From contig NZ_MTQO01000043.1 of the NCBI RefSeq assembly GCF_001984155.1, positions 248,001-312,000 on the forward strand: a DNA stretch of 64,000 nt. Direction: 5' to 3'. This document shows positions 1-64,000 of the stretch, piece after piece (position 1 is the first letter of the stretch; every line of letters begins with the position of its first letter). The notes under the pieces were generated by a model that was not told the DNA's origin, did no database searches, and was given only the letters and a program-made list of their open reading frames with translations. This stretch comes from Actinosynnema sp. ALI-1.44. GTDB lineage: Bacteria > Actinomycetota > Actinomycetes > Mycobacteriales > Pseudonocardiaceae. Made by a program: the position numbers and the translations under genes.

Positions 1-108
1 ACTCCCGACGACGCCGCGCGGCTGATCGCGTGGCTGGTCGGCGACGACGCCGAGTGGATCACCGGTCAGGTGATCAACTCCGAGGGCGGGATCCGCCGGT
101 TCGACTGA
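1..108 (+). CDS. SDR family oxidoreductase, C-terminal end only
   Basis: The first 35 codons of the window, read in frame 1 up to TGA at 106-108, end a protein whose start lies upstream of the window. The residues WITGQVINSEGG are the usual C-terminal signature of short-chain dehydrogenases/reductases of the FabG-like type, where this loop packs against the cofactor and substrate site. The catalytic tetrad and the GxxxGxG motif are outside the window, so neither substrate nor cofactor can be named. The next gene starts 40 bp downstream on the same strand, with an iron-box-like palindrome in between, so the two probably do not form a simple operon. Confidence 0.75.
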   Translation, partial: TPDDAARLIAWLVGDDAEWITGQVINSEGGIRRFD

Positions 109-110
109 AG

Positions 111-129
111 TTAGGGCAGCCTAACTCGC
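111..129 (+). promoter_or_regulatory. IdeR/DmdR1-like iron box
   Basis: TTAGGGCAGCCTAAC contains inverted arms TTAGG and CCTAA. It follows the actinobacterial IdeR/DtxR consensus (TTAGGTTAGSCTAACCTAA) over its left and central part, but the last four positions do not match. It lies between the SDR stop and the GTG start of the acyl-CoA dehydrogenase-like gene, about 20-35 bp upstream of that start, where a bound repressor would block transcription. The match is partial, so iron control is an inference. Confidence 0.45.
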
Positions 130-148
130 GAATCGGTATGCTGGCGGC

Positions 149-1144
149 GTGACGGACCTCGTTGAGCGGGCGCACTGGATCGCCGACACTGTTCTCTTCC
201 CGGACGCACGTCGAGTCGACGAGAGCGGCGTCATCCCGGAAAGCCACTTCCGCCTGCTGGCGGCTGAGGGCCTGTACGGCGTCGTCCGGCCGGACGCCGG
301 GCTGGACCTGGACACGATCGTCGCCGTGATCGAGGCACTGGCAGGCGGCTGCCTGGCCACGACGTTCACCTGGATCCAGCACCACGCGGCCGTCATCGGC
401 CTGGCGAACACGACGAACAAGGCGTTGCAGTCGGAGTACCTGGACGACTTCACCACGGGGCGGCGGCGCAGCGGCGTGGCGTTCGCCGGTGCGCTGGCCA
501 ACCCGCCGCGGCTGCGCGCCACCCGGGCGGACGGCGGCTGGATCTTCGACGGCGACGCGCCGTTCGTCAGCGGCTGGGGGATCGTCGACGTGCTTCACCT
601 GTCCGGCAACGCGGGCGACACCATCGTCAACGCCCTCGTCGACGCCAAAGGCCTCGACACGCGGCCGTTCGAGCTGGTTTCGTTGCAGGCCACCGCGACC
701 GTGCGACTGAAGTTCGACGAGCTGTTCGTTCCGGACGCGCGGGTGGTCGCCGAAGTTCCCGTCGAGCAGTTCCTCGCCACGCAGCACGTGGGTGCCCGGC
801 TCAACGGTGCCATGCCCACGGGGCTGGCGTCGCGGTGTGTCCGGTTGCTCGAGGAGCACGGCCGGGCCGACGCCGCGGCCGCACTGTCCGAGCAGGTCAT
901 CGGTGTGCGCGCCGGGCTGAACGCGGGACTGGCCGACCCCACGTCCATCTTCGCCGCGCGGGCCGCCGCGTCCGACCTGGCGTATCGCGCTGCCGGAGCG
1001 GTGGTCGTGGCCGAGGGCGCGTCCGGTGTCATCGTCGGAGGGCATGGCCAGCGGCTGGTCCGTGAGGCGCTGTTCACCCTCGTCGCCGGTAGCCGTGCGC
1101 CGATGAAGGACGCTTTGCTCGACGTGCTCACAGCCGCGCGGTGA
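149..1144 (+). CDS. Acyl-CoA dehydrogenase family protein
   Basis: This is a 331-residue protein starting at GTG. It has the alpha-beta-alpha layout of acyl-CoA dehydrogenases: an N-terminal helical part (EGLYGVVRPDAG), a middle beta domain with the FAGALANPP and WIFDGDAPFVSGWG stretches typical of flavin-binding ACADs, and a C-terminal helical bundle. At 331 residues it is shorter than the usual ~380, and I cannot identify a clear catalytic Glu, so it may be a specialised oxidoreductase (like those in natural-product or siderophore pathways) rather than a beta-oxidation enzyme. An iron-box-like palindrome lies just upstream. The last 17 bp overlap the opposite-strand rfbA relic. Confidence 0.75.
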   Translation: MTDLVERAHWIADTVLFPDARRVDESGVIPESHFRLLAAEGLYGVVRPDAGLDLDTIVAVIEALAGGCLATTFTWIQHHAAVIGLANTTNKALQSEYLDDFTTGRRRSGVAFAGALANPPRLRATRADGGWIFDGDAPFVSGWGIVDVLHLSGNAGDTIVNALVDAKGLDTRPFELVSLQATATVRLKFDELFVPDARVVAEVPVEQFLATQHVGARLNGAMPTGLASRCVRLLEEHGRADAAAALSEQVIGVRAGLNAGLADPTSIFAARAAASDLAYRAAGAVVVAEGASGVIVGGHGQRLVREALFTLVAGSRAPMKDALLDVLTAAR

Positions 1145-1384
1145 ACTCCTTGGCGATGAACATCACGTACTGGCCGTAACGCGAGTTCGCCTGTCGCCCG
1201 CCCAGTGCGTGGCAGGCGTGGGCGTCGATGAAACCCATGCGCAGAGCCACTTCCTCGATGCACGCGATGCGCACTCCCTGCGCCGCCGAGTCGCCGTCGA
1301 CGTAGTCGGCTTGTCGTTGACCGGCAGCAGCTGTTTGGACACCGCCAGCGTGATCGGGTGGAGCCGGGTGCCGGATCCCCCGGC
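1128..1384 (-). pseudogene. rfbA: Relic of glucose-1-phosphate thymidylyltransferase (rfbA/rmlA)
   Basis: On the minus strand, 1384-1307 encodes [10 protein letters not shown] followed by [16 protein letters not shown], the unmistakable nucleotide-binding N terminus of RmlA (dTDP-glucose synthesis). Within a few bases the reading frame changes, and 1304-1128 encodes [18 protein letters not shown] and then [15 protein letters not shown], the very C terminus of the same enzyme. A normal RmlA is about 290 residues. Here roughly the central 200 codons are gone and the two ends are joined out of frame. No start codon or ribosome site fits the N-terminal part. This is the residue of an internal deletion, not a functional gene. 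Confidence 0.85.
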
Positions 1385-1424
1385 GGTGTCGGCCAGCGGG
1401 CCGCGGTCGCGGTCGTGCACCACC

Positions 1425-2261
1425 CTACCTGCCCGAAGCGCGCCGAGACATTCTGTCCACAATGGATCTGGCGGGAGGGTTCGGATGGCGGAACCGGTGG
1501 CCGCGCGCCAGAAGCCGTACCGGCTCTATGACACCGTTTCCCGGCGCGACGGCGTTCACGCGGCCGGACAGGCTGTCGTCGGCGATCGCGCGCAGATAGA
1601 CGTCGCACAGGTCGTCGAGCGCGATCCACGTCGGTCCACCGCGCCTGCTGCCGTTGCGCACCGACACAGTCCGGCCGCCGGCTTCGATCCGTGTCACGTC
1701 GTCGGCCACATGGACGGTCGCGTCGAGTCGCTCGTCAGTCGGCGTACGGACCACTCGATGTCCGCCTGTGGTGAGCAAAGCGGTGAACGCCGTCGCGACC
1801 GGGCCGTCCGGGCCGGTCACCGCGACGGTCAACGGCGGCGAACCCAGCTCGGCGTGGATGGCCAGGTCCTCGGCCAGCTTGCGGTGCCGGTAGCGGAACA
1901 TGGGCTGCAGCAGGAACCTGGGCACGAGCGTGTCCACGTGGTCGGTCAGCCGGGTCCGGCCCGCGCCCTCCGCCGTGAACTCGTGCCGGTGCCGCCACGA
2001 CATGACCAGCGACAACGGACCTTCGAGCCGGTCGGCGAACAGCTCGGGCGGCCGGTACTCGCTCGGCTGGTGCTGTGCCCGCCAGCGCAGACCACCCGGG
2101 ATCTTGAAGATCGCGGTGCCGTCCCGCAGCGAGTCGGCTTCCTGGATCACTTCGATCGGTTGCCACGGTGGGCTGAGCCGGACGAGCGCGCCTGGCCGCG
2201 CGTGCCAGTCGAACACGTCCTGGAGTGGAGCGTCCACGACGCTCGAGTAAACGATTCCCAT
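1425..2261 (-). CDS. SRPBCC domain protein with shortened TIGR01777-type epimerase domain
   Basis: The start was placed at [12 protein letters not shown] (ATG at 2261), which is where members of this fusion family begin; the upstream in-frame extension lacks family similarity. Residues 1-145 form a START/SRPBCC-like ligand pocket ([32 protein letters not shown]). A Rossmann-like segment follows ([16 protein letters not shown]), then the C-terminal [15 protein letters not shown] and VNAVAP of TIGR01777/YfcH epimerases. The family is usually ~450-480 residues when fused; this one has 278. The middle of the NAD-binding domain is missing and the extreme C terminus is unlike the family. It may be a decaying gene; it abuts the rfbA relic and is divergent from the large kinase gene. 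Confidence 0.6.
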
Positions 2262-2355
2262 AGCACCCTTGAGTATCGGCGCGGACCCGGACGGTGGCCA
2301 CTTGTCGGCAAAGATGCCCACGCGGGCCCGGTGGCCGGATCGGTAGGTTTCTCCC

Positions 2356-5300
2356 ATGGTGGCGGGCACGTTCAGCGCGGAACCCACGGATCTGCCGGTC
2401 TTCGGGCCGTATCGCATCGAGGGCCTGCTCGGCCGGGGCGGCATGGGTGTGGTCCACCGGGCCTACGACACGGTGCACGAACGCGTCGTCGCACTGAAAC
2501 GACTGCCCGGTTCGGTCACCGACCAGGACTACCGCGCCCGGTTCAAACGGGAGGCCCGGCTGGTCGCGGCCATGGACCACCCGAACGTCATCCCGGTCAA
2601 CGACTTCGGCGAGATCGACGGCGACCTGTTCATCGACATGGCACTGGTCGACGGCACCGACCTGCGGCGCGCGCTCGGCGCGGGCCCGATCGACCCCGAC
2701 CGGGCGTTCCGGATCCTCGGCCAGGTGGCGTCCGCGCTGGACGCCGCGCACCGCGAAGGCCTGGTCCACCGGGACGTGAAACCGTCCAACATCCTGCTCG
2801 GCCGGGACGACCACGCCTACCTCGCCGATTTCGGCATCGCACGGGAGACCTCGCCGGAGGCGACCGCGCTGACCAGGTCCGGTGACCTGATCGGCACCTG
2901 GGACTACATGGCGCCGGAACGGCTGTCGGCAGGCCCGGTCGACAGCCGCAGCGACCAGTACTCGCTGGCCTGCGTGCTGTTCGAGAGCCTGACCGGCAGG
3001 CAGGCCCACCCCGGCACCGACCCGGCCGCCAAGATCGCCGCGCACCTGCTGCAACCGCCGCCCGCGCCGTCGGTGTTCGTCCCGGCGATCACCCGTGAAC
3101 TCGACACCGTGGTCATGCGTGGCATGGCCAAGGACCCGGCCCGCAGGTTCGCCACCGCGAGCGAGTTCATGACGGCCGCGCGGACCGCCGCCTACGCCGG
3201 GGGCACCGAACGAGCCGCGCCCGCCACCGAAGGCCAGGCCGACCTGGTCAAAGCGATCCTGCGGTCCAGCGCACCACGTCGTACGCCGACACTGCCGATC
3301 ACCGCCACGGCCCCGTACCCCGGTCTGGTCGGGTTCGACGAGCGGGACGCGGAGCTGTTCCACGGCCGCGCACACGTGGTGACGGATCTGCTGGTGCGGC
3401 TTGCCGAGCAGCTCGACGGCGGCGAACCCGTCGTGCTCGTCGGGGCGTCCGGTGCGGGCAAGTCCTCGGTGCTGCACGCAGGTCTGCTGCCCACGCTGAC
3501 CGACTGGCCGCACGCCGTCCTCACGCCGGGGCTGGACCCGATCGGCCTGCTCGCGGCGGCCGTCGCCCCGCACACCGGCGGCGACCCGGCCGAGCTGGCC
3601 GCGCGAATCAGGCAGGAGCCGTCCGATTTCGGTGCTTTGTGCGCCGTGGACCGCAAACGTCTGGTGATCGTGGTCGACCAGTTCGAGGAACTGTTCACCC
3701 ACGGCGTGCCGGACGAGCAACGCCGGGTGTTCGCCACCGCGCTGGCCAACGCCCGGCCCGCACTGGTCGTGCTGGCCGTCCGGGCGGACCTCGTCGACCG
3801 GTGCATCGACCTGGCGCCGCTGATCCCGGCGTTCACCGCACCGGTGCTGCTGGGCGCGATGGACGCGAACGAACTGCGCCAGGCGATCGTGCGGCCAGCG
3901 CGGGACTTCGGCGTGGAGATCGAACCCGGCCTGCCGGAACGGCTGATCGCCGACCTGGGGGTGCGCGGCGAATCCGGATACGACCCCGGCGCGCTGCCCA
4001 GGATGGCCCACGCCTTGCGTGAGGCGTGGAACTTCCGGGAAGGCGACACGCTGACGTTGGCCGCGTACCGCAGGGCGGGCGGAATCGACGGCGCGGTGTC
4101 CCGTACCGCCGAGGACATCTACGCACGGCTCGATCCACGCAGCCGGGAGATAGTGCGTGCGGTGCTGTTGCGGTTGGTGACCGTGTCCGACGACGGCGCG
4201 GTCGCCCGGCGCAGGGTCGACCCGCGTGAGATCGGCGGTCCGGTCCTGGACCAGTTGATCGCCGCGCGCCTGGTCACCGTCGACGCGACGGGCGCGAGGC
4301 TCAGCCACGAAGCCCTGCTCACCGCGTGGCCACGGCTGCGGGACTGGATCGACGAGGACCGCGCCGGGCTCGTCCAGCACCGGAGGTTCACCGACGCGGT
4401 GCGTGTCTGGACCGAGTCGGGTCAGCAGGACGACGACCTCTACCGCGGTGCCCGGCTCGCGACGGTCAACGCGTGGCTCGAGCAGGGCCGGACCGGTCTG
4501 CAACCGGCCGAACAGGAGTTCCTGCACAGGTCGAACAACGCCGAACACGCCGGTGTGATCGCCGCGCGCCGACGTACGCGCCGACTGCGCACCATGGTGG
4601 CCGCGTTGAGCGTGTTGCTGGTGGTGGCCGTCGGCGCGGTCGTGGTGGCGACCCGGCTGCGGCAGGACGCCAGCAACGAACGGGACCGGGCCGACCTCGG
4701 CCGTCAGCTGAACCTGTCCCGGCAGTTGGCCGCGGAGTCCGAACTGGCCAGGGGGATCGACCACGCCAGAACCGGGTTGCTGGCGCTGGGCTCGTGGCAG
4801 GCCGAGCACACCGTGGAAAGCCGGAGTGCTGTGCTCGGCGTGCAGACCGATCATTTCCGGGGGCGAATGCTCGGCCACGACGGACCGGTGACGGGCATCG
4901 CGATCAGCGACGACGGCGACGTCGCGGTGAGCGGCGGGCGAGACGGCTCGCTGCGCCTCTGGGACGTGCCGGGGCACCGGGAACTGGCTATGCTGGACGA
5001 CGGGGACGGCTGGTACCGCTCCGTGTCGATGACCGCGGACGGCCGGTTGCTCCTGGCGGCCAACGCGACGGGCGCCCAGGTGTCGCTGTGGAACGTGCCG
5101 GAGCGCAAGCGGATCTTCACCGTGCCCAGCCGCGCGGTCGACGGGCACATCGTGCGCGACGGCTCGTCCTTCACCGCGTTCACCGAGAAGGGCGTCACGG
5201 TGTGGGACACCGCCAAGCTCACCGAGACCGCGCGGTTCCCCGCGCCCGCGTCCCTCGCGATGGCCCAGAGCCCGGACGGGAAGCTCATCGCGACCACCAA

Positions 5301-6741
5301 CGAGAAGAACGTCGAGGTGCGCCGCACGAGCGACGGCGTGCTCGTGGCGACCTTGACCGGCAACACCGACGACGTCACCGGCCTGGCGTTCAACCGGGCG
5401 TCGACCGCGCTCGCCACAGTGTCCCAGGACCGGCACCTGTTGCTGTGGGACACATCGAAGTGGACTCGTTCACTGGACAAGGAAACGTCGGAGCCGGGCC
5501 TGAACGCGGTCACCTTCGACCCGGCCGGGACGGCGGTCCTGGCAGGCGGGGTCGGGACGACGCTGCGCGCGTGGGACATCGCGTCGGGGCAGGAGATGCT
5601 GGGACTCGGCACCGGCTCGGTCACCACGTTCGGCCTCGCGATGAGCGGTGACGGGCACACGTTCCTCAGTGCCGACTCCGCGGGCCAGATCACGGTATGG
5701 GCCTTCCAACGAACCGCGCTCGGGCCGCGTGACAGCCCGATGGTCGCGGTCGCGTCCCACGGGAAGCTGTTCGTCACGGCCGCGGCGGACGGAGCGATCC
5801 GGTTGTGGGACAGCACGACCGGCGACCAGATCAAGCGCTGGTCCCATGGCGGGACGGCGGCGTCCGCCGCGTTCAGCCCGGACGGGTCCCGTGTCGTCAC
5901 AGTCGGTCTGGACGGTGCCGTGGTCGCGTGGGACGTGGCCACCGGCGCGCAGACGAGCCGGTATTCCCGTCCTGGGACGGAATTCACCGAACTGGCGTTC
6001 AGCCCGGACGGCAAGGAGATCGCTGTCGCGGGCAAGACCCCGGCAGGGGCGAGCAAGGACCAGGACCGCGACGAGGTCGTGTTCCTCAACGCCGAGGACC
6101 TGACGATGGCCGCCATCAGGCCGACCAGGAAGGAACCGCGCAACGAGCTCGTCGTCGAGGTGAACTACCCGACGTCGGTGAAGTACAGCCCGGATGGCGA
6201 AGTCCTGGCGTTGACGCTGTCCGGCGGGAAGGTCGGTCTGTTGCCCACAGCGAACCCGCGCGGGCCGATGCGGATCCTGCCCGGCCACGACAGGCTGGCG
6301 ATGGACACGGCGTTCACCCCGGACGGCCGGACGCTGGTGACCGCGGGCGGCGACCGGATGGTCCGGCTGTGGCGGGTGTCCGACGGCGAACAGGTCGGCC
6401 TGATCACCGGGCACGACTCACCGGTCCGGAGGATCCGGTTGACCCCGGATGGCCGGACGATGCTGACCGCGAGCCAGGACACCGTGCTGCGGCTGTGGGA
6501 ATTCCCCGGCGGTCAACCGGTCGCCCGGCTCGACCGGCACGACGACGCGATCAACGACACCACGTTCGACGCGGACGGCACGCGGGCGATCAGCGCCTCG
6601 GCCGACGGCACCGCGCGGATCTGGGATCTCGACCCGGACAACGCCGTCCGCGCGATCTGCGACCGGCTCAACCGGGCCGGGCTCGCCGAGGACTGGGCGG
6701 CCCTCGGACCGGACCGCGGCGCCACACCGGTGTGTCCCTGA
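2356..6741 (+). CDS. Ser/Thr kinase - nSTAND NTPase - WD40 repeat protein
   Basis: This is a 1461-residue protein. Residues ~18-275 are a Hanks-type kinase: glycine loop GRGGMG (26-31), Lys48 in VALKRL, HRDVKPSN (His138), DFGIA and GTWDYMAPE, so it looks active. After a linker, PYPGLVGFDERDAELFHGR and GASGAGKSS (Walker A, about 364) with VIVVDQFEELF (Walker B, about 440) mark an nSTAND1 NTPase. A single hydrophobic segment (about 748-770) follows, then roughly a dozen WD40-like repeats (SPDGxxxxT...RLWD) to the C terminus. STAND architectures usually sense a ligand through the repeats, then oligomerise and release an effector; here the kinase is the probable effector (inference). The stop overlaps the next start (ATGA), so it is co-translated with the FHA-like protein. 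Confidence 0.93.
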   Translation: MVAGTFSAEPTDLPVFGPYRIEGLLGRGGMGVVHRAYDTVHERVVALKRLPGSVTDQDYRARFKREARLVAAMDHPNVIPVNDFGEIDGDLFIDMALVDGTDLRRALGAGPIDPDRAFRILGQVASALDAAHREGLVHRDVKPSNILLGRDDHAYLADFGIARETSPEATALTRSGDLIGTWDYMAPERLSAGPVDSRSDQYSLACVLFESLTGRQAHPGTDPAAKIAAHLLQPPPAPSVFVPAITRELDTVVMRGMAKDPARRFATASEFMTAARTAAYAGGTERAAPATEGQADLVKAILRSSAPRRTPTLPITATAPYPGLVGFDERDAELFHGRAHVVTDLLVRLAEQLDGGEPVVLVGASGAGKSSVLHAGLLPTLTDWPHAVLTPGLDPIGLLAAAVAPHTGGDPAELAARIRQEPSDFGALCAVDRKRLVIVVDQFEELFTHGVPDEQRRVFATALANARPALVVLAVRADLVDRCIDLAPLIPAFTAPVLLGAMDANELRQAIVRPARDFGVEIEPGLPERLIADLGVRGESGYDPGALPRMAHALREAWNFREGDTLTLAAYRRAGGIDGAVSRTAEDIYARLDPRSREIVRAVLLRLVTVSDDGAVARRRVDPREIGGPVLDQLIAARLVTVDATGARLSHEALLTAWPRLRDWIDEDRAGLVQHRRFTDAVRVWTESGQQDDDLYRGARLATVNAWLEQGRTGLQPAEQEFLHRSNNAEHAGVIAARRRTRRLRTMVAALSVLLVVAVGAVVVATRLRQDASNERDRADLGRQLNLSRQLAAESELARGIDHARTGLLALGSWQAEHTVESRSAVLGVQTDHFRGRMLGHDGPVTGIAISDDGDVAVSGGRDGSLRLWDVPGHRELAMLDDGDGWYRSVSMTADGRLLLAANATGAQVSLWNVPERKRIFTVPSRAVDGHIVRDGSSFTAFTEKGVTVWDTAKLTETARFPAPASLAMAQSPDGKLIATTNEKNVEVRRTSDGVLVATLTGNTDDVTGLAFNRASTALATVSQDRHLLLWDTSKWTRSLDKETSEPGLNAVTFDPAGTAVLAGGVGTTLRAWDIASGQEMLGLGTGSVTTFGLAMSGDGHTFLSADSAGQITVWAFQRTALGPRDSPMVAVASHGKLFVTAAADGAIRLWDSTTGDQIKRWSHGGTAASAAFSPDGSRVVTVGLDGAVVAWDVATGAQTSRYSRPGTEFTELAFSPDGKEIAVAGKTPAGASKDQDRDEVVFLNAEDLTMAAIRPTRKEPRNELVVEVNYPTSVKYSPDGEVLALTLSGGKVGLLPTANPRGPMRILPGHDRLAMDTAFTPDGRTLVTAGGDRMVRLWRVSDGEQVGLITGHDSPVRRIRLTPDGRTMLTASQDTVLRLWEFPGGQPVARLDRHDDAINDTTFDADGTRAISASADGTARIWDLDPDNAVRAICDRLNRAGLAEDWAALGPDRGATPVCP

Positions 6742-7535
6742 TGCCCAGCGTGGTGGTCCGGGGCACCGGGATCCCCTCGGTGGTGCTCAAAGCGGGGGAG
6801 TCGCTGCTGTTCGGGCGGGCTCCGCACTACGCGCTACGGCCCGGCGGTGTGGCGTTGACGCTGCCCGACTGTGCGCCGCACATCTCACGGCTGGTCGGTG
6901 AGCTGGTCGTCGCCACGGACACGGTCACGCTGACGTGGCTCGGTTCCGGTGAGGCGCAGCTGTCCGGGTTGTTCGACGCGCCCGGTGGTGCACGTCGGGT
7001 CATCCTGACGAAGTCGATGTCGGCGTTGCTGGACGACGGTGAGAACCAGTTGGTCGTCCTGCTCGGCAGGCAGACCGCCGGTGGTTTCGCCGACACGTTG
7101 ATCAGCGTGGACGTGTCGCTGGAGACCGTGCTGCCACTGGTTCCCGGTGATCCGACCGGGCAGGTCACCGCCGCGGGGCCGGGGTTGGTCAGGGAAAGCC
7201 GTGACTGGTACGTGGCGTTGGCCCTGACCGAGCCGTGGTTGGTCGGCAAGGACGACTATCCGCGTCCGCCTTCCAACCGGGAGATCTACGAGCGGGTGGT
7301 CCACTGGCACGGCTACGCCTGGAACCTACAACGGCCGCAACGCGTCGACGACGCGATCCGAGTGATCTCGGCGATCGCCTTCGGGGCTCGTGATGATCCT
7401 TATCTGGCGCAGCACGACGGGCGGTTGCAGAACATCCGGTTCGCGGTCGCTCGTCGGGCCGCCGAGATGCGCCTGGTCACTGTCGCCGACTTGGCCGAAG
7501 TGGAGCGGGTCGCGCGGCAACGGCCTTCGCCGTGA
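6741..7535 (+). CDS. FHA-like domain protein coupled to the kinase
   Basis: A 264-residue protein whose ATG overlaps the TGA of the kinase gene. The N-terminal ~110 residues look like an FHA fold: SLLFGRAP, then CAPHISRLVGEL, matching the conserved GR and S-x-x-H positions that bind phosphothreonine. The C-terminal half (NREIYERVVHWHGYAW to the end) is alpha-helical and contains a possible winged-helix region, but I cannot name it. FHA proteins beside Hanks-type kinases are usually substrates or readers of the kinase product, so it probably recognises autophosphorylated kinase. No membrane segment or signal peptide is visible. Confidence 0.75.
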   Translation: MPSVVVRGTGIPSVVLKAGESLLFGRAPHYALRPGGVALTLPDCAPHISRLVGELVVATDTVTLTWLGSGEAQLSGLFDAPGGARRVILTKSMSALLDDGENQLVVLLGRQTAGGFADTLISVDVSLETVLPLVPGDPTGQVTAAGPGLVRESRDWYVALALTEPWLVGKDDYPRPPSNREIYERVVHWHGYAWNLQRPQRVDDAIRVISAIAFGARDDPYLAQHDGRLQNIRFAVARRAAEMRLVTVADLAEVERVARQRPSP

Positions 7536-7585
7536 GCTCTTGGTCGCCGGTGCGGCAGGCCGGGGCGCCCCTATGATCGGCAGCC

Positions 7586-8533
7586 ATGACTGGTGGTCGG
7601 GAGTGCTTGGGGTGTCATCACGAGGAAGACCTGCACTGGGCGCAGGGGTGCAAGGCGGTCCTCAGTGAGGTGTGGCATGACGCGCACGACGGCTGGGAAG
7701 GGTCGTCGAAGCCGTACAAGGTCATCGAGCGGTGCCTGTGCCCGCAGTACATCCGCCCCAACCCGGCCCACAGGGACGCCCACGGTCCGTCACTGCCGTT
7801 GCGGATGGCGGCCGAGTACGACGAGAACCACCCCGCGCACCGCGTGTTGACACGACTGGACCAGATGATTCGGGGCAGGCAACCGGCGGACGTGGACGCT
7901 GCCACCTCGCTGGCCGGTTGGCTGGCCATCCTCGGCCGCGGCGACCAGTCAGCGTCCTCGTGCGTCAGTGGGACACTCCGCGAGGAGACACTCCGGGACT
8001 TTCTTCCGTTCCACACACAGCAGCAGGTCGACCTCACCCAGCCGCACGCGGCCGAGTGGGCCCGCCGCCTACGCTCCGCCGCCCGGACCGCGGCCGTCGA
8101 ACTACTCGACAAGCACGAGTCCGCCACCGAGGTGTACGTCGACCCGGAGACCCACGCCCCGGTCATCCGCACCAACGACGCGGACGCCCTGTGGACGACG
8201 ATCCCCAGGCGACTGCCCACCACCAGCCCGCTCGCCGAACTGGTGGTGGGCTCGCTCGTGTGGGTGCGCACCGAGTCCGGCACTCTCCACCTGGCCCCTG
8301 ACCAGGAGCACCAGGGTTACCCCTGGCGCCGTGGCAGCACCGACTGGCCCACCAGGCTCGCCACCTTGGTCCACCTTCTTCTCGACGACATCACGGCCGT
8401 GCCCTCCCAGACCCGTGGATCCGAGGTCCCCCAGTCCCTGCGGCTGTTCGCCGAACAGACCTGGCCACCCAGCTGGGCGTTCACCAGGGGCCAGTTGGAA
8501 GCCATCCGTGACGGCGGTCCCGTCACGCCATGA
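7586..8533 (+). CDS. Hypothetical protein with N-terminal Cys/His cluster
   Basis: I do not recognise this 315-residue protein. Third codon positions are strongly G/C-rich in this frame, which supports it over the overlapping alternatives. The N terminus has CLGCHH, then C and CLCPQY, six cysteines and histidines within about 55 residues that could form a small metal site. The rest is alpha-helical with Trp- and Arg-rich stretches and no signal peptide or membrane segment. It follows the FHA-like gene by 50 bp on the same strand and could belong to the same unit. It ends 8 bp from the convergent response regulator. Confidence 0.65.
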   Translation: MTGGRECLGCHHEEDLHWAQGCKAVLSEVWHDAHDGWEGSSKPYKVIERCLCPQYIRPNPAHRDAHGPSLPLRMAAEYDENHPAHRVLTRLDQMIRGRQPADVDAATSLAGWLAILGRGDQSASSCVSGTLREETLRDFLPFHTQQQVDLTQPHAAEWARRLRSAARTAAVELLDKHESATEVYVDPETHAPVIRTNDADALWTTIPRRLPTTSPLAELVVGSLVWVRTESGTLHLAPDQEHQGYPWRRGSTDWPTRLATLVHLLLDDITAVPSQTRGSEVPQSLRLFAEQTWPPSWAFTRGQLEAIRDGGPVTP

Positions 8534-8541
8534 CCGGAGTG

Positions 8542-9225
8542 TCACGGCAGGGTGTTCCGGTCGTCCCTTTGCCGTGGCCGCACCAACCCGTTCTCGTACG
8601 CGAAGACCACCAACTGTGCCCGGTCACGTGCTTTCGTCTTGCTCAGCGCGCGGCTGACGTGGGTCTTGGCCGTGGTCAGGCTGATCACCATGTGCGCGGC
8701 GATCTCGTCATTGGACATCCCCATTCCGACGAGGCGCACGACCTCGGTCTCCCGCTTGGTCAGCACGCTCGCGTCGGTGTTCGGCCGCGGGGTGGCCGGG
8801 TGGGCGACGAACTCGGCGATCAGCCGCTTGGTGATCTTCGGCGACAGCAGGGCGTCGCCGTTGACCACTGTGCGCACCGCGCGCAGCAGTTCGTCGGGTT
8901 CGCAGTCCTTGACGAGGAAACCGGACGCGCCCGCGCGCAGCGCGGCGAACACGTACTCGTCGAGCGCGTAGTTGGTCAGGATGATCACGCGGATGCCTGC
9001 GAGGTCGGGGTCGTCGGCGATCGTCTTGGTCGCCTCGATGCCGTTGACGTCCGGCATCTGCACGTCGACCAGTGCCACGTCGGGCCGCAGCCGCGCGGCC
9101 GCCGCCACCGCCGCTCTCCCGTCGCCCGCCTCGCCGACCACGGTGATGTCGGGCTCGCTGTCCAACAGCGCGCGGAAGCTGGCTCTGAGCAACGGCTGGT
9201 CGTCGACCAGCAGAACCCGGATCAT
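8542..9225 (-). CDS. NarL/LuxR-type response regulator
   Basis: A 227-residue two-domain regulator. The receiver (1-120) has the acidic pair in LLVDDQ, the phospho-acceptor Asp in VALVDVQMPDVNG and the conserved Lys in GFLVKD. The C terminus is a GerE/LuxR helix-turn-helix (LTKRETEVVRLVGMGMSNDEIA, then TAKTHVSRALSK). The ATG overlaps the stop of the sensor kinase gene by 4 bp, so the two are translated together. The pair is divergent from the MMPL transporter operon, the usual arrangement for a local regulator, with two palindromes in the shared promoter region. Confidence 0.95.
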   Translation of the reverse strand: MIRVLLVDDQPLLRASFRALLDSEPDITVVGEAGDGRAAVAAAARLRPDVALVDVQMPDVNGIEATKTIADDPDLAGIRVIILTNYALDEYVFAALRAGASGFLVKDCEPDELLRAVRTVVNGDALLSPKITKRLIAEFVAHPATPRPNTDASVLTKRETEVVRLVGMGMSNDEIAAHMVISLTTAKTHVSRALSKTKARDRAQLVVFAYENGLVRPRQRDDRNTLP

Positions 9226-10406
9226 GCCGTTCCCCCGTTGTCGTCTTCGGATCGACCGAGGGGGAGGACGGCCTTCACCGCGAATCCGCGGGTCGGTCTG
9301 GGACCCACCTCGAACTCGCCGCCCAGTGCCGCGACGCGTTCCCGCATCCCCCTGATCCCCACTCCCTCACGCACGACGCTGCTCGAGTCCGCTTCGCCGT
9401 CGTCTTCGATGCGCACAGTGACCTTGTCATAGTCGTACCGCACGTCGACCGAGACGGTGGAAGCTCGCGAGTGCCGCGCGGCGTTGGTGAGCGACTCCTG
9501 GACGATCCGGTAGGCGGCGAGATCGACGTGCTGAGAGACCGCAGGGCTGTCGCCGGACACGGTCACCTTCACCGCCACCCCCTGCTGTTCGCTCGCCTTG
9601 ACCAAGTCCGGCAGTTGCCGCAGGGAGTGCGGCCGTTCCGGCTCGTCGTCGTGGCGCAGCACCTCCAGCGCCGAGCGGAGTTCGCCCATGGCCTGCTTGC
9701 TGGCGTCCTTCACGGCGAACAGGGCGGTGCGGGAGCGGTCCGGGTCTCGGTCGAACAGGTGCGCCGCCACGTTGATCTGGGCGTTCACCAGTGAGATGGC
9801 GTGTGTGAGGCTGTCGTGCAACTCGCGGGCGATGCGCAGCCGCTCCTCGGTGGCGCGGAGTTTCGCGGCTTCCTCCTTGGTGCGCAGCGCGTCCACCGCC
9901 CGCTGTTCGACCTCGTTGAGGTACGCCTTGCGCTGCCGTGCCGTCTCCGCCGCGACGATCACCGCGGCGAACCAGCCGCCCACCCACAGCGGTCCGTCGA
10001 ACGCCTGCCGGTCCGGCAGTCCCGCCGGGCGGAAGCTGATCAGCAGCAGGCCCGCGCACAGCGCGGCACCGGAGACCAACGCCGTCCAGCGCGCGCCCAA
10101 AGCGGCCACTGTGTACAGAGAAACCAAAGCCGCACTCGGTTGGAAGAATCCGGGATAGGCGAAGTAGTAGTAGACGATCGTGGCGAGCGAGGTCACCGCG
10201 AGCACCGCGGTCGGAGCCACGCGACGGAACGCGAGCGTCAGTCCGGACACGATCAACAGCGTGTACCCGAGCGGGTCGAGCTGGATCTCGATCCCCTGGC
10301 CGCGAGGCACGAGCGGAGTACCGATGACGAGGAACAACGTCAACCCGGCTGCGAACGCCGGATCACGCCAGTCCATTCGCGTCAGCCGGATCGATCGCAT
10401 GGTCAC
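9222..10406 (-). CDS. NarL-family sensor histidine kinase
   Basis: A 394-residue membrane kinase. About five hydrophobic helices lie in the first ~165 residues and there is little extracytoplasmic sequence, so it may sense an event in the membrane. HisKA_3 dimerisation follows with the phospho-acceptor in RIARELHDSLTHAIS, then an HATPase_c domain with DDGE and GIRGMRERVAALGGE. This is the standard partner of NarL-type regulators and is co-translated with the gene at 8542-9225. The nearest divergent genes are a transporter and a copper oxidase, so envelope stress or an exported lipid is a plausible signal, but this is inference. Confidence 0.93.
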   Translation of the reverse strand: MTMRSIRLTRMDWRDPAFAAGLTLFLVIGTPLVPRGQGIEIQLDPLGYTLLIVSGLTLAFRRVAPTAVLAVTSLATIVYYYFAYPGFFQPSAALVSLYTVAALGARWTALVSGAALCAGLLLISFRPAGLPDRQAFDGPLWVGGWFAAVIVAAETARQRKAYLNEVEQRAVDALRTKEEAAKLRATEERLRIARELHDSLTHAISLVNAQINVAAHLFDRDPDRSRTALFAVKDASKQAMGELRSALEVLRHDDEPERPHSLRQLPDLVKASEQQGVAVKVTVSGDSPAVSQHVDLAAYRIVQESLTNAARHSRASTVSVDVRYDYDKVTVRIEDDGEADSSSVVREGVGIRGMRERVAALGGEFEVGPRPTRGFAVKAVLPLGRSEDDNGGTA

Positions 10407-10639
10407 AAAACTAGCGCATGGCTGTTGCGGCGGGTGTGATACGTAGCCCGCTAACCCTTCCGGTGAAGTACTTCTCGACTACATCCCCGGGAGTACTCCG
10501 CCGGGGGTGGTGGTGTTCACCCCCGGATCGGGACCAGCCGGAACTGTCTGCCCAGGCACGACGCGGAGACTGACCGGGAACAAGGAAGCTTGGGGCTCAA
10601 GGACAGACACGCTGTCGCTGAGCGTCAGGAGCCCGAATC
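10407..10639. promoter_or_regulatory. Divergent promoter region with two AGTACT palindromes
   Basis: This is the 233-bp gap between the sensor kinase and the MMPL transporter. It contains two 10-bp palindromes, GAAGTACTTC (10465-10474) and GGAGTACTCC (10490-10499), with the shared core G-purine-AGTACT-pyrimidine-C, centred 25 bp apart. They are the best candidates for binding sites of the adjacent response regulator. No coding capacity with actinobacterial codon bias is visible here. Confidence 0.45.
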
Positions 10640-12754
10640 GTGCGCGCTGTACTGGCTCTGCCCGCGGGCCGAGTCGCCAAGTGGGTTGTGCTCGTGGTGT
10701 GGGTCTTGATCATGGTCGCTGTCTTCCCGTTGGCGTCGAAGCTGTTCTCCTCGACCAACAACAGCCTCGTCGGCTACCTGTCGCGTGGTGCGGAGTCCAC
10801 ACAGGTCGAGGAGCTCAAGAAGCAGTTGTCCACGGGTTCGGGCCAGCGCGTCGTCGTCGTGTACGAGCGCGCCGGCGGTATCCGGGACGAGGACACCGCG
10901 AAGGCGAAGACGGACTTGGCCGAGGTCGTGCGGCGCTATCCGGCGAACGCCGGGACCGCGTCGTCCGTGACCCCGTCGGGCGACGGCTCCGCCCTGGTCT
11001 TCGGCTTCACCCTGCCGTCGGGTGACCCCGCCAAGGAAGGGGCGAACACCGGGAAAGCCGTCGACGAGACCCGTGAGCTGGTCGGGCAGGGCAAGGACGG
11101 TCTGACGGTCAGGGTCGGCGGTCCCGGCGGCGTCCTGGCCGACCAGTTGAAGAGCTTCGGAGGTCTGCACACCACTGTGCTGCTGGCGACGATCGCCGTC
11201 GTCGCCTTGCTGCTGCTGATCATCTACCGCAGTCCCGTCCTGTGGATCGCGCCGTTGATCAGCGTCGCGTTCGCCGCGCAGGGCGGACAGGCGGTCGCGG
11301 CGGCGATCGCGCGGCACACCGGTTTCACAGTCACGTCGGGAAGTGCGTTCGTCCTCGTGGTCCTGACCTACGGCGCCGGAACGGACTACGCGTTGCTGCT
11401 GATCGCCAGATACCGCGAGGAACTACGCAGGCACGAGGATCGGCACGACGCCATGAAAGCCGCGCTGCGGCGCAGCGGGCCGGCGATCATCGCGTCGGCG
11501 GCGACCGTGGGGATCGCTTTGCTGTGCCTGCTGTTCGCGTCGATGAACGCCAACAGGGCGCTGGGGCCGGTCGGGTTCGGCGGCATCGCTTTCGCTTTGC
11601 TCGCCACGATGACGTTGCTGCCCGCGGTGCTGGTCATCTGCGGTCGCTGGGTGATGTGGCCTGCCATCCCACGGCCCGGCGGGCAGCCGGAGTCGAAGGA
11701 CGAACACCGGATGTGGCACCGCATCGGCGATGCCATCGAACGCCGCCCGCGCAAGGCGTGGATCGGTACCCTGGTCCTGCTCGGCGCGCTCGCCGCGGGG
11801 CTGTTCACCATGAACCTCGGCCTCAAGGAGGTCGACGGCTTCACCGGCAAGCCGGAAGCCGTTGAGGCACAGGAGTTGTTGCTGGCGCACTACCCGCCTG
11901 GCATCACCAGGCCGGTGCAGGTGATCAGCAACACCGGCCAACTCGACGCGGTTCTCGGGGTCGTGCGGGACACGCCAGGCGTGGCGAACGCCGTCGTGAC
12001 CGGGAAGAACGACACCATCGGCCAGATCACCACGACGTTGCGGTTCGCGCCGGACACGCGGGAGGAGACCGGCACCCTGCACTCGCTACGGGACCGGGTG
12101 CACCAGGTGCGGGGTGCGAACGCGCTCGTCGGTGGTCACAGCGCCATCCTGATCGACGTCGCGGAGTCCAACCTCGACGACGCCAAGGTCGTCATCCCGT
12201 TGGTGCTGTTGACGATCTTGATCGTGCTGATGGTGTTGCTGCGCGCGGTCGTCGCCCCGCTCGTGCTGATCGCGACGGTGGTGATCTCGTTCGCCACGAC
12301 ACTGGGTCTGTCCGCCGTGGTGTTCCAGGAGCTGTTCGGATTCGCCGGGGTCGACGCGACGCTTCCGTTGCAGGCGTTCGTGTTCCTCGTGGCGCTTGGA
12401 GTGGACTACAACATCTTCCTGATGGGAAGGGCCCAGGAGGAGGCCCGCGGGATCGGCACGACGGCCGGGATGCGCAAGGCGCTCGCGGCGACAGGGGGCG
12501 TGATCACCTCGGCGGGTGTGGTGCTGGCGGCGACCTTCGCGGTCCTCGTCTCGCTGCCGCTGGTCGCCTGGGTGCAGATCGGCTTCGTCGTGGCGCTCGG
12601 CGTCGTCATCGACACGGTCGTGGTCAGGACCGTGCTCGTCCCGGCGACGACCATGGATTTGGGGGACCGGGCCTGGTGGCCCGGCAACCGGGTGGGACGA
12701 GTTGCCGTACCGCGCAGTCGGTACGACCGAATCGGAGCGGAAAGAGATGGATGA
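10640..12754 (+). CDS. MMPL/RND-family transporter
   Basis: A 704-residue, 11-12-helix membrane protein starting at GTG. It has the two-fold MMPL plan: an N-terminal helix, an extracytoplasmic loop, then a helix bundle with GTDYALLLIARYREELR, repeated in the second half as LVALGVDYNIFLMGRAQEEAR. The GTDY/GVDY motif carries the proton-relay aspartates of MmpL/RND exporters. Family members export lipids, siderophores or drugs across the cell envelope using the proton gradient. The last 8 bp overlap the next gene, and the operon continues to a membrane protein and a multicopper oxidase. The divergent two-component system probably controls it. Confidence 0.93.
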   Translation: MRAVLALPAGRVAKWVVLVVWVLIMVAVFPLASKLFSSTNNSLVGYLSRGAESTQVEELKKQLSTGSGQRVVVVYERAGGIRDEDTAKAKTDLAEVVRRYPANAGTASSVTPSGDGSALVFGFTLPSGDPAKEGANTGKAVDETRELVGQGKDGLTVRVGGPGGVLADQLKSFGGLHTTVLLATIAVVALLLLIIYRSPVLWIAPLISVAFAAQGGQAVAAAIARHTGFTVTSGSAFVLVVLTYGAGTDYALLLIARYREELRRHEDRHDAMKAALRRSGPAIIASAATVGIALLCLLFASMNANRALGPVGFGGIAFALLATMTLLPAVLVICGRWVMWPAIPRPGGQPESKDEHRMWHRIGDAIERRPRKAWIGTLVLLGALAAGLFTMNLGLKEVDGFTGKPEAVEAQELLLAHYPPGITRPVQVISNTGQLDAVLGVVRDTPGVANAVVTGKNDTIGQITTTLRFAPDTREETGTLHSLRDRVHQVRGANALVGGHSAILIDVAESNLDDAKVVIPLVLLTILIVLMVLLRAVVAPLVLIATVVISFATTLGLSAVVFQELFGFAGVDATLPLQAFVFLVALGVDYNIFLMGRAQEEARGIGTTAGMRKALAATGGVITSAGVVLAATFAVLVSLPLVAWVQIGFVVALGVVIDTVVVRTVLVPATTMDLGDRAWWPGNRVGRVAVPRSRYDRIGAERDG

Positions 12755-13271
12755 GATGAGGCAGCGTCCAGGCGCACAGGATGTGCTCCATGCCGAGGAG
12801 GGGGCGCCGTCCGGTACCGCGGCGACATCGCGGATCACCGCGAGGTCCCAGCGGTGGAACCGGCAGATCATACTGTGGCTGCGGGTTTTCCTCGTCGCGT
12901 TCCTGATCGACATGCTGGTCCAGGTGGGGCTGGCCGCACTGTTCATCACCGGCGACGTCGCGCTGCTGAAGTGGCACGACAACAACGCGAACATCATCCT
13001 GAGCACCCTGCTGTTCTTCGCGTTGATCCCGGCCGTCCTGCTGTGGCGGCCCGCGCGGGGCAGTTCCGGGCCCACGTGGTGGATCGTGGTGCTGTTCCTG
13101 TTGATCGAGACGCAGAAGACGCTGGGGTACCTGCGGTTGATCGGCCCGCACATCATGATCGGCGTCGGAATCTTCGGCTTGTCCGTCGGCCTCGTGGTGT
13201 GGGCAGTGATGTACAAGCACGACCCGTACAAGCGCGAAGCCAGGATCCAGACGAAGAAGGCCAAGAAATGA
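12747..13271 (+). CDS. Small four-helix membrane protein
   Basis: A 174-residue protein that I cannot assign to a named family. After ~40 polar residues there are four hydrophobic segments, starting with ILWLRVFLVAFLIDMLVQV, and the protein ends in a Lys/Arg-rich cytoplasmic tail. The third helix pair resembles small membrane accessory proteins. It overlaps the MMPL stop by 8 bp and its own stop overlaps the oxidase start (ATGA), so all three proteins are co-translated and may form an envelope complex. Confidence 0.75.
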   Translation: MDEMRQRPGAQDVLHAEEGAPSGTAATSRITARSQRWNRQIILWLRVFLVAFLIDMLVQVGLAALFITGDVALLKWHDNNANIILSTLLFFALIPAVLLWRPARGSSGPTWWIVVLFLLIETQKTLGYLRLIGPHIMIGVGIFGLSVGLVVWAVMYKHDPYKREARIQTKKAKK

Positions 13272-14872
13272 AGCGGCGCGACACACCACAACTCGGCCGC
13301 CGCCGGTTCCTCGGCCTGCTCGGTGCGTCGGGCCTCGTCGCCGTGACAACGGGCATCGCGGGCTGCGGGAATCGCGCGGGTGGGCAGGTGTTGTCCGGGC
13401 CCGGCAAGGTCCTGGCGAGCAAACTGCCGTTGCCCGCGAAGTTCGAGCGGCCCCTGACGGTGCCGCCGGTGGTGCGGCCGGTCCGCACGGACCGCGGCGC
13501 CGACTACTACGAACTGGTGCAACGCCTGGGCGACGTCGAGATCCTGCCCGGTCGCAGGACGCAGGTGATGGGGTTCGACGGGCGGTTCCCCGGGCCGACG
13601 TTCGAGACCCGGCGTGACCGGCGTGCGGTCGTGCGGATCTCGAACGAGCTCCCGGTGCCGACGTCCACGCACCTGCACGGCGGCGTGACCGACCCGGATT
13701 CGGACGGATATCCCACGGATCTGGTCCTGCCCGGGGGATATCCGGTGCACGAGATGCACGGCGGGCACTCGGAGCACATGGCCAAGCCGGAGGACTACAC
13801 CTTCCACCAGGTCAGCAAGACCCACGTGTACGACCTGCCGCAACGCGCGGCCACGCTGTGGTACCACGACCACCGGATGGACTTCTCCGGCCCGCAGGTC
13901 TACCACGGTTTGGCGGGGATGTTCCTCGTGCGGGACGCCGAGGAGGACGCTCTGCCGTTGCCCAAGGGGGACAAGGAACTCCCATTGATGATTTGCGACC
14001 GGTCGTTCAACGAGGACGGTTCGTTCAACTACCCGGCGCTCGACCGCAGGCTGAAGTCGTTGCCGGGAGTGGAGGACGACTACATGGACGGCGTGCTCGG
14101 CGACGTGATGCTGGTCAACGGCACGCCGTGGCCGACGCACGACGTGGCGAACACGCGGTACCGCCTGCGGTTGCTCAACGCCTGCAACGCACGCAGGCTG
14201 GAGCTGGCGTTGAGCCGGGCGCCGAAGGAAGGCGCGCCGTTCGTCCAGATCGGCAGCGACGGCGGCCTGCTGGAGAAGCCGCAGGACATGACGACCCTGC
14301 CGATGTCACCGGCGGAACGGTACGACGTGATCGTCGACTTCTCGAAGTTCGACGTCGGCACCGAGGTGGTCCTGGCCAACGTGGCGGGCGCGGACTCGAC
14401 CGCCGAGGTCATGCGCTTCCGGGTGACCAGGCAGGAGACCGACAGGAGCTCGATCCCGGACCGGCTGTCGCACTTCGAGAAGCTCGACCGGTCGCAGGCG
14501 GTTGCCACGCGGTCGTTCGACTTCCGCAGGGGAGCGACCAACCAGGACCACGACTGGACGATCAACGGCCGCGGGTTCACCGTGTCGGCCTACGAGGCCG
14601 AGCCCAGGATGGACACGGTGGAGCTGTGGAAGTTCACGAGCGACTTCCACCACCCCGTGCACGTCCACCTTGGACACTTCCAGGTGGTGTCGCGCAACGG
14701 CGGCGCGCCGGAGCCGCGGGACGCGGGCTGGAAGGACACAGTGGACGTCCGGCCGTTCGGTGTGGTCGAGGTGCTGGTGAAGTTCACCCACTTCAAGGGG
14801 CGGTACATGATCCACTGCCACAACCTCGAACACGAGGACATGGCGATGATGGTGAACTTCCGGACGACCTGA
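13268..14872 (+). CDS. Tat-exported multicopper oxidase
   Basis: A 534-residue three-cupredoxin oxidase. The N terminus has a twin-arginine signal (RRRFLGLLGASGLV) followed by a Gly-Cys (AGCGN) that could be lipidated. All four copper-binding motifs are present: HLHGG, WYHDHRM, HPVHVHLGHF, and HCHNLEHEDMAMM near the C terminus, which carries the type-1 Cys, His and axial Met. It should therefore oxidise a substrate outside the membrane with O2 reduced to water, as in CotA/bilirubin oxidase or phenoxazinone synthase relatives. It is the last gene of the MMPL operon. The substrate is unknown; oxidation of a compound exported by MMPL, or Cu(I)/Mn(II) detoxification, are alternatives. Confidence 0.92.
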   Translation: MKRRDTPQLGRRRFLGLLGASGLVAVTTGIAGCGNRAGGQVLSGPGKVLASKLPLPAKFERPLTVPPVVRPVRTDRGADYYELVQRLGDVEILPGRRTQVMGFDGRFPGPTFETRRDRRAVVRISNELPVPTSTHLHGGVTDPDSDGYPTDLVLPGGYPVHEMHGGHSEHMAKPEDYTFHQVSKTHVYDLPQRAATLWYHDHRMDFSGPQVYHGLAGMFLVRDAEEDALPLPKGDKELPLMICDRSFNEDGSFNYPALDRRLKSLPGVEDDYMDGVLGDVMLVNGTPWPTHDVANTRYRLRLLNACNARRLELALSRAPKEGAPFVQIGSDGGLLEKPQDMTTLPMSPAERYDVIVDFSKFDVGTEVVLANVAGADSTAEVMRFRVTRQETDRSSIPDRLSHFEKLDRSQAVATRSFDFRRGATNQDHDWTINGRGFTVSAYEAEPRMDTVELWKFTSDFHHPVHVHLGHFQVVSRNGGAPEPRDAGWKDTVDVRPFGVVEVLVKFTHFKGRYMIHCHNLEHEDMAMMVNFRTT

Positions 14873-14878
14873 CCCACA

Positions 14879-15643
14879 TCATGTGCCGGGGGCGTAGTGG
14901 ATGACCGTGCTGATGGCGGCGAGCGGCACCTCGCGGGTGCCGAAACCCCTGTCCACGCTCCAGTTGTACTCCTGCACTGTCACGGTCGTGCCATCGGCAG
15001 CTGTACTGTTCACCGCGGTGATGTAAGCGACGTGTCCGAGGTCGGACGCGCCACCGGCGCTGGCTTCCCAGTGGGCGATGGCGCCGACTTCCGGCGTCCG
15101 GTCGACCCGGTAGCCCAGTCGGACCGCGTTGTCGTTCCACAGGTGCGCGTTGCCCCAGTAGCCCTGGATTCCGTTGCGCCAGCCGTTGTTGTGGAAGTAG
15201 CCGGCCAGCTGCTCCATCCGCCACGCGACCCACGACGTGCACTGGCCCGCGTACATCCGCCAGCGGTCGACTGTGTCCGCTTGGCCGCGGTACGGGTAGT
15301 CGTCCGTGGTGGGCCGTGCGCCCGTGGGGCCGCATTCGGGTTCGGCCGCGTCGGGCTTCCCGCTGGTGACGAACGCGTTCGCCACCCATGAGCCGTCGGC
15401 GAGCTTGTTCCAGACGTTCGACGCCCCCCTTTTGCCCGCGACGGGTTCGGCTCGGGTCGTGCAGGCGATGACCACGCTCTGCCCGTTGGCCGCGCTGCCT
15501 GTGACGCCGTACTGCGTGCCGGGGCCGTAACGCAGCTTGACCTGGTCACCGTTGATGTCGATCTTGGCTGGTGTCGCCGCCTGGGTGGCCGGGGCTCCCA
15601 GCACGGCAAGACACAGGGTGGCGAGCAGGACCATGGACCGCAT
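14879..15643 (-). CDS. Secreted SH3-CHAP domain protein (amidase/endopeptidase-like)
   Basis: The start was set at MRSMVLLATL (ATG 15643) because it begins a clear Sec signal peptide ending near TQAATP. The mature part has an SH3b-like region (VKLRYGPGTQYGV...SWVANAFV), then a CHAP domain with the nucleophile in GQCTSWVAWRM and the His in LGHVAYI; a downstream EYNW supplies the usual polar third residue. CHAP proteins cleave peptidoglycan cross-bridges or amide links. The total is 254 residues. It is convergent with the multicopper oxidase (6-bp gap). A 19-bp palindrome lies 39-57 bp upstream of the start. Confidence 0.88.
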   Translation of the reverse strand: MRSMVLLATLCLAVLGAPATQAATPAKIDINGDQVKLRYGPGTQYGVTGSAANGQSVVIACTTRAEPVAGKRGASNVWNKLADGSWVANAFVTSGKPDAAEPECGPTGARPTTDDYPYRGQADTVDRWRMYAGQCTSWVAWRMEQLAGYFHNNGWRNGIQGYWGNAHLWNDNAVRLGYRVDRTPEVGAIAHWEASAGGASDLGHVAYITAVNSTAADGTTVTVQEYNWSVDRGFGTREVPLAAISTVIHYAPGT

Positions 15644-15681
15644 AGCGCATTCCCGACCTTCGACCGTGCCGACGTATCCGC

Positions 15682-15700
15682 CGATCATCCGGGATGATCG
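15682..15700. promoter_or_regulatory. 19-bp palindrome upstream of the CHAP gene
   Basis: CGATCATCC and its exact inverse GGATGATCG are separated by one base. The element lies 39-57 bp upstream of the CHAP start codon and also 54 bp before the stop of the CNNM gene upstream. A one-base spacer is too tight for an RNA hairpin loop of this stem, so a protein-binding operator is more likely than a terminator. Confidence 0.45.
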
Positions 15701-15736
15701 TCCACTTGGCACGTTGAAACCCGGTCGGGTGTGTTC

Positions 15737-16738
15737 TCATGCCACCGGAAGCAGCTGGTTGAGCACGTCGTCCAGCGTGACGATGCCCTCGATCCCGTCG
15801 TCCGCCTTGACCACCGCCAAGTGGTTGCGGGTCTCCCGCATCGTGCTGAGCGCCGCGTAGATCGGCGTCCGCGCGTCCAGCGTGAGCACAGGCCGCATCA
15901 ACGCCTGAGCCGTCGTCGCGGCGGGCCGCAGCAGGGCGTCACGCACGTGCACGACACCGACCGGGTGTCCCTCGGACTGGACCACCAGCCTGAGATGCCC
16001 GCTGGCCCGCGCCGCTGCCCTGATCTGCGCGCAGGTCACGTCCGGCGCGACGGACGTCGGGTCGGGACGCACGATGTCCCGCAACGGCCGTGAGTTCAGC
16101 TCCAGCGCGGTGGCCAGCTGCTCGTGCCGCGAGTCGTCCAGCGCCCCCGCCTTCGCGGAGTGGTCGAGCAGTTGGCGCAGGTCGTCCGGGCCGCGGCCCG
16201 CGCTGACCTCGTCGACGGGCTCGACGCCGAACCGGCGCAGGAACCAGTTCGCCATGCTGTTGAGCCCCAGCAGGAGCGGGCGCGTCAGCCACATGAAGAC
16301 CCGCATCGGCAACGCGAGAACGGTCGCCGACAGCTCAGGATGCGCGATGGCCCACGATTTCGGCGCCATCTCCCCGACGACGAGGTGCACGAACGTGACG
16401 ACGACCAGAGCCAGGACGAAGGAGATCACGTCCGCGGTGACCTCGGACAGTCCCAAGCCGATCACCATCGGCGCCATCATGTTGTGCACAGCCGGTTTCG
16501 ACACCGCGCCGAGCACGAGCGTGCACAGCGTGATGCCCAGCTGGGACCCGGCCAGTACCAGCGACAGCTCACGTGAACTGCGCAACGCCGCACGAGCCGA
16601 CAAACTCGACCCGGCCGATTCCTCGAGCCGATACTGCCTGGCCGCCACCAGGGCGAACTCCACGGCTACGAAGAAGGCGCTCAACGCGACGGCACCGACT
16701 GAGATCAGCAACGCCAACCACGTGCTCAGGCCGCTCAT
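15737..16738 (-). CDS. CNNM/CorC-type membrane protein (DUF21 + CBS)
   Basis: A 333-residue protein. The start at MSGLSTWLALL (ATG 16738) overlaps the stop of the upstream paralogue. Residues 1-~185 are the DUF21/CNNM domain with four helices (VAVEFALVAAR, SQLGITLCTLVLGAVSKPA, VHLVVGEMAPKSWAI), followed by two CBS motifs to the C terminus. There is no C-terminal CorC_HlyC transporter-associated domain, unlike its neighbour. The family is linked to Mg2+/Co2+ efflux and cation homeostasis. Tandem long/short pairs like this are common in actinomycetes and probably act as a heterodimer. Confidence 0.92.
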   Translation of the reverse strand: MSGLSTWLALLISVGAVALSAFFVAVEFALVAARQYRLEESAGSSLSARAALRSSRELSLVLAGSQLGITLCTLVLGAVSKPAVHNMMAPMVIGLGLSEVTADVISFVLALVVVTFVHLVVGEMAPKSWAIAHPELSATVLALPMRVFMWLTRPLLLGLNSMANWFLRRFGVEPVDEVSAGRGPDDLRQLLDHSAKAGALDDSRHEQLATALELNSRPLRDIVRPDPTSVAPDVTCAQIRAAARASGHLRLVVQSEGHPVGVVHVRDALLRPAATTAQALMRPVLTLDARTPIYAALSTMRETRNHLAVVKADDGIEGIVTLDDVLNQLLPVA

Positions 16739-18033
16739 GACATCACCTTCAGCAGCACGGTTTCCGGCACGTGCCTGGCCACGGTCCTGACCGTCACGGT
16801 CATGTGCCGGTCGTCGGTGAGGTCCACAGTGGCCATGTCGCCGGGTTTCGGCAGGCGTTGGAGCACGGTGATCACCAGGCCCGCGATCGTCTCGTATTCG
16901 CCGTCGGGCAGGTCGTGGCCGATCAGGCGGGCCACCTCGTCGATGTGGGCCGTGCCGGACAGCAGCCAACCGTCGTCCGACGGTCGGGCGACGCCGTCGT
17001 CAGCGGGGTCGTGTTCGTCGGTGATCTCGCCGACGAGTTCCTCGGCGATGTCCTCCGTCGTGATCACCCCGGCCAAGCCGCCGTACTCGTCGACGACACA
17101 CGCGAACTGCTCACCGGCCGACCGCAGTTGCGCCAGGACAGTCGGCAGCGGCAAGGAGGCGGGCACCATGACGGCCGGCCGTGCGGCGTCGCGGACGGCG
17201 ATGTCCAGCCGGTCGTCGAGGTCGAGCACGTCACGCAGGCAGATCACGCCGATCACGTCGTCCACGTCGGAGCCGAGCACCGGTAGCCGGGAGAACCCGG
17301 ACGCCATCAGCTCCACCGCGCGGCTGACCGGCTCGTTCGCGTTGACCGTGGTGACCAACGGACGCGGAATCATCGCGTGTTCGGCCGTGCGTTCGTGCAG
17401 ATCGAGAGTGCGCTCCAGCAATGTGGACAGCTCGGCGGGCAGGTCCCCGCTGACGCGGGAGGCCGCCACGATGTGCTCGAGGTCCCGGGGTGTCGCCGCG
17501 TGCTCCACGTCGTGCACCGGTTTGATCCGCAGCAGCTTGAGCAGCAGGTTCGACGCGTGGTCGAACAGCCGGATCAGCCAGCCGAAGCCCTTGAGGTACA
17601 CGTCGGTCGACAACGCGAGCCTGCGGGCGACCGGCTCCGGCCTGGCGATCGCGAGGTTCTTGGGGACGAGCTCGCCGAACACCATCTGCACACCGGTGGA
17701 GAACAGCAGCGCGAGCACAGTGCCGACAGCGATCCCCACGCCCTGCGGGATTCCCACGCCACCAAGCAGATCACCGAGACCGGCGCCGATCATTGGCTCG
17801 GCGACGTAACCGACGAGCAGACCGGTGACGGTGATGCCCAGCTGGGCACCGGAGAGCATGAACGACGTACGGCGGGTGATGCCGAGGGCGCGCGTGGCAC
17901 CGGCGTCACCCAGGGCGGCGCGTGCCTTGAGCCGGGAACGGTCGACGGCCATGTAGCCGAATTCCTGGGCCACGAAATAGCCGGTCAGCACCGTCAACGC
18001 GACAACGACGACAATGCCGAGCAAGACGATCAT
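16735..18033 (-). CDS. CNNM/CorC-type membrane protein (DUF21 + CBS + CorC_HlyC)
   Basis: A 432-residue protein. The start at MIVLLGIVVVV (ATG 18033) is the first that opens the membrane domain; the longer in-frame extension reads through the intergenic repeat region and is rejected. DUF21 spans residues 1-~200 (FVAQEFGYMAVDRSRLK, GAQLGITVTGLLVGYVAEP, GELVPKNLAI). A CBS pair follows (IPRPLVTTV..., DEYGGLAGVITTEDI), then a C-terminal CorC_HlyC domain (LPDGEYETIAGLV). It is the first gene of a two-gene operon with the shorter paralogue. A role in divalent cation efflux is inferred from the family. Confidence 0.93.
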   Translation of the reverse strand: MIVLLGIVVVVALTVLTGYFVAQEFGYMAVDRSRLKARAALGDAGATRALGITRRTSFMLSGAQLGITVTGLLVGYVAEPMIGAGLGDLLGGVGIPQGVGIAVGTVLALLFSTGVQMVFGELVPKNLAIARPEPVARRLALSTDVYLKGFGWLIRLFDHASNLLLKLLRIKPVHDVEHAATPRDLEHIVAASRVSGDLPAELSTLLERTLDLHERTAEHAMIPRPLVTTVNANEPVSRAVELMASGFSRLPVLGSDVDDVIGVICLRDVLDLDDRLDIAVRDAARPAVMVPASLPLPTVLAQLRSAGEQFACVVDEYGGLAGVITTEDIAEELVGEITDEHDPADDGVARPSDDGWLLSGTAHIDEVARLIGHDLPDGEYETIAGLVITVLQRLPKPGDMATVDLTDDRHMTVTVRTVARHVPETVLLKVMS

Positions 18034-18205
18034 CGCGCACGCTCCGGGCGTGCGCGGCTGGTACTTCGGGAGGGGTCCATGATCCTCTCTCGATCGGGTA
18101 CGGGCCTCTCGTTCCGATGAACGTACCTTATGGGCGGTTAGTTCCACCCGGTCCAGGCGGCACTGTGGACGGTGGCGCGCGCCGAAACGCACAGCCGCTT
18201 TGTTG

Positions 18206-18258
18206 GCAACCAATGTGGCCTTCGTTGCGAAGAACGCAACCAATGTGGCATTCGTTGC
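18206..18258. repeat. Two direct copies of a 23-bp hairpin repeat
   Basis: Copies at 18206-18228 and 18236-18258 are separated by 7 bp, giving a 30-bp period. Each begins GCAAC and ends GTTGC. The second copy is an almost perfect dyad: inner arms AATG and CATT around a TGG loop, with one C/C mismatch in the stem. The first differs at one position (CCTT for CATT). The copies lie in the 246-bp gap between the CNNM operon start and the TetR stop. The same unit recurs at 43664-43791. The rest of the gap (18034-18205) holds nothing I can name. Confidence 0.85.
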
Positions 18259-18279
18259 GTCCCGCGACATGCGCGGGTA

Positions 18280-18861
18280 TCACTCGTCCTGTGGCCGGGT
18301 GAGTCGGATGACGGCCTCGGTGACCAGCTTGTGCCGTTCCTCGTCGGTCATGATGTCCGGCAACGTGAGCTGCTCGAGCACCAGCCAGCTCAGGGTCAGC
18401 TGCAGGAGTCGCACGGAGATGGCGTCGCCGGGCAAGTCGGACGCGAGGTGTCGGTCGACGTTCTCGTCCATGTCCGCGCGTACCCGTTTGGTGAGTACCT
18501 CGCGCAACTCCGGTCGGCGCGTTGCTTCGAGGCGCAGTTCCAGCAGTGCGAGGTAGCCGGTGCGGAAGCCGGCGACGCGGGTGACTGTCTCGTGCATCAG
18601 GGCGACGAGCCCCGCTGTGTCTTCGACGGACGTCATCTGCTGTGTCATCGATGCCTCGTCCGGCAGGAGTCGCTCGTAGACCCGGGCGCCTGCCTGGGTG
18701 AGCAGGGTGTCCCGGCTGGCGAAGTAGTTGGACGCCGTGCCGATCGGGACGGCCGCTTCCTTGTCGACCGCGCGCAGGGTGAGACCGCGTGAACCTTCCC
18801 TGGCCAGGACCTCTATCGCCGCGTCAAGCAACGCCGCGCGCCGCTCCGGGTTCTGCCGCAT
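18280..18861 (-). CDS. TetR/AcrR family repressor
   Basis: A 193-residue regulator. The N-terminal helix-turn-helix (LLDAAIEVLAREGSRGLTLR, then AAVPIGTASNYFASRDTLL) is a typical TetR DNA-binding domain. The rest is a helical ligand-binding domain with no identifiable ligand. It is divergent from the reductase-like gene at 18941, and a palindrome in their shared promoter lies between the -35 and -10 of that gene, so autoregulation and repression of the neighbour are likely. Confidence 0.92.
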   Translation of the reverse strand: MRQNPERRAALLDAAIEVLAREGSRGLTLRAVDKEAAVPIGTASNYFASRDTLLTQAGARVYERLLPDEASMTQQMTSVEDTAGLVALMHETVTRVAGFRTGYLALLELRLEATRRPELREVLTKRVRADMDENVDRHLASDLPGDAISVRLLQLTLSWLVLEQLTLPDIMTDEERHKLVTEAVIRLTRPQDE

Positions 18862-18874
18862 GCTCGAACCTCCG

Positions 18875-18935
18875 TTGACACCACTTCAAGTGAAGTACTA
18901 TGGTTGAACCACTTCGAACAGAGTACTTCAAGGAG
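18875..18935 (+). promoter_or_regulatory. Promoter, TetR operator and RBS of the reductase gene
   Basis: A consensus -35 TTGACA (18875-18880) is followed by ACTTCAAGTGAAGT (18883-18896), a dyad with arms ACTTC and GAAGT, and then TATGGT (18899-18904) as a possible -10 with 18-bp spacing. A repressor on the dyad would sit inside the polymerase footprint. A second half-site-like GTACTTCAAG is at 18923-18932, and AGGAG (18931-18935) is the ribosome site 5 bp before GTG 18941. Confidence 0.6.
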
Positions 18936-18940
18936 ACGAT

Positions 18941-19516
18941 GTGCGAAAGCTCGTGTACTACGTCGGTATCTCGCTGGACGGCTACATCGCCGGACCGAAC
19001 GGCGAGATCGACTTCTACCCGGTCAGCGAGGAGTTCATGACCTGGATGGGCCGGAACTACCCGGAGACCCTGCCGACCCACGTGCGCAAGCACGTCGGCT
19101 TCGACGAACTGCCCAACCAGGCCTTCGACACCCTGGTCATGGGCCTCGGCACGTACCAGCCCGCGCTGGACGTCGGCATCGCCAGTCCGTACGGGCACGT
19201 CAAGCAGTACGTCGTGTCGACGTCGTTGGAGAGGATCGACGATCCGGCGGTGACGTTGGTGCGTGATCCGTTGCCGTTGGTTCGTGAACTCAAGCAGCAG
19301 GACGGTCTGGACGTCTGGCTGGCAGGCGGCGGCAAGCTGGCGGCTTCGTTGCTGCCGGAGATCGACCAGTTGGTGATCAAGAGCTACCCGGTGATAGCTG
19401 GTGCGGGTATCTCCGCGGTGCGTGGTGAGTTCCAGCCGACGCAGTTCGTCCCGACCGAGCGGCTGTCGTTCGACAACGGCGCTACCGTGACGTGGTTCGA
19501 TCGGAAAGCCTTGTGA
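18941..19516 (+). CDS. Dihydrofolate reductase family protein (RibD_C-like)
   Basis: A 191-residue protein starting at GTG with a good AGGAG. The opening RKLVYYVGISLDGYIAGPNGEIDF and the later VWLAGGGKLAASLLPEIDQL match the DHFR-like fold of RibD C-terminal domain proteins, which bind NADPH and reduce small molecules. Such proteins next to TetR or WYL regulators are usually stress-responsive reductases, not true DHFR, and the substrate cannot be read from sequence. The last 35 bp overlap the 3' end of the convergent WYL regulator. Confidence 0.9.
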   Translation: MRKLVYYVGISLDGYIAGPNGEIDFYPVSEEFMTWMGRNYPETLPTHVRKHVGFDELPNQAFDTLVMGLGTYQPALDVGIASPYGHVKQYVVSTSLERIDDPAVTLVRDPLPLVRELKQQDGLDVWLAGGGKLAASLLPEIDQLVIKSYPVIAGAGISAVRGEFQPTQFVPTERLSFDNGATVTWFDRKAL

Positions 19517-20453
19517 GGCGTGTGCCGAACCGGTGGCACATCTCGCGGAACTCGACGGGTTCGTCGATGGTGAAGTCGGCGTCGAGGAACGCCAGGCTTT
19601 GCAGCAGCCACTGCCATGTGTCGAGCACCAGGACGGCACGCGTTCTGTTCCCGGCCATGGCGGTGAGCTCCACGTCCTGATATTTGAACGCGTCGGCCAC
19701 GGCGGTCGCCGGGGCGTCCACGGTCACCACGACTCGCTGCTTCTCCTTGGCCAGGCCCTGACGGAGGTAGTCGATCCCGGTGTCCGCTGGCAGCGGGCGG
19801 ACCTCGAAGGGCTGACTCAGCCGCCGGAGGTCCGTGACGCGGTCGGTGCGGAAAACCCGCCAGTCGTCCTTCTCGACGTCCCACGCCAACAGGTACCAGC
19901 GCAGGTGCAGGTGGATCTGGCGGTGCGGCTCGACCCGCCGCGCGGTCGCGGTCCCGGTCGCGCCCACGTAGTCGAACGTCACGACGTGCCGGTGGTGGAT
20001 CGCCTCGGCCAGGGTGCTCATCGTGTCGGCGCTGGTGCTCGGCGCGAGCATCGGGGACGTCTCCAGGCTCGCCCGCAGGGCCACCGCGCGGGGCCGCAGG
20101 CGTTTGGGCAGGAACTGGTCGACCTTGCCGTACGCGCGGGTCGCCGCGTCGTCCACGCTGCCTTCGCTGGCGCTCCCGGTGGCTGCGAGGGTGGCCAGAC
20201 CCAGCAGGGTCGCGATGGCCTCGTCGTCGTCGAGCAGCAGGGGAGGCATGGCCCGCCCGGCCGCCAACCGGTAGTAACCCCCTGGTCCAGGCTGGGTTTC
20301 CACCGGGTACCCGTACCCGCGCAGCCGGTCGACGTCCCGCCGCAGTGTGCGCGGGGTGACGTCGAGGCGGGTCGCGAGTTCGTCACCGCTGAACGGCTTG
20401 CCTGTCTGCAACGCCGCCAGCAACCCGAGGACTCGGCGCATCACATCGGCCAT
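19482..20453 (-). CDS. YafY-type HTH + WYL domain regulator
   Basis: A 323-residue regulator. An N-terminal HTH_11 (FSGDELATRLDVTPRTLRRDVDRLRGYGYPVE) is followed by GGYYRLAAGRAMPPLLLDDDEA, the usual linker of YafY proteins. A WYL domain comes next (HRQIHLHLRWYLLAWDVEKDDWRVFRTDR) and a WCX C-terminal region. WYL domains sense small ligands or nucleic acid. It is divergent from the UvrA-like gene with a 62-bp gap, so it may control that gene. Its 3' end overlaps the reductase gene by 35 bp. Confidence 0.93.
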   Translation of the reverse strand: MADVMRRVLGLLAALQTGKPFSGDELATRLDVTPRTLRRDVDRLRGYGYPVETQPGPGGYYRLAAGRAMPPLLLDDDEAIATLLGLATLAATGSASEGSVDDAATRAYGKVDQFLPKRLRPRAVALRASLETSPMLAPSTSADTMSTLAEAIHHRHVVTFDYVGATGTATARRVEPHRQIHLHLRWYLLAWDVEKDDWRVFRTDRVTDLRRLSQPFEVRPLPADTGIDYLRQGLAKEKQRVVVTVDAPATAVADAFKYQDVELTAMAGNRTRAVLVLDTWQWLLQSLAFLDADFTIDEPVEFREMCHRFGTRLTRLSDRTTSR

Positions 20454-20515
20454 GGGTCCATCGTCGCATCAATCGCGGACAGTTTCCGGCCACATCTGCT
20501 CGTACGGTCGAAGTC

Positions 20516-22741
20516 ATGGCTGACATCCGAATCCGGGGCGCCCGGACCAACAACCTGAAGTCGCTCGACGTCGACGTCCCCCGGGGGCAGGTCGTGGTGT
20601 TCGTCGGACTGTCGGGCTCGGGCAAGTCGTCGCTGGTGTTCGACACCATCGCGGCCGAGGCCGGGTACCAGCTCACCGAGACCTTCCCGCCGTTCACGCG
20701 CAACCGGCTGCCGAAGTGGTCGCGGCCCGACGTCGGCGAGATCGACGGGCTGTCCCCGGTCGTCGTGATCGACCAGCGGCGGCTCGGCGGCAACGCCCGC
20801 TCGACGGTCGGCACGATCACCGACGCGTGGACGTACCTGCGGCTGCTGTTCTCCCGCGTGAGCACGCCACACGTCGGCGAGTCGAACCACTTCTCGTTCA
20901 ACGACCCGGCGGGCATGTGCGAAACGTGCTCGGGGCTGGGCGAGGTCGTGGCCAGTGCCGTCGACCGGTTCGTCGACTTGGACAAGTCGTTGAAGGACGG
21001 CGCGATCCTGCTGCCCGGCGCGGGCAACGGCGGTTACTGGTACGCCCAGTACGCCGACATCGGCACGTTCGACGCCGACACGCCGTTGCGTGACTGGACC
21101 CAGGCCGAGCGGGACGCGTTGCTGTACGGCGGCGAGTACGCCGCGCGCCTCGGCGAGAGGGCGCCCAAGGACTACGAGGGCATCGTCGAACGGTTCGAAC
21201 GGATCTACCTGCACACCTCTGACAGCTTGTCCGACCGCAAGAAGGAAGTCATCGCGCGGTTCACCCGGTCCGAGGTGTGCGCGGACTGCCAAGGCGACCG
21301 GCTCAACAAAGCCGCCCGGACGGCGACAGTGCTCGGCCACACCATCGGCGAGATGTCCCGCATGGAGATCAGCGAACTGGCCGACCTGGTGGCGGACGTG
21401 ACCGACGCGCAGGTGGCGCCGGTCGTGGCGGCGTTGACGGACAGGCTGGCCGCGATGGTCACGATCGGGCTCGGCTACCTGCACCTCGGCCGCCCCACCA
21501 CGACGCTGTCCGGCGGCGAGTCGCAGCGGATCAAGACCGTGAAACACCTGGGCAGCAGCCTGATCGAGATGCTGTACGTGTTCGACGAGCCCACCGTCGG
21601 CCTGCACCCGCACGACGTCTCGTCGATGACGACCCTGCTCAACCAGCTGCGGGACAAGGGAAACAGCGTGCTGGTGGTCGAGCACGACCCGGCGGTGATG
21701 GCGATCGCCGACCAGATCGTCGAAGTGGGGCCCCGTGCGGGTGAGCAGGGCGGTGAACTCGTGTTCCAGGGCACGTTCGCCGAACTGCGTGAGGCCGACA
21801 CGCCCACCGCCGCCGCACTGGCCCAGGATCGGTCCATCAAGGACAGTCCGCGCACAGCGCGCGGGACCATCAAGGTCACCAACGCCACCCGCAACAACCT
21901 CAAGAACGTCACCGCGGACGTCCCGGCCGGTGTGATGACCGTGCTCACCGGCGTCGCGGGCTCGGGGAAGTCGAGCCTCGCGGCCGAGCTCGTCGCCCAG
22001 CACGACGCCGTCGTGATCGACCAGAAACCCGTCAGCACGAACCGCCGCTCCACACCGATCACGTACACCGGCATCGCCACGCCCATCCGGAAGCTGTTCG
22101 CGCGCCGCAACAACGTCTCGGTCGGCCTGTTCAGCGCCAACTCCGAGGGCGCGTGCCCCGACTGCGACGGGCTCGGCGTCATCTACACCGACCTGGCGTT
22201 CATGGACGGCCAGGAAACGGTGTGCCAGACGTGCCAGGGACGGCGGTTCACGCCGGACGTGTTGCGACACAAGGTCGACGGGCTGTCCATCGCCGACGTC
22301 GACGACCTCACTATCGCCGCGGCCATCGAACGGCTGCCGGACGCGGGGATCAGCAAGGCGTTGCGGCACCTGGACGAGGTCGGCCTCGGCTACCTGCGGC
22401 TCGGCCAGCCGCTGAGCACGTTGTCAGGTGGCGAGTGCCAGCGCGTCAAGATCGCCAAGGAGTTGCGCGAGGCCGTCAGCCCGACGCTGTACGTGCTCGA
22501 CGAGCCCACGACAGGGCTGCACCTGAGCGACATCGACACTTTGCTCGGCGTGCTCGACAACCTCGTCGATCGAGGGCACACCGTTGTCGTCATCGAGCAC
22601 AACCTCGACGTGATCCGGCAGGCGGACTGGCTGATCGACCTGGGACCGGGCCCCGGCAGGCACGGCGGGCAGATCCTGTACCAGGGCCCGGTCGGCGACA
22701 TCAGCGGCACCGCGACAGCGGAGGCGTTGCGGGGGAAGTGA
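20516..22741 (+). CDS. Short UvrA paralogue (excinuclease ATPase-like)
   Basis: A 741-residue tandem ABC ATPase; true UvrA is about 950. Both halves are complete: Walker A GLSGSGKSS and GVAGSGKSS, signatures LSGGESQRIK and LSGGECQRVK, and four CxxC pairs (CETCSG, CADCQG, CPDCDG, CQTCQG) for zinc. The UvrB-binding and part of the insertion domain appear shortened. Such class II UvrA-like proteins (DrrC-type) are often drug-resistance or DNA-lesion-release factors rather than housekeeping repair enzymes. It is divergent from a WYL regulator, a regulator class often linked to DNA damage or foreign-compound stress. Confidence 0.92.
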   Translation: MADIRIRGARTNNLKSLDVDVPRGQVVVFVGLSGSGKSSLVFDTIAAEAGYQLTETFPPFTRNRLPKWSRPDVGEIDGLSPVVVIDQRRLGGNARSTVGTITDAWTYLRLLFSRVSTPHVGESNHFSFNDPAGMCETCSGLGEVVASAVDRFVDLDKSLKDGAILLPGAGNGGYWYAQYADIGTFDADTPLRDWTQAERDALLYGGEYAARLGERAPKDYEGIVERFERIYLHTSDSLSDRKKEVIARFTRSEVCADCQGDRLNKAARTATVLGHTIGEMSRMEISELADLVADVTDAQVAPVVAALTDRLAAMVTIGLGYLHLGRPTTTLSGGESQRIKTVKHLGSSLIEMLYVFDEPTVGLHPHDVSSMTTLLNQLRDKGNSVLVVEHDPAVMAIADQIVEVGPRAGEQGGELVFQGTFAELREADTPTAAALAQDRSIKDSPRTARGTIKVTNATRNNLKNVTADVPAGVMTVLTGVAGSGKSSLAAELVAQHDAVVIDQKPVSTNRRSTPITYTGIATPIRKLFARRNNVSVGLFSANSEGACPDCDGLGVIYTDLAFMDGQETVCQTCQGRRFTPDVLRHKVDGLSIADVDDLTIAAAIERLPDAGISKALRHLDEVGLGYLRLGQPLSTLSGGECQRVKIAKELREAVSPTLYVLDEPTTGLHLSDIDTLLGVLDNLVDRGHTVVVIEHNLDVIRQADWLIDLGPGPGRHGGQILYQGPVGDISGTATAEALRGK

Positions 22742-22754
22742 AAGACTGGCACGC

Positions 22755-23300
22755 ATGAACCCGGTCGTCGCTCAGATCCTGACCATCGCGGGTGTTCTAC
22801 TCGGCGCGGGTGCGACGTTCGTCGTCACGACACTGACCGAGCGGACGCGTTGGCGACGTGCGCAGACAGCTCGGTGGGATGACAAACGCTTGCAGGCGTA
22901 CACGGAGTACGCCAACGCGGTGAAGCAGATGGTCCGATCATGCCGCCGGATCGCCGAGACCAAGAACCTGCTGCCCACCGGAACACCCATCGACGTGGAC
23001 GCGGGGTTCGACGCGATCGCCGAGGCCGAGACCGAACGCGCCCTCAAGTGGGAAACCGTGCTGCTGCTCGGCGACCCGGCGACGGTCGTGGCCGCCCGGG
23101 CGTGGCACGAACAGGTCTGGCAGCTCGAACACATCCTCCGTGACGAGGGCCAGGACGAAGCGACGTTCGTGGATGCCTACAAGAAGGCCATGCGCCTGCG
23201 TAACGAGTTCTACGCCTGTGCTCGCGCCTACCTGCACGTCACCGGCGGTGCCCTGGCGGACCTCACCTGGAGTTCCCTGGTGCCTCCGGCCAAGAAGTAG
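22755..23300 (+). CDS. Membrane-anchored hypothetical protein
   Basis: A 181-residue protein with one N-terminal membrane helix (ILTIAGVLLGAGATFVVTTL) followed by a basic stretch and a long alpha-helical cytoplasmic part rich in Glu, Arg and Trp. Similar small single-helix proteins are widespread in actinomycetes and usually annotated as hypothetical; I know of no function. It starts 13 bp after the UvrA-like gene on the same strand, so it is probably co-transcribed. Confidence 0.75.
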   Translation: MNPVVAQILTIAGVLLGAGATFVVTTLTERTRWRRAQTARWDDKRLQAYTEYANAVKQMVRSCRRIAETKNLLPTGTPIDVDAGFDAIAEAETERALKWETVLLLGDPATVVAARAWHEQVWQLEHILRDEGQDEATFVDAYKKAMRLRNEFYACARAYLHVTGGALADLTWSSLVPPAKK

Positions 23301-23437
23301 TGCCCGGGAACCAGTGAGGTCGTACCCGAGCCGTATGTGCCGAAAGCGCCGCGTTCCTGATCCCGGGAACGTTCGACGTCACCGGGCCCGCTCGGGCCGC
23401 GCCCGCGCAGGCAGTCTCGTTGGCGTACCCGGCGGGC

Positions 23438-23526
23438 TCGCGCCGGAGGCACATCCTCGGCAAGCTCGGCGTCTCCGACCGCGTGCACTCGTCCTCGCCT
23501 GGTCGCGGTTGCGCGGGCAGATCTGA
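23438..23526 (+). pseudogene. Relic of a LuxR-type HTH C terminus
   Basis: In one frame the sequence reads RRRHILGKLGVSDRV, matching the recognition helix of GerE/LuxR regulators (cf. THVxxILxKLGVRDRV). One base further the frame shifts and reads ALVLAWSRLRGQI followed by TGA, the usual C-terminal ALVLAYxxGL of the same family. A single missing base explains it. Nothing of the rest of the gene remains recognisable upstream. Between 23301 and 23437 I see no other gene. Confidence 0.5.
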
Positions 23527-23614
23527 ACCGTTGACTTAACCCCGGTCGGTCTGAAAACTGTGACCTCGACCCTGCAAAAACTGAACGAACTTCGCGCAAA
23601 GATCCAACCTTGCG

Positions 23615-23637
23615 GCGGGTGTGTCCTCGACACCCGC
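23615..23637 (+). promoter_or_regulatory. Leader hairpin upstream of the glucanase gene
   Basis: GCGGGTGT (23615-23622) and ACACCCGC (23630-23637) form a perfect 8-bp stem with a 7-nt loop, 38 bp before the glucanase start. A TTGACT (23533-23538) could be its -35. The hairpin has no following T-run, so an operator or mRNA-stabilising leader is as likely as an attenuator. Confidence 0.4.
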
Positions 23638-23674
23638 TGAATCACCCTGCCCGCACAACAGAACAGAGGACACC

Positions 23675-26600
23675 ATGCACCGTAAGCAGCGTCGCTTGCG
23701 CCTGCTCAGCGGCATCCTCGCGGCCGGACTGCTGGCCGCGGGCATCGCCGCGACCCCGGCAGCGGCCGCAGGCCCCAACCTGTCGCTCGGCAAGCTGGCC
23801 GCGGCGAGCGGGACCCAAGGCGGGTTCCCGGCAGTCGCCGTCAACGACGGAAACACCCAGACCTATTGGGAGAGCACGAACAACACCCTTCCGCAGTGGG
23901 TGCGGATCGACCTCGGCGCCAGCGTCAGCGTCAACCAGGTGGTGCTCAGACTCCCCAGCTCGTGGGGCGCCCGCACACAGACCCTCAGTGTGCAGGGCAG
24001 TGGCGACGGCACCGGCTTCACCACGCTGTCGCCATCGGCGAGCCGTCTGTTCACGCCGTCCTCGGCCAACGCCGTGACCATCGACTTCGACGCCACGACT
24101 GTCCGATACGTACGCGTGCACGTCACGGGCAACACCGGCTGGCCTGCCGCGCAGTTGTCGGAGCTGGAGATCTACGGCACCGACGGCGACCCGCCGCCCG
24201 GCGGGGGAGAGGCCAACCTGGCCGCGGGCAAACCGATCGAGGCCAACTCGTCCGTGCACGGCTTCGTCGCGGCCAACGCCAACGACAACAACGTCGGCAC
24301 GTACTGGGAGTCCGCCGGGTACGACGGCGCGCTGACGGTCAAGCTCGGCTCGAACGCCGACGTCAGCTCGGTGGTCGTCAAGCTGAACCCGGATCCGGTC
24401 TGGGGACCGCGCACCCAGACGCTCGAAGTCCTCGGCCGCGAGCAGTCAGCGACCTCGTTCACCTCGCTGAAAGCCTTGGCGCAGTATGCGTTCAACCCGT
24501 CGTCCGGCAACACGGCGACCATCCCGGTGACGGGCCGCGTCGCGGATCTGCGGCTGCGGTTCACCGCCAACACCGGCGCACCGGGTGGTCAAGTCGGTGA
24601 GCTGCAGGTGCTGGGCACGGCCTCGCCCAACCCGGACCTGACGGTCTCGGCGCTGTCCTGGGCTCCCGCGTCGCCGTCGGAAACCGACGCGATCACGGTT
24701 CACGCGACTGTTCGGAACACCGGTCCGGCGGCAGCGGGCGCCACCACGGTCAACGTCAGCATCGCTGGTGTTGTCGCAGGCAGCGCCCCTGTCGGAGGCC
24801 TCGCCGCGGGTGCGTCGGCCACGGTCAGTGTTGACGTCGGCAGGCGCCCGATGGGCAGCTACAGCGTCTCGTCGGTCGTCGACCCCACGAACGCAATTGT
24901 TGAACAGAACAACGACAACAACAGCCTGACGGCGCCGTCGCAGCTCGTCGTGGCTCAGGCACCAGGCCCTGACCTGCGGATCACCGCGATCACCGCCAGC
25001 CCACCCAACCCTGCCGTGGGTGCGCAGGTCACGTTCTCCGTGACGGTCGACAACCGAGGGACGACCGCCACTGGCGCGACCACGGTGACGCGTCTGACGG
25101 TCGGCAGCACGACGTTGAACACCAACACGGCGTCGATCGCGGCAGGGGCGACGGTCACCGTGCCTGTCTCGGGTAGTTGGACCGCCACCAACGGCGGCGC
25201 CACGATCACCGCGACCGCCGACGCGACCAGCGTCGTCGCCGAGACCAACGAGGCGAACAACTCGTTGTCCAAGTCGATCGTCGTCGGGCGCGGCGCCGCG
25301 GTGCCGTACGTTGAATACGAGGCGGAAGCCGCCAACTACCAGGGCGTGTTGTTGCAGACGGACCCGCTGCGGACGTTCGGGCACACCAACTTCGCCACGG
25401 AGTCCTCAGGTCGCCAGTCCGTGCGGCTCAACAACACCGGCCAGTTCGTCGAGTTCACGTCGACCAACGCGGCGAACTCGATCGTGGTCCGCAACTCGAT
25501 CCCGGACGCGCCGGGCGGCGGTGGGATCGACGCGACGATCAGCTTGTACGTCAATGGGGCCTTCACGCAGAAGCTGTCGCTCTCGTCGAAGCACAGCTGG
25601 CTGTACGGGACCACCGACGACCCGGAGGGCCTGACGAACTCGCCGCAGTCCGACGCGCGCAGGCTGTTCGACGAGTCGCACGCGCTGCTGTCCACTTCAT
25701 ACCCGCCGGGAACGAAGTTCAAGCTCCAACGGGACTCCGGTGACACGGCGGCGTTCTACGTGATCGACATGATCGACCTGGAGCAGGTCGCGCCGCCCGC
25801 GAGCCAGCCCGCCGGGTGCACGTCGATCACCTCGTACGGCGCGATCGCGGGAGACGGCATCGACGACGCGGCCGCGATCCAGCGCGCGGTGACCGACGAC
25901 CAGAACGGTGTGATCGACTGCGTGTGGATCCCCGCGGGGCAGTGGCGGCAGGAGCAGAAGATCCTGACCGACGACCCGCTCAACCGCGGCCAGTACAACC
26001 AGGTCGGCATCAGCAACGTGACGATCAAGGGTGCCGGTATGTGGCACTCGCAGCTGTACTCGCTGATCGAGCCGCAGAACGCGGGCGGGATCAACCACCC
26101 GCACGAAGGCAACTTCGGCTTCGACATCGACAGGAACGTGCAGATCTCGGACATCGCGATCTTCGGCTCCGGCCGGATCAGGGGAGGCGGTGGAGCCGAG
26201 GGCGGCGTCGGCCTCAACGGCCGCTTCGGCACCGGGACCAAGATCAGCAACGTCTGGATCGAGCACGCCAACGCGGGTGTCTGGGTCGGCAGGGACTTCG
26301 ACAACATCCCCGAGCTGTGGGGACCGGCCGACGGACTGGAGTTCAGCGGCATGCGGATCCGCGACACCTACGCGGACGGCATCAACTTCACCAACGGAAC
26401 CCGCAACTCCAAGGTGTTCAACTCCTCGTTCCGCACGACGGGAGACGACTCGCTGGCGGTGTGGGCCAACAGGTACGTCAAGGACCCGGCGGTGGACATC
26501 GCACACGACAACAGCTTCGTCAACAACACGATCCAGTTGCCGTGGCGTGCCAACGGCGTGGCCGTCTACGGCGGCTACGCCAACAAGATCGAGAACAACC

Positions 26601-27031
26601 TGGTGTACGACACGATGAACTACCCGGGCATCATGCTGGCGACAGACCACGATCCGCTGCCGTTCAGCGGCCAGACGCTGATCGCGGGCAACGGTCTGTA
26701 CCGCACGGGCGGAGCTTTCTGGGGAGAGGCCCAGAAGTTCGGTGCGATCACCCTTTTCGCCCAGAACAGGGATATCACCGGCGTGACGATCCGTGACACG
26801 GAAATCGTGGACTCGACCTACGACGGCATCCAGTTCAAGGGCGGCGGCGGAACCATGCCGAACGTGGCCATCACCGGCGTCCGAATCGACAAGTCGAACA
26901 ACGGAGCCGGAATCCTGGCCCAAGGCAGCGCACGGGGAAGCGCCACGCTGAACTCCGTGACGATCACGAACTCGGCGCAGGGCAACGTGGTGGTGGAACC
27001 GGGTTCCAGCTTCACTGTCACAGGCGGTTAA
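23675..27031 (+). CDS. Secreted GH87-type alpha-1,3-glucanase (mycodextranase-like)
   Basis: A 1118-residue exported protein starting at MHRKQRR with GAGGA 4 bp upstream and a Sec signal peptide ending near PAAAAG (about 32). Two discoidin (F5/8C) domains (about 33-168 and 178-312, each starting NLxxGK) are followed by two CARDB/Ig-like domains (about 320-540), a CBM6/35-like module starting [12 protein letters not shown] (546-715), and a right-handed beta-helix catalytic domain to the C terminus. Asp901 in YADGIN and Asp924-Asp925 in GDDSLA have the same spacing (23, 24) as the three catalytic Asp I recall for the GH87 enzyme Agl-FH1. It probably attacks fungal cell-wall alpha-1,3-glucan. 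A strong terminator follows. Confidence 0.85.
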
Positions 27032-27039
27032 CGCGGTTC

Positions 27040-27081
27040 GAGGTGCCTGTGCGCACGGAATGCGTGCGCACAGGCCACCTC
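27040..27081 (+). terminator. Hairpin terminator after the glucanase gene
   Basis: Left arm 27040-27056 (GAGGTGCCTGTGCGCAC) pairs with 27064-27081 through 17 bp and one bulged C, with a 7-nt loop. It begins 9 bp after the glucanase stop and is followed by CTTT. It ends just before the promoter of the caspase gene and insulates the two. Confidence 0.8.
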
Positions 27082-27091
27082 TTTGCGATGC

Positions 27092-27107
27092 TAGGCTGTC
27101 GCGCGTG
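27092..27107 (+). promoter_or_regulatory. -10 box; probable leaderless start of the caspase gene
   Basis: TAGGCT (27092-27097) is a typical actinobacterial -10 hexamer. Transcription starting 7-8 nt downstream would begin at the GTG (27105-27107) itself, and no Shine-Dalgarno precedes that codon. Leaderless mRNAs are common in actinomycetes. Confidence 0.5.
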
Positions 27108-28235
27108 TCAGGCATCGGTGGTGCACGCGTTCTTCCTGATCCACGCGCCTCCCGCGCCGTCATAATGGGTACGAGTTCGTACGACCACCTGCCGAACCTG
27201 CCTGCGGTCGCCGCCAATGTCGACGCGCTGGTCCGTTGTTTTTCCGACAGTGAGCTCTGGGGTGTCGATCAGCGCAACATCAGCGCTGTCAACAACCCCA
27301 GAACCCATTCGGACATGCTCGACCCCATCCACACGGCAGCGGAGGACGCTGCCGACACCCTGCTGATCTACTATTCGGGGCACGGCCTGCTCGACCGGCG
27401 CACCAATCTCCAACTGGCGTTGTCGGGGTCGATTCCCGGACGATTCCACACGGCCACGCTGTACGACTGGATCCGTGACGCCATCATCGACAGCCCGGCC
27501 CGGCGGCGGATCGTCATCCTCGACTGCTGCTACAGCGGGCGCGCGCTCGGAACGATGTCCGGCTCCGAGGTGGCCGATGAAGCCGAGGCAGAGGGAACGT
27601 TCTTGCTCGCCGCGTCCGCGGAGAACAAACGGGCCCTCGCGCCGCCCGGCGAGAAATACACCGCGTTCACCGGGGAACTGGTGAAACTCCTGCAGCAGGG
27701 CGATCCGCAAGGGCCGCAACTGTGGGATCTCAATTCCCTGTACCGGTTGACCAGAGCGGCGCTGCGGGCGAAATCCCGGCCCCAGCCCCAGAAACGCGAC
27801 CGCAATACCGCGGGGGAACTCCCACTGGCCCGAAACCGCGCGTGGCTGACCAGCCCGCGCTGGCCCGAGGTGGAGCCCCCGGTCCTCGACTGGACCCCAC
27901 CGCCCATCGCAGAGCGGACAGCACCTGCGGCCAATGCCCAACGGCCGAGCCCGGCGACTCCGCAGAGACTGTACAAGTACGTCGCCCCGGAAGCCGTGCG
28001 TAGCGCAACCTTCGCCAAAGCTCGTCTGGGCAAAAGGGGATACAACGAGGAGGAGGTCGATGAGTTCCTCGAATTCGTGGCGACTGAGCTGAGAAACCCG
28101 AAAACCAAGCTCAAGGCTACCGATGTGCACAATGTCGCGTTCGGTAGGCCGCCTACGGGCAAGCGGGGTTACAACGAGAACGAGGTGGACACCTTCCTCG
28201 ACTTGGTCGAGAAACAGCTGCGCGCCTTCGAATGA
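27105..28235 (+). CDS. Caspase-like protease (C14, EACC1-type) with two C-terminal DivIVA domains
   Basis: A 376-residue protein. The start is GTG 27105 (VSGIGG...), just after a -10 box; a longer in-frame start at 27060 lies in the terminator. Residues ~15-240 are a caspase-like p20/p10: [17 protein letters not shown] with catalytic His93, and ILDCCYSG with the nucleophile Cys142, matching the EACC1-associated caspase type of actinobacteria. After a Pro-rich linker (about 250-295) come two copies of the DivIVA/Wag31 N-terminal domain: residues ~298-329 with [17 protein letters not shown], and ~340-374 with DVHNVAF...[18 protein letters not shown]. DivIVA domains bind negatively curved membrane at poles and septa, so the protease is probably tethered there. 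It is convergent with the XRE gene (7-bp gap). Confidence 0.88.
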
Positions 28236-28242
28236 CCGCCCG

Positions 28243-29190
28243 TCACGACCATTCCCACTGCACCCCGACGATCCCCGGCCGGACGTCGGAAGCGTAAAGG
28301 TGCACCACGCGGTTGCGCTGGCACGGCAGAGGGCGGGTCTCGGTGGGCTCAACGCCCCACTTGCTGCTCTGGAAGGCGTGCATCCGCACGGGGACCGCGT
28401 CGGCGTGGAACACGACCCGCATCAGGTAGTTCCGGCATGGCGCGCGGAACGCCTTGTAGTAGTGGTCGCCGGGCTCCGGGCGTGGGAGGTCGCGGGTGAA
28501 CCGCTGCTCGAACGTCAGGAAGTGCACATCACCCCGGTTGAGCGCGTGGTCGAACAGCAGTTCCGCGACCAGGTACCCGGCGTCGTCGTCCAGCCTCGTA
28601 CGACCGAGGCGGCAGCCGTCGCCGGGGTACACCTCCGGTTGGTTGCCGTCCTCGGTGCGGTAGAAGATCACGCACCGGTCCAGGCCGTCCACCAATGCCG
28701 ACAGGGTCAGGCGCACTTCCACCGTGCGCATCAGGCCCGCGCTGTCGAACACCACCCGGTCCTCGATGTTGAGCCAGGACCACCGCTGCCGGTCGAGCAG
28801 TTCCGCGTCCGTCAGGATCCGGGTCAGCCTGTCGTGGTCGTCGAAGATCGCGCCGTGCGGCACCGCGCCGGGGACGTGGCCCAGCCAGCGCCCGCGTGGA
28901 CGGCGCGGCCCGAGGAGTTGGACGAGTGCGTCCGGGGTGAGGCCGAGGATCTCCTCGATGGCGTGTACCGCGTGCACCGATTCGGGTCGCTCCGGGCGGC
29001 TGCGCCCGGTCTGCCAGTTGCTCAGGCTCGACGCGCTGACCTGGATGCCTCTGGCGGACAGGTGGTACGCCAGCCTGTCCAGGCTCAGACCGCTGGACCG
29101 GACCGCTGTCCTCAGCGCCAGTTCGAACGGGCCCGACCGCAGGATCCCGGCCAGCTCCCGGTCTTCGAGGCGGTTGCGGACACGGGTCAT
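28243..29190 (-). CDS. XRE-type HTH regulator with unknown C-terminal domain
   Basis: A 315-residue protein. Residues ~20-85 are a Cro/CI-type helix-turn-helix (LDRLAYHLSARGIQVSASSL, then SNWQTGRSRPERPES). The C-terminal ~220 residues (from WLGHVPGAVPHGAIF) resemble a beta-rich sensory domain shared by many uncharacterised actinomycete XRE proteins; I cannot name a ligand. It is divergent from the subtilisin-like protease, and two direct repeats in the shared promoter, 20 bp apart, are likely binding sites. Confidence 0.82.
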   Translation of the reverse strand: MTRVRNRLEDRELAGILRSGPFELALRTAVRSSGLSLDRLAYHLSARGIQVSASSLSNWQTGRSRPERPESVHAVHAIEEILGLTPDALVQLLGPRRPRGRWLGHVPGAVPHGAIFDDHDRLTRILTDAELLDRQRWSWLNIEDRVVFDSAGLMRTVEVRLTLSALVDGLDRCVIFYRTEDGNQPEVYPGDGCRLGRTRLDDDAGYLVAELLFDHALNRGDVHFLTFEQRFTRDLPRPEPGDHYYKAFRAPCRNYLMRVVFHADAVPVRMHAFQSSKWGVEPTETRPLPCQRNRVVHLYASDVRPGIVGVQWEWS

Positions 29191-29219
29191 GGCGGTCCAT
29201 CCTCTCGCTCAGCCACAGT

Positions 29220-29249
29220 ATTGGCCGGTCGTCCACGGAATTGGCCGGT
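29220..29249. promoter_or_regulatory. Two direct repeats ATTGGCCGGT, 20 bp apart
   Basis: ATTGGCCGGT occurs at 29220-29229 and 29240-29249, exactly two helical turns apart on the same face of the DNA. It lies in the 140-bp gap between the XRE regulator and the protease gene, about 30-60 bp upstream of the regulator start. This spacing suits two dimers of the adjacent HTH protein. Confidence 0.5.
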
Positions 29250-29330
29250 GCGGGTACCGTGCCGTTCTCCGGGGTGAACGACCTCCCTAGGCTCAGTGGC
29301 CCCTGCAGTTTGTACCCATTGGAGCCGGAG

Positions 29331-30488
29331 ATGCGTAAGCGACTGTTGGCGGCTGTTTTCGCCGTGGCGACGGGAGTCACCTTGGCACCGGGCGGGTCCG
29401 CCGCCGCAACGGATGTCACTGCGGACGACACCGCACGCTACATAGTGGTGCTCAAGGACGGCCATTCCTTGGCGTCGAAGATGCCCACCGGCGTGGTGGT
29501 CCGCAAACGTTTCGACGCGATCGGTGGGTTCTCGGCCGACTTGTCCCGCGACGAGGTCGAGCGCCTGCGCCGCGACCCCGCTGTCGCGTTCGTCCAGCAG
29601 AACCAGGTGCACCGGATGGAGGCCGCCCCGGCCGAGGCGCACGCCGCCGCGCCTTGGCAGCTGGACCGGATCGACCAGCGGAACCTGCCGCTCGACGGCA
29701 CGTTCGCCCCGTCCGGCAGCGGTGCGGGCGTCGACGTGTACGTCGTGGACAGTGGAGTGCGCACGACGCACCGCGAGTTCGAGGGCCGAGCCAAAAGCGT
29801 GTACAACACAGTCGGCGACGGCAACGGCACCACCGACTGCGCGGGCCACGGCACGTTCGTCGCCAGCCACATCGCGGGCAGGACGTACGGGGTGGCCAAG
29901 AAAGCCACCATCAAGGCGGTCCGGGTGCTCAAGTGCGACAATTCCGGCACCACGGAGGACATGGCCGACGGCATGAACTGGACGGCGCTCAACGCCCCGG
30001 CCGGGTCGGTGGTGAACGTCAGCCTGCAGAGCTCGGGCGGGCGCACCGACCGCGTGCTCGACGCCGCCGCCAAGAAGATGGTGGACAACGGCATGCTGGT
30101 GGTGCTGATCGCGGGCAACTTCGACAAGGGCGACTGCCAGAACTCGCCCAAGGACTCCCGGGCGATCATCATGGGAGCCACGACCAGGACGGACAGCCGC
30201 AACACCGGCACCAACGCCTCCAGCTACGGCAGTTGTGTGACCGCGTTCGCCCCAGGCGCGAACGTGGCAGGTGCGGGCAAGTCCAGCGACACCGCTGTGC
30301 AGTCAGGCTGGTATGGCACGTCGTTCGCCGCACCGCTGGCGTCCGGAGCGGTGGCCGTCGCCAAGGCAGCCAACCCGCACCTGACCTTGGCGCAGGCCAA
30401 GCAGTTGATCGTCAACTCGTCGACGAAGAACGTGCTCAGCAACGTCGGCAGCGGTTCGTCGAACCGGCTGTTGTACGTCGGTAGCTGA
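29331..30488 (+). CDS. Secreted subtilisin-like serine protease (S8, proteinase K type)
   Basis: A 385-residue pre-pro-protease. It has a Sec signal peptide (MRKRLLAAVFAVATGVTLAPGGSAAA), then an inhibitor I9 propeptide (YIVVLKDG...VAFVQQNQ, to about 105), then the peptidase. The catalytic triad is Asp140 (YVVDSGV), His173 (CAGHGTFVASHIAG) and Ser331 (GTSFAAPLASG), with the oxyanion Asn in LIAGNF. The layout and length match the alkaline/proteinase K subfamily of actinomycetes. Start ATG 29331 was chosen because it opens the signal peptide. It is followed by a perfect bidirectional terminator. Confidence 0.95.
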   Translation: MRKRLLAAVFAVATGVTLAPGGSAAATDVTADDTARYIVVLKDGHSLASKMPTGVVVRKRFDAIGGFSADLSRDEVERLRRDPAVAFVQQNQVHRMEAAPAEAHAAAPWQLDRIDQRNLPLDGTFAPSGSGAGVDVYVVDSGVRTTHREFEGRAKSVYNTVGDGNGTTDCAGHGTFVASHIAGRTYGVAKKATIKAVRVLKCDNSGTTEDMADGMNWTALNAPAGSVVNVSLQSSGGRTDRVLDAAAKKMVDNGMLVVLIAGNFDKGDCQNSPKDSRAIIMGATTRTDSRNTGTNASSYGSCVTAFAPGANVAGAGKSSDTAVQSGWYGTSFAAPLASGAVAVAKAANPHLTLAQAKQLIVNSSTKNVLSNVGSGSSNRLLYVGS

Positions 30489-30493
30489 CTCCG

Positions 30494-30530
30494 ACCGGTT
30501 GGGGCCGCACGGCATGCGGCCCCAACCGGT
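30494..30530. terminator. Bidirectional terminator, 15-bp perfect stem
   Basis: ACCGGTTGGGGCCGC (30494-30508) pairs perfectly with 30516-30530 around a 7-nt loop. It lies between the convergent protease and CMD genes and starts 5 bp after the protease stop, so it can serve both. Confidence 0.85.
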
Positions 30531-30534
30531 GTTC

Positions 30535-31440
30535 CTACGCGAGCGTGTGTTCGATCCGCTCGATGGCGGTGATGGCGCCGTACGCGAACAGGTGCAGCAG
30601 GCAATGGTCCGTGTACTTGTCCGAGCGCCAGGTTTTGACGTCGGTCTCCGTGATCCGGCCGGGGGCCAGTCCGGCCAGGACAGCCAGCCGTGCACCGGGC
30701 TCGTCGACCGGGGTCGTGTCGCCACGGCTGATCGCGTCCTGGACGGTTTGCCGAGCTCGCTCCGAGAGCAGGAATCCGCCCCGCCGGGCCGCGTCACGCA
30801 GCGCGGCGTACGCGGGACCGGCAGGACTGTCTCCTGCCCATGTGGGAATGCCTTCTGTGGGAACGGAATCCAGCAGCGCGAGGCTCTCGCCGGGTTCGTG
30901 GTCCGCACGGATGGCACGGGCGATGGGGGCTCCGTCGAACGCCGAGCCGTCGCGCATCCCGCCAGGACGCAGGCCGGGGTCCAGCAGGATCGAGACAAGC
31001 CGGTTGACGAAGTGCAAGGCGAGTGCTGTTGCGACGTACTCCGGCGTGTCGCCGACGCTGAACGGCGCCGGGCCACCGTGCTGCGCCCAACGCACGAGTT
31101 CCTGGTTGCGTTCCACCGCGTCGGCCGGTGCGCCGGCGAGGTGCAGGAACACGGTGTGACCAGCGATGTCGTACTCGCATCCGTTGGTCCTGGACACCGA
31201 CACGGCAACGATTTCCTTGCGCCACCGGGGAACCGATCCGGACACGAGTGCTTCGCGCAGCAGCGCCCAGCACGGGGCCAGCAGTTCGGGGGCGGGCGAC
31301 AGCATCATCACCGCGGGGCCGATGGTGCTGAAGTCCCGATCGACCTGGTCGTAGACGGCCGCCACCGGTCCGGTGGCGGTGTTCGGGGAAACCGGCGTGA
31401 CGTGCCGGAAGACGTTTAACTCTGACACGCTGTCCAACAT
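30535..31440 (-). CDS. Carboxymuconolactone decarboxylase (CMD)-like protein
   Basis: A 301-residue protein. The start at MLDSVSELNVF (ATG 31440) lies 25 bp from the divergent TetR start; the longer frame overlaps that gene and is rejected. The central stretch RWRKEIVAVSVSRTNGCEYDIAGHTVFL follows the CMD/AhpD pattern, with C-x-x-D-x-x-x-H in place of the redox CxxC, so only the proximal Cys is kept. The remainder (about 150-301) is helical and looks like a second, diverged CMD-like repeat. It may be a peroxidase-like or ring-opening enzyme. It is presumably controlled by the divergent TetR through the operator between them. Confidence 0.7.
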   Translation of the reverse strand: MLDSVSELNVFRHVTPVSPNTATGPVAAVYDQVDRDFSTIGPAVMMLSPAPELLAPCWALLREALVSGSVPRWRKEIVAVSVSRTNGCEYDIAGHTVFLHLAGAPADAVERNQELVRWAQHGGPAPFSVGDTPEYVATALALHFVNRLVSILLDPGLRPGGMRDGSAFDGAPIARAIRADHEPGESLALLDSVPTEGIPTWAGDSPAGPAYAALRDAARRGGFLLSERARQTVQDAISRGDTTPVDEPGARLAVLAGLAPGRITETDVKTWRSDKYTDHCLLHLFAYGAITAIERIEHTLA

Positions 31441-31474
31441 AACCGCCTGCGTTAAGCTTGACAACGTGTCAGAG
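31420..31474. promoter_or_regulatory. Paired TetR-type operators overlapping both start codons
   Basis: Two copies of the dyad TGACA-N3-TGTC lie at 31423-31434 (second arm ends TGTCC) and 31459-31471 (perfect, TGACA-ACG-TGTCA). They sit in 15-bp arms, 31420-31434 and 31460-31474, that are inverse to each other with one mismatch. The left copy is inside the first codons of the CMD gene and the right copy covers the GTG of the TetR gene. One repressor could shut off both. Confidence 0.65.
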
Positions 31475-32047
31475 GTAATTCGGCGCAGGCGGCGCTCCGA
31501 CGCCGACCGGAGCGCGGGCTCGATCCTCAAGGCGGCCAAAGAAATCCTTGCGGGCCAACCGAACGCGAGTGTCGAGGAGATCGCCGACGCGGCCGCGGTC
31601 AGCAGGCAGACGGTGTACGCGCACTTCAAGTCCCGGGAGGGCCTGGTCAGTGCGGTGGTCGACGCGATCTCCGCCGAGACGGTCGCCGAAATGGCGGCCG
31701 TGGACTTGGCGGACGGCTCCGCGTCGGACGCGCTGGCCCGCCTTCTCGCCACCACCTGGGCCGCCACCAGCCGCTATTCGCTGCTGCTGCACTCGGCGGC
31801 GCTCGCCGTGCCGGATCCTTCGGCCGACCGGCGCCGGCACGTGCCGGTGGTCGACTACCTGGAGCAGGTGATCACCCGTGGCCAGGCGTCCGGGGAGTTC
31901 CACTGCGAGTCGTCGGCATGGTGGCTCGCCACGGCGGTCATCGCGCTCGGCCACGCCGCGGGCGAGGCCGTGGCCGCGGGCCGGTTGCCGGCGCGGGACG
32001 GCATGGCGACGCTGGTCGCGTCCGCACTGCGGCTGTGCCAGGCCTGA
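31466..32047 (+). CDS. TetR/AcrR family repressor
   Basis: A 193-residue regulator starting at GTG 31466 (VSEVIRRRRRSDADRS). Helix-turn-helix ILKAAKEILAGQPNASVEEI, then AAVSRQTVYAHFKSREGLVS. The C-terminal ligand domain is typical in length. The upstream in-frame extension would overlap the CMD gene completely and is rejected. It is divergent from the CMD gene with a pair of dyads in the 25-bp gap, and followed 74 bp later by an ABC exporter that it might also control. Confidence 0.93.
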   Translation: MSEVIRRRRRSDADRSAGSILKAAKEILAGQPNASVEEIADAAAVSRQTVYAHFKSREGLVSAVVDAISAETVAEMAAVDLADGSASDALARLLATTWAATSRYSLLLHSAALAVPDPSADRRRHVPVVDYLEQVITRGQASGEFHCESSAWWLATAVIALGHAAGEAVAAGRLPARDGMATLVASALRLCQA

Positions 32048-32121
32048 CGCGCCACCGATATTCGGTCGCTGTTTCGTTTCGTTACCGGCAGCATGGGCAG
32101 CTCGCTGTTGGAAGGGGAAGG

Positions 32122-33893
32122 ATGACAGCGCGCCGACAAGCGGTTTTCCTGGCAATACGGTACTACTGGTCGGAATTCAGCCGGTTGCGGCGGTTCTCGA
32201 TTCCCGCGATGCTGCTGCCGGCTCTGGGTAACACATGTCTCTACTACGTCGCGCCCTTGGTGGTGGCGCAGTTGGCCGGTCATCTGGCCGGCGGTGGGAC
32301 GGATGTCCTGTCCTATGTGGTTGTTTTCGCCGGGTTGCTGGTGTTCGCCGAGTTCGTGTGGCGAATCGGGATCCACTGCCTGAGCCGGGTGGACGGGCTG
32401 GGCGGGGAGAACCTCAGTGTGCTCGGGATGAACGCGTTGCTGGCCAAGGACGCGGCTTTCTTCCACGACAACTTCGCCGGTTCGCTGACCAAGCGGGTGC
32501 ACAGCTTCGCCTGGCGGTTCACCGACATCGCGGACACGATGTCGTTCAACGTCGTCGCCAACTTCGTTCCGCTCGGCTTCGCGTCCGTCGTGTTGTGGAA
32601 CTACCACCCTGTTCTCGTGCTGGTCCTCATCGGCATGATCACCGTGACCGGGTTCGTCGTCACACCGTTGGTCAAGCGGCGGCAGGCGATTGTGGACAAG
32701 CGGGAAGCCGCGATCGCGCGGGTCTCCGGCCACATCGCCGACAGCCTGACGAACATGGAGACCGTCCGGGCGTTCGCCGCCGAGCACAGCGAGGCCGTCG
32801 AACACCAGGCCAGGGTCCGGGAGCACCGGCGGCTGGCGATCCGGTCGTGGGACTACGCCAACCTCAGGATCGACGTCGTCGCCGCGCCGCTCTCGGTGCT
32901 GACCAACGTCCTTGGCCTGTACCTCGCGGTCAAGCTCGGCAACCTCGGTGTCGAGGGGGTCGTGGTGGCGTTCGCGTACTTCGCCAACGCCACGCGGATC
33001 ATGTTCGAGTTCAACCAGATCTACCGCAGACTGGAGAGCTCGCTCACCGAGGCGGCGCAGTTCACCGAGCTGCTGCTCGAGCCGCCGACCGTGCTCGACC
33101 CGGAAAACCCGGAGAAACTCCGGCCACCGCCGCCGACGTGCGGTTCGACAACGTGGTCTTCGCGCACTCGGGCACGTCGGAGCTGTTCACCGGGTTGACG
33201 CTGGCGGTGCCGAGCGGCACCAAGGTCGGGCTGGTCGGCCGGTCCGGCGGGGGCAAGAGCACGCTCACCAAGCTGTTGCTGCGCCTGATGGACATCGACA
33301 GCGGCCGCATCACCATCGGCGGCCAGGACATCAGCGCGCTGCGGCAGGCCGACCTGCGCGGCCTGATCGCCTACGTGCCACAGGAACCAGCGATGTTCCA
33401 CCGGACACTCCGGGAGAACATCGCCTTCGCCCGTCCCGGTGCGTCGGAGGAGGACGTCCTGCGCGCGGCGAAGATCGCGCACGTCACGGAGTTCGCGGCG
33501 GATCTGCCGGACGGGTTCGACACGCTCGTCGGTGAGCGCGGCGTGAAACTGTCCGGCGGGCAACGACAGCGCGTCGCACTGGCCAGAGCCGTCCTGCGCG
33601 ACGCGCCGATCCTGCTGCTCGACGAGGCGACGAGCGCACTGGACTCGGAGAGCGAAATCCTTGTCCAGCAGGCGCTCTGGCAGGTGATGGAAGGCCGGAC
33701 GGCACTGGTGGTCGCGCACCGGCTGAGCACGGTGGCCAAGATGGACCAGCTGGTCGTGCTCGACCGCGGCCAGATCGTCGAGCAAGGCAGCCACACGGAG
33801 TTGCTGGCGCTGAACGGCACCTACGCGCGGCTGTGGCAGCACCAGTCCGGCGGCTTCCTCGACGAGGACGCGGGCGAAGCGGTCAATCGATGA
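32122..33893 (+). pseudogene. ABC exporter (TMD-NBD half-transporter) with a frameshift
   Basis: The start is ATG 32122 with GGGGAAGG just upstream. From 32122 to about 33125 one frame encodes six membrane helices of an exporter TMD (ending [20 protein letters not shown]). At about 33125-33135 the protein continues one frame lower as [15 protein letters not shown] with a complete nucleotide-binding domain: Walker [36 protein letters not shown], and H-loop VAHRLSTV. A single missing base near CCACCGCCGCCG restores one ~590-residue exporter. Whether this is a real mutation, a sequencing error or recoding cannot be decided here. The 3' end overlaps the convergent P450 gene by 11 bp. Confidence 0.85.
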
Positions 33894-35073
33894 GGACGTC
33901 CAGACGCGCCATCCCGTTGAGGAGCAGGCCGGGGTAACGGGCAGGTTCCTCGGCGGGGTCGGCCAGGCGCAACGACGGGAACCGGTCGAGCAGGTCGGTG
34001 AACGCGATCCTGGCCTCCAGCCGGGCCAGCGGGGCGCCGAGGCAGTGGTGGATGCCGTGCCCGAACGTCACGTGCGAGTTGTCCGGCCGCGTGATGTCCA
34101 TTGTGTCCGGTGCGGCGAACCGGTGCGGGTCGCGGTTGGCCGACGCCAGTGCGGCGAGCACGACCGAGCCAGGCGGGATCGTCACGTCACCGATCTCGAC
34201 GGGCCCGTTGGTCACCGCCGGGATGGACACCATGACCGGGCTGTCGTAGCGAAGCAGTTCCTCGACGGCCGACGCGACCAGTGACGGGTCCGCGCGCAGG
34301 GCTGCTAGCTGCTCGGGGTGCTTCAGCAGCGTGTACACGCCGTTGACGATCAGGTTGACGGTCGTCTCGTGGCCCGCGATCAGCAGCAGGTAGATCATGG
34401 AGGTGAGCTCGTCGTCGGTGAGCTTGTCGCCGTCGTCGCGGACCGCGATCAGGGCGGACAACAGGTCGTCTGCCGGGGTGGCCCGCTTCACCTCGATCAT
34501 CGTGCGGATCAGCTCGATCAGCTTGGTGACCGCGGCCAGGTAGACCTCGACGGTCCGCATCGGCCCGGTCATCGCGATCTGCGACAGCTCACGGAATTCG
34601 TCACGCCGGATCGACGGCACACCGATCAGCTCGCAGATCACCGTGATCGGCAGCGGGTAGCCGTACCCGGCGAGCAGGTCCACCGGTCCGCCCTGGGTGG
34701 CCATCTCGTCGAGCAGGGATGCGCTGAGCTGTTTGATCCGCGGTTCGAGTTCGTCGATCCGGCGGCGGGTGAACGCCGCGGACACCAGCTTGCGCAGCCG
34801 CGTGTGGTCCGGCGGGTTGCTCGCCAGCATGTGCGTGTTCGTGGCCCTGATCAGGTCGTCCGAGGTGTGCTCCCTGTGCGGCACCTCGGTGAGGGACTTG
34901 ACGACGTTCGGGTGGGTCAACAGCTGCCGTGTCTCCGCGTGCCCGGTCACCAGCCACACCGGAACACCGGTGAACAACGTCGTGTGGTGGACCGGACCGG
35001 ACTCGACCAGTTCGGCGAATTTGGCCTGCCGTGCGCTGGGGGAGGTTTCGAGAAAGGGAGAACCGTCGCTCAC
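33883..35073 (-). CDS. Cytochrome P450
   Basis: A 396-residue soluble P450. The I-helix has AGHETT (oxygen activation), the K-helix has the ExxR in EELLRY, and the heme-binding loop is [15 protein letters not shown] with the Cys ligand. The overall pattern ([20 protein letters not shown]) is that of CYP105/CYP107-like actinobacterial monooxygenases, which need a ferredoxin and reductase from elsewhere; none is adjacent. It is convergent with the ABC exporter and followed 37 bp later, on the same strand, by nothing but its own upstream gap. The substrate is unknown. Confidence 0.96.
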
Positions 35074-35110
35074 CAGACCACACTACGGGCGCGTACGTGC
35101 CCGCCGCAGG

Positions 35111-35755
35111 CTAATTGGCCAGGTCCTCAGCGCTGCCGCTGAGGACCTTTCGGACGTTCTCCCGGAACGACGCCGAGTCGTTCGACTGCGGGAACGGCAC
35201 GTCCGGGACGTCCACGCCGAGGAACGCGCACAGCGGCTCCCAGCCCGCGCCCGCCTCGTAGACCAGCAGCCGGGACGGCTCCACGCCCGCCCGCACGGCC
35301 TCGTTGTGCCGGTTGAACACCGCGATGGTCTCCGCTTCGTCGAGGTCACGGCGGAAACCGCGGCCCGCCATCGCCTCGGAGAACGGCATCAGCAGCGCGG
35401 CGAGCTGCTCGTCGATATTCTCACCGCGGATCGGGTTGAGGATCGTCGCGCGGGCGCTGTCGTACCAGGACTGGGGGTCGCGCACGCTGAGCAGCACCTT
35501 CGCCGTGGGGTAGAGCTCGGACAGCTCGCGCCACAGCAGACAAGCGGGGAAGTCCAGTGTGGCCCGGTAGCCGCGCAGCAGTTCGGGCAGCACGCTGGGG
35601 TCGCCGTTGAGCGCGGCCGTCCACCCCACTGTGGTCCTCGGCTGCTTGAGGACCTCGCTCATGTGGTGGCACGGGCCGAACCCGAGCAGCTCCAGCGCCC
35701 GTTTGAGCGAGGCCGTGCCGGTGCGACCGAAACCAGCTCCGATGATCTCGACCAT
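35111..35755 (-). CDS. Sulfotransferase family protein
   Basis: A 214-residue protein. The start is ATG 35755, which opens MVEIIGAGFGRTGTASLKRAL, the 5'-phosphosulfate-binding loop in the form typical of the Sulfotransfer_4 family. VLLSVRDPQSWYDSAR supplies the 3'-phosphate-binding motif. It should transfer sulfate from PAPS to a small acceptor, but the family is poorly characterised and the acceptor is unknown. The next gene upstream (DUF998-like) ends 14 bp away, so they may be co-transcribed. Confidence 0.9.
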   Translation of the reverse strand: MVEIIGAGFGRTGTASLKRALELLGFGPCHHMSEVLKQPRTTVGWTAALNGDPSVLPELLRGYRATLDFPACLLWRELSELYPTAKVLLSVRDPQSWYDSARATILNPIRGENIDEQLAALLMPFSEAMAGRGFRRDLDEAETIAVFNRHNEAVRAGVEPSRLLVYEAGAGWEPLCAFLGVDVPDVPFPQSNDSASFRENVRKVLSGSAEDLAN

Positions 35756-35769
35756 GCGCAACCGCCCTC

Positions 35770-36231
35770 TCAGACCGCCACAGCGAGATCCTGACGGTAC
35801 CTGTTGATCACGACAGAGATCCACATCATCGCCGCAATCGCTCCCACGGCCAGCGTCAACGACCCGGCAGGCGCCCCGCTCATCGCCCACAGATCGCCGA
35901 CGAGCAACGCGCTGCCCGCGGCCCACGACCGCCAGCCGAACCGCTTGCCGAGCAGGTAGCAGGCCGCGATGAGGCAGCCGAACGTGATCTTGCCCGCCGC
36001 CATGTGGGCGTAGGGCTGGCTGTCCATCGTGAACACCCCGGCCGCGACCATGCCGATGCCGTTGACGAGGACCAACCGTGGAGCCCAAGTGCGGCCGAGC
36101 ACCCGGCGCAGTCCGATCGCGCCGAGGATGGACAGCACACCGGCGACGACGAAGTTGGCGATCTGGATCCAGCCGAGCGGCCCGACGGCCAGCGTGCTCA
36201 GCGGCGGCGATGTGACAGGGAACGGGTACAT
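35770..36231 (-). CDS. DUF998-like membrane protein, 5'-truncated
   Basis: A 153-residue protein with five membrane helices. LGWIQIANFVVAGVLSILGAIGLRRVL and MVAAGVFTMDSQPY match the DUF998 family, whose members are usually ~200-220 residues. Here the first helix and its loop are missing: the similarity begins at PPLSTLAVGPLGWIQ, only 8-10 residues after the ATG. An in-frame TGA sits 3 codons upstream, inside a perfect palindrome. The gene looks like a 5'-truncated copy that has gained a new start, and it may not be functional. Confidence 0.7.
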   Translation of the reverse strand: MYPFPVTSPPLSTLAVGPLGWIQIANFVVAGVLSILGAIGLRRVLGRTWAPRLVLVNGIGMVAAGVFTMDSQPYAHMAAGKITFGCLIAACYLLGKRFGWRSWAAGSALLVGDLWAMSGAPAGSLTLAVGAIAAMMWISVVINRYRQDLAVAV

Positions 36232-36242
36232 TCCCTGTCACA
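36211..36242. repeat. 32-bp perfect palindrome at a gene truncation point
   Basis: TGTGACAGGGAA (36211-36222) and its exact inverse TTCCCTGTCACA (36231-36242) flank an 8-nt centre that contains the ATG of the DUF998-like gene (reverse strand). It lies between the divergent DUF998 and YCII genes. It could be a TetR/GntR-type operator, or the scar of a lost small mobile element, because it coincides with the point where DUF998 similarity ends. Confidence 0.7.
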
Positions 36243-36306
36243 TGTCCGGTTCGACGTGCGGGCAGAACCACCACATCGATCCGAACACCGAGACAAGGAC
36301 CGAGCG

Positions 36307-36633
36307 ATGCGCTACCTGATGATGACCATGCGGGACGACAGCCAGGCCACGCCCGACGAGAAGATGTTCGCCGAGATGGGCAAGTTCGTGGCGGAGCTGT
36401 CCGCGGCCGGGATCCTGGTGGCCAGCGGCGGCCTCGACCCGGCCGGGGTGGAGATGACCTACACCGACGGCGAGATCACCGTGACCGACGGCCCGTACGC
36501 CGAGGCCAAGGAGACCGTCGGCGGCTTCGCCCTCGTCGACGTGCGTGACCAGGACGAGCTCAACGAGGTCGCCCGCCGCTTCTTCGCCATCACCGGCAAC
36601 GGCGTCAGCCGGGTGCACCAGGTGTTCGGGTGA
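36307..36633 (+). CDS. YCII-related protein (PhnB/YciI fold)
   Basis: A 108-residue protein starting MRYLMMTMRDD. The pattern with FAEMGKFVAELSAAGILVASGGL and VTDGPYAEAKETVGGFALVDV is diagnostic of the YCII group that always accompanies ECF42-type sigma factors and is thought to be an accessory or sensor protein for them. Its stop overlaps the sigma factor start (GTGA), so they are co-translated. Confidence 0.94.
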   Translation: MRYLMMTMRDDSQATPDEKMFAEMGKFVAELSAAGILVASGGLDPAGVEMTYTDGEITVTDGPYAEAKETVGGFALVDVRDQDELNEVARRFFAITGNGVSRVHQVFG

Positions 36634-38558
36634 CCGACGCCCACCGGGCGATCGACGCGGTCTGGAAGCTCGAGGCCGCGAAGATCATCGGCGGGCTGAC
36701 CCGCATGGTGCACGACGTCGGACTGGCCGAGGAACTGGCACAGGACGCGCTGGTCGCCGCACTGGAGCAGTGGCCACGGTCAGGCGTCCCGGACAATCCG
36801 GGCGCCTGGCTGATGGCCATCGCCAAACGCCGCGCCGTCGACCACATCCGGCGCGAGAAGCTGGCCGACAGCAAGCAGGCCGAGCTGGCCAGGGACTACG
36901 ACGAGAAAGAACAGCCGCAGGACGACGACGTCCTGCGGCTGATGTTCATCACCTGCGATCCCGTCCTGCCCGCCCGCGACCGCGCCGCGCTGACACTGCG
37001 GTTGCTCGGTGGCCTGAGCGCGGCGGAGATCGCCAGGGCGCTGCTGACCACCGAGCTCAACGTCACCCAGCGCATCGCCGTGGCCAAGCGGACACTGGCC
37101 GCGCGCGAACGGTCTCCGTCCGCCGACATCCCCGCGGTCCTCGAAGTGATCTACCTGATCTTCAACGAGGGCTACTCGGCCACGTCCGGCGACGACCTGA
37201 TGCGACCGGGGCTGTGCCTGGAAGCGTTGCGGCTGGGGCGGATGCTGGCCACGCTCGCACCGACGGAGGCCGAGGTGCACGGCCTGGTCGCGCTGATGGA
37301 GATCCAGGCGTCCCGCCAAGCGGCCCGCACCGGCCCGAACGGCGAGCCGATCCAGTTGCACGAGCAGGACCGCGGTCGCTGGGACCCGGTGCTGATCCGC
37401 CGCGGGTTCACCGCGATGCTGCGGGCACGCGACATCGGCGGCACGCCGGGCCCGTACGTCCTGCAAGCCGCGATCGCCATCTGCCACGCCCAGGCCAGGA
37501 CTTCCGACGACACCGACTGGGCCAGGATCGCGAACCTGTACACGGCGCTGGACCGGCTCCTGCCGACACCGGTCGTGCGGCTCAACCGCGCGGTGGCGGT
37601 CGGCAAGGCCCAAGGCCCGCAAGCCGGACTGGCCCTGGTCGACAGTCTCGTGGGCAACTCCGCGTTGCGCGACTACCACCTGCTGCCCAGCGTACGCGGG
37701 GACCTGCTCGAACAGGTCGGACGGCACGACGAGGCCCGCCTGGAGTACGAACGGGCCGCGTCGTTGACCAGGAACGCGGCCGAGCGCGCGTTCCTGTTGC
37801 GCCGCGCGTCATCCATCGTTCTGGTGACAAGTGGACCGACGCTCGGCGAAGCGGCACGGGAGTTCCTCGAACGCTCCGATTTGGACACTGCCACACTTCG
37901 GTCGTACGGCCAGACTGTGCGACGGCTGTGCCGGGCGCTGGGGGAGCAGTTGCCGTTGGCGTCGCTGACCGCGGACCAGGTGGCCAGGGTCTTCGCGGCG
38001 GCGTGGCCCGGCGCGGCGGCCAGGACGTGGAACCGGCACCGGTCGGCGATCCGGTCGTTCGCCGCGTGGGCATCGGTGCCGGACCTGGACAGCGGCCTGG
38101 ACCGGCGTGCCGAACCGCCTGCCCGGCAGGACGCGCTGGACCCGCTGCGGCTGGACCTGGTGTGGAGCCTGGACGCCGCGTTACGTGAACGGACATTGTG
38201 GCGCTTGCTGCACGAATCCGGTGCCGCGGTGACAACGGTGTTGTCGTTGAACGTGGAGGACATCGACGTGGAGGACCGTCGCGCCCGTGCCGGGGACACC
38301 TGGGTCACCTGGCGGTCGGAAACAGCCAAACTGTTGGTGCGGTTGACGGACGGCCGTGCACGCGGCCCGGTGTTCCTGGCCGACCGGCGTCCTGTCCCCG
38401 CGCGGATGCCCGCGCCGCAGGACATCTGCCCGGAAACCGGACGCGGCAGGCTGTCCTACCCGCGCGCCGAGTACTTGTTCAAGCAGGCCACCAGGGCGCT
38501 GGACCCGGCGGGCAACGGGTACACGCTCACGCAGCTCAGATCGTCCGAACGGCCGTGA
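36630..38558 (+). CDS. ECF42-type sigma factor fused to an inactive tyrosine-recombinase domain
   Basis: A 642-residue open frame. Residues 1-~397 are a complete ECF42/DUF6596 sigma factor: sigma2 (LAEELAQDALVAAL...GAWLMAIAKRRAVD), sigma4 (ALTLRLLGGLSAAEIARALL) and the TPR-like C-terminal extension (VVRLNRAVAV...HDEARLEYERAA). From V399 (GTG at 37824, possibly a former start) the frame continues as TLRSYGQTVRRLCRAL, TWNRHRSAIRSFAAWA, LRERTLWRLLHESGAAV and PVFLADRRPVPAR, the core-binding and catalytic domains of an actinomycete tyrosine recombinase. The catalytic Arg of ETAAR is lost (ESGAA), and the protein stops at YTLTQLRSSERP, where active enzymes have LHQLRHSxLTH. So the recombinase part is dead. 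Sigma function is plausible. Confidence 0.88.
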   Translation: MTDAHRAIDAVWKLEAAKIIGGLTRMVHDVGLAEELAQDALVAALEQWPRSGVPDNPGAWLMAIAKRRAVDHIRREKLADSKQAELARDYDEKEQPQDDDVLRLMFITCDPVLPARDRAALTLRLLGGLSAAEIARALLTTELNVTQRIAVAKRTLAARERSPSADIPAVLEVIYLIFNEGYSATSGDDLMRPGLCLEALRLGRMLATLAPTEAEVHGLVALMEIQASRQAARTGPNGEPIQLHEQDRGRWDPVLIRRGFTAMLRARDIGGTPGPYVLQAAIAICHAQARTSDDTDWARIANLYTALDRLLPTPVVRLNRAVAVGKAQGPQAGLALVDSLVGNSALRDYHLLPSVRGDLLEQVGRHDEARLEYERAASLTRNAAERAFLLRRASSIVLVTSGPTLGEAAREFLERSDLDTATLRSYGQTVRRLCRALGEQLPLASLTADQVARVFAAAWPGAAARTWNRHRSAIRSFAAWASVPDLDSGLDRRAEPPARQDALDPLRLDLVWSLDAALRERTLWRLLHESGAAVTTVLSLNVEDIDVEDRRARAGDTWVTWRSETAKLLVRLTDGRARGPVFLADRRPVPARMPAPQDICPETGRGRLSYPRAEYLFKQATRALDPAGNGYTLTQLRSSERP

Positions 38559-38666
38559 ACGCCGCCGGACGCGGTCACCGTCACACCCCACCCGGATGAT
38601 CTTGGGCAACCGATCCACCGGCGACACGTCCACCAGAACGCAGGCGTCACGATCTGGGAGGACATC

Positions 38667-39287
38667 ATGGGCAGCCGCTACCTCTTTCTGACCAGGCACG
38701 GGGAAGCGCTCCCGGACGAGTCGGCGTTGACCGGCGTGGGCAGCAGGCAGGCCGTCCTGCTCGGTCACCGGCTCGAACAGGTGCCGTTCGACGCGATCCA
38801 CCACGGTCCGCTGGCCAGGACGGAGCAGACGGCGAAGCTGGTGGCCGAGCAGCTCGACGACGTGCCGACGCACGCCGTCGACGCGGCAGGCGACTACCTG
38901 CCGTACTTCCCGGACCGCGCGGAACTGCCTGAGGACTCGGCCGACCAGTGGTCCTGCTTTCTCGACCAGTTCACCATCCTGGAACGCCAGCGCGGCGCGA
39001 AGCTCCTCAGGGAGGCCACCGCCCGGTTCACCGGTCCGGTCGAGGGCGAGCAGGACCGCTACGAACTGCTCGTCACCCACAACTACCTGGCAGGATGGCT
39101 GGTCAACCAGGCGCAGGACGCGCCCGCGTGGCGGTGGCTCGCGCTCAACCACGCCAACGCGGCGCTCAGCGTCATCCGCTACAGCCCCGACCGCGCGACA
39201 TCCCTGCTCGTGTTCAACGACATGGGGCACCTGCCCGCCGAGTTGCGCTGGACCGGTTTCCCCGGCGAATTCCGCGCACTGGCCTAG
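38667..39287 (+). CDS. Histidine phosphatase family protein
   Basis: A 206-residue protein with GGGAGG 7-8 bp before ATG. FLTRHGEA is the RHG motif with the phosphorylated His; ARTEQTAKL and the second catalytic His in LVTHNYLAGWL complete the phosphoglycerate-mutase fold. Cofactor-independent mutase is excluded, but the substrate (small phosphate ester, phosphoprotein or nucleotide) cannot be told. The 108 bp upstream (38559-38666) have no recognisable gene. Confidence 0.93.
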   Translation: MGSRYLFLTRHGEALPDESALTGVGSRQAVLLGHRLEQVPFDAIHHGPLARTEQTAKLVAEQLDDVPTHAVDAAGDYLPYFPDRAELPEDSADQWSCFLDQFTILERQRGAKLLREATARFTGPVEGEQDRYELLVTHNYLAGWLVNQAQDAPAWRWLALNHANAALSVIRYSPDRATSLLVFNDMGHLPAELRWTGFPGEFRALA

Positions 39288-39309
39288 CGAACTCCAATAG
39301 GGTGGGGCG

Positions 39310-39954
39310 ATGGCCTTGCGTACGCTGTTGTTCGCCACTCTGATGACGTTCACGCTGATCGCGCCGCCCGCCTCGGCAGCGGGGGAGACGTCTGCCATCT
39401 CGAAGGCACGATCACAGCCCTTGGGGACGGTCGTGACCGTCAGCGGCACCGTGACGACGCCGTCCGGTGCGTTCGAGTCCAGCTTCTTCGACAAGGGGTT
39501 CGGCCTGCAGGACGCGGGCGCGGGCATCTACGTCAGCACCCCGGACGACCTCGGCGCCCAGCCCGGCAGGCGCGCCAGGGTCACCGGCACGCTGAAGGAC
39601 AGCTCCGGGTTCCTCGTCCTTGTCCCGTCCGATGTCGACCTCGGCGGCACCGGCCCGCAAGTGGACCCGCGGTGGGTGCGGACCGGGAAGGTCAGTGAGC
39701 GGACCGAAGGGGTGCTGGTGCGGGTCGCGGGCCGGATCAGCCAGGCACCGATCAGCGACCTGCCGTACGGCTACAAGTTCTGGATCGACGACGGCTCCGG
39801 CGAGGTGCAGATCTTCGTCAACACCCAGACCGGGATCGACGTCGGACCGCTCAAGCTCGGCCAGGTCGTCCTGGTGACGGGGTTGAGCGGGCAGTTCGAC
39901 ACGCACTACGAGGTGCTGCCGCGCTCACCGCGTGACATCCACGCTTTCGGCTGA
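39310..39954 (+). CDS. Secreted hypothetical protein with tandem OB-like domains
   Basis: A 214-residue protein with a Sec signal peptide (MALRTLLFATLMTFTLIAPPASAA). The mature part has two beta-rich segments, GTVVTVSGTVTTPSG...GLQDAGAGIYV and VLVRVAGRISQAP...FWIDDGSGEVQIFV, a pattern seen in OB-fold nucleic-acid-binding or DUF5689-like extracellular domains. I do not know its function. It follows the phosphatase by 22 bp and is closed by a perfect 14-bp hairpin. Confidence 0.8.
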   Translation: MALRTLLFATLMTFTLIAPPASAAGETSAISKARSQPLGTVVTVSGTVTTPSGAFESSFFDKGFGLQDAGAGIYVSTPDDLGAQPGRRARVTGTLKDSSGFLVLVPSDVDLGGTGPQVDPRWVRTGKVSERTEGVLVRVAGRISQAPISDLPYGYKFWIDDGSGEVQIFVNTQTGIDVGPLKLGQVVLVTGLSGQFDTHYEVLPRSPRDIHAFG

Positions 39955-39960
39955 CGGCGA

Positions 39961-39991
39961 GAAGGCGCGGTCACGGGGTGACCGCGCCTTC
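39961..39991. terminator. Bidirectional terminator, 14-bp perfect stem
   Basis: GAAGGCGCGGTCAC (39961-39974) pairs perfectly with 39978-39991 around a 3-nt loop. It lies between the convergent secreted-protein gene and csoR and can end transcription from both sides. Confidence 0.88.
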
Positions 39992-40001
39992 GTGGCGGGA
40001 T

Positions 40002-40283
40002 TCAGGACCGCACGAGGCGGGCGATGGCTTCGCTGGCCTCACGGACCTTCTCGTCGGCGGCCTCGCCGCCCTGTGCGATCGCCTCGGCGACGCAGTGCTT
40101 GAGGTGCTCGTCCATCAGGCCGAGCGACACGGCCTGCAGCGCCTTGGTCGCGGCGGAGATCTGAGTCAGCACGTCGATGCAGTACTCGTCGTTCTCGACC
40201 ATCCGCTGCAGCCCGCGAACCTGGCCCTCGATGCGCCGCAGGCGTTTCAGGAACGCGTCCTTGTCTCCGGTGTATCCCCGCAT
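40002..40283 (-). CDS. csoR: CsoR-type copper-sensing repressor
   Basis: A 93-residue four-helix repressor. The start is MRGYTGDKDAFLKRL (ATG 40283), which gives the family length; the longer frame runs through the operator. The Cu(I) triad is present: Cys in DEYCIDVLTQ, and His and Cys in DEHLKHCV. RIEGQVRGLQRM is the signature helix. On binding Cu(I) CsoR lets go of DNA. It is downstream of copA on the same strand and has a GTAC-palindrome of its own upstream. Confidence 0.95.
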   Translation of the reverse strand: MRGYTGDKDAFLKRLRRIEGQVRGLQRMVENDEYCIDVLTQISAATKALQAVSLGLMDEHLKHCVAEAIAQGGEAADEKVREASEAIARLVRS

Positions 40284-40322
40284 GTCCCTTTGTCTCCCTC
40301 GTCGCCCACTGGCATCCCAGTT

Positions 40323-40345
40323 TACCCCGTACCGGTACACGGGTG
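40323..40345. promoter_or_regulatory. CsoR-box-like palindrome upstream of csoR
   Basis: A perfect 10-bp palindrome GTACCGGTAC (40329-40338) is flanked by CCCC on the left and CGGG on the right, the C-rich/G-rich dyad layout of CsoR operators. It is 40-60 bp before the csoR start, in the 70-bp gap after copA. Confidence 0.5.
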
Positions 40346-40353
40346 GGCTCTGA

Positions 40354-42594
<2,241 letters not shown>

Positions 42595-42614
42595 GGGACC
42601 TCTCCTTTCCGGTG

Positions 42615-43529
42615 TCAGTGGCCGTGGCCGTCGTCGGCATGTCCCTGTTGGGTGGGCGGCGGGGCGTTCGTGCCGTCCGCGCTCAGCGTGAAGTCCGCTG
42701 TGCGCACCTTGTCACCGTGTTTGAAGTCCAGGAACAGCCGGTATTTGCCGCTCGACGGGACCTCGGCGAAGAAGGTGATGGTCGGCCCGGCCGTCGTGGT
42801 GCTGTCGGGGTGGACGTGCAGGTAGGCCAGGTCGCCGACCCGGAGCGCGACGAGGTGACCATACGCCCCCAGATAGGGCTGCAGGTCGGTGACGTCCTGC
42901 CCGGCGCGACGGACCGTCAGCACGAGCCGGGACGAGCGGCCTGCGACGAGCTGGCCGTCGAGCTTGACCTCGTAGTCGTCGACGGCCGACACCCGGAAGT
43001 CGCGGTAGCTGACCGGCTGGAAGAGGCCGGGCACGGCCAGATCGGCACCGAGTGTGAGCTTCTTGCCGCCGGTGGGCTTGAAGTCGGCGAACGCGCGGTA
43101 GCTGCCCGCCTGGGTGAGCGTCAGCGGCACGGTCCACGTGCCGTCCGGCGCCATCTCGGGGTGCAGGTGCTGGAATCCGGCCAGGTCACGGCGTACGACG
43201 ATCAGGTGCATGCGCTTGTCGTGCTCGACGTCGAACGCCGTCAGCGCGGCGCCGTCGCTCTTGGTGATCCGGAAGCTGAACGGGGTGGTGGTTCCCGTGG
43301 TGAACGTCGTGCCGGTCGGCTGGAGGATGTAGCCGTCCTTGGCCGACGCCAGGCCGTCGGGTCCCTCGCTGCTCGCCGTGACGGTGTCGCCGTGGGTGTC
43401 CGTGTGGGGCGCGGCGGAGGTGCCCGCCGCGTCGCTCACGGGACCGACAGCGGTGCCGATCGCCCAGGCACCCGTGGCGACCAGGGCGAGCGCCACACCG
43501 TAGACGGTGAGCCTCGTGGCTGTGTTCAT
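42615..43529 (-). CDS. Exported His-rich copper-associated protein
   Basis: A 304-residue protein with an N-terminal membrane/signal segment ([20 protein letters not shown]). Two related beta-rich repeats contain [20 protein letters not shown] and [19 protein letters not shown], both rich in His and Met suited to copper binding; the tail ends HADDGHGH. Actinomycete homologues are typically encoded before copA. It probably binds or passes copper on the outer face of the membrane. It is first in the copA transcript, under two CsoR-box-like sites. Confidence 0.8.
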
Positions 43530-43584
43530 CGTCAGTCCTGTTCTCGGGCTGATGTCGCGGTCATCCGGCCCGTTGATCCCAGGC

Positions 43585-43599
43585 TACCCCCTACGGGTA
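43585..43599. promoter_or_regulatory. Second CsoR-box-like site, copA operon
   Basis: TACCC and GGGTA flank a 5-bp centre. It is 56-70 bp upstream of the start of the His-rich protein gene and 30 bp from the better match at 43629-43645. Confidence 0.5.
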
Positions 43600-43628
43600 C
43601 CCCGAACCGTCGCGGCCGTGCTGGATTT

Positions 43629-43645
43629 ATACCCCCCAGGGGTAT
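43629..43645. promoter_or_regulatory. CsoR operator, copA operon
   Basis: ATACCCC-CCA-GGGGTAT is a perfect 7-bp dyad that matches the Streptomyces CsoR operator form (ATACCCC...GGGGTAT). It lies about 100 bp upstream of the His-rich protein start and therefore of copA, so Cu(I) release of CsoR would induce the operon. Confidence 0.75.
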
Positions 43646-43663
43646 CCAACGCAAGGTGGGGGT

Positions 43664-43791
43664 GCAACCAATGTGGCCTTCGGTGCGCCAGACGCAACCA
43701 AGGCGGCATTCGTTGCGTTTCATGCAGGTGCATGGGATGCAACGAATGCCACATTGGTAGCCAAAAACGCAACAAAGGCCACATTGGTTGC
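43664..43791. repeat. Four 23-bp hairpin repeats, two direct then two inverted
   Basis: Units at 43664-43686 and 43694-43716 are direct, and units at 43739-43761 and 43769-43791 are inverted. Spacing inside each pair is exactly 7 bp and the two pairs are separated by 22 bp. Each unit is the same GCAAC...GTTGC imperfect hairpin found at 18206-18258, with a few base changes. The two arms could pair into a long cruciform. The element lies between the GlxA stop and the copper operators. Confidence 0.88.
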
Positions 43792-43816
43792 AAAAGTGCA
43801 GGTAAGTGGCTTGAGT

Positions 43817-44764
43817 TCATCGACGGCGCGGGGCAGCCCTGAAGGTGCCCCGGTAGGTACGCGGGCTGGTGCCGACGTGCTCGGTGAAGTGCACCCGCAG
43901 GGACTCCGCCGAGCCGAAGCCCGTGTCCCGTGCGACGCGCTCCACCGGCAAGTCCGTCGTTTCCAGGAGTTCGCGGGCGCGTTGCAGGCGTTGATCGAGC
44001 AGCCAGCGCAAAGGGGTCGTGCCGGTCTGCGCACGGAACCGCCGCGAGAGCGTGCGCGTGCTCATAGCCGCCTCGGCGGCGATGTCGCCGAGGGTCATCG
44101 GTGACGCGAGGTTCTCCCGCATCCACCGCAGTGTCGGGGCCAGGTCACCCGCGTCGTGGCCGTCCGGGTCGGGGTGCTCGATGAACTGGGCCTGCCCGCC
44201 CGCGCGCTGCGGTGGCATCACGATCTGCCTCGCGGTGCCCGCCGCGACCGCCGCGCCGTGGTCGCGCCGCACGAGGTGCAGGCAGAGGTCGAGACCGGCG
44301 GCGACCCCGGCCGACGTCAGGATCTGCCCCTCGTCGACGAACAGGACGGAAGGGTCGACTGTCACAGCCGGGTAGGTCTCGGCGAGTTGTCCGGCGAGCA
44401 GCCAGTGTGTCGTTGCCCGGCGCCCGTCCAACAGGCCCGCCGCCGCGAGCGTGAACGCGCCTGTGCAGATCGCCGCCACGCGCGCACCGCGGTCCGCCGC
44501 ACCGCGCAACAGCCGCAGAACCCGGGGATTCGGCGGCTGCCCCGGATCGGCGCCCGGCACGATCACCGTGTCGGCGCCTTCGGCGTCGGCCAGGCCGTAG
44601 CGCGAGACAACACGAAAGTCCTCCCGCCCGGCGGTGGTGGCGGTCGCCCTCGGCTGGGCGCAGACCCGGACGTCGTAGCCGGGCGTGATGCCGAAGACCT
44701 GGCACGGGATGGTCAGCTCAAGGCCGACCACGCCGTCAACGGCGAGTACGGCGACGACATGCAT
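43817..44764 (-). CDS. GlxA-type regulator (DJ-1/PfpI + AraC HTH)
   Basis: A 315-residue regulator. Residues 1-~180 are a DJ-1/PfpI-like domain with the nucleophile-elbow Cys in AAICTGAFTLAAAGLLDG. Residues ~205-310 hold two AraC helix-turn-helices (MTLGDIAAEAAMSTRTLSRR, and VERVARDTGFGSAESLRVHF). GlxA regulators control catabolic or stress genes, often a neighbour; the divergent gene at 44865 also encodes a DJ-1 fold protein. A 10-bp inverted repeat overlaps the start codon. Confidence 0.95.
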   Translation of the reverse strand: MHVVAVLAVDGVVGLELTIPCQVFGITPGYDVRVCAQPRATATTAGREDFRVVSRYGLADAEGADTVIVPGADPGQPPNPRVLRLLRGAADRGARVAAICTGAFTLAAAGLLDGRRATTHWLLAGQLAETYPAVTVDPSVLFVDEGQILTSAGVAAGLDLCLHLVRRDHGAAVAAGTARQIVMPPQRAGGQAQFIEHPDPDGHDAGDLAPTLRWMRENLASPMTLGDIAAEAAMSTRTLSRRFRAQTGTTPLRWLLDQRLQRARELLETTDLPVERVARDTGFGSAESLRVHFTEHVGTSPRTYRGTFRAAPRRR

Positions 44765-44798
44765 GGCGAGATCCTAGGGAAAGGGGGCGATCTCGCCA
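44764..44798. promoter_or_regulatory. Inverted repeat at the GlxA start codon
   Basis: TGGCGAGATC (44764-44773) and GATCTCGCCA (44789-44798) are perfect 10-bp inverse arms, 25 bp centre to centre. The left arm begins at the last base of the ATG. It may be an autoregulatory operator, and a leader hairpin in the mRNA is an alternative. Confidence 0.5.
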
Positions 44799-44864
44799 CT
44801 GTTCGGTCCCGGTGGCCGCGGACATACTCGCTGTGTCCCACTACCTTCGGAGAAGGGAGCCGAC

Positions 44865-45518
44865 TTGGCTCTGCAAGTTCAAACCGTGCTGTACGACGGC
44901 GTCGAGGACCAGGATTTCGTCGGTGTGCTGACGGCTTTCGGTGTGCTGGAGGACATCCGGCTGTCCTATGTCAGCGCCGACGGCCCCGGCACGGTGATCA
45001 CGTCGTCCGGCGCCGAGATCACGGTCCGATCCCGGTGGTCCCCGGAAACGGCCGACCTGATCCTGGTGCCCGGCGGCGGTTACGGCCCGAATTCCCCTGT
45101 GGACGAACAGATCCGGCGCGGCACACTCCCGACCGCGCTGGCCCGGGCCCGGCGTCCCGATCAGGTGCTGGCCGCGGTGTGCACCGGAACTCTCCTGCTG
45201 GCCGCCGCCGGACTCACGACCGACCGCCCCTGCACCACGCACCACGTCGCCAAGGACGACTTGGCCGCGCAGGGCGCACGCGTGGTCGGCGGCCGGGTGG
45301 TCGACGACGGAGACCTCGTCACGTCCGGTGGCGTCACCTCGGGTCTCGACCTCGGTGTGTGGCTGGTCGAACGCCTGCGTGGCCCCGAGGCCGCTTTGCT
45401 CGTCGAGGAAGTCCTCGAGTACGAGCGCCGCGGCACGGTGTGGAGGTCCACAGAGGACCACAGGATGGCCGCTACGCCAGGTACTGGCGAGGGATCGCGA
45501 ACGCGTCGACCAGCGTGA
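44865..45518 (+). CDS. DJ-1/PfpI family protein
   Basis: A 217-residue protein with a probable TTG start preceded by AGAAGGGAG. The DJ-1 fold is clear: LILVPGGGYG, then AAVCTGTLLLAAAGL with the elbow Cys and TTHH after it, and a C-terminal VTSGGVTSGLDLGVWLVE. Isocyanide hydratase-type or chaperone/glyoxalase-type activities occur in this family; the sequence does not decide which. It is divergent from a GlxA regulator that probably controls it. The 3' 47 bp overlap the convergent acyl-CoA oxidase gene. Confidence 0.88.
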   Translation: MALQVQTVLYDGVEDQDFVGVLTAFGVLEDIRLSYVSADGPGTVITSSGAEITVRSRWSPETADLILVPGGGYGPNSPVDEQIRRGTLPTALARARRPDQVLAAVCTGTLLLAAAGLTTDRPCTTHHVAKDDLAAQGARVVGGRVVDDGDLVTSGGVTSGLDLGVWLVERLRGPEAALLVEEVLEYERRGTVWRSTEDHRMAATPGTGEGSRTRRPA

Positions 45519-47325
45519 CGGCGTGCGGCCGCAGCTCCTTGCACAGCGCGTTGACCTCGGCGATCACCTTCTTGGCACGGGCGGACGTGATCCGGCCGTG
45601 TTCGAGGAACCACGCCCGGTCGGCCTCGATCGTGGCCAGTGCGTAGAGGTCGAAGACCTGGCCGAGCAGGGCCTTGACCTCCTCGTCGGCGCACCGCTCC
45701 ACGGCCGCGTCGAACGCGTCGAACACAAGCCGGTCGATGTGGGTGCGCCCGGCGAGCAGCACGTGGTCCTGGACGTCGTTGAACACGTCGAACGGATCAG
45801 CGTCCGATGAAGCCGCGGCACGCAAGCGCCCGGCCAACCCGGACAACACGTGCTGCTCGCGGTCCTCGAACAGGCTGCGCTGCCAGGCACGCGAGCGCAG
45901 ATCGTCGTCGTCGAACCGCGCGATCACGTTCCTGGCCGCGATCCGTTCGAGCACGGTCCCCATCAGCTGTTCGGCCACCAGGCGCGCGGTCGCCAACGGG
46001 CTCAGGTCGGCGAAGTTGTCGCGGTAGTCGGTCAGCAGTCCTTTGGCGACCAGTTGGAGCAGGACGGTGTTGTCGCCCTCGAACGTGGTGAACACGTCGG
46101 TGTCGGCCTTCAACCCCGGCAGCACGTTCGCCGCGAGGTACCCGGCGCCGCCGCAGGCCTCGCGTGCGGTCTGGATCGTGTTCGTGGCGTGCCACGTCGC
46201 CACTGCCTTGATTCCCGCGGCGCGGGATTCGAGCTGCCGCTGGGCGATCGGGTCGGGCTCCGGCGTGCTGTGCACCTCGTGCAGCATGTGGACCAGTTCG
46301 TCCTGCGCGAAGTGCAGTGCGTAGGACTTGGCCAGCGCGGGCAGCAGTTTCCGTTGGTGGGCGAGGTAGTCGAGCAACGGGATCTCGGCGTCCGAGTCCG
46401 GCCTGCGGAACTGGCGGCGGGTTTCCGCGCGGTGCACGGCGATCGTCAACGCGCGTTGCGTCGCGCTGCCCGCCGCGCCCGCCACGCTGATCCGGCCGCG
46501 CACCAGCGTGCCGAGCATGGTGAAGAACCGGCGGCTGTCGCTCTCGATCGGACTGGTGTAAGTGCCTTCGTCGGTGATGTCACCGTAGCGGTTGAGCAGG
46601 TTCTCCTTGGGGACACGCACGCCGTCGAACCACAGCCTGCCGTTGTCCACGCCGTTCAGACCGGCTTTCGGCCCGCAGTCCTCGATCCGCACACCCGGCA
46701 TCGGGCGGCCGTCGGCGTCCCTGATCGGCACGACGAACGCGTGCACGCCGTACGACCGGTCGTCGACGATCAGCTGGGCGAACACCACGGCCGCCCGGCC
46801 GTCGCGTGCGGCGTTGCCGATGTAGTCCTTGCGGGCGTCGTCATCCGGGGTGTCCACGATGAACTCGCCGTTGTCGTACCGTGCGGTGGTGCGCAGGTGC
46901 TGGACGTCCGAGCCGTGCCCGCTCTCGGTCATCGCGAAACAGCCGGGCAGGTCCAGCGACATGACGTCCGGCAGGTAGCGGGCGTGGTGGCGTTCGGTGC
47001 CCAGCATCTGGATCGCGCCGCCGAACAGCCCCCACTGGACACCGGCCTTGACCATCAGCGACAGGTCGCCGTAGCCGAGGACCTGGAACGACACGACCGA
47101 ACCGCCGATGTCGCCCTCGCCGCCGTGCGCGCGGTCGAACCCGAGCCGGGCGTGCCGGGCGGCGGCGAGCTCGCGCAGCTGATCGGACACCAGCGCGCGG
47201 TACGCGTCCACGTCCAGCCGGGCGGTGTCCGCGGGCTTGCTGTCAGCCAGCCGTTCCCGCAGCTCGCGGCGCAGACTCGGCCACCGGCCGTCGAGCACTT
47301 CGGTCACCCGCGCAGGTTCGATCAT
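45472..47325 (-). CDS. Acyl-CoA oxidase/dehydrogenase
   Basis: A 617-residue flavoenzyme, the length of an acyl-CoA oxidase (typical dehydrogenases are ~380-400). The FAD region has CFAMTESGHGSDVQ, and RKDYIGNAA follows. The catalytic Glu lies in the conserved TTFEGDNTVLLQL, preceded by ACGGAGYL. It catalyses the first step of beta-oxidation with electron transfer to O2. The stop region overlaps the DJ-1 gene by 47 bp. A 17-bp palindrome lies 18-34 bp upstream of the start, between it and the divergent DUF2277 gene. Confidence 0.94.
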   Translation of the reverse strand: MIEPARVTEVLDGRWPSLRRELRERLADSKPADTARLDVDAYRALVSDQLRELAAARHARLGFDRAHGGEGDIGGSVVSFQVLGYGDLSLMVKAGVQWGLFGGAIQMLGTERHHARYLPDVMSLDLPGCFAMTESGHGSDVQHLRTTARYDNGEFIVDTPDDDARKDYIGNAARDGRAAVVFAQLIVDDRSYGVHAFVVPIRDADGRPMPGVRIEDCGPKAGLNGVDNGRLWFDGVRVPKENLLNRYGDITDEGTYTSPIESDSRRFFTMLGTLVRGRISVAGAAGSATQRALTIAVHRAETRRQFRRPDSDAEIPLLDYLAHQRKLLPALAKSYALHFAQDELVHMLHEVHSTPEPDPIAQRQLESRAAGIKAVATWHATNTIQTAREACGGAGYLAANVLPGLKADTDVFTTFEGDNTVLLQLVAKGLLTDYRDNFADLSPLATARLVAEQLMGTVLERIAARNVIARFDDDDLRSRAWQRSLFEDREQHVLSGLAGRLRAAASSDADPFDVFNDVQDHVLLAGRTHIDRLVFDAFDAAVERCADEEVKALLGQVFDLYALATIEADRAWFLEHGRITSARAKKVIAEVNALCKELRPHAVTLVDAFAIPRQYLA

Positions 47326-47343
47326 GACCAGAAGTTACCCAAG

Positions 47344-47360
47344 GTGTAGCGCTGCTACAC
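47344..47360. promoter_or_regulatory. 17-bp palindromic operator in the acyl-CoA oxidase/DUF2277 promoter
   Basis: GTGTAGC and GCTACAC flank a GCT centre, a perfect 7-bp dyad in the 51-bp gap between divergent genes. Its size suits a TetR-family fatty-acid regulator, but no regulator gene is adjacent. Confidence 0.55.
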
Positions 47361-47376
47361 GTCATATGCTGGGAGT

Positions 47377-47655
47377 ATGTGCCGGAACATCACTACATTG
47401 CGTGGTCTTGAGCCAGCCGCGACGGACGCTGAGATCGAGGCGGCCGCGCGGCAGTACGTCCGCAAGGTCAGCGGCGTGCAGTCGCTGTCGGACGCCACCA
47501 GGGACGCGTTCGAACAGGCCGTCGCCGAGGTCACCGCGACCACGACGCGTCTGCTGGACACGCTGCCCGCCAGGCGGCAGCCACCCGCGACCGTGCCGCC
47601 GCTGCGCAGGCCCGAGGTGCAGGCCCGGATCGCCGCGAGGAGCAAGGCCGAGTAA
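47377..47655 (+). CDS. DUF2277 domain protein
   Basis: A 92-residue protein. MCRNITTLRGLEPAATDAEI followed by YVRKVSGVQ is the diagnostic start of DUF2277. These small soluble proteins are widespread in actinobacteria and have no known function. The start ATG is supported by the invariant MCRN. A hairpin follows 16 bp after the stop. Confidence 0.93.
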   Translation: MCRNITTLRGLEPAATDAEIEAAARQYVRKVSGVQSLSDATRDAFEQAVAEVTATTTRLLDTLPARRQPPATVPPLRRPEVQARIAARSKAE

Positions 47656-47670
47656 CGCCATACAGCCGGA

Positions 47671-47703
47671 GTGCCGTAGGCCCGCTGTGCTAGGCCACGG
47701 CAC
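47671..47703 (+). terminator. Hairpin terminator after DUF2277
   Basis: GTGCCGTAGGCC (47671-47682) pairs with GGCCACGGCAC (47693-47703) through 11 bp with one bulged A and a 10-nt loop. Confidence 0.55.
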
Positions 47704-48121
47704 CCCGGCCAGGCCGGACGAGATCGAGTCCGCGTACGGGGCGGCTATCCTGCACCCTCCATGGTTGCCGCCCCGCGCGCGGCTTCGACTTCACCTCGTC
47801 CGAGCTCACCACCTCCGCGCCTACCGAATCGAGGGCCACGGACGACGACGCGGCAACGCCGCGACGCGGGCCATCGTCGCCGCGGAAGCACCGCGCTGGA
47901 GTAACGACAAGGACAAAGCGTTCTCACCGTCCGTCCCCGCGTCCGCCGTGCGGTAGGTCAGGTGTGGTGAACGAACCGGCGCGCGGTCGAAGGTGGCCGG
48001 CATGCGCGCCCACACCCCGGCCACCTCGAACGCACGTGTCAAACCCGCGGATATCCCAGACCGCCACCACGCCTACATCGCGGTCCAGCCGCTGCGGGTG
48101 TCTGGGCTGTCGTCCGGCGCA
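47704..48121. other. 418-bp gap with no supported gene
   Basis: Open frames exist on both strands but none keeps a good ribosome site, family similarity or clean codon bias. ADIPDRHHAYIAVQPL in one plus-strand frame (about 48050-48100) looks protein-like and could be the relic of a lost gene. I cannot name it. Confidence 0.4.
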
Positions 48122-48910
48122 TCACTCGGCCCGCCACAGCGCGGCGGTCGCCGGGGGTTCCCAGCCCGGTTGTGCCACATGCGTTTGCAGGCACACGTAA
48201 CCGATCCCGTTGTACGTCACGCGGGTACCGGCGGGGTACGACGTGCCTGCCGCCCACGTCCCGCCGCCGCCTGGAGGCGGGGTGGTCGTCGGTGGGTTCT
48301 GCGGAACATTCAGCACGAAGTCGAACGCGGCTTCACGCCCGTTGCCGACGTTGTGCACAGTCATCAACAGGCGTGGGTCGAAGATCGAGTCCGTGTTGTT
48401 GCGGGGTTCGTTGGGGAAGTACAGCTGGGTGGTCAGCACCGGGCGGTTGGGTGCCTGCACCTTCACGTGGATGTGCCGGGTGCGGCCGGGGTAGAGGCCG
48501 GGCACGATCGTGGTGAGCTTGAACGCCCCGTTGGCGTCGGTGTACTGGTGGCCGCGGAACTTGAAGCCGACGTTGTCGTAGGCCCCGTTGTTGTCGGCCT
48601 GCCAGAAGTCCAGCAGGACCTTGGCGATCGGCTGGCACTTGAGGCCGAACACGTAGCCGGACACGGTCAGCGGCGTCCCGACGGTGCCAGGCTGCACCAA
48701 TGATGTCCGCTCGGGGGAGTTCGGCTTGAAGTAGGGGCCTTCCGTTTGTGGTGGGGTGGGGTCATCGCCGTCATCACAGGCAGGTGTGAGCGGAGGCGCT
48801 TGCGTACTGGTGCGTGCGAGTGCCGGTACCGCGAGCAGGGCAGCGGGCACGGCGACACCAGCGGCAAGCGCGGCGCGTAACACCGTCTTCCGGCTGGGTT
48901 GGTTGTCCAT
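48122..48910 (-). CDS. Secreted intradiol ring-cleavage dioxygenase with C-terminal carbohydrate-binding module
   Basis: A 262-residue exported enzyme with an N-terminal signal segment (LRAALAAGVAVPAALLAVPALA). The dioxygenase core has TEGPYF and LYPGRTRHIHVKV, which supply the two Tyr and two His Fe(III) ligands. After a Thr-Pro-Gly linker (TTTPPPGGGG) comes a CBM5/12-like chitin/cellulose-binding module (YPAGTRVTYNGIGYVC...PATAALWRAE). A Streptomyces enzyme of this layout (SACTE_2871) cleaves lignin-derived catechols outside the cell, so a similar role is likely here. It is divergent from nothing; the AraC gene upstream is on the same strand. Confidence 0.92.
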   Translation of the reverse strand: MDNQPSRKTVLRAALAAGVAVPAALLAVPALARTSTQAPPLTPACDDGDDPTPPQTEGPYFKPNSPERTSLVQPGTVGTPLTVSGYVFGLKCQPIAKVLLDFWQADNNGAYDNVGFKFRGHQYTDANGAFKLTTIVPGLYPGRTRHIHVKVQAPNRPVLTTQLYFPNEPRNNTDSIFDPRLLMTVHNVGNGREAAFDFVLNVPQNPPTTTPPPGGGGTWAAGTSYPAGTRVTYNGIGYVCLQTHVAQPGWEPPATAALWRAE

Positions 48911-48949
48911 TCCAGGTCCTTGTGGGCGCGTGGGACAGTGACAATCAAC

Positions 48950-49855
48950 CTAAGTAGCCGGTTTCTCGTTGACGATGGACTGGTGCGGCCAGTCGTGGTG
49001 TTTTTCCCGGAAGTCGCCGGGGCTGTCGCCGGTCTCGCGGCGGAAGAACCGGCAGAAGTAGGCCGCGTCGGCGAACCCGATCCGCTGCGAGATCTGCCGG
49101 ACGGTCAGATCGGTCCTGATCAGCAGCCGTTTGGCCTCCCTGATCCTGGTCTCGCGGATCAGCTGGGACGGTGTGCGCCCGGTGGCGTTGCGGATCACGT
49201 CCGTGAGGTACCCGGGGGTGACCCCGATCTGCTCGGCGTACTGGCGGACGGTCCACAGGTCGGTGTGCGCGGTCATCTTCACGAACTTCTGCGCGACCGC
49301 GTTCGCCCTGACCGGCGACGGGCCCGCGGTCTCGGTCAGCCTCCCCGCCCTGGTGACGATGACGTGCAGCAGGGCTCTGAGCACGGATTCGGTCCGTTCC
49401 TTGAACTCCTCGTGCATCTCGTCGAGCAGGTGCGTCATCCGCCGGTGCGCCTGCGGGTCGAGTGTGAGCCACGGCCGTTCGCTCAGCTTGTGCAGCAGGT
49501 CCCGGTCCGCGGGGTGGTCGACGAGGAAGTCGTCGGTGAACAGCATGACGGCCCCGTCGAGGTTGGTCACGTTCTCCCAGTGGTGCACCTGGCCGGGCAC
49601 GATCACGCACAGGTGCGGTGGTTCCAGCTCCCATCTGGCCATGTCCACGACGTGCGTGCCCGTCCCACTCGTCACGTAGACGATCTCGTGGAAGGTGTGC
49701 CGGTGCGGGAAGTCGGCGTGGGACAGCGGGCCGAGCGCGTCGAACGTGCCCATCTCGAAGGCCATCCCGTCGGGTGTCTCCAACCGGTGGATGGGCGGTT
49801 CTCCATTGCGGGGTGGCAGGCAGGGTGTCCCTGGTAGGACGGTCGTGCCACGCAT
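48950..49855 (-). CDS. AraC-family regulator with cupin sensor
   Basis: A 301-residue regulator. Residues ~40-130 are a cupin (HRHTFHEIVYVTSGTGTHVVD, VIVPGQVHHW), and residues ~195-295 have two AraC helix-turn-helices (WTVRQYAEQIGVTPGYLTDVI, and VRQISQRIGFADAAYFCRFF). It lies 39 bp upstream of the intradiol dioxygenase on the same strand and may form an operon with it, so it could sense an aromatic or sugar derivative. Confidence 0.93.
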   Translation of the reverse strand: MRGTTVLPGTPCLPPRNGEPPIHRLETPDGMAFEMGTFDALGPLSHADFPHRHTFHEIVYVTSGTGTHVVDMARWELEPPHLCVIVPGQVHHWENVTNLDGAVMLFTDDFLVDHPADRDLLHKLSERPWLTLDPQAHRRMTHLLDEMHEEFKERTESVLRALLHVIVTRAGRLTETAGPSPVRANAVAQKFVKMTAHTDLWTVRQYAEQIGVTPGYLTDVIRNATGRTPSQLIRETRIREAKRLLIRTDLTVRQISQRIGFADAAYFCRFFRRETGDSPGDFREKHHDWPHQSIVNEKPAT

Positions 49856-50021
49856 TCGTCTGATCCTCCCGTCGTCGCGAGGTCCAGACCAATTATGCGC
49901 ACAGATCGGGCGGTCGCAGTGCGGAAAGTTCGATCGAGTTCACAGCCGGGACCCGATGATCAGGTCACATCGGTTTAGTTCTGCCTGCGCCAGGGCAGCC
50001 ACAGGTCGGAGGTGGGCCCGG

Positions 50022-51158
50022 GTGTCGCAACAACCGAACAACGTGCCACGACTGCTGCGGGTGACCGCCGCGATCAGCTGGCGAGTGGTGGTCGTGGCCG
50101 CCGCGCTCTACGTGCTCGGGCACGTCGTCGGCTTCCTCGCGCCCGTCGTCGTGCCGCTCGCGATCGCGTTGCTGCTGTCGGCGTTGCTCACCCCGGCTGT
50201 GTCCTTTTTGAACCGCCACCGGGTGCCGAGGGGTTTCTCGGTCGCGCTGGTCATCGTCGGTGGTCTCGCCGTCTTCGGCGGGTTGATGACCTTCGTGGTC
50301 TCCACCTTCGTCAGCGGCCTGCCCGCACTGCGCACCCAGCTGTCCCGCAGCGTCGAGACCATCTCGAACTGGCTGACCAACGGTCCACTGCACCTGCGCG
50401 ACGACCAGATCCGCAAGTTCTTCGACAACCTCGTCACCGCCGTCGCGGGCAGCCAGAGCGATCTGACGACCGGGGCGCTGAACACCGCGCTGACCATCGG
50501 CGAGGTGCTCGGCCAGGTGCTGCTGGTGATCTTCTCGCTGATCTTCCTGCTCTACGACGGCCCCGGCATCTGGGGTTTCCTGCTGCGCGGCGTGCCCAGC
50601 GACCACCGCACCCGGATCGACGTCGCGGGCCGCAGGGGGCTGGCGGCACTGGTGAGCTACGTGCGGGCGACCATCGCGGTGGCCACAGTGGATGCTGTGG
50701 GGATCGGGATCGGGATGCTCATCCTCGAGGTCCCGTTGGCGTTCCCCCTCGCGGCACTGGTCTTCCTCGGCGCGTTCGTGCCGATCATCGGCGCGGTGGT
50801 CGCGGGCGGTGCGGCCGTGCTGATCGCCCTGGTGGCCAACGGCCCGGTGACCGCGCTGATCCTGCTCGCGGTGGTCATCGCCGTGCAGCAGCTGGAAGGG
50901 CACGTGCTGCAGCCATTGTTGCTCGGCCGGGCGGTGCGCCTGCACCCGCTCGCCGTCGTCCTGGTGATCTCCGCCGGTGTCGTCACGGCCGGGATCACCG
51001 GAGCGCTGCTGGCCGTCCCGTTGCTGGCCGTGCTCAACTCCGGGATCCGGTCGCTGCGCAGCGAAGCCGACGAACACGTCAACCCCGAGGACGTGCACAC
51101 CAGTCAGCCGGAGGAGTCGGCACCGGACGAACCCGACATCGACCGGCACGACGACTAG
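50022..51158 (+). CDS. AI-2E family transporter
   Basis: A 378-residue membrane protein with about eight helices starting at GTG 50022, after GGAGGTG at 7-bp spacing. The central FSLIFLLYDGPGIWGFL and C-terminal LVFLGAFVPIIGAVVAGGAAVLIAL with QQLEGHVLQPLLLGRAVRLHP are signatures of the AI-2E/TqsA/PerM family, members of which export signals or act as Na+/H+ antiporters. The C-terminal tail is acidic. It is convergent with the ANTAR gene (4-bp overlap of stops). Confidence 0.93.
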   Translation: MSQQPNNVPRLLRVTAAISWRVVVVAAALYVLGHVVGFLAPVVVPLAIALLLSALLTPAVSFLNRHRVPRGFSVALVIVGGLAVFGGLMTFVVSTFVSGLPALRTQLSRSVETISNWLTNGPLHLRDDQIRKFFDNLVTAVAGSQSDLTTGALNTALTIGEVLGQVLLVIFSLIFLLYDGPGIWGFLLRGVPSDHRTRIDVAGRRGLAALVSYVRATIAVATVDAVGIGIGMLILEVPLAFPLAALVFLGAFVPIIGAVVAGGAAVLIALVANGPVTALILLAVVIAVQQLEGHVLQPLLLGRAVRLHPLAVVLVISAGVVTAGITGALLAVPLLAVLNSGIRSLRSEADEHVNPEDVHTSQPEESAPDEPDIDRHDD

Positions 51159-51976
51159 TCGATCTCGAGGTGCCTGCCCGCCAGGGTCTCGGCCAGTTCG
51201 GACAGTTTGACGTTGAGCGACTGGGACGTCTCCCGCAGCACGTCGAACGCCTCGTCGGCGCTGATCTTCCTGCGCTGCATGAGGATTCCCTTCGCCTGAC
51301 CGATCACGTCACGGCTGTCGATGGCCTTGTGCAGGTGCTCGGCCTGCAGTTGCGCGGACGTGATCGCGCGCGACGTGGCCAACGCCAGCGATCCGTGGCT
51401 GGCCAGCAACAGCATCACGTCGCGGTCGTGGGCGTTGAACGCGCGACGGCGCCGCGAGTACACGTTGATCGCGCCGGACAGCTCCGGTGGCTGCGGATCA
51501 CGCATCATCGCGGTCGACAGCACGGCGTGGAACCCCACGTCCAACGAAGCCTTGGCGAACTCCGGCCACTGGTTGTCCGACGCCAGGTCGTTGCTCAGCG
51601 AGTACGCCGGGCCGGAGGGGGCCACCGCCGTCGCGCACGGTCCGCGGCCGCTCTCGCACTGCACCTCATCCAGCCGGACCGCCAACGGATCGGTGGAGAC
51701 AGGGGTGTGCAGCCTGCCGTCGGCGTCACGCAAGGTGACGCTGACCATGTCGGCGCCGGGCAGGAACCGCACGGCCGCCATCGCCAACTCCTGCAGCACA
51801 CCTGCCGCCGTGTGTGTGGTCAGCAGCGATGTGGTCAACACGACGAACTGCTGGGCCAACGGGCCCAGTGCGCTGTCGCGGTCGGCGACGAAGTCCATCC
51901 TGTCTTTGGCCCAGTCGGGGTCGTCTAAGTCCTTCGGATCGCGTGCCACGGGTCCGGATACCCCGTTGCCTGCCAT
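51155..51976 (-). CDS. GAF-ANTAR antiterminator
   Basis: A 273-residue protein. The start was taken at ATG 51976 (MAGNGV); a TTG at 51985 is in frame but weaker. Residues ~40-190 are a GAF sensor (SVTLRDADGRLHTP, CESGRGPCATAV). Residues ~205-265 are an ANTAR RNA-binding domain (AIDSRDVIGQAKGILMQRRKISADEAF, then LRETSQSLNVKLSELAETL). ANTAR proteins bind paired hairpins in mRNA leaders to prevent termination. It is divergent from the poly-HAMP kinase, with which it may share a signal. Confidence 0.92.
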   Translation of the reverse strand: MAGNGVSGPVARDPKDLDDPDWAKDRMDFVADRDSALGPLAQQFVVLTTSLLTTHTAAGVLQELAMAAVRFLPGADMVSVTLRDADGRLHTPVSTDPLAVRLDEVQCESGRGPCATAVAPSGPAYSLSNDLASDNQWPEFAKASLDVGFHAVLSTAMMRDPQPPELSGAINVYSRRRRAFNAHDRDVMLLLASHGSLALATSRAITSAQLQAEHLHKAIDSRDVIGQAKGILMQRRKISADEAFDVLRETSQSLNVKLSELAETLAGRHLEID

Positions 51977-52101
51977 CCATGTCAATCGAGTGCGAGTCCT
52001 GATTCACTCTGCCTGTAGTGTTTCGCGTTGTACCACCGTCTAGCCAAGGGCGGGAAGCGACTCGGGCCCTTGCGGGCTGCGCGACGACAGTGGGGTTGGA
52101 C

Positions 52102-55100
52102 GTGGGTGGTGTTTCGGTGGACAAAGCGCGTTCGGACGGCGGCGAAATCGGTGAACCTGGCCTCAGGCAACTGCTCGCCGGCCTGACGGCGGTCCGCGAC
52201 GGTGATTTCGGCATCCGGCTGCCGGATGAGGAGAACGGTCTGCTCGGGGAGATCGCCACGGTCTTCAACGGCATGGTCGACCAGCTTTCCCTGTTCACCT
52301 CGGAGGTCACGCGTGTCGCGCGCGAGGTCGGCAGCGAGGGGCGGCTCGGCGGTCAGGCGCAGGTGCCCGGCGTGTCCGGGACGTGGGAGGACCTGACCGA
52401 CTCGGTGAACGCCATGGCGGGCAACCTGACCACCCAGGTCCGCGACATCGCCCAGGTCGCCACCGCCGTGGCCCGCGGCGATCTGTCGCAGAAGATCGAC
52501 GTGGACGCCCGTGGCGAGATCCTGGAGCTCAAGGAGACCGTCAACACGATGGTCGACCAGCTCTCGTCGTTCGCCGACGAGGTTACCCGCGTGGCGCGGG
52601 AAGTGGGCAGCGAGGGACGGCTCGGCGGTCAGGCCCAGGTGCCCGGCGTCGGCGGCGTGTGGCGTGAGCTCACCGATTCGGTGAACTTCATGGCGGGCAA
52701 CCTGACCGACCAGGTCCGCAACATCGCGCAGGTCACCACGGCGGTCGCCCAGGGTGACCTGTCGCAGAAGATCGACGTGGACGCCCGTGGCGAGATCCTG
52801 GAGCTGAAGAACACCATCAACACGATGGTCGACCAGCTGTCCTCGTTCGCCGACGAGGTCACGCGCATGGCGCGGGAAGTGGGCACCGAGGGCATCCTCG
52901 GCGGCCAGGCGGACGTGAAGGGCGTGTCCGGGACCTGGCGCGACCTCACCGACTCGGTGAACTTCATGGCGGGCAACCTGACCGCGCAGGTGCGCTCGAT
53001 CGCCCAGGTCGCCACCGCCGTCGCCAGCGGTGACCTGTCGCAGAAGATCAACGTGACCGCCCGCGGCGAGATCCTGGAGCTCAAGGAGACCATCAACACG
53101 ATGGTCGACCAGCTCTCCGCCTTCGCCGACGAGGTCACGCGGGTGGCCCGCGAGGTCGGCACCGAAGGCCGCCTCGGCGGTCAGGCGGACGTGAAAGGCG
53201 TGTCCGGGACCTGGAAAGCGCTGACCGAGTCCGTGAACGTGATGGCGGACAACCTGACCGCGCAGGTCCGTTCGATCGCCCAGGTGACCACCGCGGTCGC
53301 GCGCGGTGACCTGTCGCAGAAGATCCGAGTCGACGCCCGCGGCGAGATCCTGGAGCTCAAGGAGACCATCAACACGATGGTCGACCAGCTGTCCTCGTTC
53401 GCCGACGAGGTGACGCGTGTGGCCCGTGAGGTCGGCACGGAAGGAAACCTGGGTGGCCAGGCCGGTGTCCGCGGTGCCGAGGGCACGTGGAAGGACCTCA
53501 CCGACAACGTCAACGTGATGGCGTCCAACCTGACCGGTCAGGTGCGCTCGATCGCCCAGGTCGCCACGGCCGTGGCCCGGGGTGACCTGTCGCAGAAGAT
53601 CACGGTCGAGGCCAAGGGCGAGGTCGCCGCGCTCGCCGGCGTGATCAACACCATGGTGGACACGCTGTCGGCGTTCGCCGACGAGGTCACGCGTGTCGCC
53701 CGCGAGGTCGGCACCGAGGGCATCCTCGGCGGCCAGGCCCGCGTGCCGAACGTGGCCGGCACGTGGAAGGACCTGACCGACAACGTCAACTTCATGGCGA
53801 ACAACCTGACCAACCAGGTCCGCAACATCGCCCAGGTCACGACAGCCGTCGCACTCGGTGACCTGACCCGCAAGATCGACGTGGACGCCCGCGGCGAGAT
53901 CCTCGAGCTCAAGACCACGATCAACACGATGGTGGACACGCTGTCGGCGTTCGCCGCCGAGGTCACGCGGGTGGCCCGCGAGGTCGGCAGCGAGGGCCGT
54001 CTCGGCGGCCAGGCCGAGGTCGAGGGCGTGTCCGGGACGTGGAAGCGGCTCACCGAGAACGTCAACGACCTCGCCGGGAACCTCACCCAGCAGGTGCGGG
54101 CCATCGCCGGGGTCACGAGCGCGGTCGCCGAGGGCGACCTGACCCGGTCGATCACGGTCGAGGCGTCCGGCGAGGTCGCCGAGCTCAAGGACAACATCAA
54201 CTCGATGGTGGAGTCGCTGCGCGAGACCACCAGGGCCAACCAGGACCAGGACTGGCTGAAGTCGAACCTGGCCAAGATCTCCGCGCTGATGCAGGGCCGC
54301 CGCGACCTCGCCGTCGTCGCCGAGCTGGTGATGGACGAGCTGACACCGCTGGTCTCCGCGCAGTACGGCGCGTTCTACCTGGCCGACGACGACACGCAAC
54401 TGCGGCTGGTCGGCTCGTACGGGCACCCCGACGACACCCGCGCCACCCGGTTCCGGCTCGGTCAGGGCCTGGTCGGCCAGGCCGCGCGGACGCGGCGCAC
54501 GATCGCGGTCGACGACATGCCGCCGGACTACATCACGGTGTCGTCCGGTCTCGGCGAGACCAGGCCGACCAACGTCATCGTGCTGCCGATCGTGGTGGAG
54601 GACCAGATCCTCGGCGTGATCGAACTGGCGTCGGTGCGCCGCTACACCCAGATCCACCGCGACTTCCTCGAACAGCTGATGGAGACCGTCGGCGTCAACG
54701 TCAACACGATCGTGGCCAACGCCCGCACCGACGAGCTGCTCGGCGAGTCGCAGCGGCTCACCGCCGAGCTGCAGGCCCGCTCGGAGGAACTCCAGGTGCG
54801 CCAGGAGGAGCTGCAACGCTCCAACGCCGAGCTGGAGGAGAAGGCGGCGCTGCTGGCCACCCAGAACCGGGACATCGAGACCAAGAACCTGGAGATCGAG
54901 CAGGCCCGCCAGGAGCTGGAGACCCGCGCGCAGCAGCTGTCGCTCGCGTCGAAGTACAAGTCGGAGTTCCTGGCCAACATGAGCCACGAGCTGCGCACCC
55001 CGCTCAACAGCCTGCTGATCCTCGCCCAGCTGCTGACCCAGAACGCCAGCCGCAACCTGACGCCCAAGCAGGTCGAGTACGCCAGCATCATCCACTCGGC

Positions 55101-56586
55101 CGGGTCGGACCTGCTGCAGCTGATCAACGACATCCTCGACCTGTCGAAGGTGGAGGCGGGCAAGATGGACGTCAGCCCGGAACGCGTGTCACTGCGCCAG
55201 TTGCTGGACTACGTCGACGCGACGTTCCGCCCGCTGACCACGCAGAAGAACCTGGAGTTCCGGATCACCACGGCCGCGGGCGTGCCCGGCGAGGTGCTCA
55301 CCGACGACTCCCGGCTGCGGCAGGTGCTGCGCAACCTGTTGTCCAACGCGGTGAAGTTCACCGAGTCCGGCAGCGTCGAACTCCGCATCGAACCGGCGAC
55401 GGCCGCCGAGTTGCCCGCGTCGGTGCGCAGGCACGGCCCGGCGATCGCGTTGCGCGTGCTGGACACCGGGATCGGGATCCCCGAACAGCAGCTGGAATCC
55501 ATCTTCGGCGCGTTCCAGCAGGCCGACGGGACCACGAGCCGCAAGTACGGCGGCACCGGCCTCGGCCTGTCGATCAGCAGGGAGATCGCCTACCTGCTCG
55601 GCGGGGCGATCGCCGTGCGCAGCACACCGGGCCAGGGCAGCGCGTTCACGCTCTACATGCCGGTGGCCCGGCCGGACTTCGAGGAACTGACCGGTGCGCA
55701 ACCGGTCGAGCCGCCCGCGGCGGTCGCCGCCGAGGAGCCACCGGTCACGTCCCAGCGCCAGCGGCGGCTGCTGGTGATCGAGAGCCATCCGCGCGGGTTG
55801 TTGTCGTTGGTCGCCGAGAGCGCCATCGCGGATCTCCCGGTCAGCACCGATCCGGACGATCGGGGACCTGTCGAGTTGGTCACCGTGACCACGGCCGAGG
55901 AGGCGGCGGTGGCGCTGGCCGAGACCGCGTCGCACTGCATCGTGCTCGAAGTCGACATGCCGGACGGCGCCGCGTGGACGTTGCTCGACGCTCTGGAACG
56001 TGATCCCGCGCTGCGTGACGTGCCGGTCCTCGCGCACAACAACCGCAGGCTGGACGCACAGCAGGAGTCCGCGCTGCAGGACCGGACGGAACTGCTGGCC
56101 AGCCTGGACGAGCTGCGGGAGCGGATCGTGCTGCACCTGACCGCGGAGAAGCTGCCGCTGGTGCGTGTGGACAGTGCGGCGAAGTCCACGCCACGCACTT
56201 ATGACGACCGGGTCGCCGGGCGGACGGTGCTCGTGGTCGACGACGACGCGCGTAACGTGTTCGCCCTCACCAGCATGCTCGAGCTGCACGGGATCCAGGT
56301 GTTGCACGCGGAGAACGGGCGCACGGGCATCGAGACGCTGACCGCGCACCCGGAGATCGACCTGGTCCTGATGGACGTGATGATGCCGGAGATGGACGGC
56401 TACACGGCCACGTCGGCGATCCGGGCCATGCCGGCGTACGGCGAACTGCCGATCATCGCGGTGACCGCCAAGGCGATGCCCGGTGACCAGGAGAAGAGCT
56501 TGGCCTCGGGAGCCAACGACTACGTCACGAAGCCGGTCGACGCCGACCACCTGATCGCGCGCATCCAGCGCTGGCTCGGCGCGTGA
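52102..56586 (+). CDS. Soluble poly-HAMP hybrid histidine kinase
   Basis: A 1494-residue protein starting at GTG 52102 (GTG 52117 is an alternative). After ~65 residues the protein is an array of HAMP domains, seven near-identical 92-residue units ([10 protein letters not shown]...GDLSQKI...[13 protein letters not shown]), with no membrane helix. A GAF domain (about 735-885), a coiled coil ([12 protein letters not shown]) and a complete HisKA/HATPase_c follow, His962 in [13 protein letters not shown], then GTGLGLSI. Two receivers end it: the first (LLVIESHP) has Glu at the acceptor position (IVLEVDMPD) and looks inactive; the second has Asp in [13 protein letters not shown]. It resembles fungal group III kinases. 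Its stop overlaps the SpoIIE gene start (GTGA). Confidence 0.95.
52303..54234 (+). repeat. Seven tandem 276-bp in-frame DNA repeats (HAMP array)
   Basis: Units begin at 52303, 52579, 52855, 53131, 53407, 53683 and 53959, each at a GAG codon that starts [10 protein letters not shown](S/T)EG. The length of exactly 276 bp never varies. Long stretches are identical in DNA, including silent positions, which points to recent duplication or gene conversion. This is a hot spot for unit gain, unit loss and assembly errors. Confidence 0.92.
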
Positions 56587-58844
56587 GCGAGCCGGTGCGC
56601 AGACTCGCCGCGACGGTCGAGCGTCTGCGCGAAGAGGTCAAGCAGGCGCACGTGACCGCCGACGGGCGTGCCCTGATCGAGCTGGCCAAGGGCATTCTCG
56701 TCGAACGGCTGCGGTGCGGGCCCGTGCAGGCTGCCGAGCAGCTCGAGGTGCTCGCGGAACAGTCGGGTGTCACGGTGCTGGAACTGGCGGCCGACATCGT
56801 CAACGACACGGCGGTCGACGGGATCACCGACATCACGTCGTCCAAAGTGGACAACGTGCGGCTGCGCAAGGCGGAGAGCGCTGTGCTCGCCGCCGCGGGC
56901 GACGCGCAGGCGGTCGCGCAGTCGTTGTTGGAGCAGGCGCTCGTTCCGCTGGGCGCGGCTGCCGTGGCCGTGTGGGCGGTGGACTCCGACACGTCGCTGG
57001 CGCTGGCGGGGTTCGCGGGATTCCCTCCGCAGGAGGCCAGCCGGTGGCGTTACGTGCCACCGGGTGTGGCCACGCTCGCGCGGCTGGCGTTGGCCGACCG
57101 GCGCACGGTCTGGCTGGACGACGTGTCCCGCGCCGGGGTGCCGTCGATCGGGCCCGCGTCCGGCGGACGGGTCGCGGCGCCCGCGGTGATCAGCGGCCAG
57201 ATCGCCGGGGTGCTGGAGATCAGCTGGACGCACCCCCTTGAGCCGCAACCGGTCGCGGTCCGCCGTCAGATCGAGGCGCTGGCCGAGTTGTGCGCGCACA
57301 CGTTCAACGAGGGCGCGGTCGGCAGGCTGGCCGAGGACGTGGCCCGGCTGGCGGACCTGGCCGACGGGATACTGGACCCGGCTCTGGTCCTGGTGCCCCG
57401 GCTGGAGCAGGGGCGGGTGGTGGACTTCCGGATCCACCACGTGAACCAGCGGTTCGTCGACCCGGCCGGGCGTCCCCGCGGCCTGGTCGACGGGACGACC
57501 GTGCTCGAGTCGTACCCGATGGCCGCGGACGGCGGCGGCATGTTCGAGAAGATCGAACGCGTGCACGCCACCGGTGAGCCGTTCCGCGCCGAGGACATGC
57601 CGATCACGACACTGGTCGCGGACGTCCCGGTGACAGTCACCGCGGACGTGAGCCTGAGCCGGTACGGCAACGCGGTGCTGATGATCTGGCGTCTGCAGGA
57701 CGAGACGACCCGCCTGACCAGCCTGCTGCAGCACGCGCAGCGCCTGGGCAGGATCGGCGGGTTCGACGAGAACGTGCTCACCGGCGAGGTCAGCTGGAAC
57801 AGCCAGCTGTTCGACCTGTACGGGCTTCCGCAGGGCGCGCCGCCAGTGCCGTTGAAGCAACTGGCTGACCAGGCCCACCCCGACGACGGTCCCGCGATCA
57901 GCCGGTTCCTCCGTTCCGTCTTGCACCACCACCGCTCGGCGTCGACGGCGTTCCGCCTGCAACGCCCGGATGGCGTCGCCCGGCACGTGCGTGTCATCGC
58001 GGAGCCTGTGCTGGACGGGGACAACCAGCTGCTGCAGGTGCGCGGCGCGTACCAGGACATCTCGGCTCAGCACTGGACGGAAGTCGCCCTCGCGGTGACA
58101 CGCGACCAGTTGGCCCAGACCGAACAGCACGCCGCCGAACGCGATCGCCTGGCGTTGCAGCTGCAACGCGCGATCATGCCGTCCCGGCCCGATCCGATCG
58201 ACACGTTCGGCCTGAGCATCGCCGTGCGCTACCTGCCGGCCGAGAGCGGCGCGCTGGTCGGCGGCGACTGGTATGACGCGATTGTCCTGCCGTCGAAGAA
58301 GATTCTCCTGTCCGTCGGGGACATCGCAGGCCACGGCATCGAGGCCGCGACCGGGATGGTGGTGCTCCGCAACGCGTTGCGCGGCCTCGCGACGACCGGC
58401 GCGGGCCCGGCGAAGCTGTTGGGCTGGCTGAACCTGGTGGCGCACCACCTGACCGACAGCGTGATGGCCACCGCGATCTGCGGGGTGTACGACCCGGAAA
58501 CCCGGACCCTGCGCTGGGCTCGGGCCGGGCACCTGCCGCCGCTGCTGGTTCGTTCGGGTAGTGCCAGCCTTCTCCCGTTGCCGCACGGCACCATGCTCGG
58601 TGTGGTCTCGGAAGCCCAGTACGCGGAGGAAGAACTGGAGCTGGAGCCGTCGGACATGCTGATGCTCTACACCGACGGCCTGATCGAACGCCGCGACCGT
58701 GACCTGGACGGAGCTCTGGAGGAGTTGCGCGAGCTGGCCGCCACCACGACCGGTCCGCTGGAGCAACGCCTCGATCACCTGGTGCGCTACAGCAGCGCCG
58801 ACACGGACGACGACACGTGCATCGTCGCCGTCCAGGTCACGTGA
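56583..58844 (+). CDS. ANTAR-GAF-PAS-SpoIIE phosphatase
   Basis: A 753-residue signalling protein, co-translated with the hybrid kinase. An N-terminal ANTAR-like helix set (ADGRALIELAKGILVERL, AAEQLEVLAEQSGVTVLELA) is followed by a GAF (about 100-240), a PAS (LGRIGGFDENVLTGEVSWNSQLFDLYGL) and a C-terminal PP2C/SpoIIE phosphatase with GGDWYDA, DIAGHGIEAA and DDDTCIVAV. SpoIIE phosphatases dephosphorylate anti-anti-sigma factors and so switch on alternative sigma factors. The STAS protein at 63431 is a nearby but unproven target. The 3' end overlaps the convergent SRPBCC gene by 8 bp. Confidence 0.93.
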   Translation: MSEPVRRLAATVERLREEVKQAHVTADGRALIELAKGILVERLRCGPVQAAEQLEVLAEQSGVTVLELAADIVNDTAVDGITDITSSKVDNVRLRKAESAVLAAAGDAQAVAQSLLEQALVPLGAAAVAVWAVDSDTSLALAGFAGFPPQEASRWRYVPPGVATLARLALADRRTVWLDDVSRAGVPSIGPASGGRVAAPAVISGQIAGVLEISWTHPLEPQPVAVRRQIEALAELCAHTFNEGAVGRLAEDVARLADLADGILDPALVLVPRLEQGRVVDFRIHHVNQRFVDPAGRPRGLVDGTTVLESYPMAADGGGMFEKIERVHATGEPFRAEDMPITTLVADVPVTVTADVSLSRYGNAVLMIWRLQDETTRLTSLLQHAQRLGRIGGFDENVLTGEVSWNSQLFDLYGLPQGAPPVPLKQLADQAHPDDGPAISRFLRSVLHHHRSASTAFRLQRPDGVARHVRVIAEPVLDGDNQLLQVRGAYQDISAQHWTEVALAVTRDQLAQTEQHAAERDRLALQLQRAIMPSRPDPIDTFGLSIAVRYLPAESGALVGGDWYDAIVLPSKKILLSVGDIAGHGIEAATGMVVLRNALRGLATTGAGPAKLLGWLNLVAHHLTDSVMATAICGVYDPETRTLRWARAGHLPPLLVRSGSASLLPLPHGTMLGVVSEAQYAEEELELEPSDMLMLYTDGLIERRDRDLDGALEELRELAATTTGPLEQRLDHLVRYSSADTDDDTCIVAVQVT

Positions 58845-59274
58845 CGGTACCTCCAGGCAGCGCCTCGACGAGTGCGGCGACGACACCCTGCCAGTGACGC
58901 CGTTGCTGATCCCGCTCGGCAGCGTCGGCCAATCGTTCCTGGTGGACGCCCAACCGCGCACGCCCCTCACCGACGGGCGTGACGGTCAGCTGCAGCGTGG
59001 TCTCGTGCTTCCAGTCCTTCGGCTGCCAGGTCAGGCGGAGCCGACCGTGGTTGTGGAAGCTGCGGGTCTCACCGCGTACGCCGCCCTTGGTCTCGTAACC
59101 GGCTCCGAGGTCCGACAGCACGGTCACGCCCTCGCCGAGCCAGATCGCGATGCCCTCGGGCGAGGTGAGGAAGGCCCACACCGCCGGGGCCGGGTGGTCG
59201 ACGGTCTTCGACACGCCGATCTGCCAGCCCGCGTCCTTGGTCAGGCCGACCTGGGACTGCCGCATGCCGCTCAT
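58837..59274 (-). CDS. SRPBCC (AHSA1-like) protein
   Basis: A 145-residue protein; the start ATG 59274 overlaps the RidA stop. VDHPAPAVWAFLTSPEGIAIWLGE and TWQPKDWKHETTLQLTVTPVG are typical of Activator of Hsp90/START-like proteins, which bind hydrophobic ligands in a beta/alpha cavity. The function is unknown. It is co-translated with the RidA gene. Confidence 0.88.
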   Translation of the reverse strand: MSGMRQSQVGLTKDAGWQIGVSKTVDHPAPAVWAFLTSPEGIAIWLGEGVTVLSDLGAGYETKGGVRGETRSFHNHGRLRLTWQPKDWKHETTLQLTVTPVGEGRARLGVHQERLADAAERDQQRRHWQGVVAALVEALPGGTVT

Positions 59275-59669
59275 GCCATCACCGCGGCGACGGCGCCGAC
59301 CTCGAGCAGAGCGCCCGGCACGGCGAGGTTGGCCACGCGGGCGGCCGTGATCAGGGGCGTCGCGCCTTCCAGGCCCGCGGCCGCGACGGGATACGCCGCG
59401 TTCAGGTCGGCTCCCTCGACCAGCAGGAGCGTGACCGACACCAGATCGTGCACGGTCGCGCCCGCCGCTGCCAGCGCTGTGCGCAGGTTCTCCATCACCC
59501 GGGCGGTCTGCGCGGCGGCGTCGTCCCCGCCGACGAGCTTGCCTTCGCTGTCCACCGCGTTCTGGCCGCCGACGTAGACGGTCGTCGCGCCGGGCGGCAC
59601 GATCGCGACGTGGGTGAACGCGGGGGACTGGACGAGGCCCTCGGGGCGGAGCAGTGAAATCTCGGTCAT
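59271..59669 (-). CDS. RidA family protein
   Basis: A 132-residue protein of the YjgF/RidA fold. VYVGGQNAVDSEGKLVGGDDAAAQT and VMENLRTALAAAGATVHDLV are diagnostic. The canonical C-terminal Arg that binds the substrate carboxylate is present within AARVANL. RidA removes reactive enamines/imines. It shares a 4-bp overlap with the SRPBCC gene and is divergent from a WYL regulator with a palindrome in between. Confidence 0.92.
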   Translation of the reverse strand: MTEISLLRPEGLVQSPAFTHVAIVPPGATTVYVGGQNAVDSEGKLVGGDDAAAQTARVMENLRTALAAAGATVHDLVSVTLLLVEGADLNAAYPVAAAGLEGATPLITAARVANLAVPGALLEVGAVAAVMA

Positions 59670-59692
59670 GGGACGAGTATGGAACGCAACTA

Positions 59693-59707
59693 GGACATCT
59701 ACTGTCC
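59693..59707. promoter_or_regulatory. Palindrome in the RidA/WYL promoter
   Basis: GGACA and TGTCC flank 5 bp in the 44-bp gap between divergent RidA and WYL genes. It is a probable site for the WYL regulator, which would then control both genes. Confidence 0.45.
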
Positions 59708-59713
59708 GGGTTC

Positions 59714-60676
59714 ATGGCGGATGATGGTCTCGTGAGCACGACCAACCGCCGCATCGAGACACTTTCCCTGCTCCAGGCGCATCCGGGGATCTCGGCGACC
59801 CGGCTCGCGGAGCGCCTCGGCGTGACCGAGCGCACGGCTCGCCGCGACGTCGCCCAACTGCGGGAACTCGGCTATCACATCGAGGGCGAGGCAGGCCGGA
59901 CCGGCGGATACCGACTCGCGCCCGGCCACGCCATGCCGCCGCTGCTGCTCGACGCGGACGAGGTGGCCGCTGTCGCGCTCGGACTGCGTACGGCGACCTC
60001 TGTCGACGGTCTTGAGGCCGCTGCGGTGACGGCTATGGCCAAGCTCGGCCAGGTCGTGCCGTCGCGGTGGCATCGACGGTTGGATGCGCTGGCCGACGTG
60101 CAATCGTCGCGGTGGCCCGCACAACGCAGCGCTGACCGGGAAGTGCTCATTCCCGTCGCGCTGGCGTGCCGTGCCGATGAGGCCATACGGATCCGGCACC
60201 GCAAGGGCGGCAAGATGGAATCGCGGCCGGTGGACGTGCAGCCACATCGTTTGGTCAGTGTGCGGCGGGGGTGGTACCTCGTTGCGTGTCCGCGTGGGGC
60301 GACGGCGTGGAAGGTGTACAAACTTGACCGCGTCGACCACGTCCAACCTCTCGGCACCCGGTTCTCAGCGCCTGAGCCGCCGTCTGATGCCGCCGCGTTC
60401 GTTTCCGACGCGCTCGCTCACGGGCCGTGGCGTCACCGCGTTCGTGTGCGGGTGTACACGTCGGGCGATCTTGTCCGGGAGATGGTGGACCCGAGCGTGG
60501 CCACCGTGATCGACGACGACTACGAGTGCGAGCTGCGGTTCGGTACCGATGACCTCGACTGGGCCGCCCGGTGGCTGGCGTACCTCAACCTCGATCTGGA
60601 CGTGCTCGAACCGGTCGAGCTGACCGGGCGGCTGCGGGTGCTGGGCCGCTGGCTGCTCGACCGGTACCAGTCCTAG
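59714..60676 (+). CDS. YafY-type HTH + WYL domain regulator
   Basis: A 320-residue regulator starting at ATG 59714 (GTG 59732 is an alternative). HTH GISATRLAERLGVTERTARR, GGYRLAPGHAMPPLLLDADEV linker, WYL region (RPVDVQPHRLVSVRRGWYLVA) and WCX tail. The linker and order match the paralogue at 19482-20453. Given its position it probably controls RidA/SRPBCC. Confidence 0.93.
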   Translation: MADDGLVSTTNRRIETLSLLQAHPGISATRLAERLGVTERTARRDVAQLRELGYHIEGEAGRTGGYRLAPGHAMPPLLLDADEVAAVALGLRTATSVDGLEAAAVTAMAKLGQVVPSRWHRRLDALADVQSSRWPAQRSADREVLIPVALACRADEAIRIRHRKGGKMESRPVDVQPHRLVSVRRGWYLVACPRGATAWKVYKLDRVDHVQPLGTRFSAPEPPSDAAAFVSDALAHGPWRHRVRVRVYTSGDLVREMVDPSVATVIDDDYECELRFGTDDLDWAARWLAYLNLDLDVLEPVELTGRLRVLGRWLLDRYQS

Positions 60677-60685
60677 CCTTCCGGC

Positions 60686-60997
60686 CTAACCTTCTGGGTA
60701 GAACACGAACAGCACGCAGCCCGTCCTGCTCTGCGGGATGTGCCACGACCCGGCCGGGGCGTGGATGAACGACCCGGCGGAGAAGTCGTTGAAGCCGTCG
60801 TTGAACACGCCGCTGACCACGTAGACCTCCTCCGGGCCGGGCTCGTGCACGTCCTTGCCCTCCCAGCACGCGCCCGCGTCGATCTCCACGACGTTCGCGG
60901 ACGCGCCGTTCGCGCCCTTCCACAGCGGACGCAGCCGGATACCCGGGAACAACTGGTGGACCGGGGCGTCGGCGGTGCGCGTCGATTCGAATTCCAT
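60686..60997 (-). CDS. ChrR-type cupin protein
   Basis: A 103-residue protein; the start is MEFESTRTADAP (ATG 60997). The cupin metal-binding pattern is HEPGPEEVYVVSG and GSFIHAPAGSWHIPQS, typical of ChrR_Cupin proteins. These bind Zn or Fe and are anti-sigma or oxygenase-like. It is divergent from the GlxA gene (70-bp gap), which may control it. Confidence 0.85.
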   Translation of the reverse strand: MEFESTRTADAPVHQLFPGIRLRPLWKGANGASANVVEIDAGACWEGKDVHEPGPEEVYVVSGVFNDGFNDFSAGSFIHAPAGSWHIPQSRTGCVLFVFYPEG

Positions 60998-61067
60998 GGC
61001 TCGAGCCTCGCCCGCGCCGCGGCACGCGGCCAGTGTCAGGAAAGACATCATTGGGTACTTTGTTGCC

Positions 61068-62009
61068 ATGCATCGCGTGGTCGCTCTCGTGCGCCCGGTC
61101 CAGTCGACCTTCGAACTCGCCTGCGCGAACGAGGTCTTCGGCCTCGAACGGGACTTCCTGCCCCGCTACTACGACTTCCGGGTGTGCACGGAGCGCCCAG
61201 GCCCGGTGCCGACGACCGCTGGGTACGACATGGTCGTCACCGACGGGCTGTCTGCCGTGGACGAAGCCGACACCGTGATCATCCCCGGCTGGCGGCCGTA
61301 CGACGCCGAACTGTCGCCTGCCGTCTTGCGTGCGTTGAAACGCGCGCACAAGCGTGGCTGCCGTCTCGTGACGATCTGCAGTGGAGCGTTCGCTCTTGCT
61401 CAGACCGGGCTGCTCGACGGCCGCCGCGCGACCACGCACTGGTCCCGGACCGACCAGTTGCGGGCGCTGTTCCCGCGTGTGGAGGTCGATCCCGACGTGC
61501 TCTACGTCGACCACGGCGACGTGGCCACGAGCGGGGGAGCGGGCGCCGGGATCGACCTGTGCCTGCACTTGGTGCGCAACGACCTCGGTGCCGCGCGGTC
61601 TGTGCACCTGGCGCGGTACATGGTCCTGCCGCCGCACCGGGAAGGCGGTCAGACGCAGTACACCGTGGACATCCCGGTCACCCAGCCGGACCAGTCACTC
61701 GGCGGCCTGCTGGAGTGGGTGACCGAGCGGCTGGCCGAGCCGATCGGTGTCGAGGACATGGCCGCGTTCCTGAAGATCTCGCCGCGTACCCTGGCCCGCC
61801 GGTTCGACGAGCAACTCGGCACGAGCCCTGGTCGCTGGCTGCTGACCCAGCGGGTCAACGCGACCAGGGCGCTGCTGGAGGAGACGGACCTGTCGGTGGA
61901 GGCCATCGCCCGCCGGGTCGGGCTGGTGTCCGCCACCAACTTGCGGCGTCGTTTCGTCGCGGCCGTGCGCACGACGCCCGCGGCCTACCGCCGTGCGTTC
62001 AACGCTTGA
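61068..62009 (+). CDS. GlxA-type regulator (DJ-1/PfpI + AraC HTH)
   Basis: A 313-residue regulator starting MHRVVALVRPV. The DJ-1-like domain has the Cys in VTICSGAFALAQTGLLDG; the C-terminal AraC domain has IGVEDMAAFLKISPRTLARRF and VEAIARRVGLVSATNLRRRF. The layout matches the paralogue at 43817-44764. Its promoter has TGTC and GACA separated by 6 bp at 61034-61047. Its stop overlaps the methyltransferase gene by 11 bp. Confidence 0.95.
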   Translation: MHRVVALVRPVQSTFELACANEVFGLERDFLPRYYDFRVCTERPGPVPTTAGYDMVVTDGLSAVDEADTVIIPGWRPYDAELSPAVLRALKRAHKRGCRLVTICSGAFALAQTGLLDGRRATTHWSRTDQLRALFPRVEVDPDVLYVDHGDVATSGGAGAGIDLCLHLVRNDLGAARSVHLARYMVLPPHREGGQTQYTVDIPVTQPDQSLGGLLEWVTERLAEPIGVEDMAAFLKISPRTLARRFDEQLGTSPGRWLLTQRVNATRALLEETDLSVEAIARRVGLVSATNLRRRFVAAVRTTPAAYRRAFNA

Positions 62010-62760
62010 CTGCCACCAGGATGTGGTCGTCACCCACCTGCCACAGCGGGGCCACGCTGCTGAACCCCGCGGCACGCAACAGTTCGGCGTGTGACGGTGT
62101 CGTCAGCGTGTTCGCGTTGTGGTCGTCCTTGTGCACGAGGCGTTCCTCGCGGGCCTGAGCAAGTGCGGCCAGTTCGGGCGCGGTACGGGCCGCGTCCCAC
62201 CACGCGCCCCAGTCCTCGTTGTCCTCGACGCCTGCCCTGGCCGCCCGGCGGCGGCGTACGACCGCGGCGAGACCGTTGAGGTACTCGTCGCCGGGGCCCA
62301 TGTGGTCGCCGTTGACGAACACACCGCCGGGCGCCATGAGAGTGCTCACTGTGCGGTACAGCTCCGCGAGCTTGTGCTCGGGCAGCCAGTGCAATGCCGT
62401 TGTGGACACCGCCGCGTGGATGGTCCGCGGCACCTCCGCGACCCAGTCGCCTGTGCCGAGGTCCGCGTCGATCCACGTGATGCCGTCGGTGTAGTGCGAA
62501 CGAGCGAGGCCGAGCAGCAGCGGGTCGGAGTCGATGCCGATGATCGTCGCGTGCGGGAGCCGTGGGCGCAGACGCCCGGCCAGTGAGCCGGGTCCGCAGC
62601 CGAGGTCGAGGACCACCGGCTGTTCGACGTCGGCCAACGCGGCCTCCACGACGTCACACAGGACCGTGAACCGCTCTTCGCGGTCGGCGATGTACCGCTC
62701 CTGCTGCGTGTCCCACCGGCGCAACCACGTCTCGGCAGCGGTGCTGGTCACCTGGGTCAT
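61999..62760 (-). CDS. SAM-dependent class I methyltransferase
   Basis: A 253-residue protein. Motif I is VLDLGCGPGSLAGRL, with IIGIDSDPLLL (acidic ribose-binding loop) and TALHWLPEHKLAEL after it, the pattern of trans-aconitate-like methyltransferases. The acceptor is unknown. It is convergent with the GlxA gene and divergent from the CGNR protein gene. Confidence 0.92.
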   Translation of the reverse strand: MTQVTSTAAETWLRRWDTQQERYIADREERFTVLCDVVEAALADVEQPVVLDLGCGPGSLAGRLRPRLPHATIIGIDSDPLLLGLARSHYTDGITWIDADLGTGDWVAEVPRTIHAAVSTTALHWLPEHKLAELYRTVSTLMAPGGVFVNGDHMGPGDEYLNGLAAVVRRRRAARAGVEDNEDWGAWWDAARTAPELAALAQAREERLVHKDDHNANTLTTPSHAELLRAAGFSSVAPLWQVGDDHILVAVKR

Positions 62761-62769
62761 GCTTCACCT

Positions 62770-62801
62770 CGTCACTGTCGATATCCTGTTCGGCAGTGAC
62801 G
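62770..62801. promoter_or_regulatory. Inverted repeat around the -10 of the CGNR gene
   Basis: CGTCACTG (62770-62777) and CAGTGACG (62794-62801) are perfect 8-bp arms 24 bp centre to centre. Between them TATCCT (62782-62787) is a possible -10, 8 nt before GTG 62796. The right arm covers the start codon, so the adjacent regulator may control itself. Confidence 0.5.
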
Positions 62802-63371
62802 TTAGACAGGGAAGGGGTGACTGGTCAAGTGGACTTTGACGGTTACGCGAGCGGGATCGTGGCCGCGGCGGTCGAAGCGGTCAACCAGCTCACGCCAGGG
62901 CAGGCCCGGGGCCGCGCCTACACAGCCGTCGACCCGGACGTCAGCAACCTGGTCGGCGACGAGACCGTGACCAGCGACGACATCGACCAGTTGCGCACGT
63001 ACGCGGCACGCCTGCGCACGATCTTCGAAGCAGTCGACGACGACCGCGTCGACGACGCCTGCGAACTCACCAACACCCTGCTGGCGGACACGCAGGCGGC
63101 GCCGTTGCTGATCAAGCACGACGACAAGCCATGGCACCTGCACTTCCACACCGCATCCGAGACATGGGCCCGTGCGTGGGCGGCACCGATGACGACCGCG
63201 CTCGCGATCGTGCTCGGCAACCCCATGCACGACCGGCTAGGCGTGTGCACGGCGACCGTCTGCGACCGGGTGTTCGTGGACGTCTCCCGCAACGGGACGA
63301 AGAGGTTCTGCTCGACAGCGTGTCAGAACCGGGTCAAGGCCGCGGCGTTCCGGGCGAGAAAACAGGTTTGA
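62796..63371 (+). CDS. ABATE/CGNR zinc-finger regulator
   Basis: A 191-residue protein. GTG 62796 fits leaderless initiation; GTG 62817 is an alternative. The C terminus has the CGNR finger: CTATVCDRVFVD, then RFCSTACQNRVKAAAFR, four cysteines and the NR. The upstream helical domain is the ABATE ligand-binding region. These are one-component transcription regulators. It is divergent from the methyltransferase gene, with an inverted repeat over its start. Confidence 0.9.
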   Translation: MTLDREGVTGQVDFDGYASGIVAAAVEAVNQLTPGQARGRAYTAVDPDVSNLVGDETVTSDDIDQLRTYAARLRTIFEAVDDDRVDDACELTNTLLADTQAAPLLIKHDDKPWHLHFHTASETWARAWAAPMTTALAIVLGNPMHDRLGVCTATVCDRVFVDVSRNGTKRFCSTACQNRVKAAAFRARKQV

Positions 63372-63430
63372 TCCACACCCGGTCCGGGGTACCTGGGCGG
63401 GCGAGTCCCTCCGAACAGAAGAGGATCAAC

Positions 63431-63766
63431 GTGGTCGGTGAACTGCTGGACGTGAAGGCACTGCGGGAAGTCGACGGTGGTGGTCACGTGCTCGGCTTCG
63501 CGGGAGAGGTCGACCTCAGCACGGCACCAGCGTTGGAGAAGGCGATCGTGGCCGCGGTCGGCGAACTGAGCGGCGGCAGACTGGTCGTCGACCTGACCGA
63601 GGTCACGTTCCTGGCGTCGGCTGGCATGTCCGCACTGATCGCCGGGCGCGAGAAAGCCGCGGCCAAGAACATCGAACTGGCCGTCACCGCGGCGCAGTCC
63701 GGCGCGGCGTACCGGTCATTGGAGATCGCGGGCCTGATCGACGTGCTGTCCGTCAGGGCAGGTTGA
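63431..63766 (+). CDS. STAS-domain anti-sigma factor antagonist
   Basis: A 111-residue protein starting at GTG 63431 after AGAGGA. HVLGFAGEVDLSTAPALE and LVVDLTEVTFLASAGMSALI are the STAS signature; the phosphorylatable Ser in FLASAGMS is present. It should be controlled by an anti-sigma kinase and a PP2C phosphatase such as the SpoIIE protein at 56583-58844, though no anti-sigma kinase is encoded in the window. Confidence 0.93.
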   Translation: MVGELLDVKALREVDGGGHVLGFAGEVDLSTAPALEKAIVAAVGELSGGRLVVDLTEVTFLASAGMSALIAGREKAAAKNIELAVTAAQSGAAYRSLEIAGLIDVLSVRAG

Positions 63767-63997
63767 AGCCAGCGGACTGGATCGATCCGGCGAACGCGAC
63801 CGGGCGCGGGCTTCAGGGATCTCAGCGCCCGCCTGTGCCCGGCGCGACGTCGCGCGGAGATTCGTGGACTGGCGGCGGTTGCCGACCCGGTCGTACAGGA
63901 TGGTGTGCGGCGCACCCGGTCCGGAGTTCGGCGTGATCGTCCACTGTGCACCGGCGACCAGCGCGGGCAAACCCAGCGCCAGGTGGTTCGTGTGCAC
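63716..63997 (-). CDS. Possible partial gene entering from the right edge
   Basis: A 93-residue minus-strand frame is open from the window edge region and begins HTNHLALGLPALVAGAQW. It has a protein-like stretch (TITPNSGPGAPHTILYDRVGNRR), but the C terminus is basic and low in complexity and overlaps the STAS gene by 51 bp. I do not recognise it. It may be the 3' end of a gene lying outside the window, or not coding. Confidence 0.3.
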   Translation of the reverse strand: MHTNHLALGLPALVAGAQWTITPNSGPGAPHTILYDRVGNRRQSTNLRATSRRAQAGAEIPEARARSRSPDRSSPLASTCPDGQHVDQARDLQ

Positions 63998-64000
63998 CTG

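Follow-up and report, generated by a model that had tools for sequence, protein, structure and literature searches.

An EACC1-type caspase carrying a tandem pair of DivIVA N-terminal units in an Actinosynnema genome

The 64-kb stretch of DNA that we analyzed (hereafter the window) contains a gene for a stand-alone caspase of the EACC1 type, with no EACC1 partner found in the window; in its variable C-terminal part two DivIVA N-terminal units follow each other. We interpret the product as a caspase-type conflict or suicide protease that DivIVA-type units may station at septa and tips, an interpretation by analogy with known DivIVA proteins to which we assign a probability of about 0.45. EACC1-type caspases with variable C-termini have been published as conflict systems (PMC7159879, System 4). 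In the two-gene system described there a transmembrane EACC1 protein accompanies a constant N-terminal caspase (Kaur et al. 2020, PMC7159879), and as many as 50 different domains are reported at the C-termini of the caspases, where they are proposed to serve as effectors deployed by autoproteolysis. Judged by its sequence, the window protein adds a DivIVA C-terminus to these published proteins, without the EACC1 partner. The features of the gene and its surroundings are listed in Table 1.

Table 1. Positions, in window coordinates, of the caspase-DivIVA gene, its parts and its neighbors.
Feature	Position	Strand	Remarks
Upstream neighbor, alpha-1,3-glucanase-like protein	23621..27031	+	Five of the seven other genomes of the genus carry it at 87-90% identity
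Strong predicted hairpin	27040..27081	+	-44.1 kcal/mol, z -4.28; between the stop of the upstream gene and the GTG
Whole gene: EACC1-type caspase, linker, tandem DivIVA (DivI1A) units	27105..28235	+	376 aa, GTG start
Caspase domain (C14, EACC1-associated type), residues 16-223	27150..27773	+	NCBIfam; AlphaFold pLDDT mostly >90
Catalytic dyad, His93 (SGHG)	27381..27383	+	Invariant in 54 aligned sequences
Catalytic dyad, Cys142 (DCCYSG)	27528..27530	+	Invariant in 54 aligned sequences
Pro/Ala-rich linker	27861..27953	+	Low model confidence (AlphaFold)
DivI1A unit 1	27987..28091	+	TIGR03544, 39.8 bits; tip residue Leu308 at 28026-28028
DivI1A unit 2	28116..28220	+	TIGR03544, 43.2 bits; tip residue Thr351 at 28155-28157
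Convergent downstream neighbor, weak helix-turn-helix match	28243..29190	-	24 bits, below the Pfam cut-off of 27

The coordinates and frame assigned to the gene in the earlier note were confirmed: translation from the GTG to the stop gave an open reading frame with no internal stop. An in-frame ATG at 27060 would extend the product to 391 aa. Because this ATG lies inside the predicted hairpin, and because most of the relatives listed begin at about residue 9-10 of the window protein, the GTG at 27105 is the more likely start. The GTG follows 23 nt past the hairpin, which was not equaled in stability by any of 200 shuffled sequences and is a probable terminator of the upstream gene. That gene is not part of the system. 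The convergent downstream gene ends 7 nt from the caspase-DivIVA gene; its best match elsewhere in the genus is only 41% identical, and we found no evidence for its membership in the system. The upstream hairpin and the convergent neighbor suggest that the caspase-DivIVA gene is probably transcribed alone. A consensus scan found no promoter-like site upstream of it, and the leaderless-type promoter was not borne out as proposed, although a leaderless start is possible on sequence grounds. The earlier interpretation is partly supported: its domain identification is upheld, and the suicide or remodelling activity, storage at the division site and steady low expression that it proposed may be taken as hypotheses. 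Further upstream, window positions 20516-22738 encode an ABC-type ATPase that looks UvrA-like by eye and matches PADLOC mad3 (E 1e-60); as a paralogue its role may lie in resistance or repair and not in defence.

The N-terminal part of the protein has the complete C14 dyad that had been recognized from the sequence. It covers all 211 positions of the NCBIfam model caspase_w_EACC1 (NF047832) at 237.4 bits, with a cut-off of 140, and residues 17-228 match Pfam Peptidase_C14 (E 8.4e-15). Both dyad residues and Asp140, located two residues before Cys142, are invariant in the alignment, which comprised the window sequence and 53 of 60 homologues (L092, L096, L109, L134, L137, L140 and L141 were left out). 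In metacaspases and paracaspases an Asp at this position goes with cleavage after basic residues, and by that analogy the window caspase probably cleaves after basic residues as well. AlphaFold gave a confident caspase domain with 203 residues at a pLDDT of at least 90, and the 50 matches listed by Foldseek against the PDB included MALT1 paracaspase (best E 6.0e-11), caspases and metacaspases. A sequence search of solved structures with the caspase part returned no match at E 0.01. The sole match of the protein in PADLOC-DB was PDLC02987, 'caspase' (E 2.2e-5, positions 18-191 of 453).

The two DivIVA N-terminal domains proposed for the C-terminal part were likewise recovered. The repeats match DivIVA PF05103 at 33.3 bits, above the Pfam gathering score of 28, and the identification thereby withstands the profile test set for it in the earlier note; they match TIGR03544 (DivI1A) at 75.1 bits in two stretches, with an NCBIfam cut-off of 22. 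The second unit is Wag31-like, as had been noticed: it is 69% identical, over 39 aa, to the Wag31-like DivIVA of the same genome and matches the solved Wag31 domain 6lfa (E 4e-13); unit 1 is less Wag31-like. The resemblance to Wag31/DivIVA (PF05103, NF050102, 6lfa) lies in these two N-terminal units. Unlike those proteins, the window protein has short units, a Thr at the tip of unit 2 and an end directly after unit 2, without the long coiled coil of DivIVA; it scores 98.9 bits against the Wag31 equivalog NF050102, far below the cut-off of 260. The lack of a coiled coil and this low score led us to reject the description of the protein as just a DivIVA protein. The score against the DivIVA repeat protein model TIGR03543 was 38.3 bits, below the cut-off of 154.2.

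In the membrane-binding tip of DivIVA a hydrophobic residue (Phe17 or Ile18) is described as preceding basic residues; for Wag31 it is proposed that Ile18 and basic residues close to it point towards the membrane (PMC7340271). The tip of unit 1, Leu308-Gly-Lys-Arg, is still hydrophobic, and in unit 2 Thr351 stands at the position of Wag31 Ile18. A tally of the tip residue by motif match in 31 ORFs, which may include wrong-frame ORFs, gave I 26, F 15, L 7, P 4, A 3, R 3, V 2 and W 1, with T absent. AlphaFold built the DivIVA part as less certain helices (295-310/315-330 and 338-345/358-375), with block means of pLDDT of 48-76 in the full model and a mean of 54 when this part was folded alone from the single sequence.

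A home-built EACC1 profile, derived from 17 upstream ORFs of caspase loci, was run over all six frames of the 64-kb window and detected no EACC1 gene. All four of the upstream ORFs that were tested belong to PF19953, a family with two genes in the own genome, on contigs C32 and C51, and none on the contig of the window (C39). A canonical EACC1 pair was rejected since EACC1 was found neither in the window nor on its contig. Among relatives from named genomes the EACC1 gene adjoins the caspase in 61 of 80 (the best 80 of 110 loci), the 19 relatives lacking it being among the more distant ones, and of 29 further caspase loci from the family sample (L016-L044) 20 had an EACC1 match at some point in the locus and nine had none. 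The window protein has in common with the EACC1-associated caspases (PMC7159879; NF047832) the caspase subfamily, its N-terminal position, a variable C-terminal partner and an actinobacterial host, and it differs in having no EACC1 gene beside it or in the window. This does not set it apart within its own genome. Nine places there match the EACC1-type caspase model, five of them over the cut-off, and EACC1 was found beside none of the nine (L006-L014, window gene included; 1.5-kb flanks). The idea that the DivIVA units replace EACC1 is weakened by this result, since no EACC1 was found beside the other caspases of the genome either.

The sampled loci also showed what else EACC1-type caspases carry, including kinase-like, EF-Tu-like and maltose glucosyltransferase parts. 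Examples are a fused maltose alpha-D-glucosyltransferase-type domain at L008 (1474-3636) and the C-terminal half of EF-Tu at L018 (1459-2928). On contig C27 of the own genome (L009) a caspase-like protein has, by eye, an Hsp70-like part, and on contig C48 (L010, 1078-1953) an apparently truncated EACC1-type caspase covers model positions 1-141 of 211.

Small stand-alone proteins with a tandem DivI1A pair are common in the family, often with more than one per genome. These proteins, in the family and in relatives, resemble the window C-terminus in having a pair of units of about 34 residues at similar spacing. In other families of the order the pair is found together with a SnoaL-like domain (L289, 1498-2160, E 1.3e-8), with a NUDIX domain (L300, 964-1812, E 4.5e-8) or with transmembrane parts as judged by eye (L165, L290). 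All the other tandem proteins seen were either small and separate or fused in one of these ways, never to a protease. The pair appears from its occurrences to be a portable module, which favors an addressing or adaptor role for it, and a module that occurs alone or in varied fusions would fit a carrier better than a toxin. One literature search on tandem DivIVA domains yielded nothing, and the pairs are worth attention in their own right. In six loci of family genomes (L046, L050, L051, L052, L060, L064) two small genes, each with a tandem pair, lie adjacent to each other, and in the second of them the protein has a similar C-terminal tail, ALEH(S/T)H-x-R-(K/R)-P-x-WRR.

These stand-alone genes bear directly on the possibility that the pair is an effector. 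After self-cleavage by the caspase, the freed DivIVA pair would compete with Wag31/DivIVA for its partners and halt tip growth or division, an abortive growth arrest. Such a role would agree with the published scheme of a constant caspase and a variable C-terminal effector freed by autoproteolysis (PMC7159879), with the low-confidence linker between the two parts, and with the similarity of unit 2 to the genome's own Wag31, through which it could bind the same partners. However, as tandem DivI1A proteins are ordinary small stand-alone genes, the pair is probably not toxic by itself, and the EACC1 trigger gene was not found in the window. We consider the effector role rather unlikely.

The joining of this module to a caspase was seen once. 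A caspase ORF was present in 150 of the loci collected, of which seven correspond to the window gene, two (L239, L254) to a fragment in the sister genome G027 that is described below, and 141 to others (80 from named genomes, 57 from the genome sample and four from the own genome, where L010 and L011 look truncated). None of the 141 has a DivI1A unit in the same ORF, which distinguishes the window caspase from the other caspases sampled; the same profile recovered both units of the window gene, a positive control within the scan, and 18 of the 155 caspase ORFs are incomplete at a locus boundary. The scan of the named genomes (best 80 of 110 caspase loci) gave no C-terminal DivIVA match. TIGR03544 detected a Wag31-like gene in all eight genus genomes, and of its 24 rows only the two from the own genome lie in a fused gene. 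With absence defined as no second full-length match or neighboring pair of matches listed, no second fusion was present among the matches listed for the full protein in 200 family and 394 class genomes, or for the C-terminal part in 296 class, 390 family and 397 order genomes. The class, order and family samples overlap, and since these searches score part of the first-look candidates (nine of 61 for the own genome) they could miss a divergent second fusion.

Mobile elements gave a similar picture. The window protein had no tblastn match in 50,697 phage records; 43 plasmid records match the full protein, none covering 80% of it, and the C-terminal query matched two plasmid records, both from Tsukamurella. 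A phage- or plasmid-borne fusion was rejected on these results. A search of the literature at the level of main texts found no report of a caspase with a DivIVA C-terminus; supplementary tables could list such an architecture. The word 'DivIVA' does not occur in the main texts of PMC7159879, PMC8195603 and PMC3501461. Among the papers listed, two contain both 'DivIVA' and 'caspase' (PMC11220241 and PMC9815659), and their titles place them in pharmacology and in influenza with Streptococcus pneumoniae.

The surroundings of the gene differ between genomes of the genus. Window positions 27034-32050 form a variable interval, bounded by the glucanase gene and by a downstream block, both of them conserved. 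In all five genus genomes with the glucanase-like gene at 87-90% identity, similarity to the window begins again past this gene, from window positions 32,053-32,150 on. The interval measures 178, 604, 1717, 3627 and 3722 bases in these five genomes, two of which have common content, and about 5 kb in the window. In the sister genome G027 it contains 124 nt that are 88% identical to window positions 27444-27567, with a frame change. The fragment corresponds to the caspase core around the catalytic Cys and does not reach the DivIVA part; the same interval also has a 146-column, 84%-identical match to the neighboring S8 protease gene. In the other four intervals neither blastn with the window nor tblastn with the protein gave a match. 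The remnant at the same locus suggests that a caspase gene was probably there before the own genome (G000) and G027 split, and that the caspase gene probably predates the present assembly.

These findings bear on two further explanations. If an EACC1-type caspase met a tandem DivI1A gene by chance at a turnover-prone accessory locus, the fusion could be a passing one, with no selected function. That would agree with the single instance among the matches listed, with the varying interval of which G027 retains only a broken caspase fragment, and with a GC3 of 0.78 that is lower than in the two neighboring genes (0.89 and 0.89). The 376-codon frame is nevertheless intact and both domains and the catalytic residues are kept, where decay should have lost one of them, and we regard a neutral fusion as quite unlikely. 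It is very improbable that the gene is an assembly artefact that joins two genes. The earlier note had itself raised absence from related genomes together with an assembly join: the junction is indeed known from one assembly, with no second witness in another genome, but it lies in one open frame, with coding-like composition in the caspase part, the linker and the DivIVA part, inside a contig of 346,546 bp, and the caspase remnant occupies the same syntenic site in G027.

The placement of the protease at septa and tips, to which we assigned the probability given above, draws on Wag31 from C. glutamicum. The lipid-binding domain of that protein is reported to be necessary and sufficient for septal localisation, and still to localise with a triple mutation in its tip (2025 preprint PMC12393619). 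The proposed targeting to septum or pole is a fair reading of this domain. The accompanying proposal that tandem units raise membrane avidity is weaker reasoning, given Thr351 in place of Ile18 and the missing long coiled coil. Because the tip mutant localises and unit 2 has Thr351, septal recruitment through protein contacts seems the safer inference. The DivIVA units would then bring the protease to septa and growing tips mainly via the contacts that recruit the Wag31 lipid-binding domain, with a partial contribution from membrane binding through unit 1. The caspase would be activated by crowding at these sites or by a local damage or infection signal. It would then cleave itself and substrates in its vicinity, probably after basic residues, and the compartment or tip would be killed or sealed. 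In doing so the DivIVA units would perform the membrane placement that is proposed for transmembrane EACC1 in the canonical pair. Targeting, activation, substrate and outcome are all steps that we infer. The most specific form of this account, a suicide or conflict protease with its own septum or tip address, whose killing or sealing begins at cross-walls or tips and whose DivIVA pair assumes the membrane placement of the missing EACC1, is put forward tentatively, as a possibility that we rather doubt.

There is a precedent for such placement of a conflict system in C. glutamicum, where DivIVA gives the plasmid defence system MksBEFG its polar position (PMC10123090). It differs from the window protein in that an MksBEF complex and the MksG nuclease depend on DivIVA, and the part of that paper covered here mentions no fusion to a DivIVA domain. 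Alternatively, the DivIVA units could act as a decoy: by mimicking Wag31 they would detect an attack on the polar scaffold, such as one by a phage protein, and switch the caspase on. Unit 2 does resemble Wag31, and a Wag31-like protein is also encoded separately in the genome; the negative phage search counts against a decoy, as a weak test, and we judge this guard function improbable.

For targeting by the DivIVA units count the domain scores, the invariant dyad, the caspase-like model, the EACC1 gene not being found in the window, the portability of the DivI1A module, the reported septal placement of the Wag31 lipid-binding domain, the MksBEFG precedent and the published EACC1-type conflict systems with their variable C-termini. 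Against it count the second fusion that was not found, so that there is no conservation to show selection, and the absence of EACC1, which is not specific to the DivIVA form. The Thr at the tip of unit 2, the lack of a long coiled coil and the low confidence of the predicted DivIVA part count against it as well, as does the published scheme (PMC7159879), in which the C-terminal domains are described as effectors and not as anchors.

If the DivIVA units place the caspase, the protein would be a death-type protease of bacteria that carries its own address within the cell. A link would then exist between the EACC1 caspase systems of multicellular bacteria and the machinery of septa and tips, and initiation of programmed death at cross-walls or tips of filamentous actinomycetes would become directly testable.
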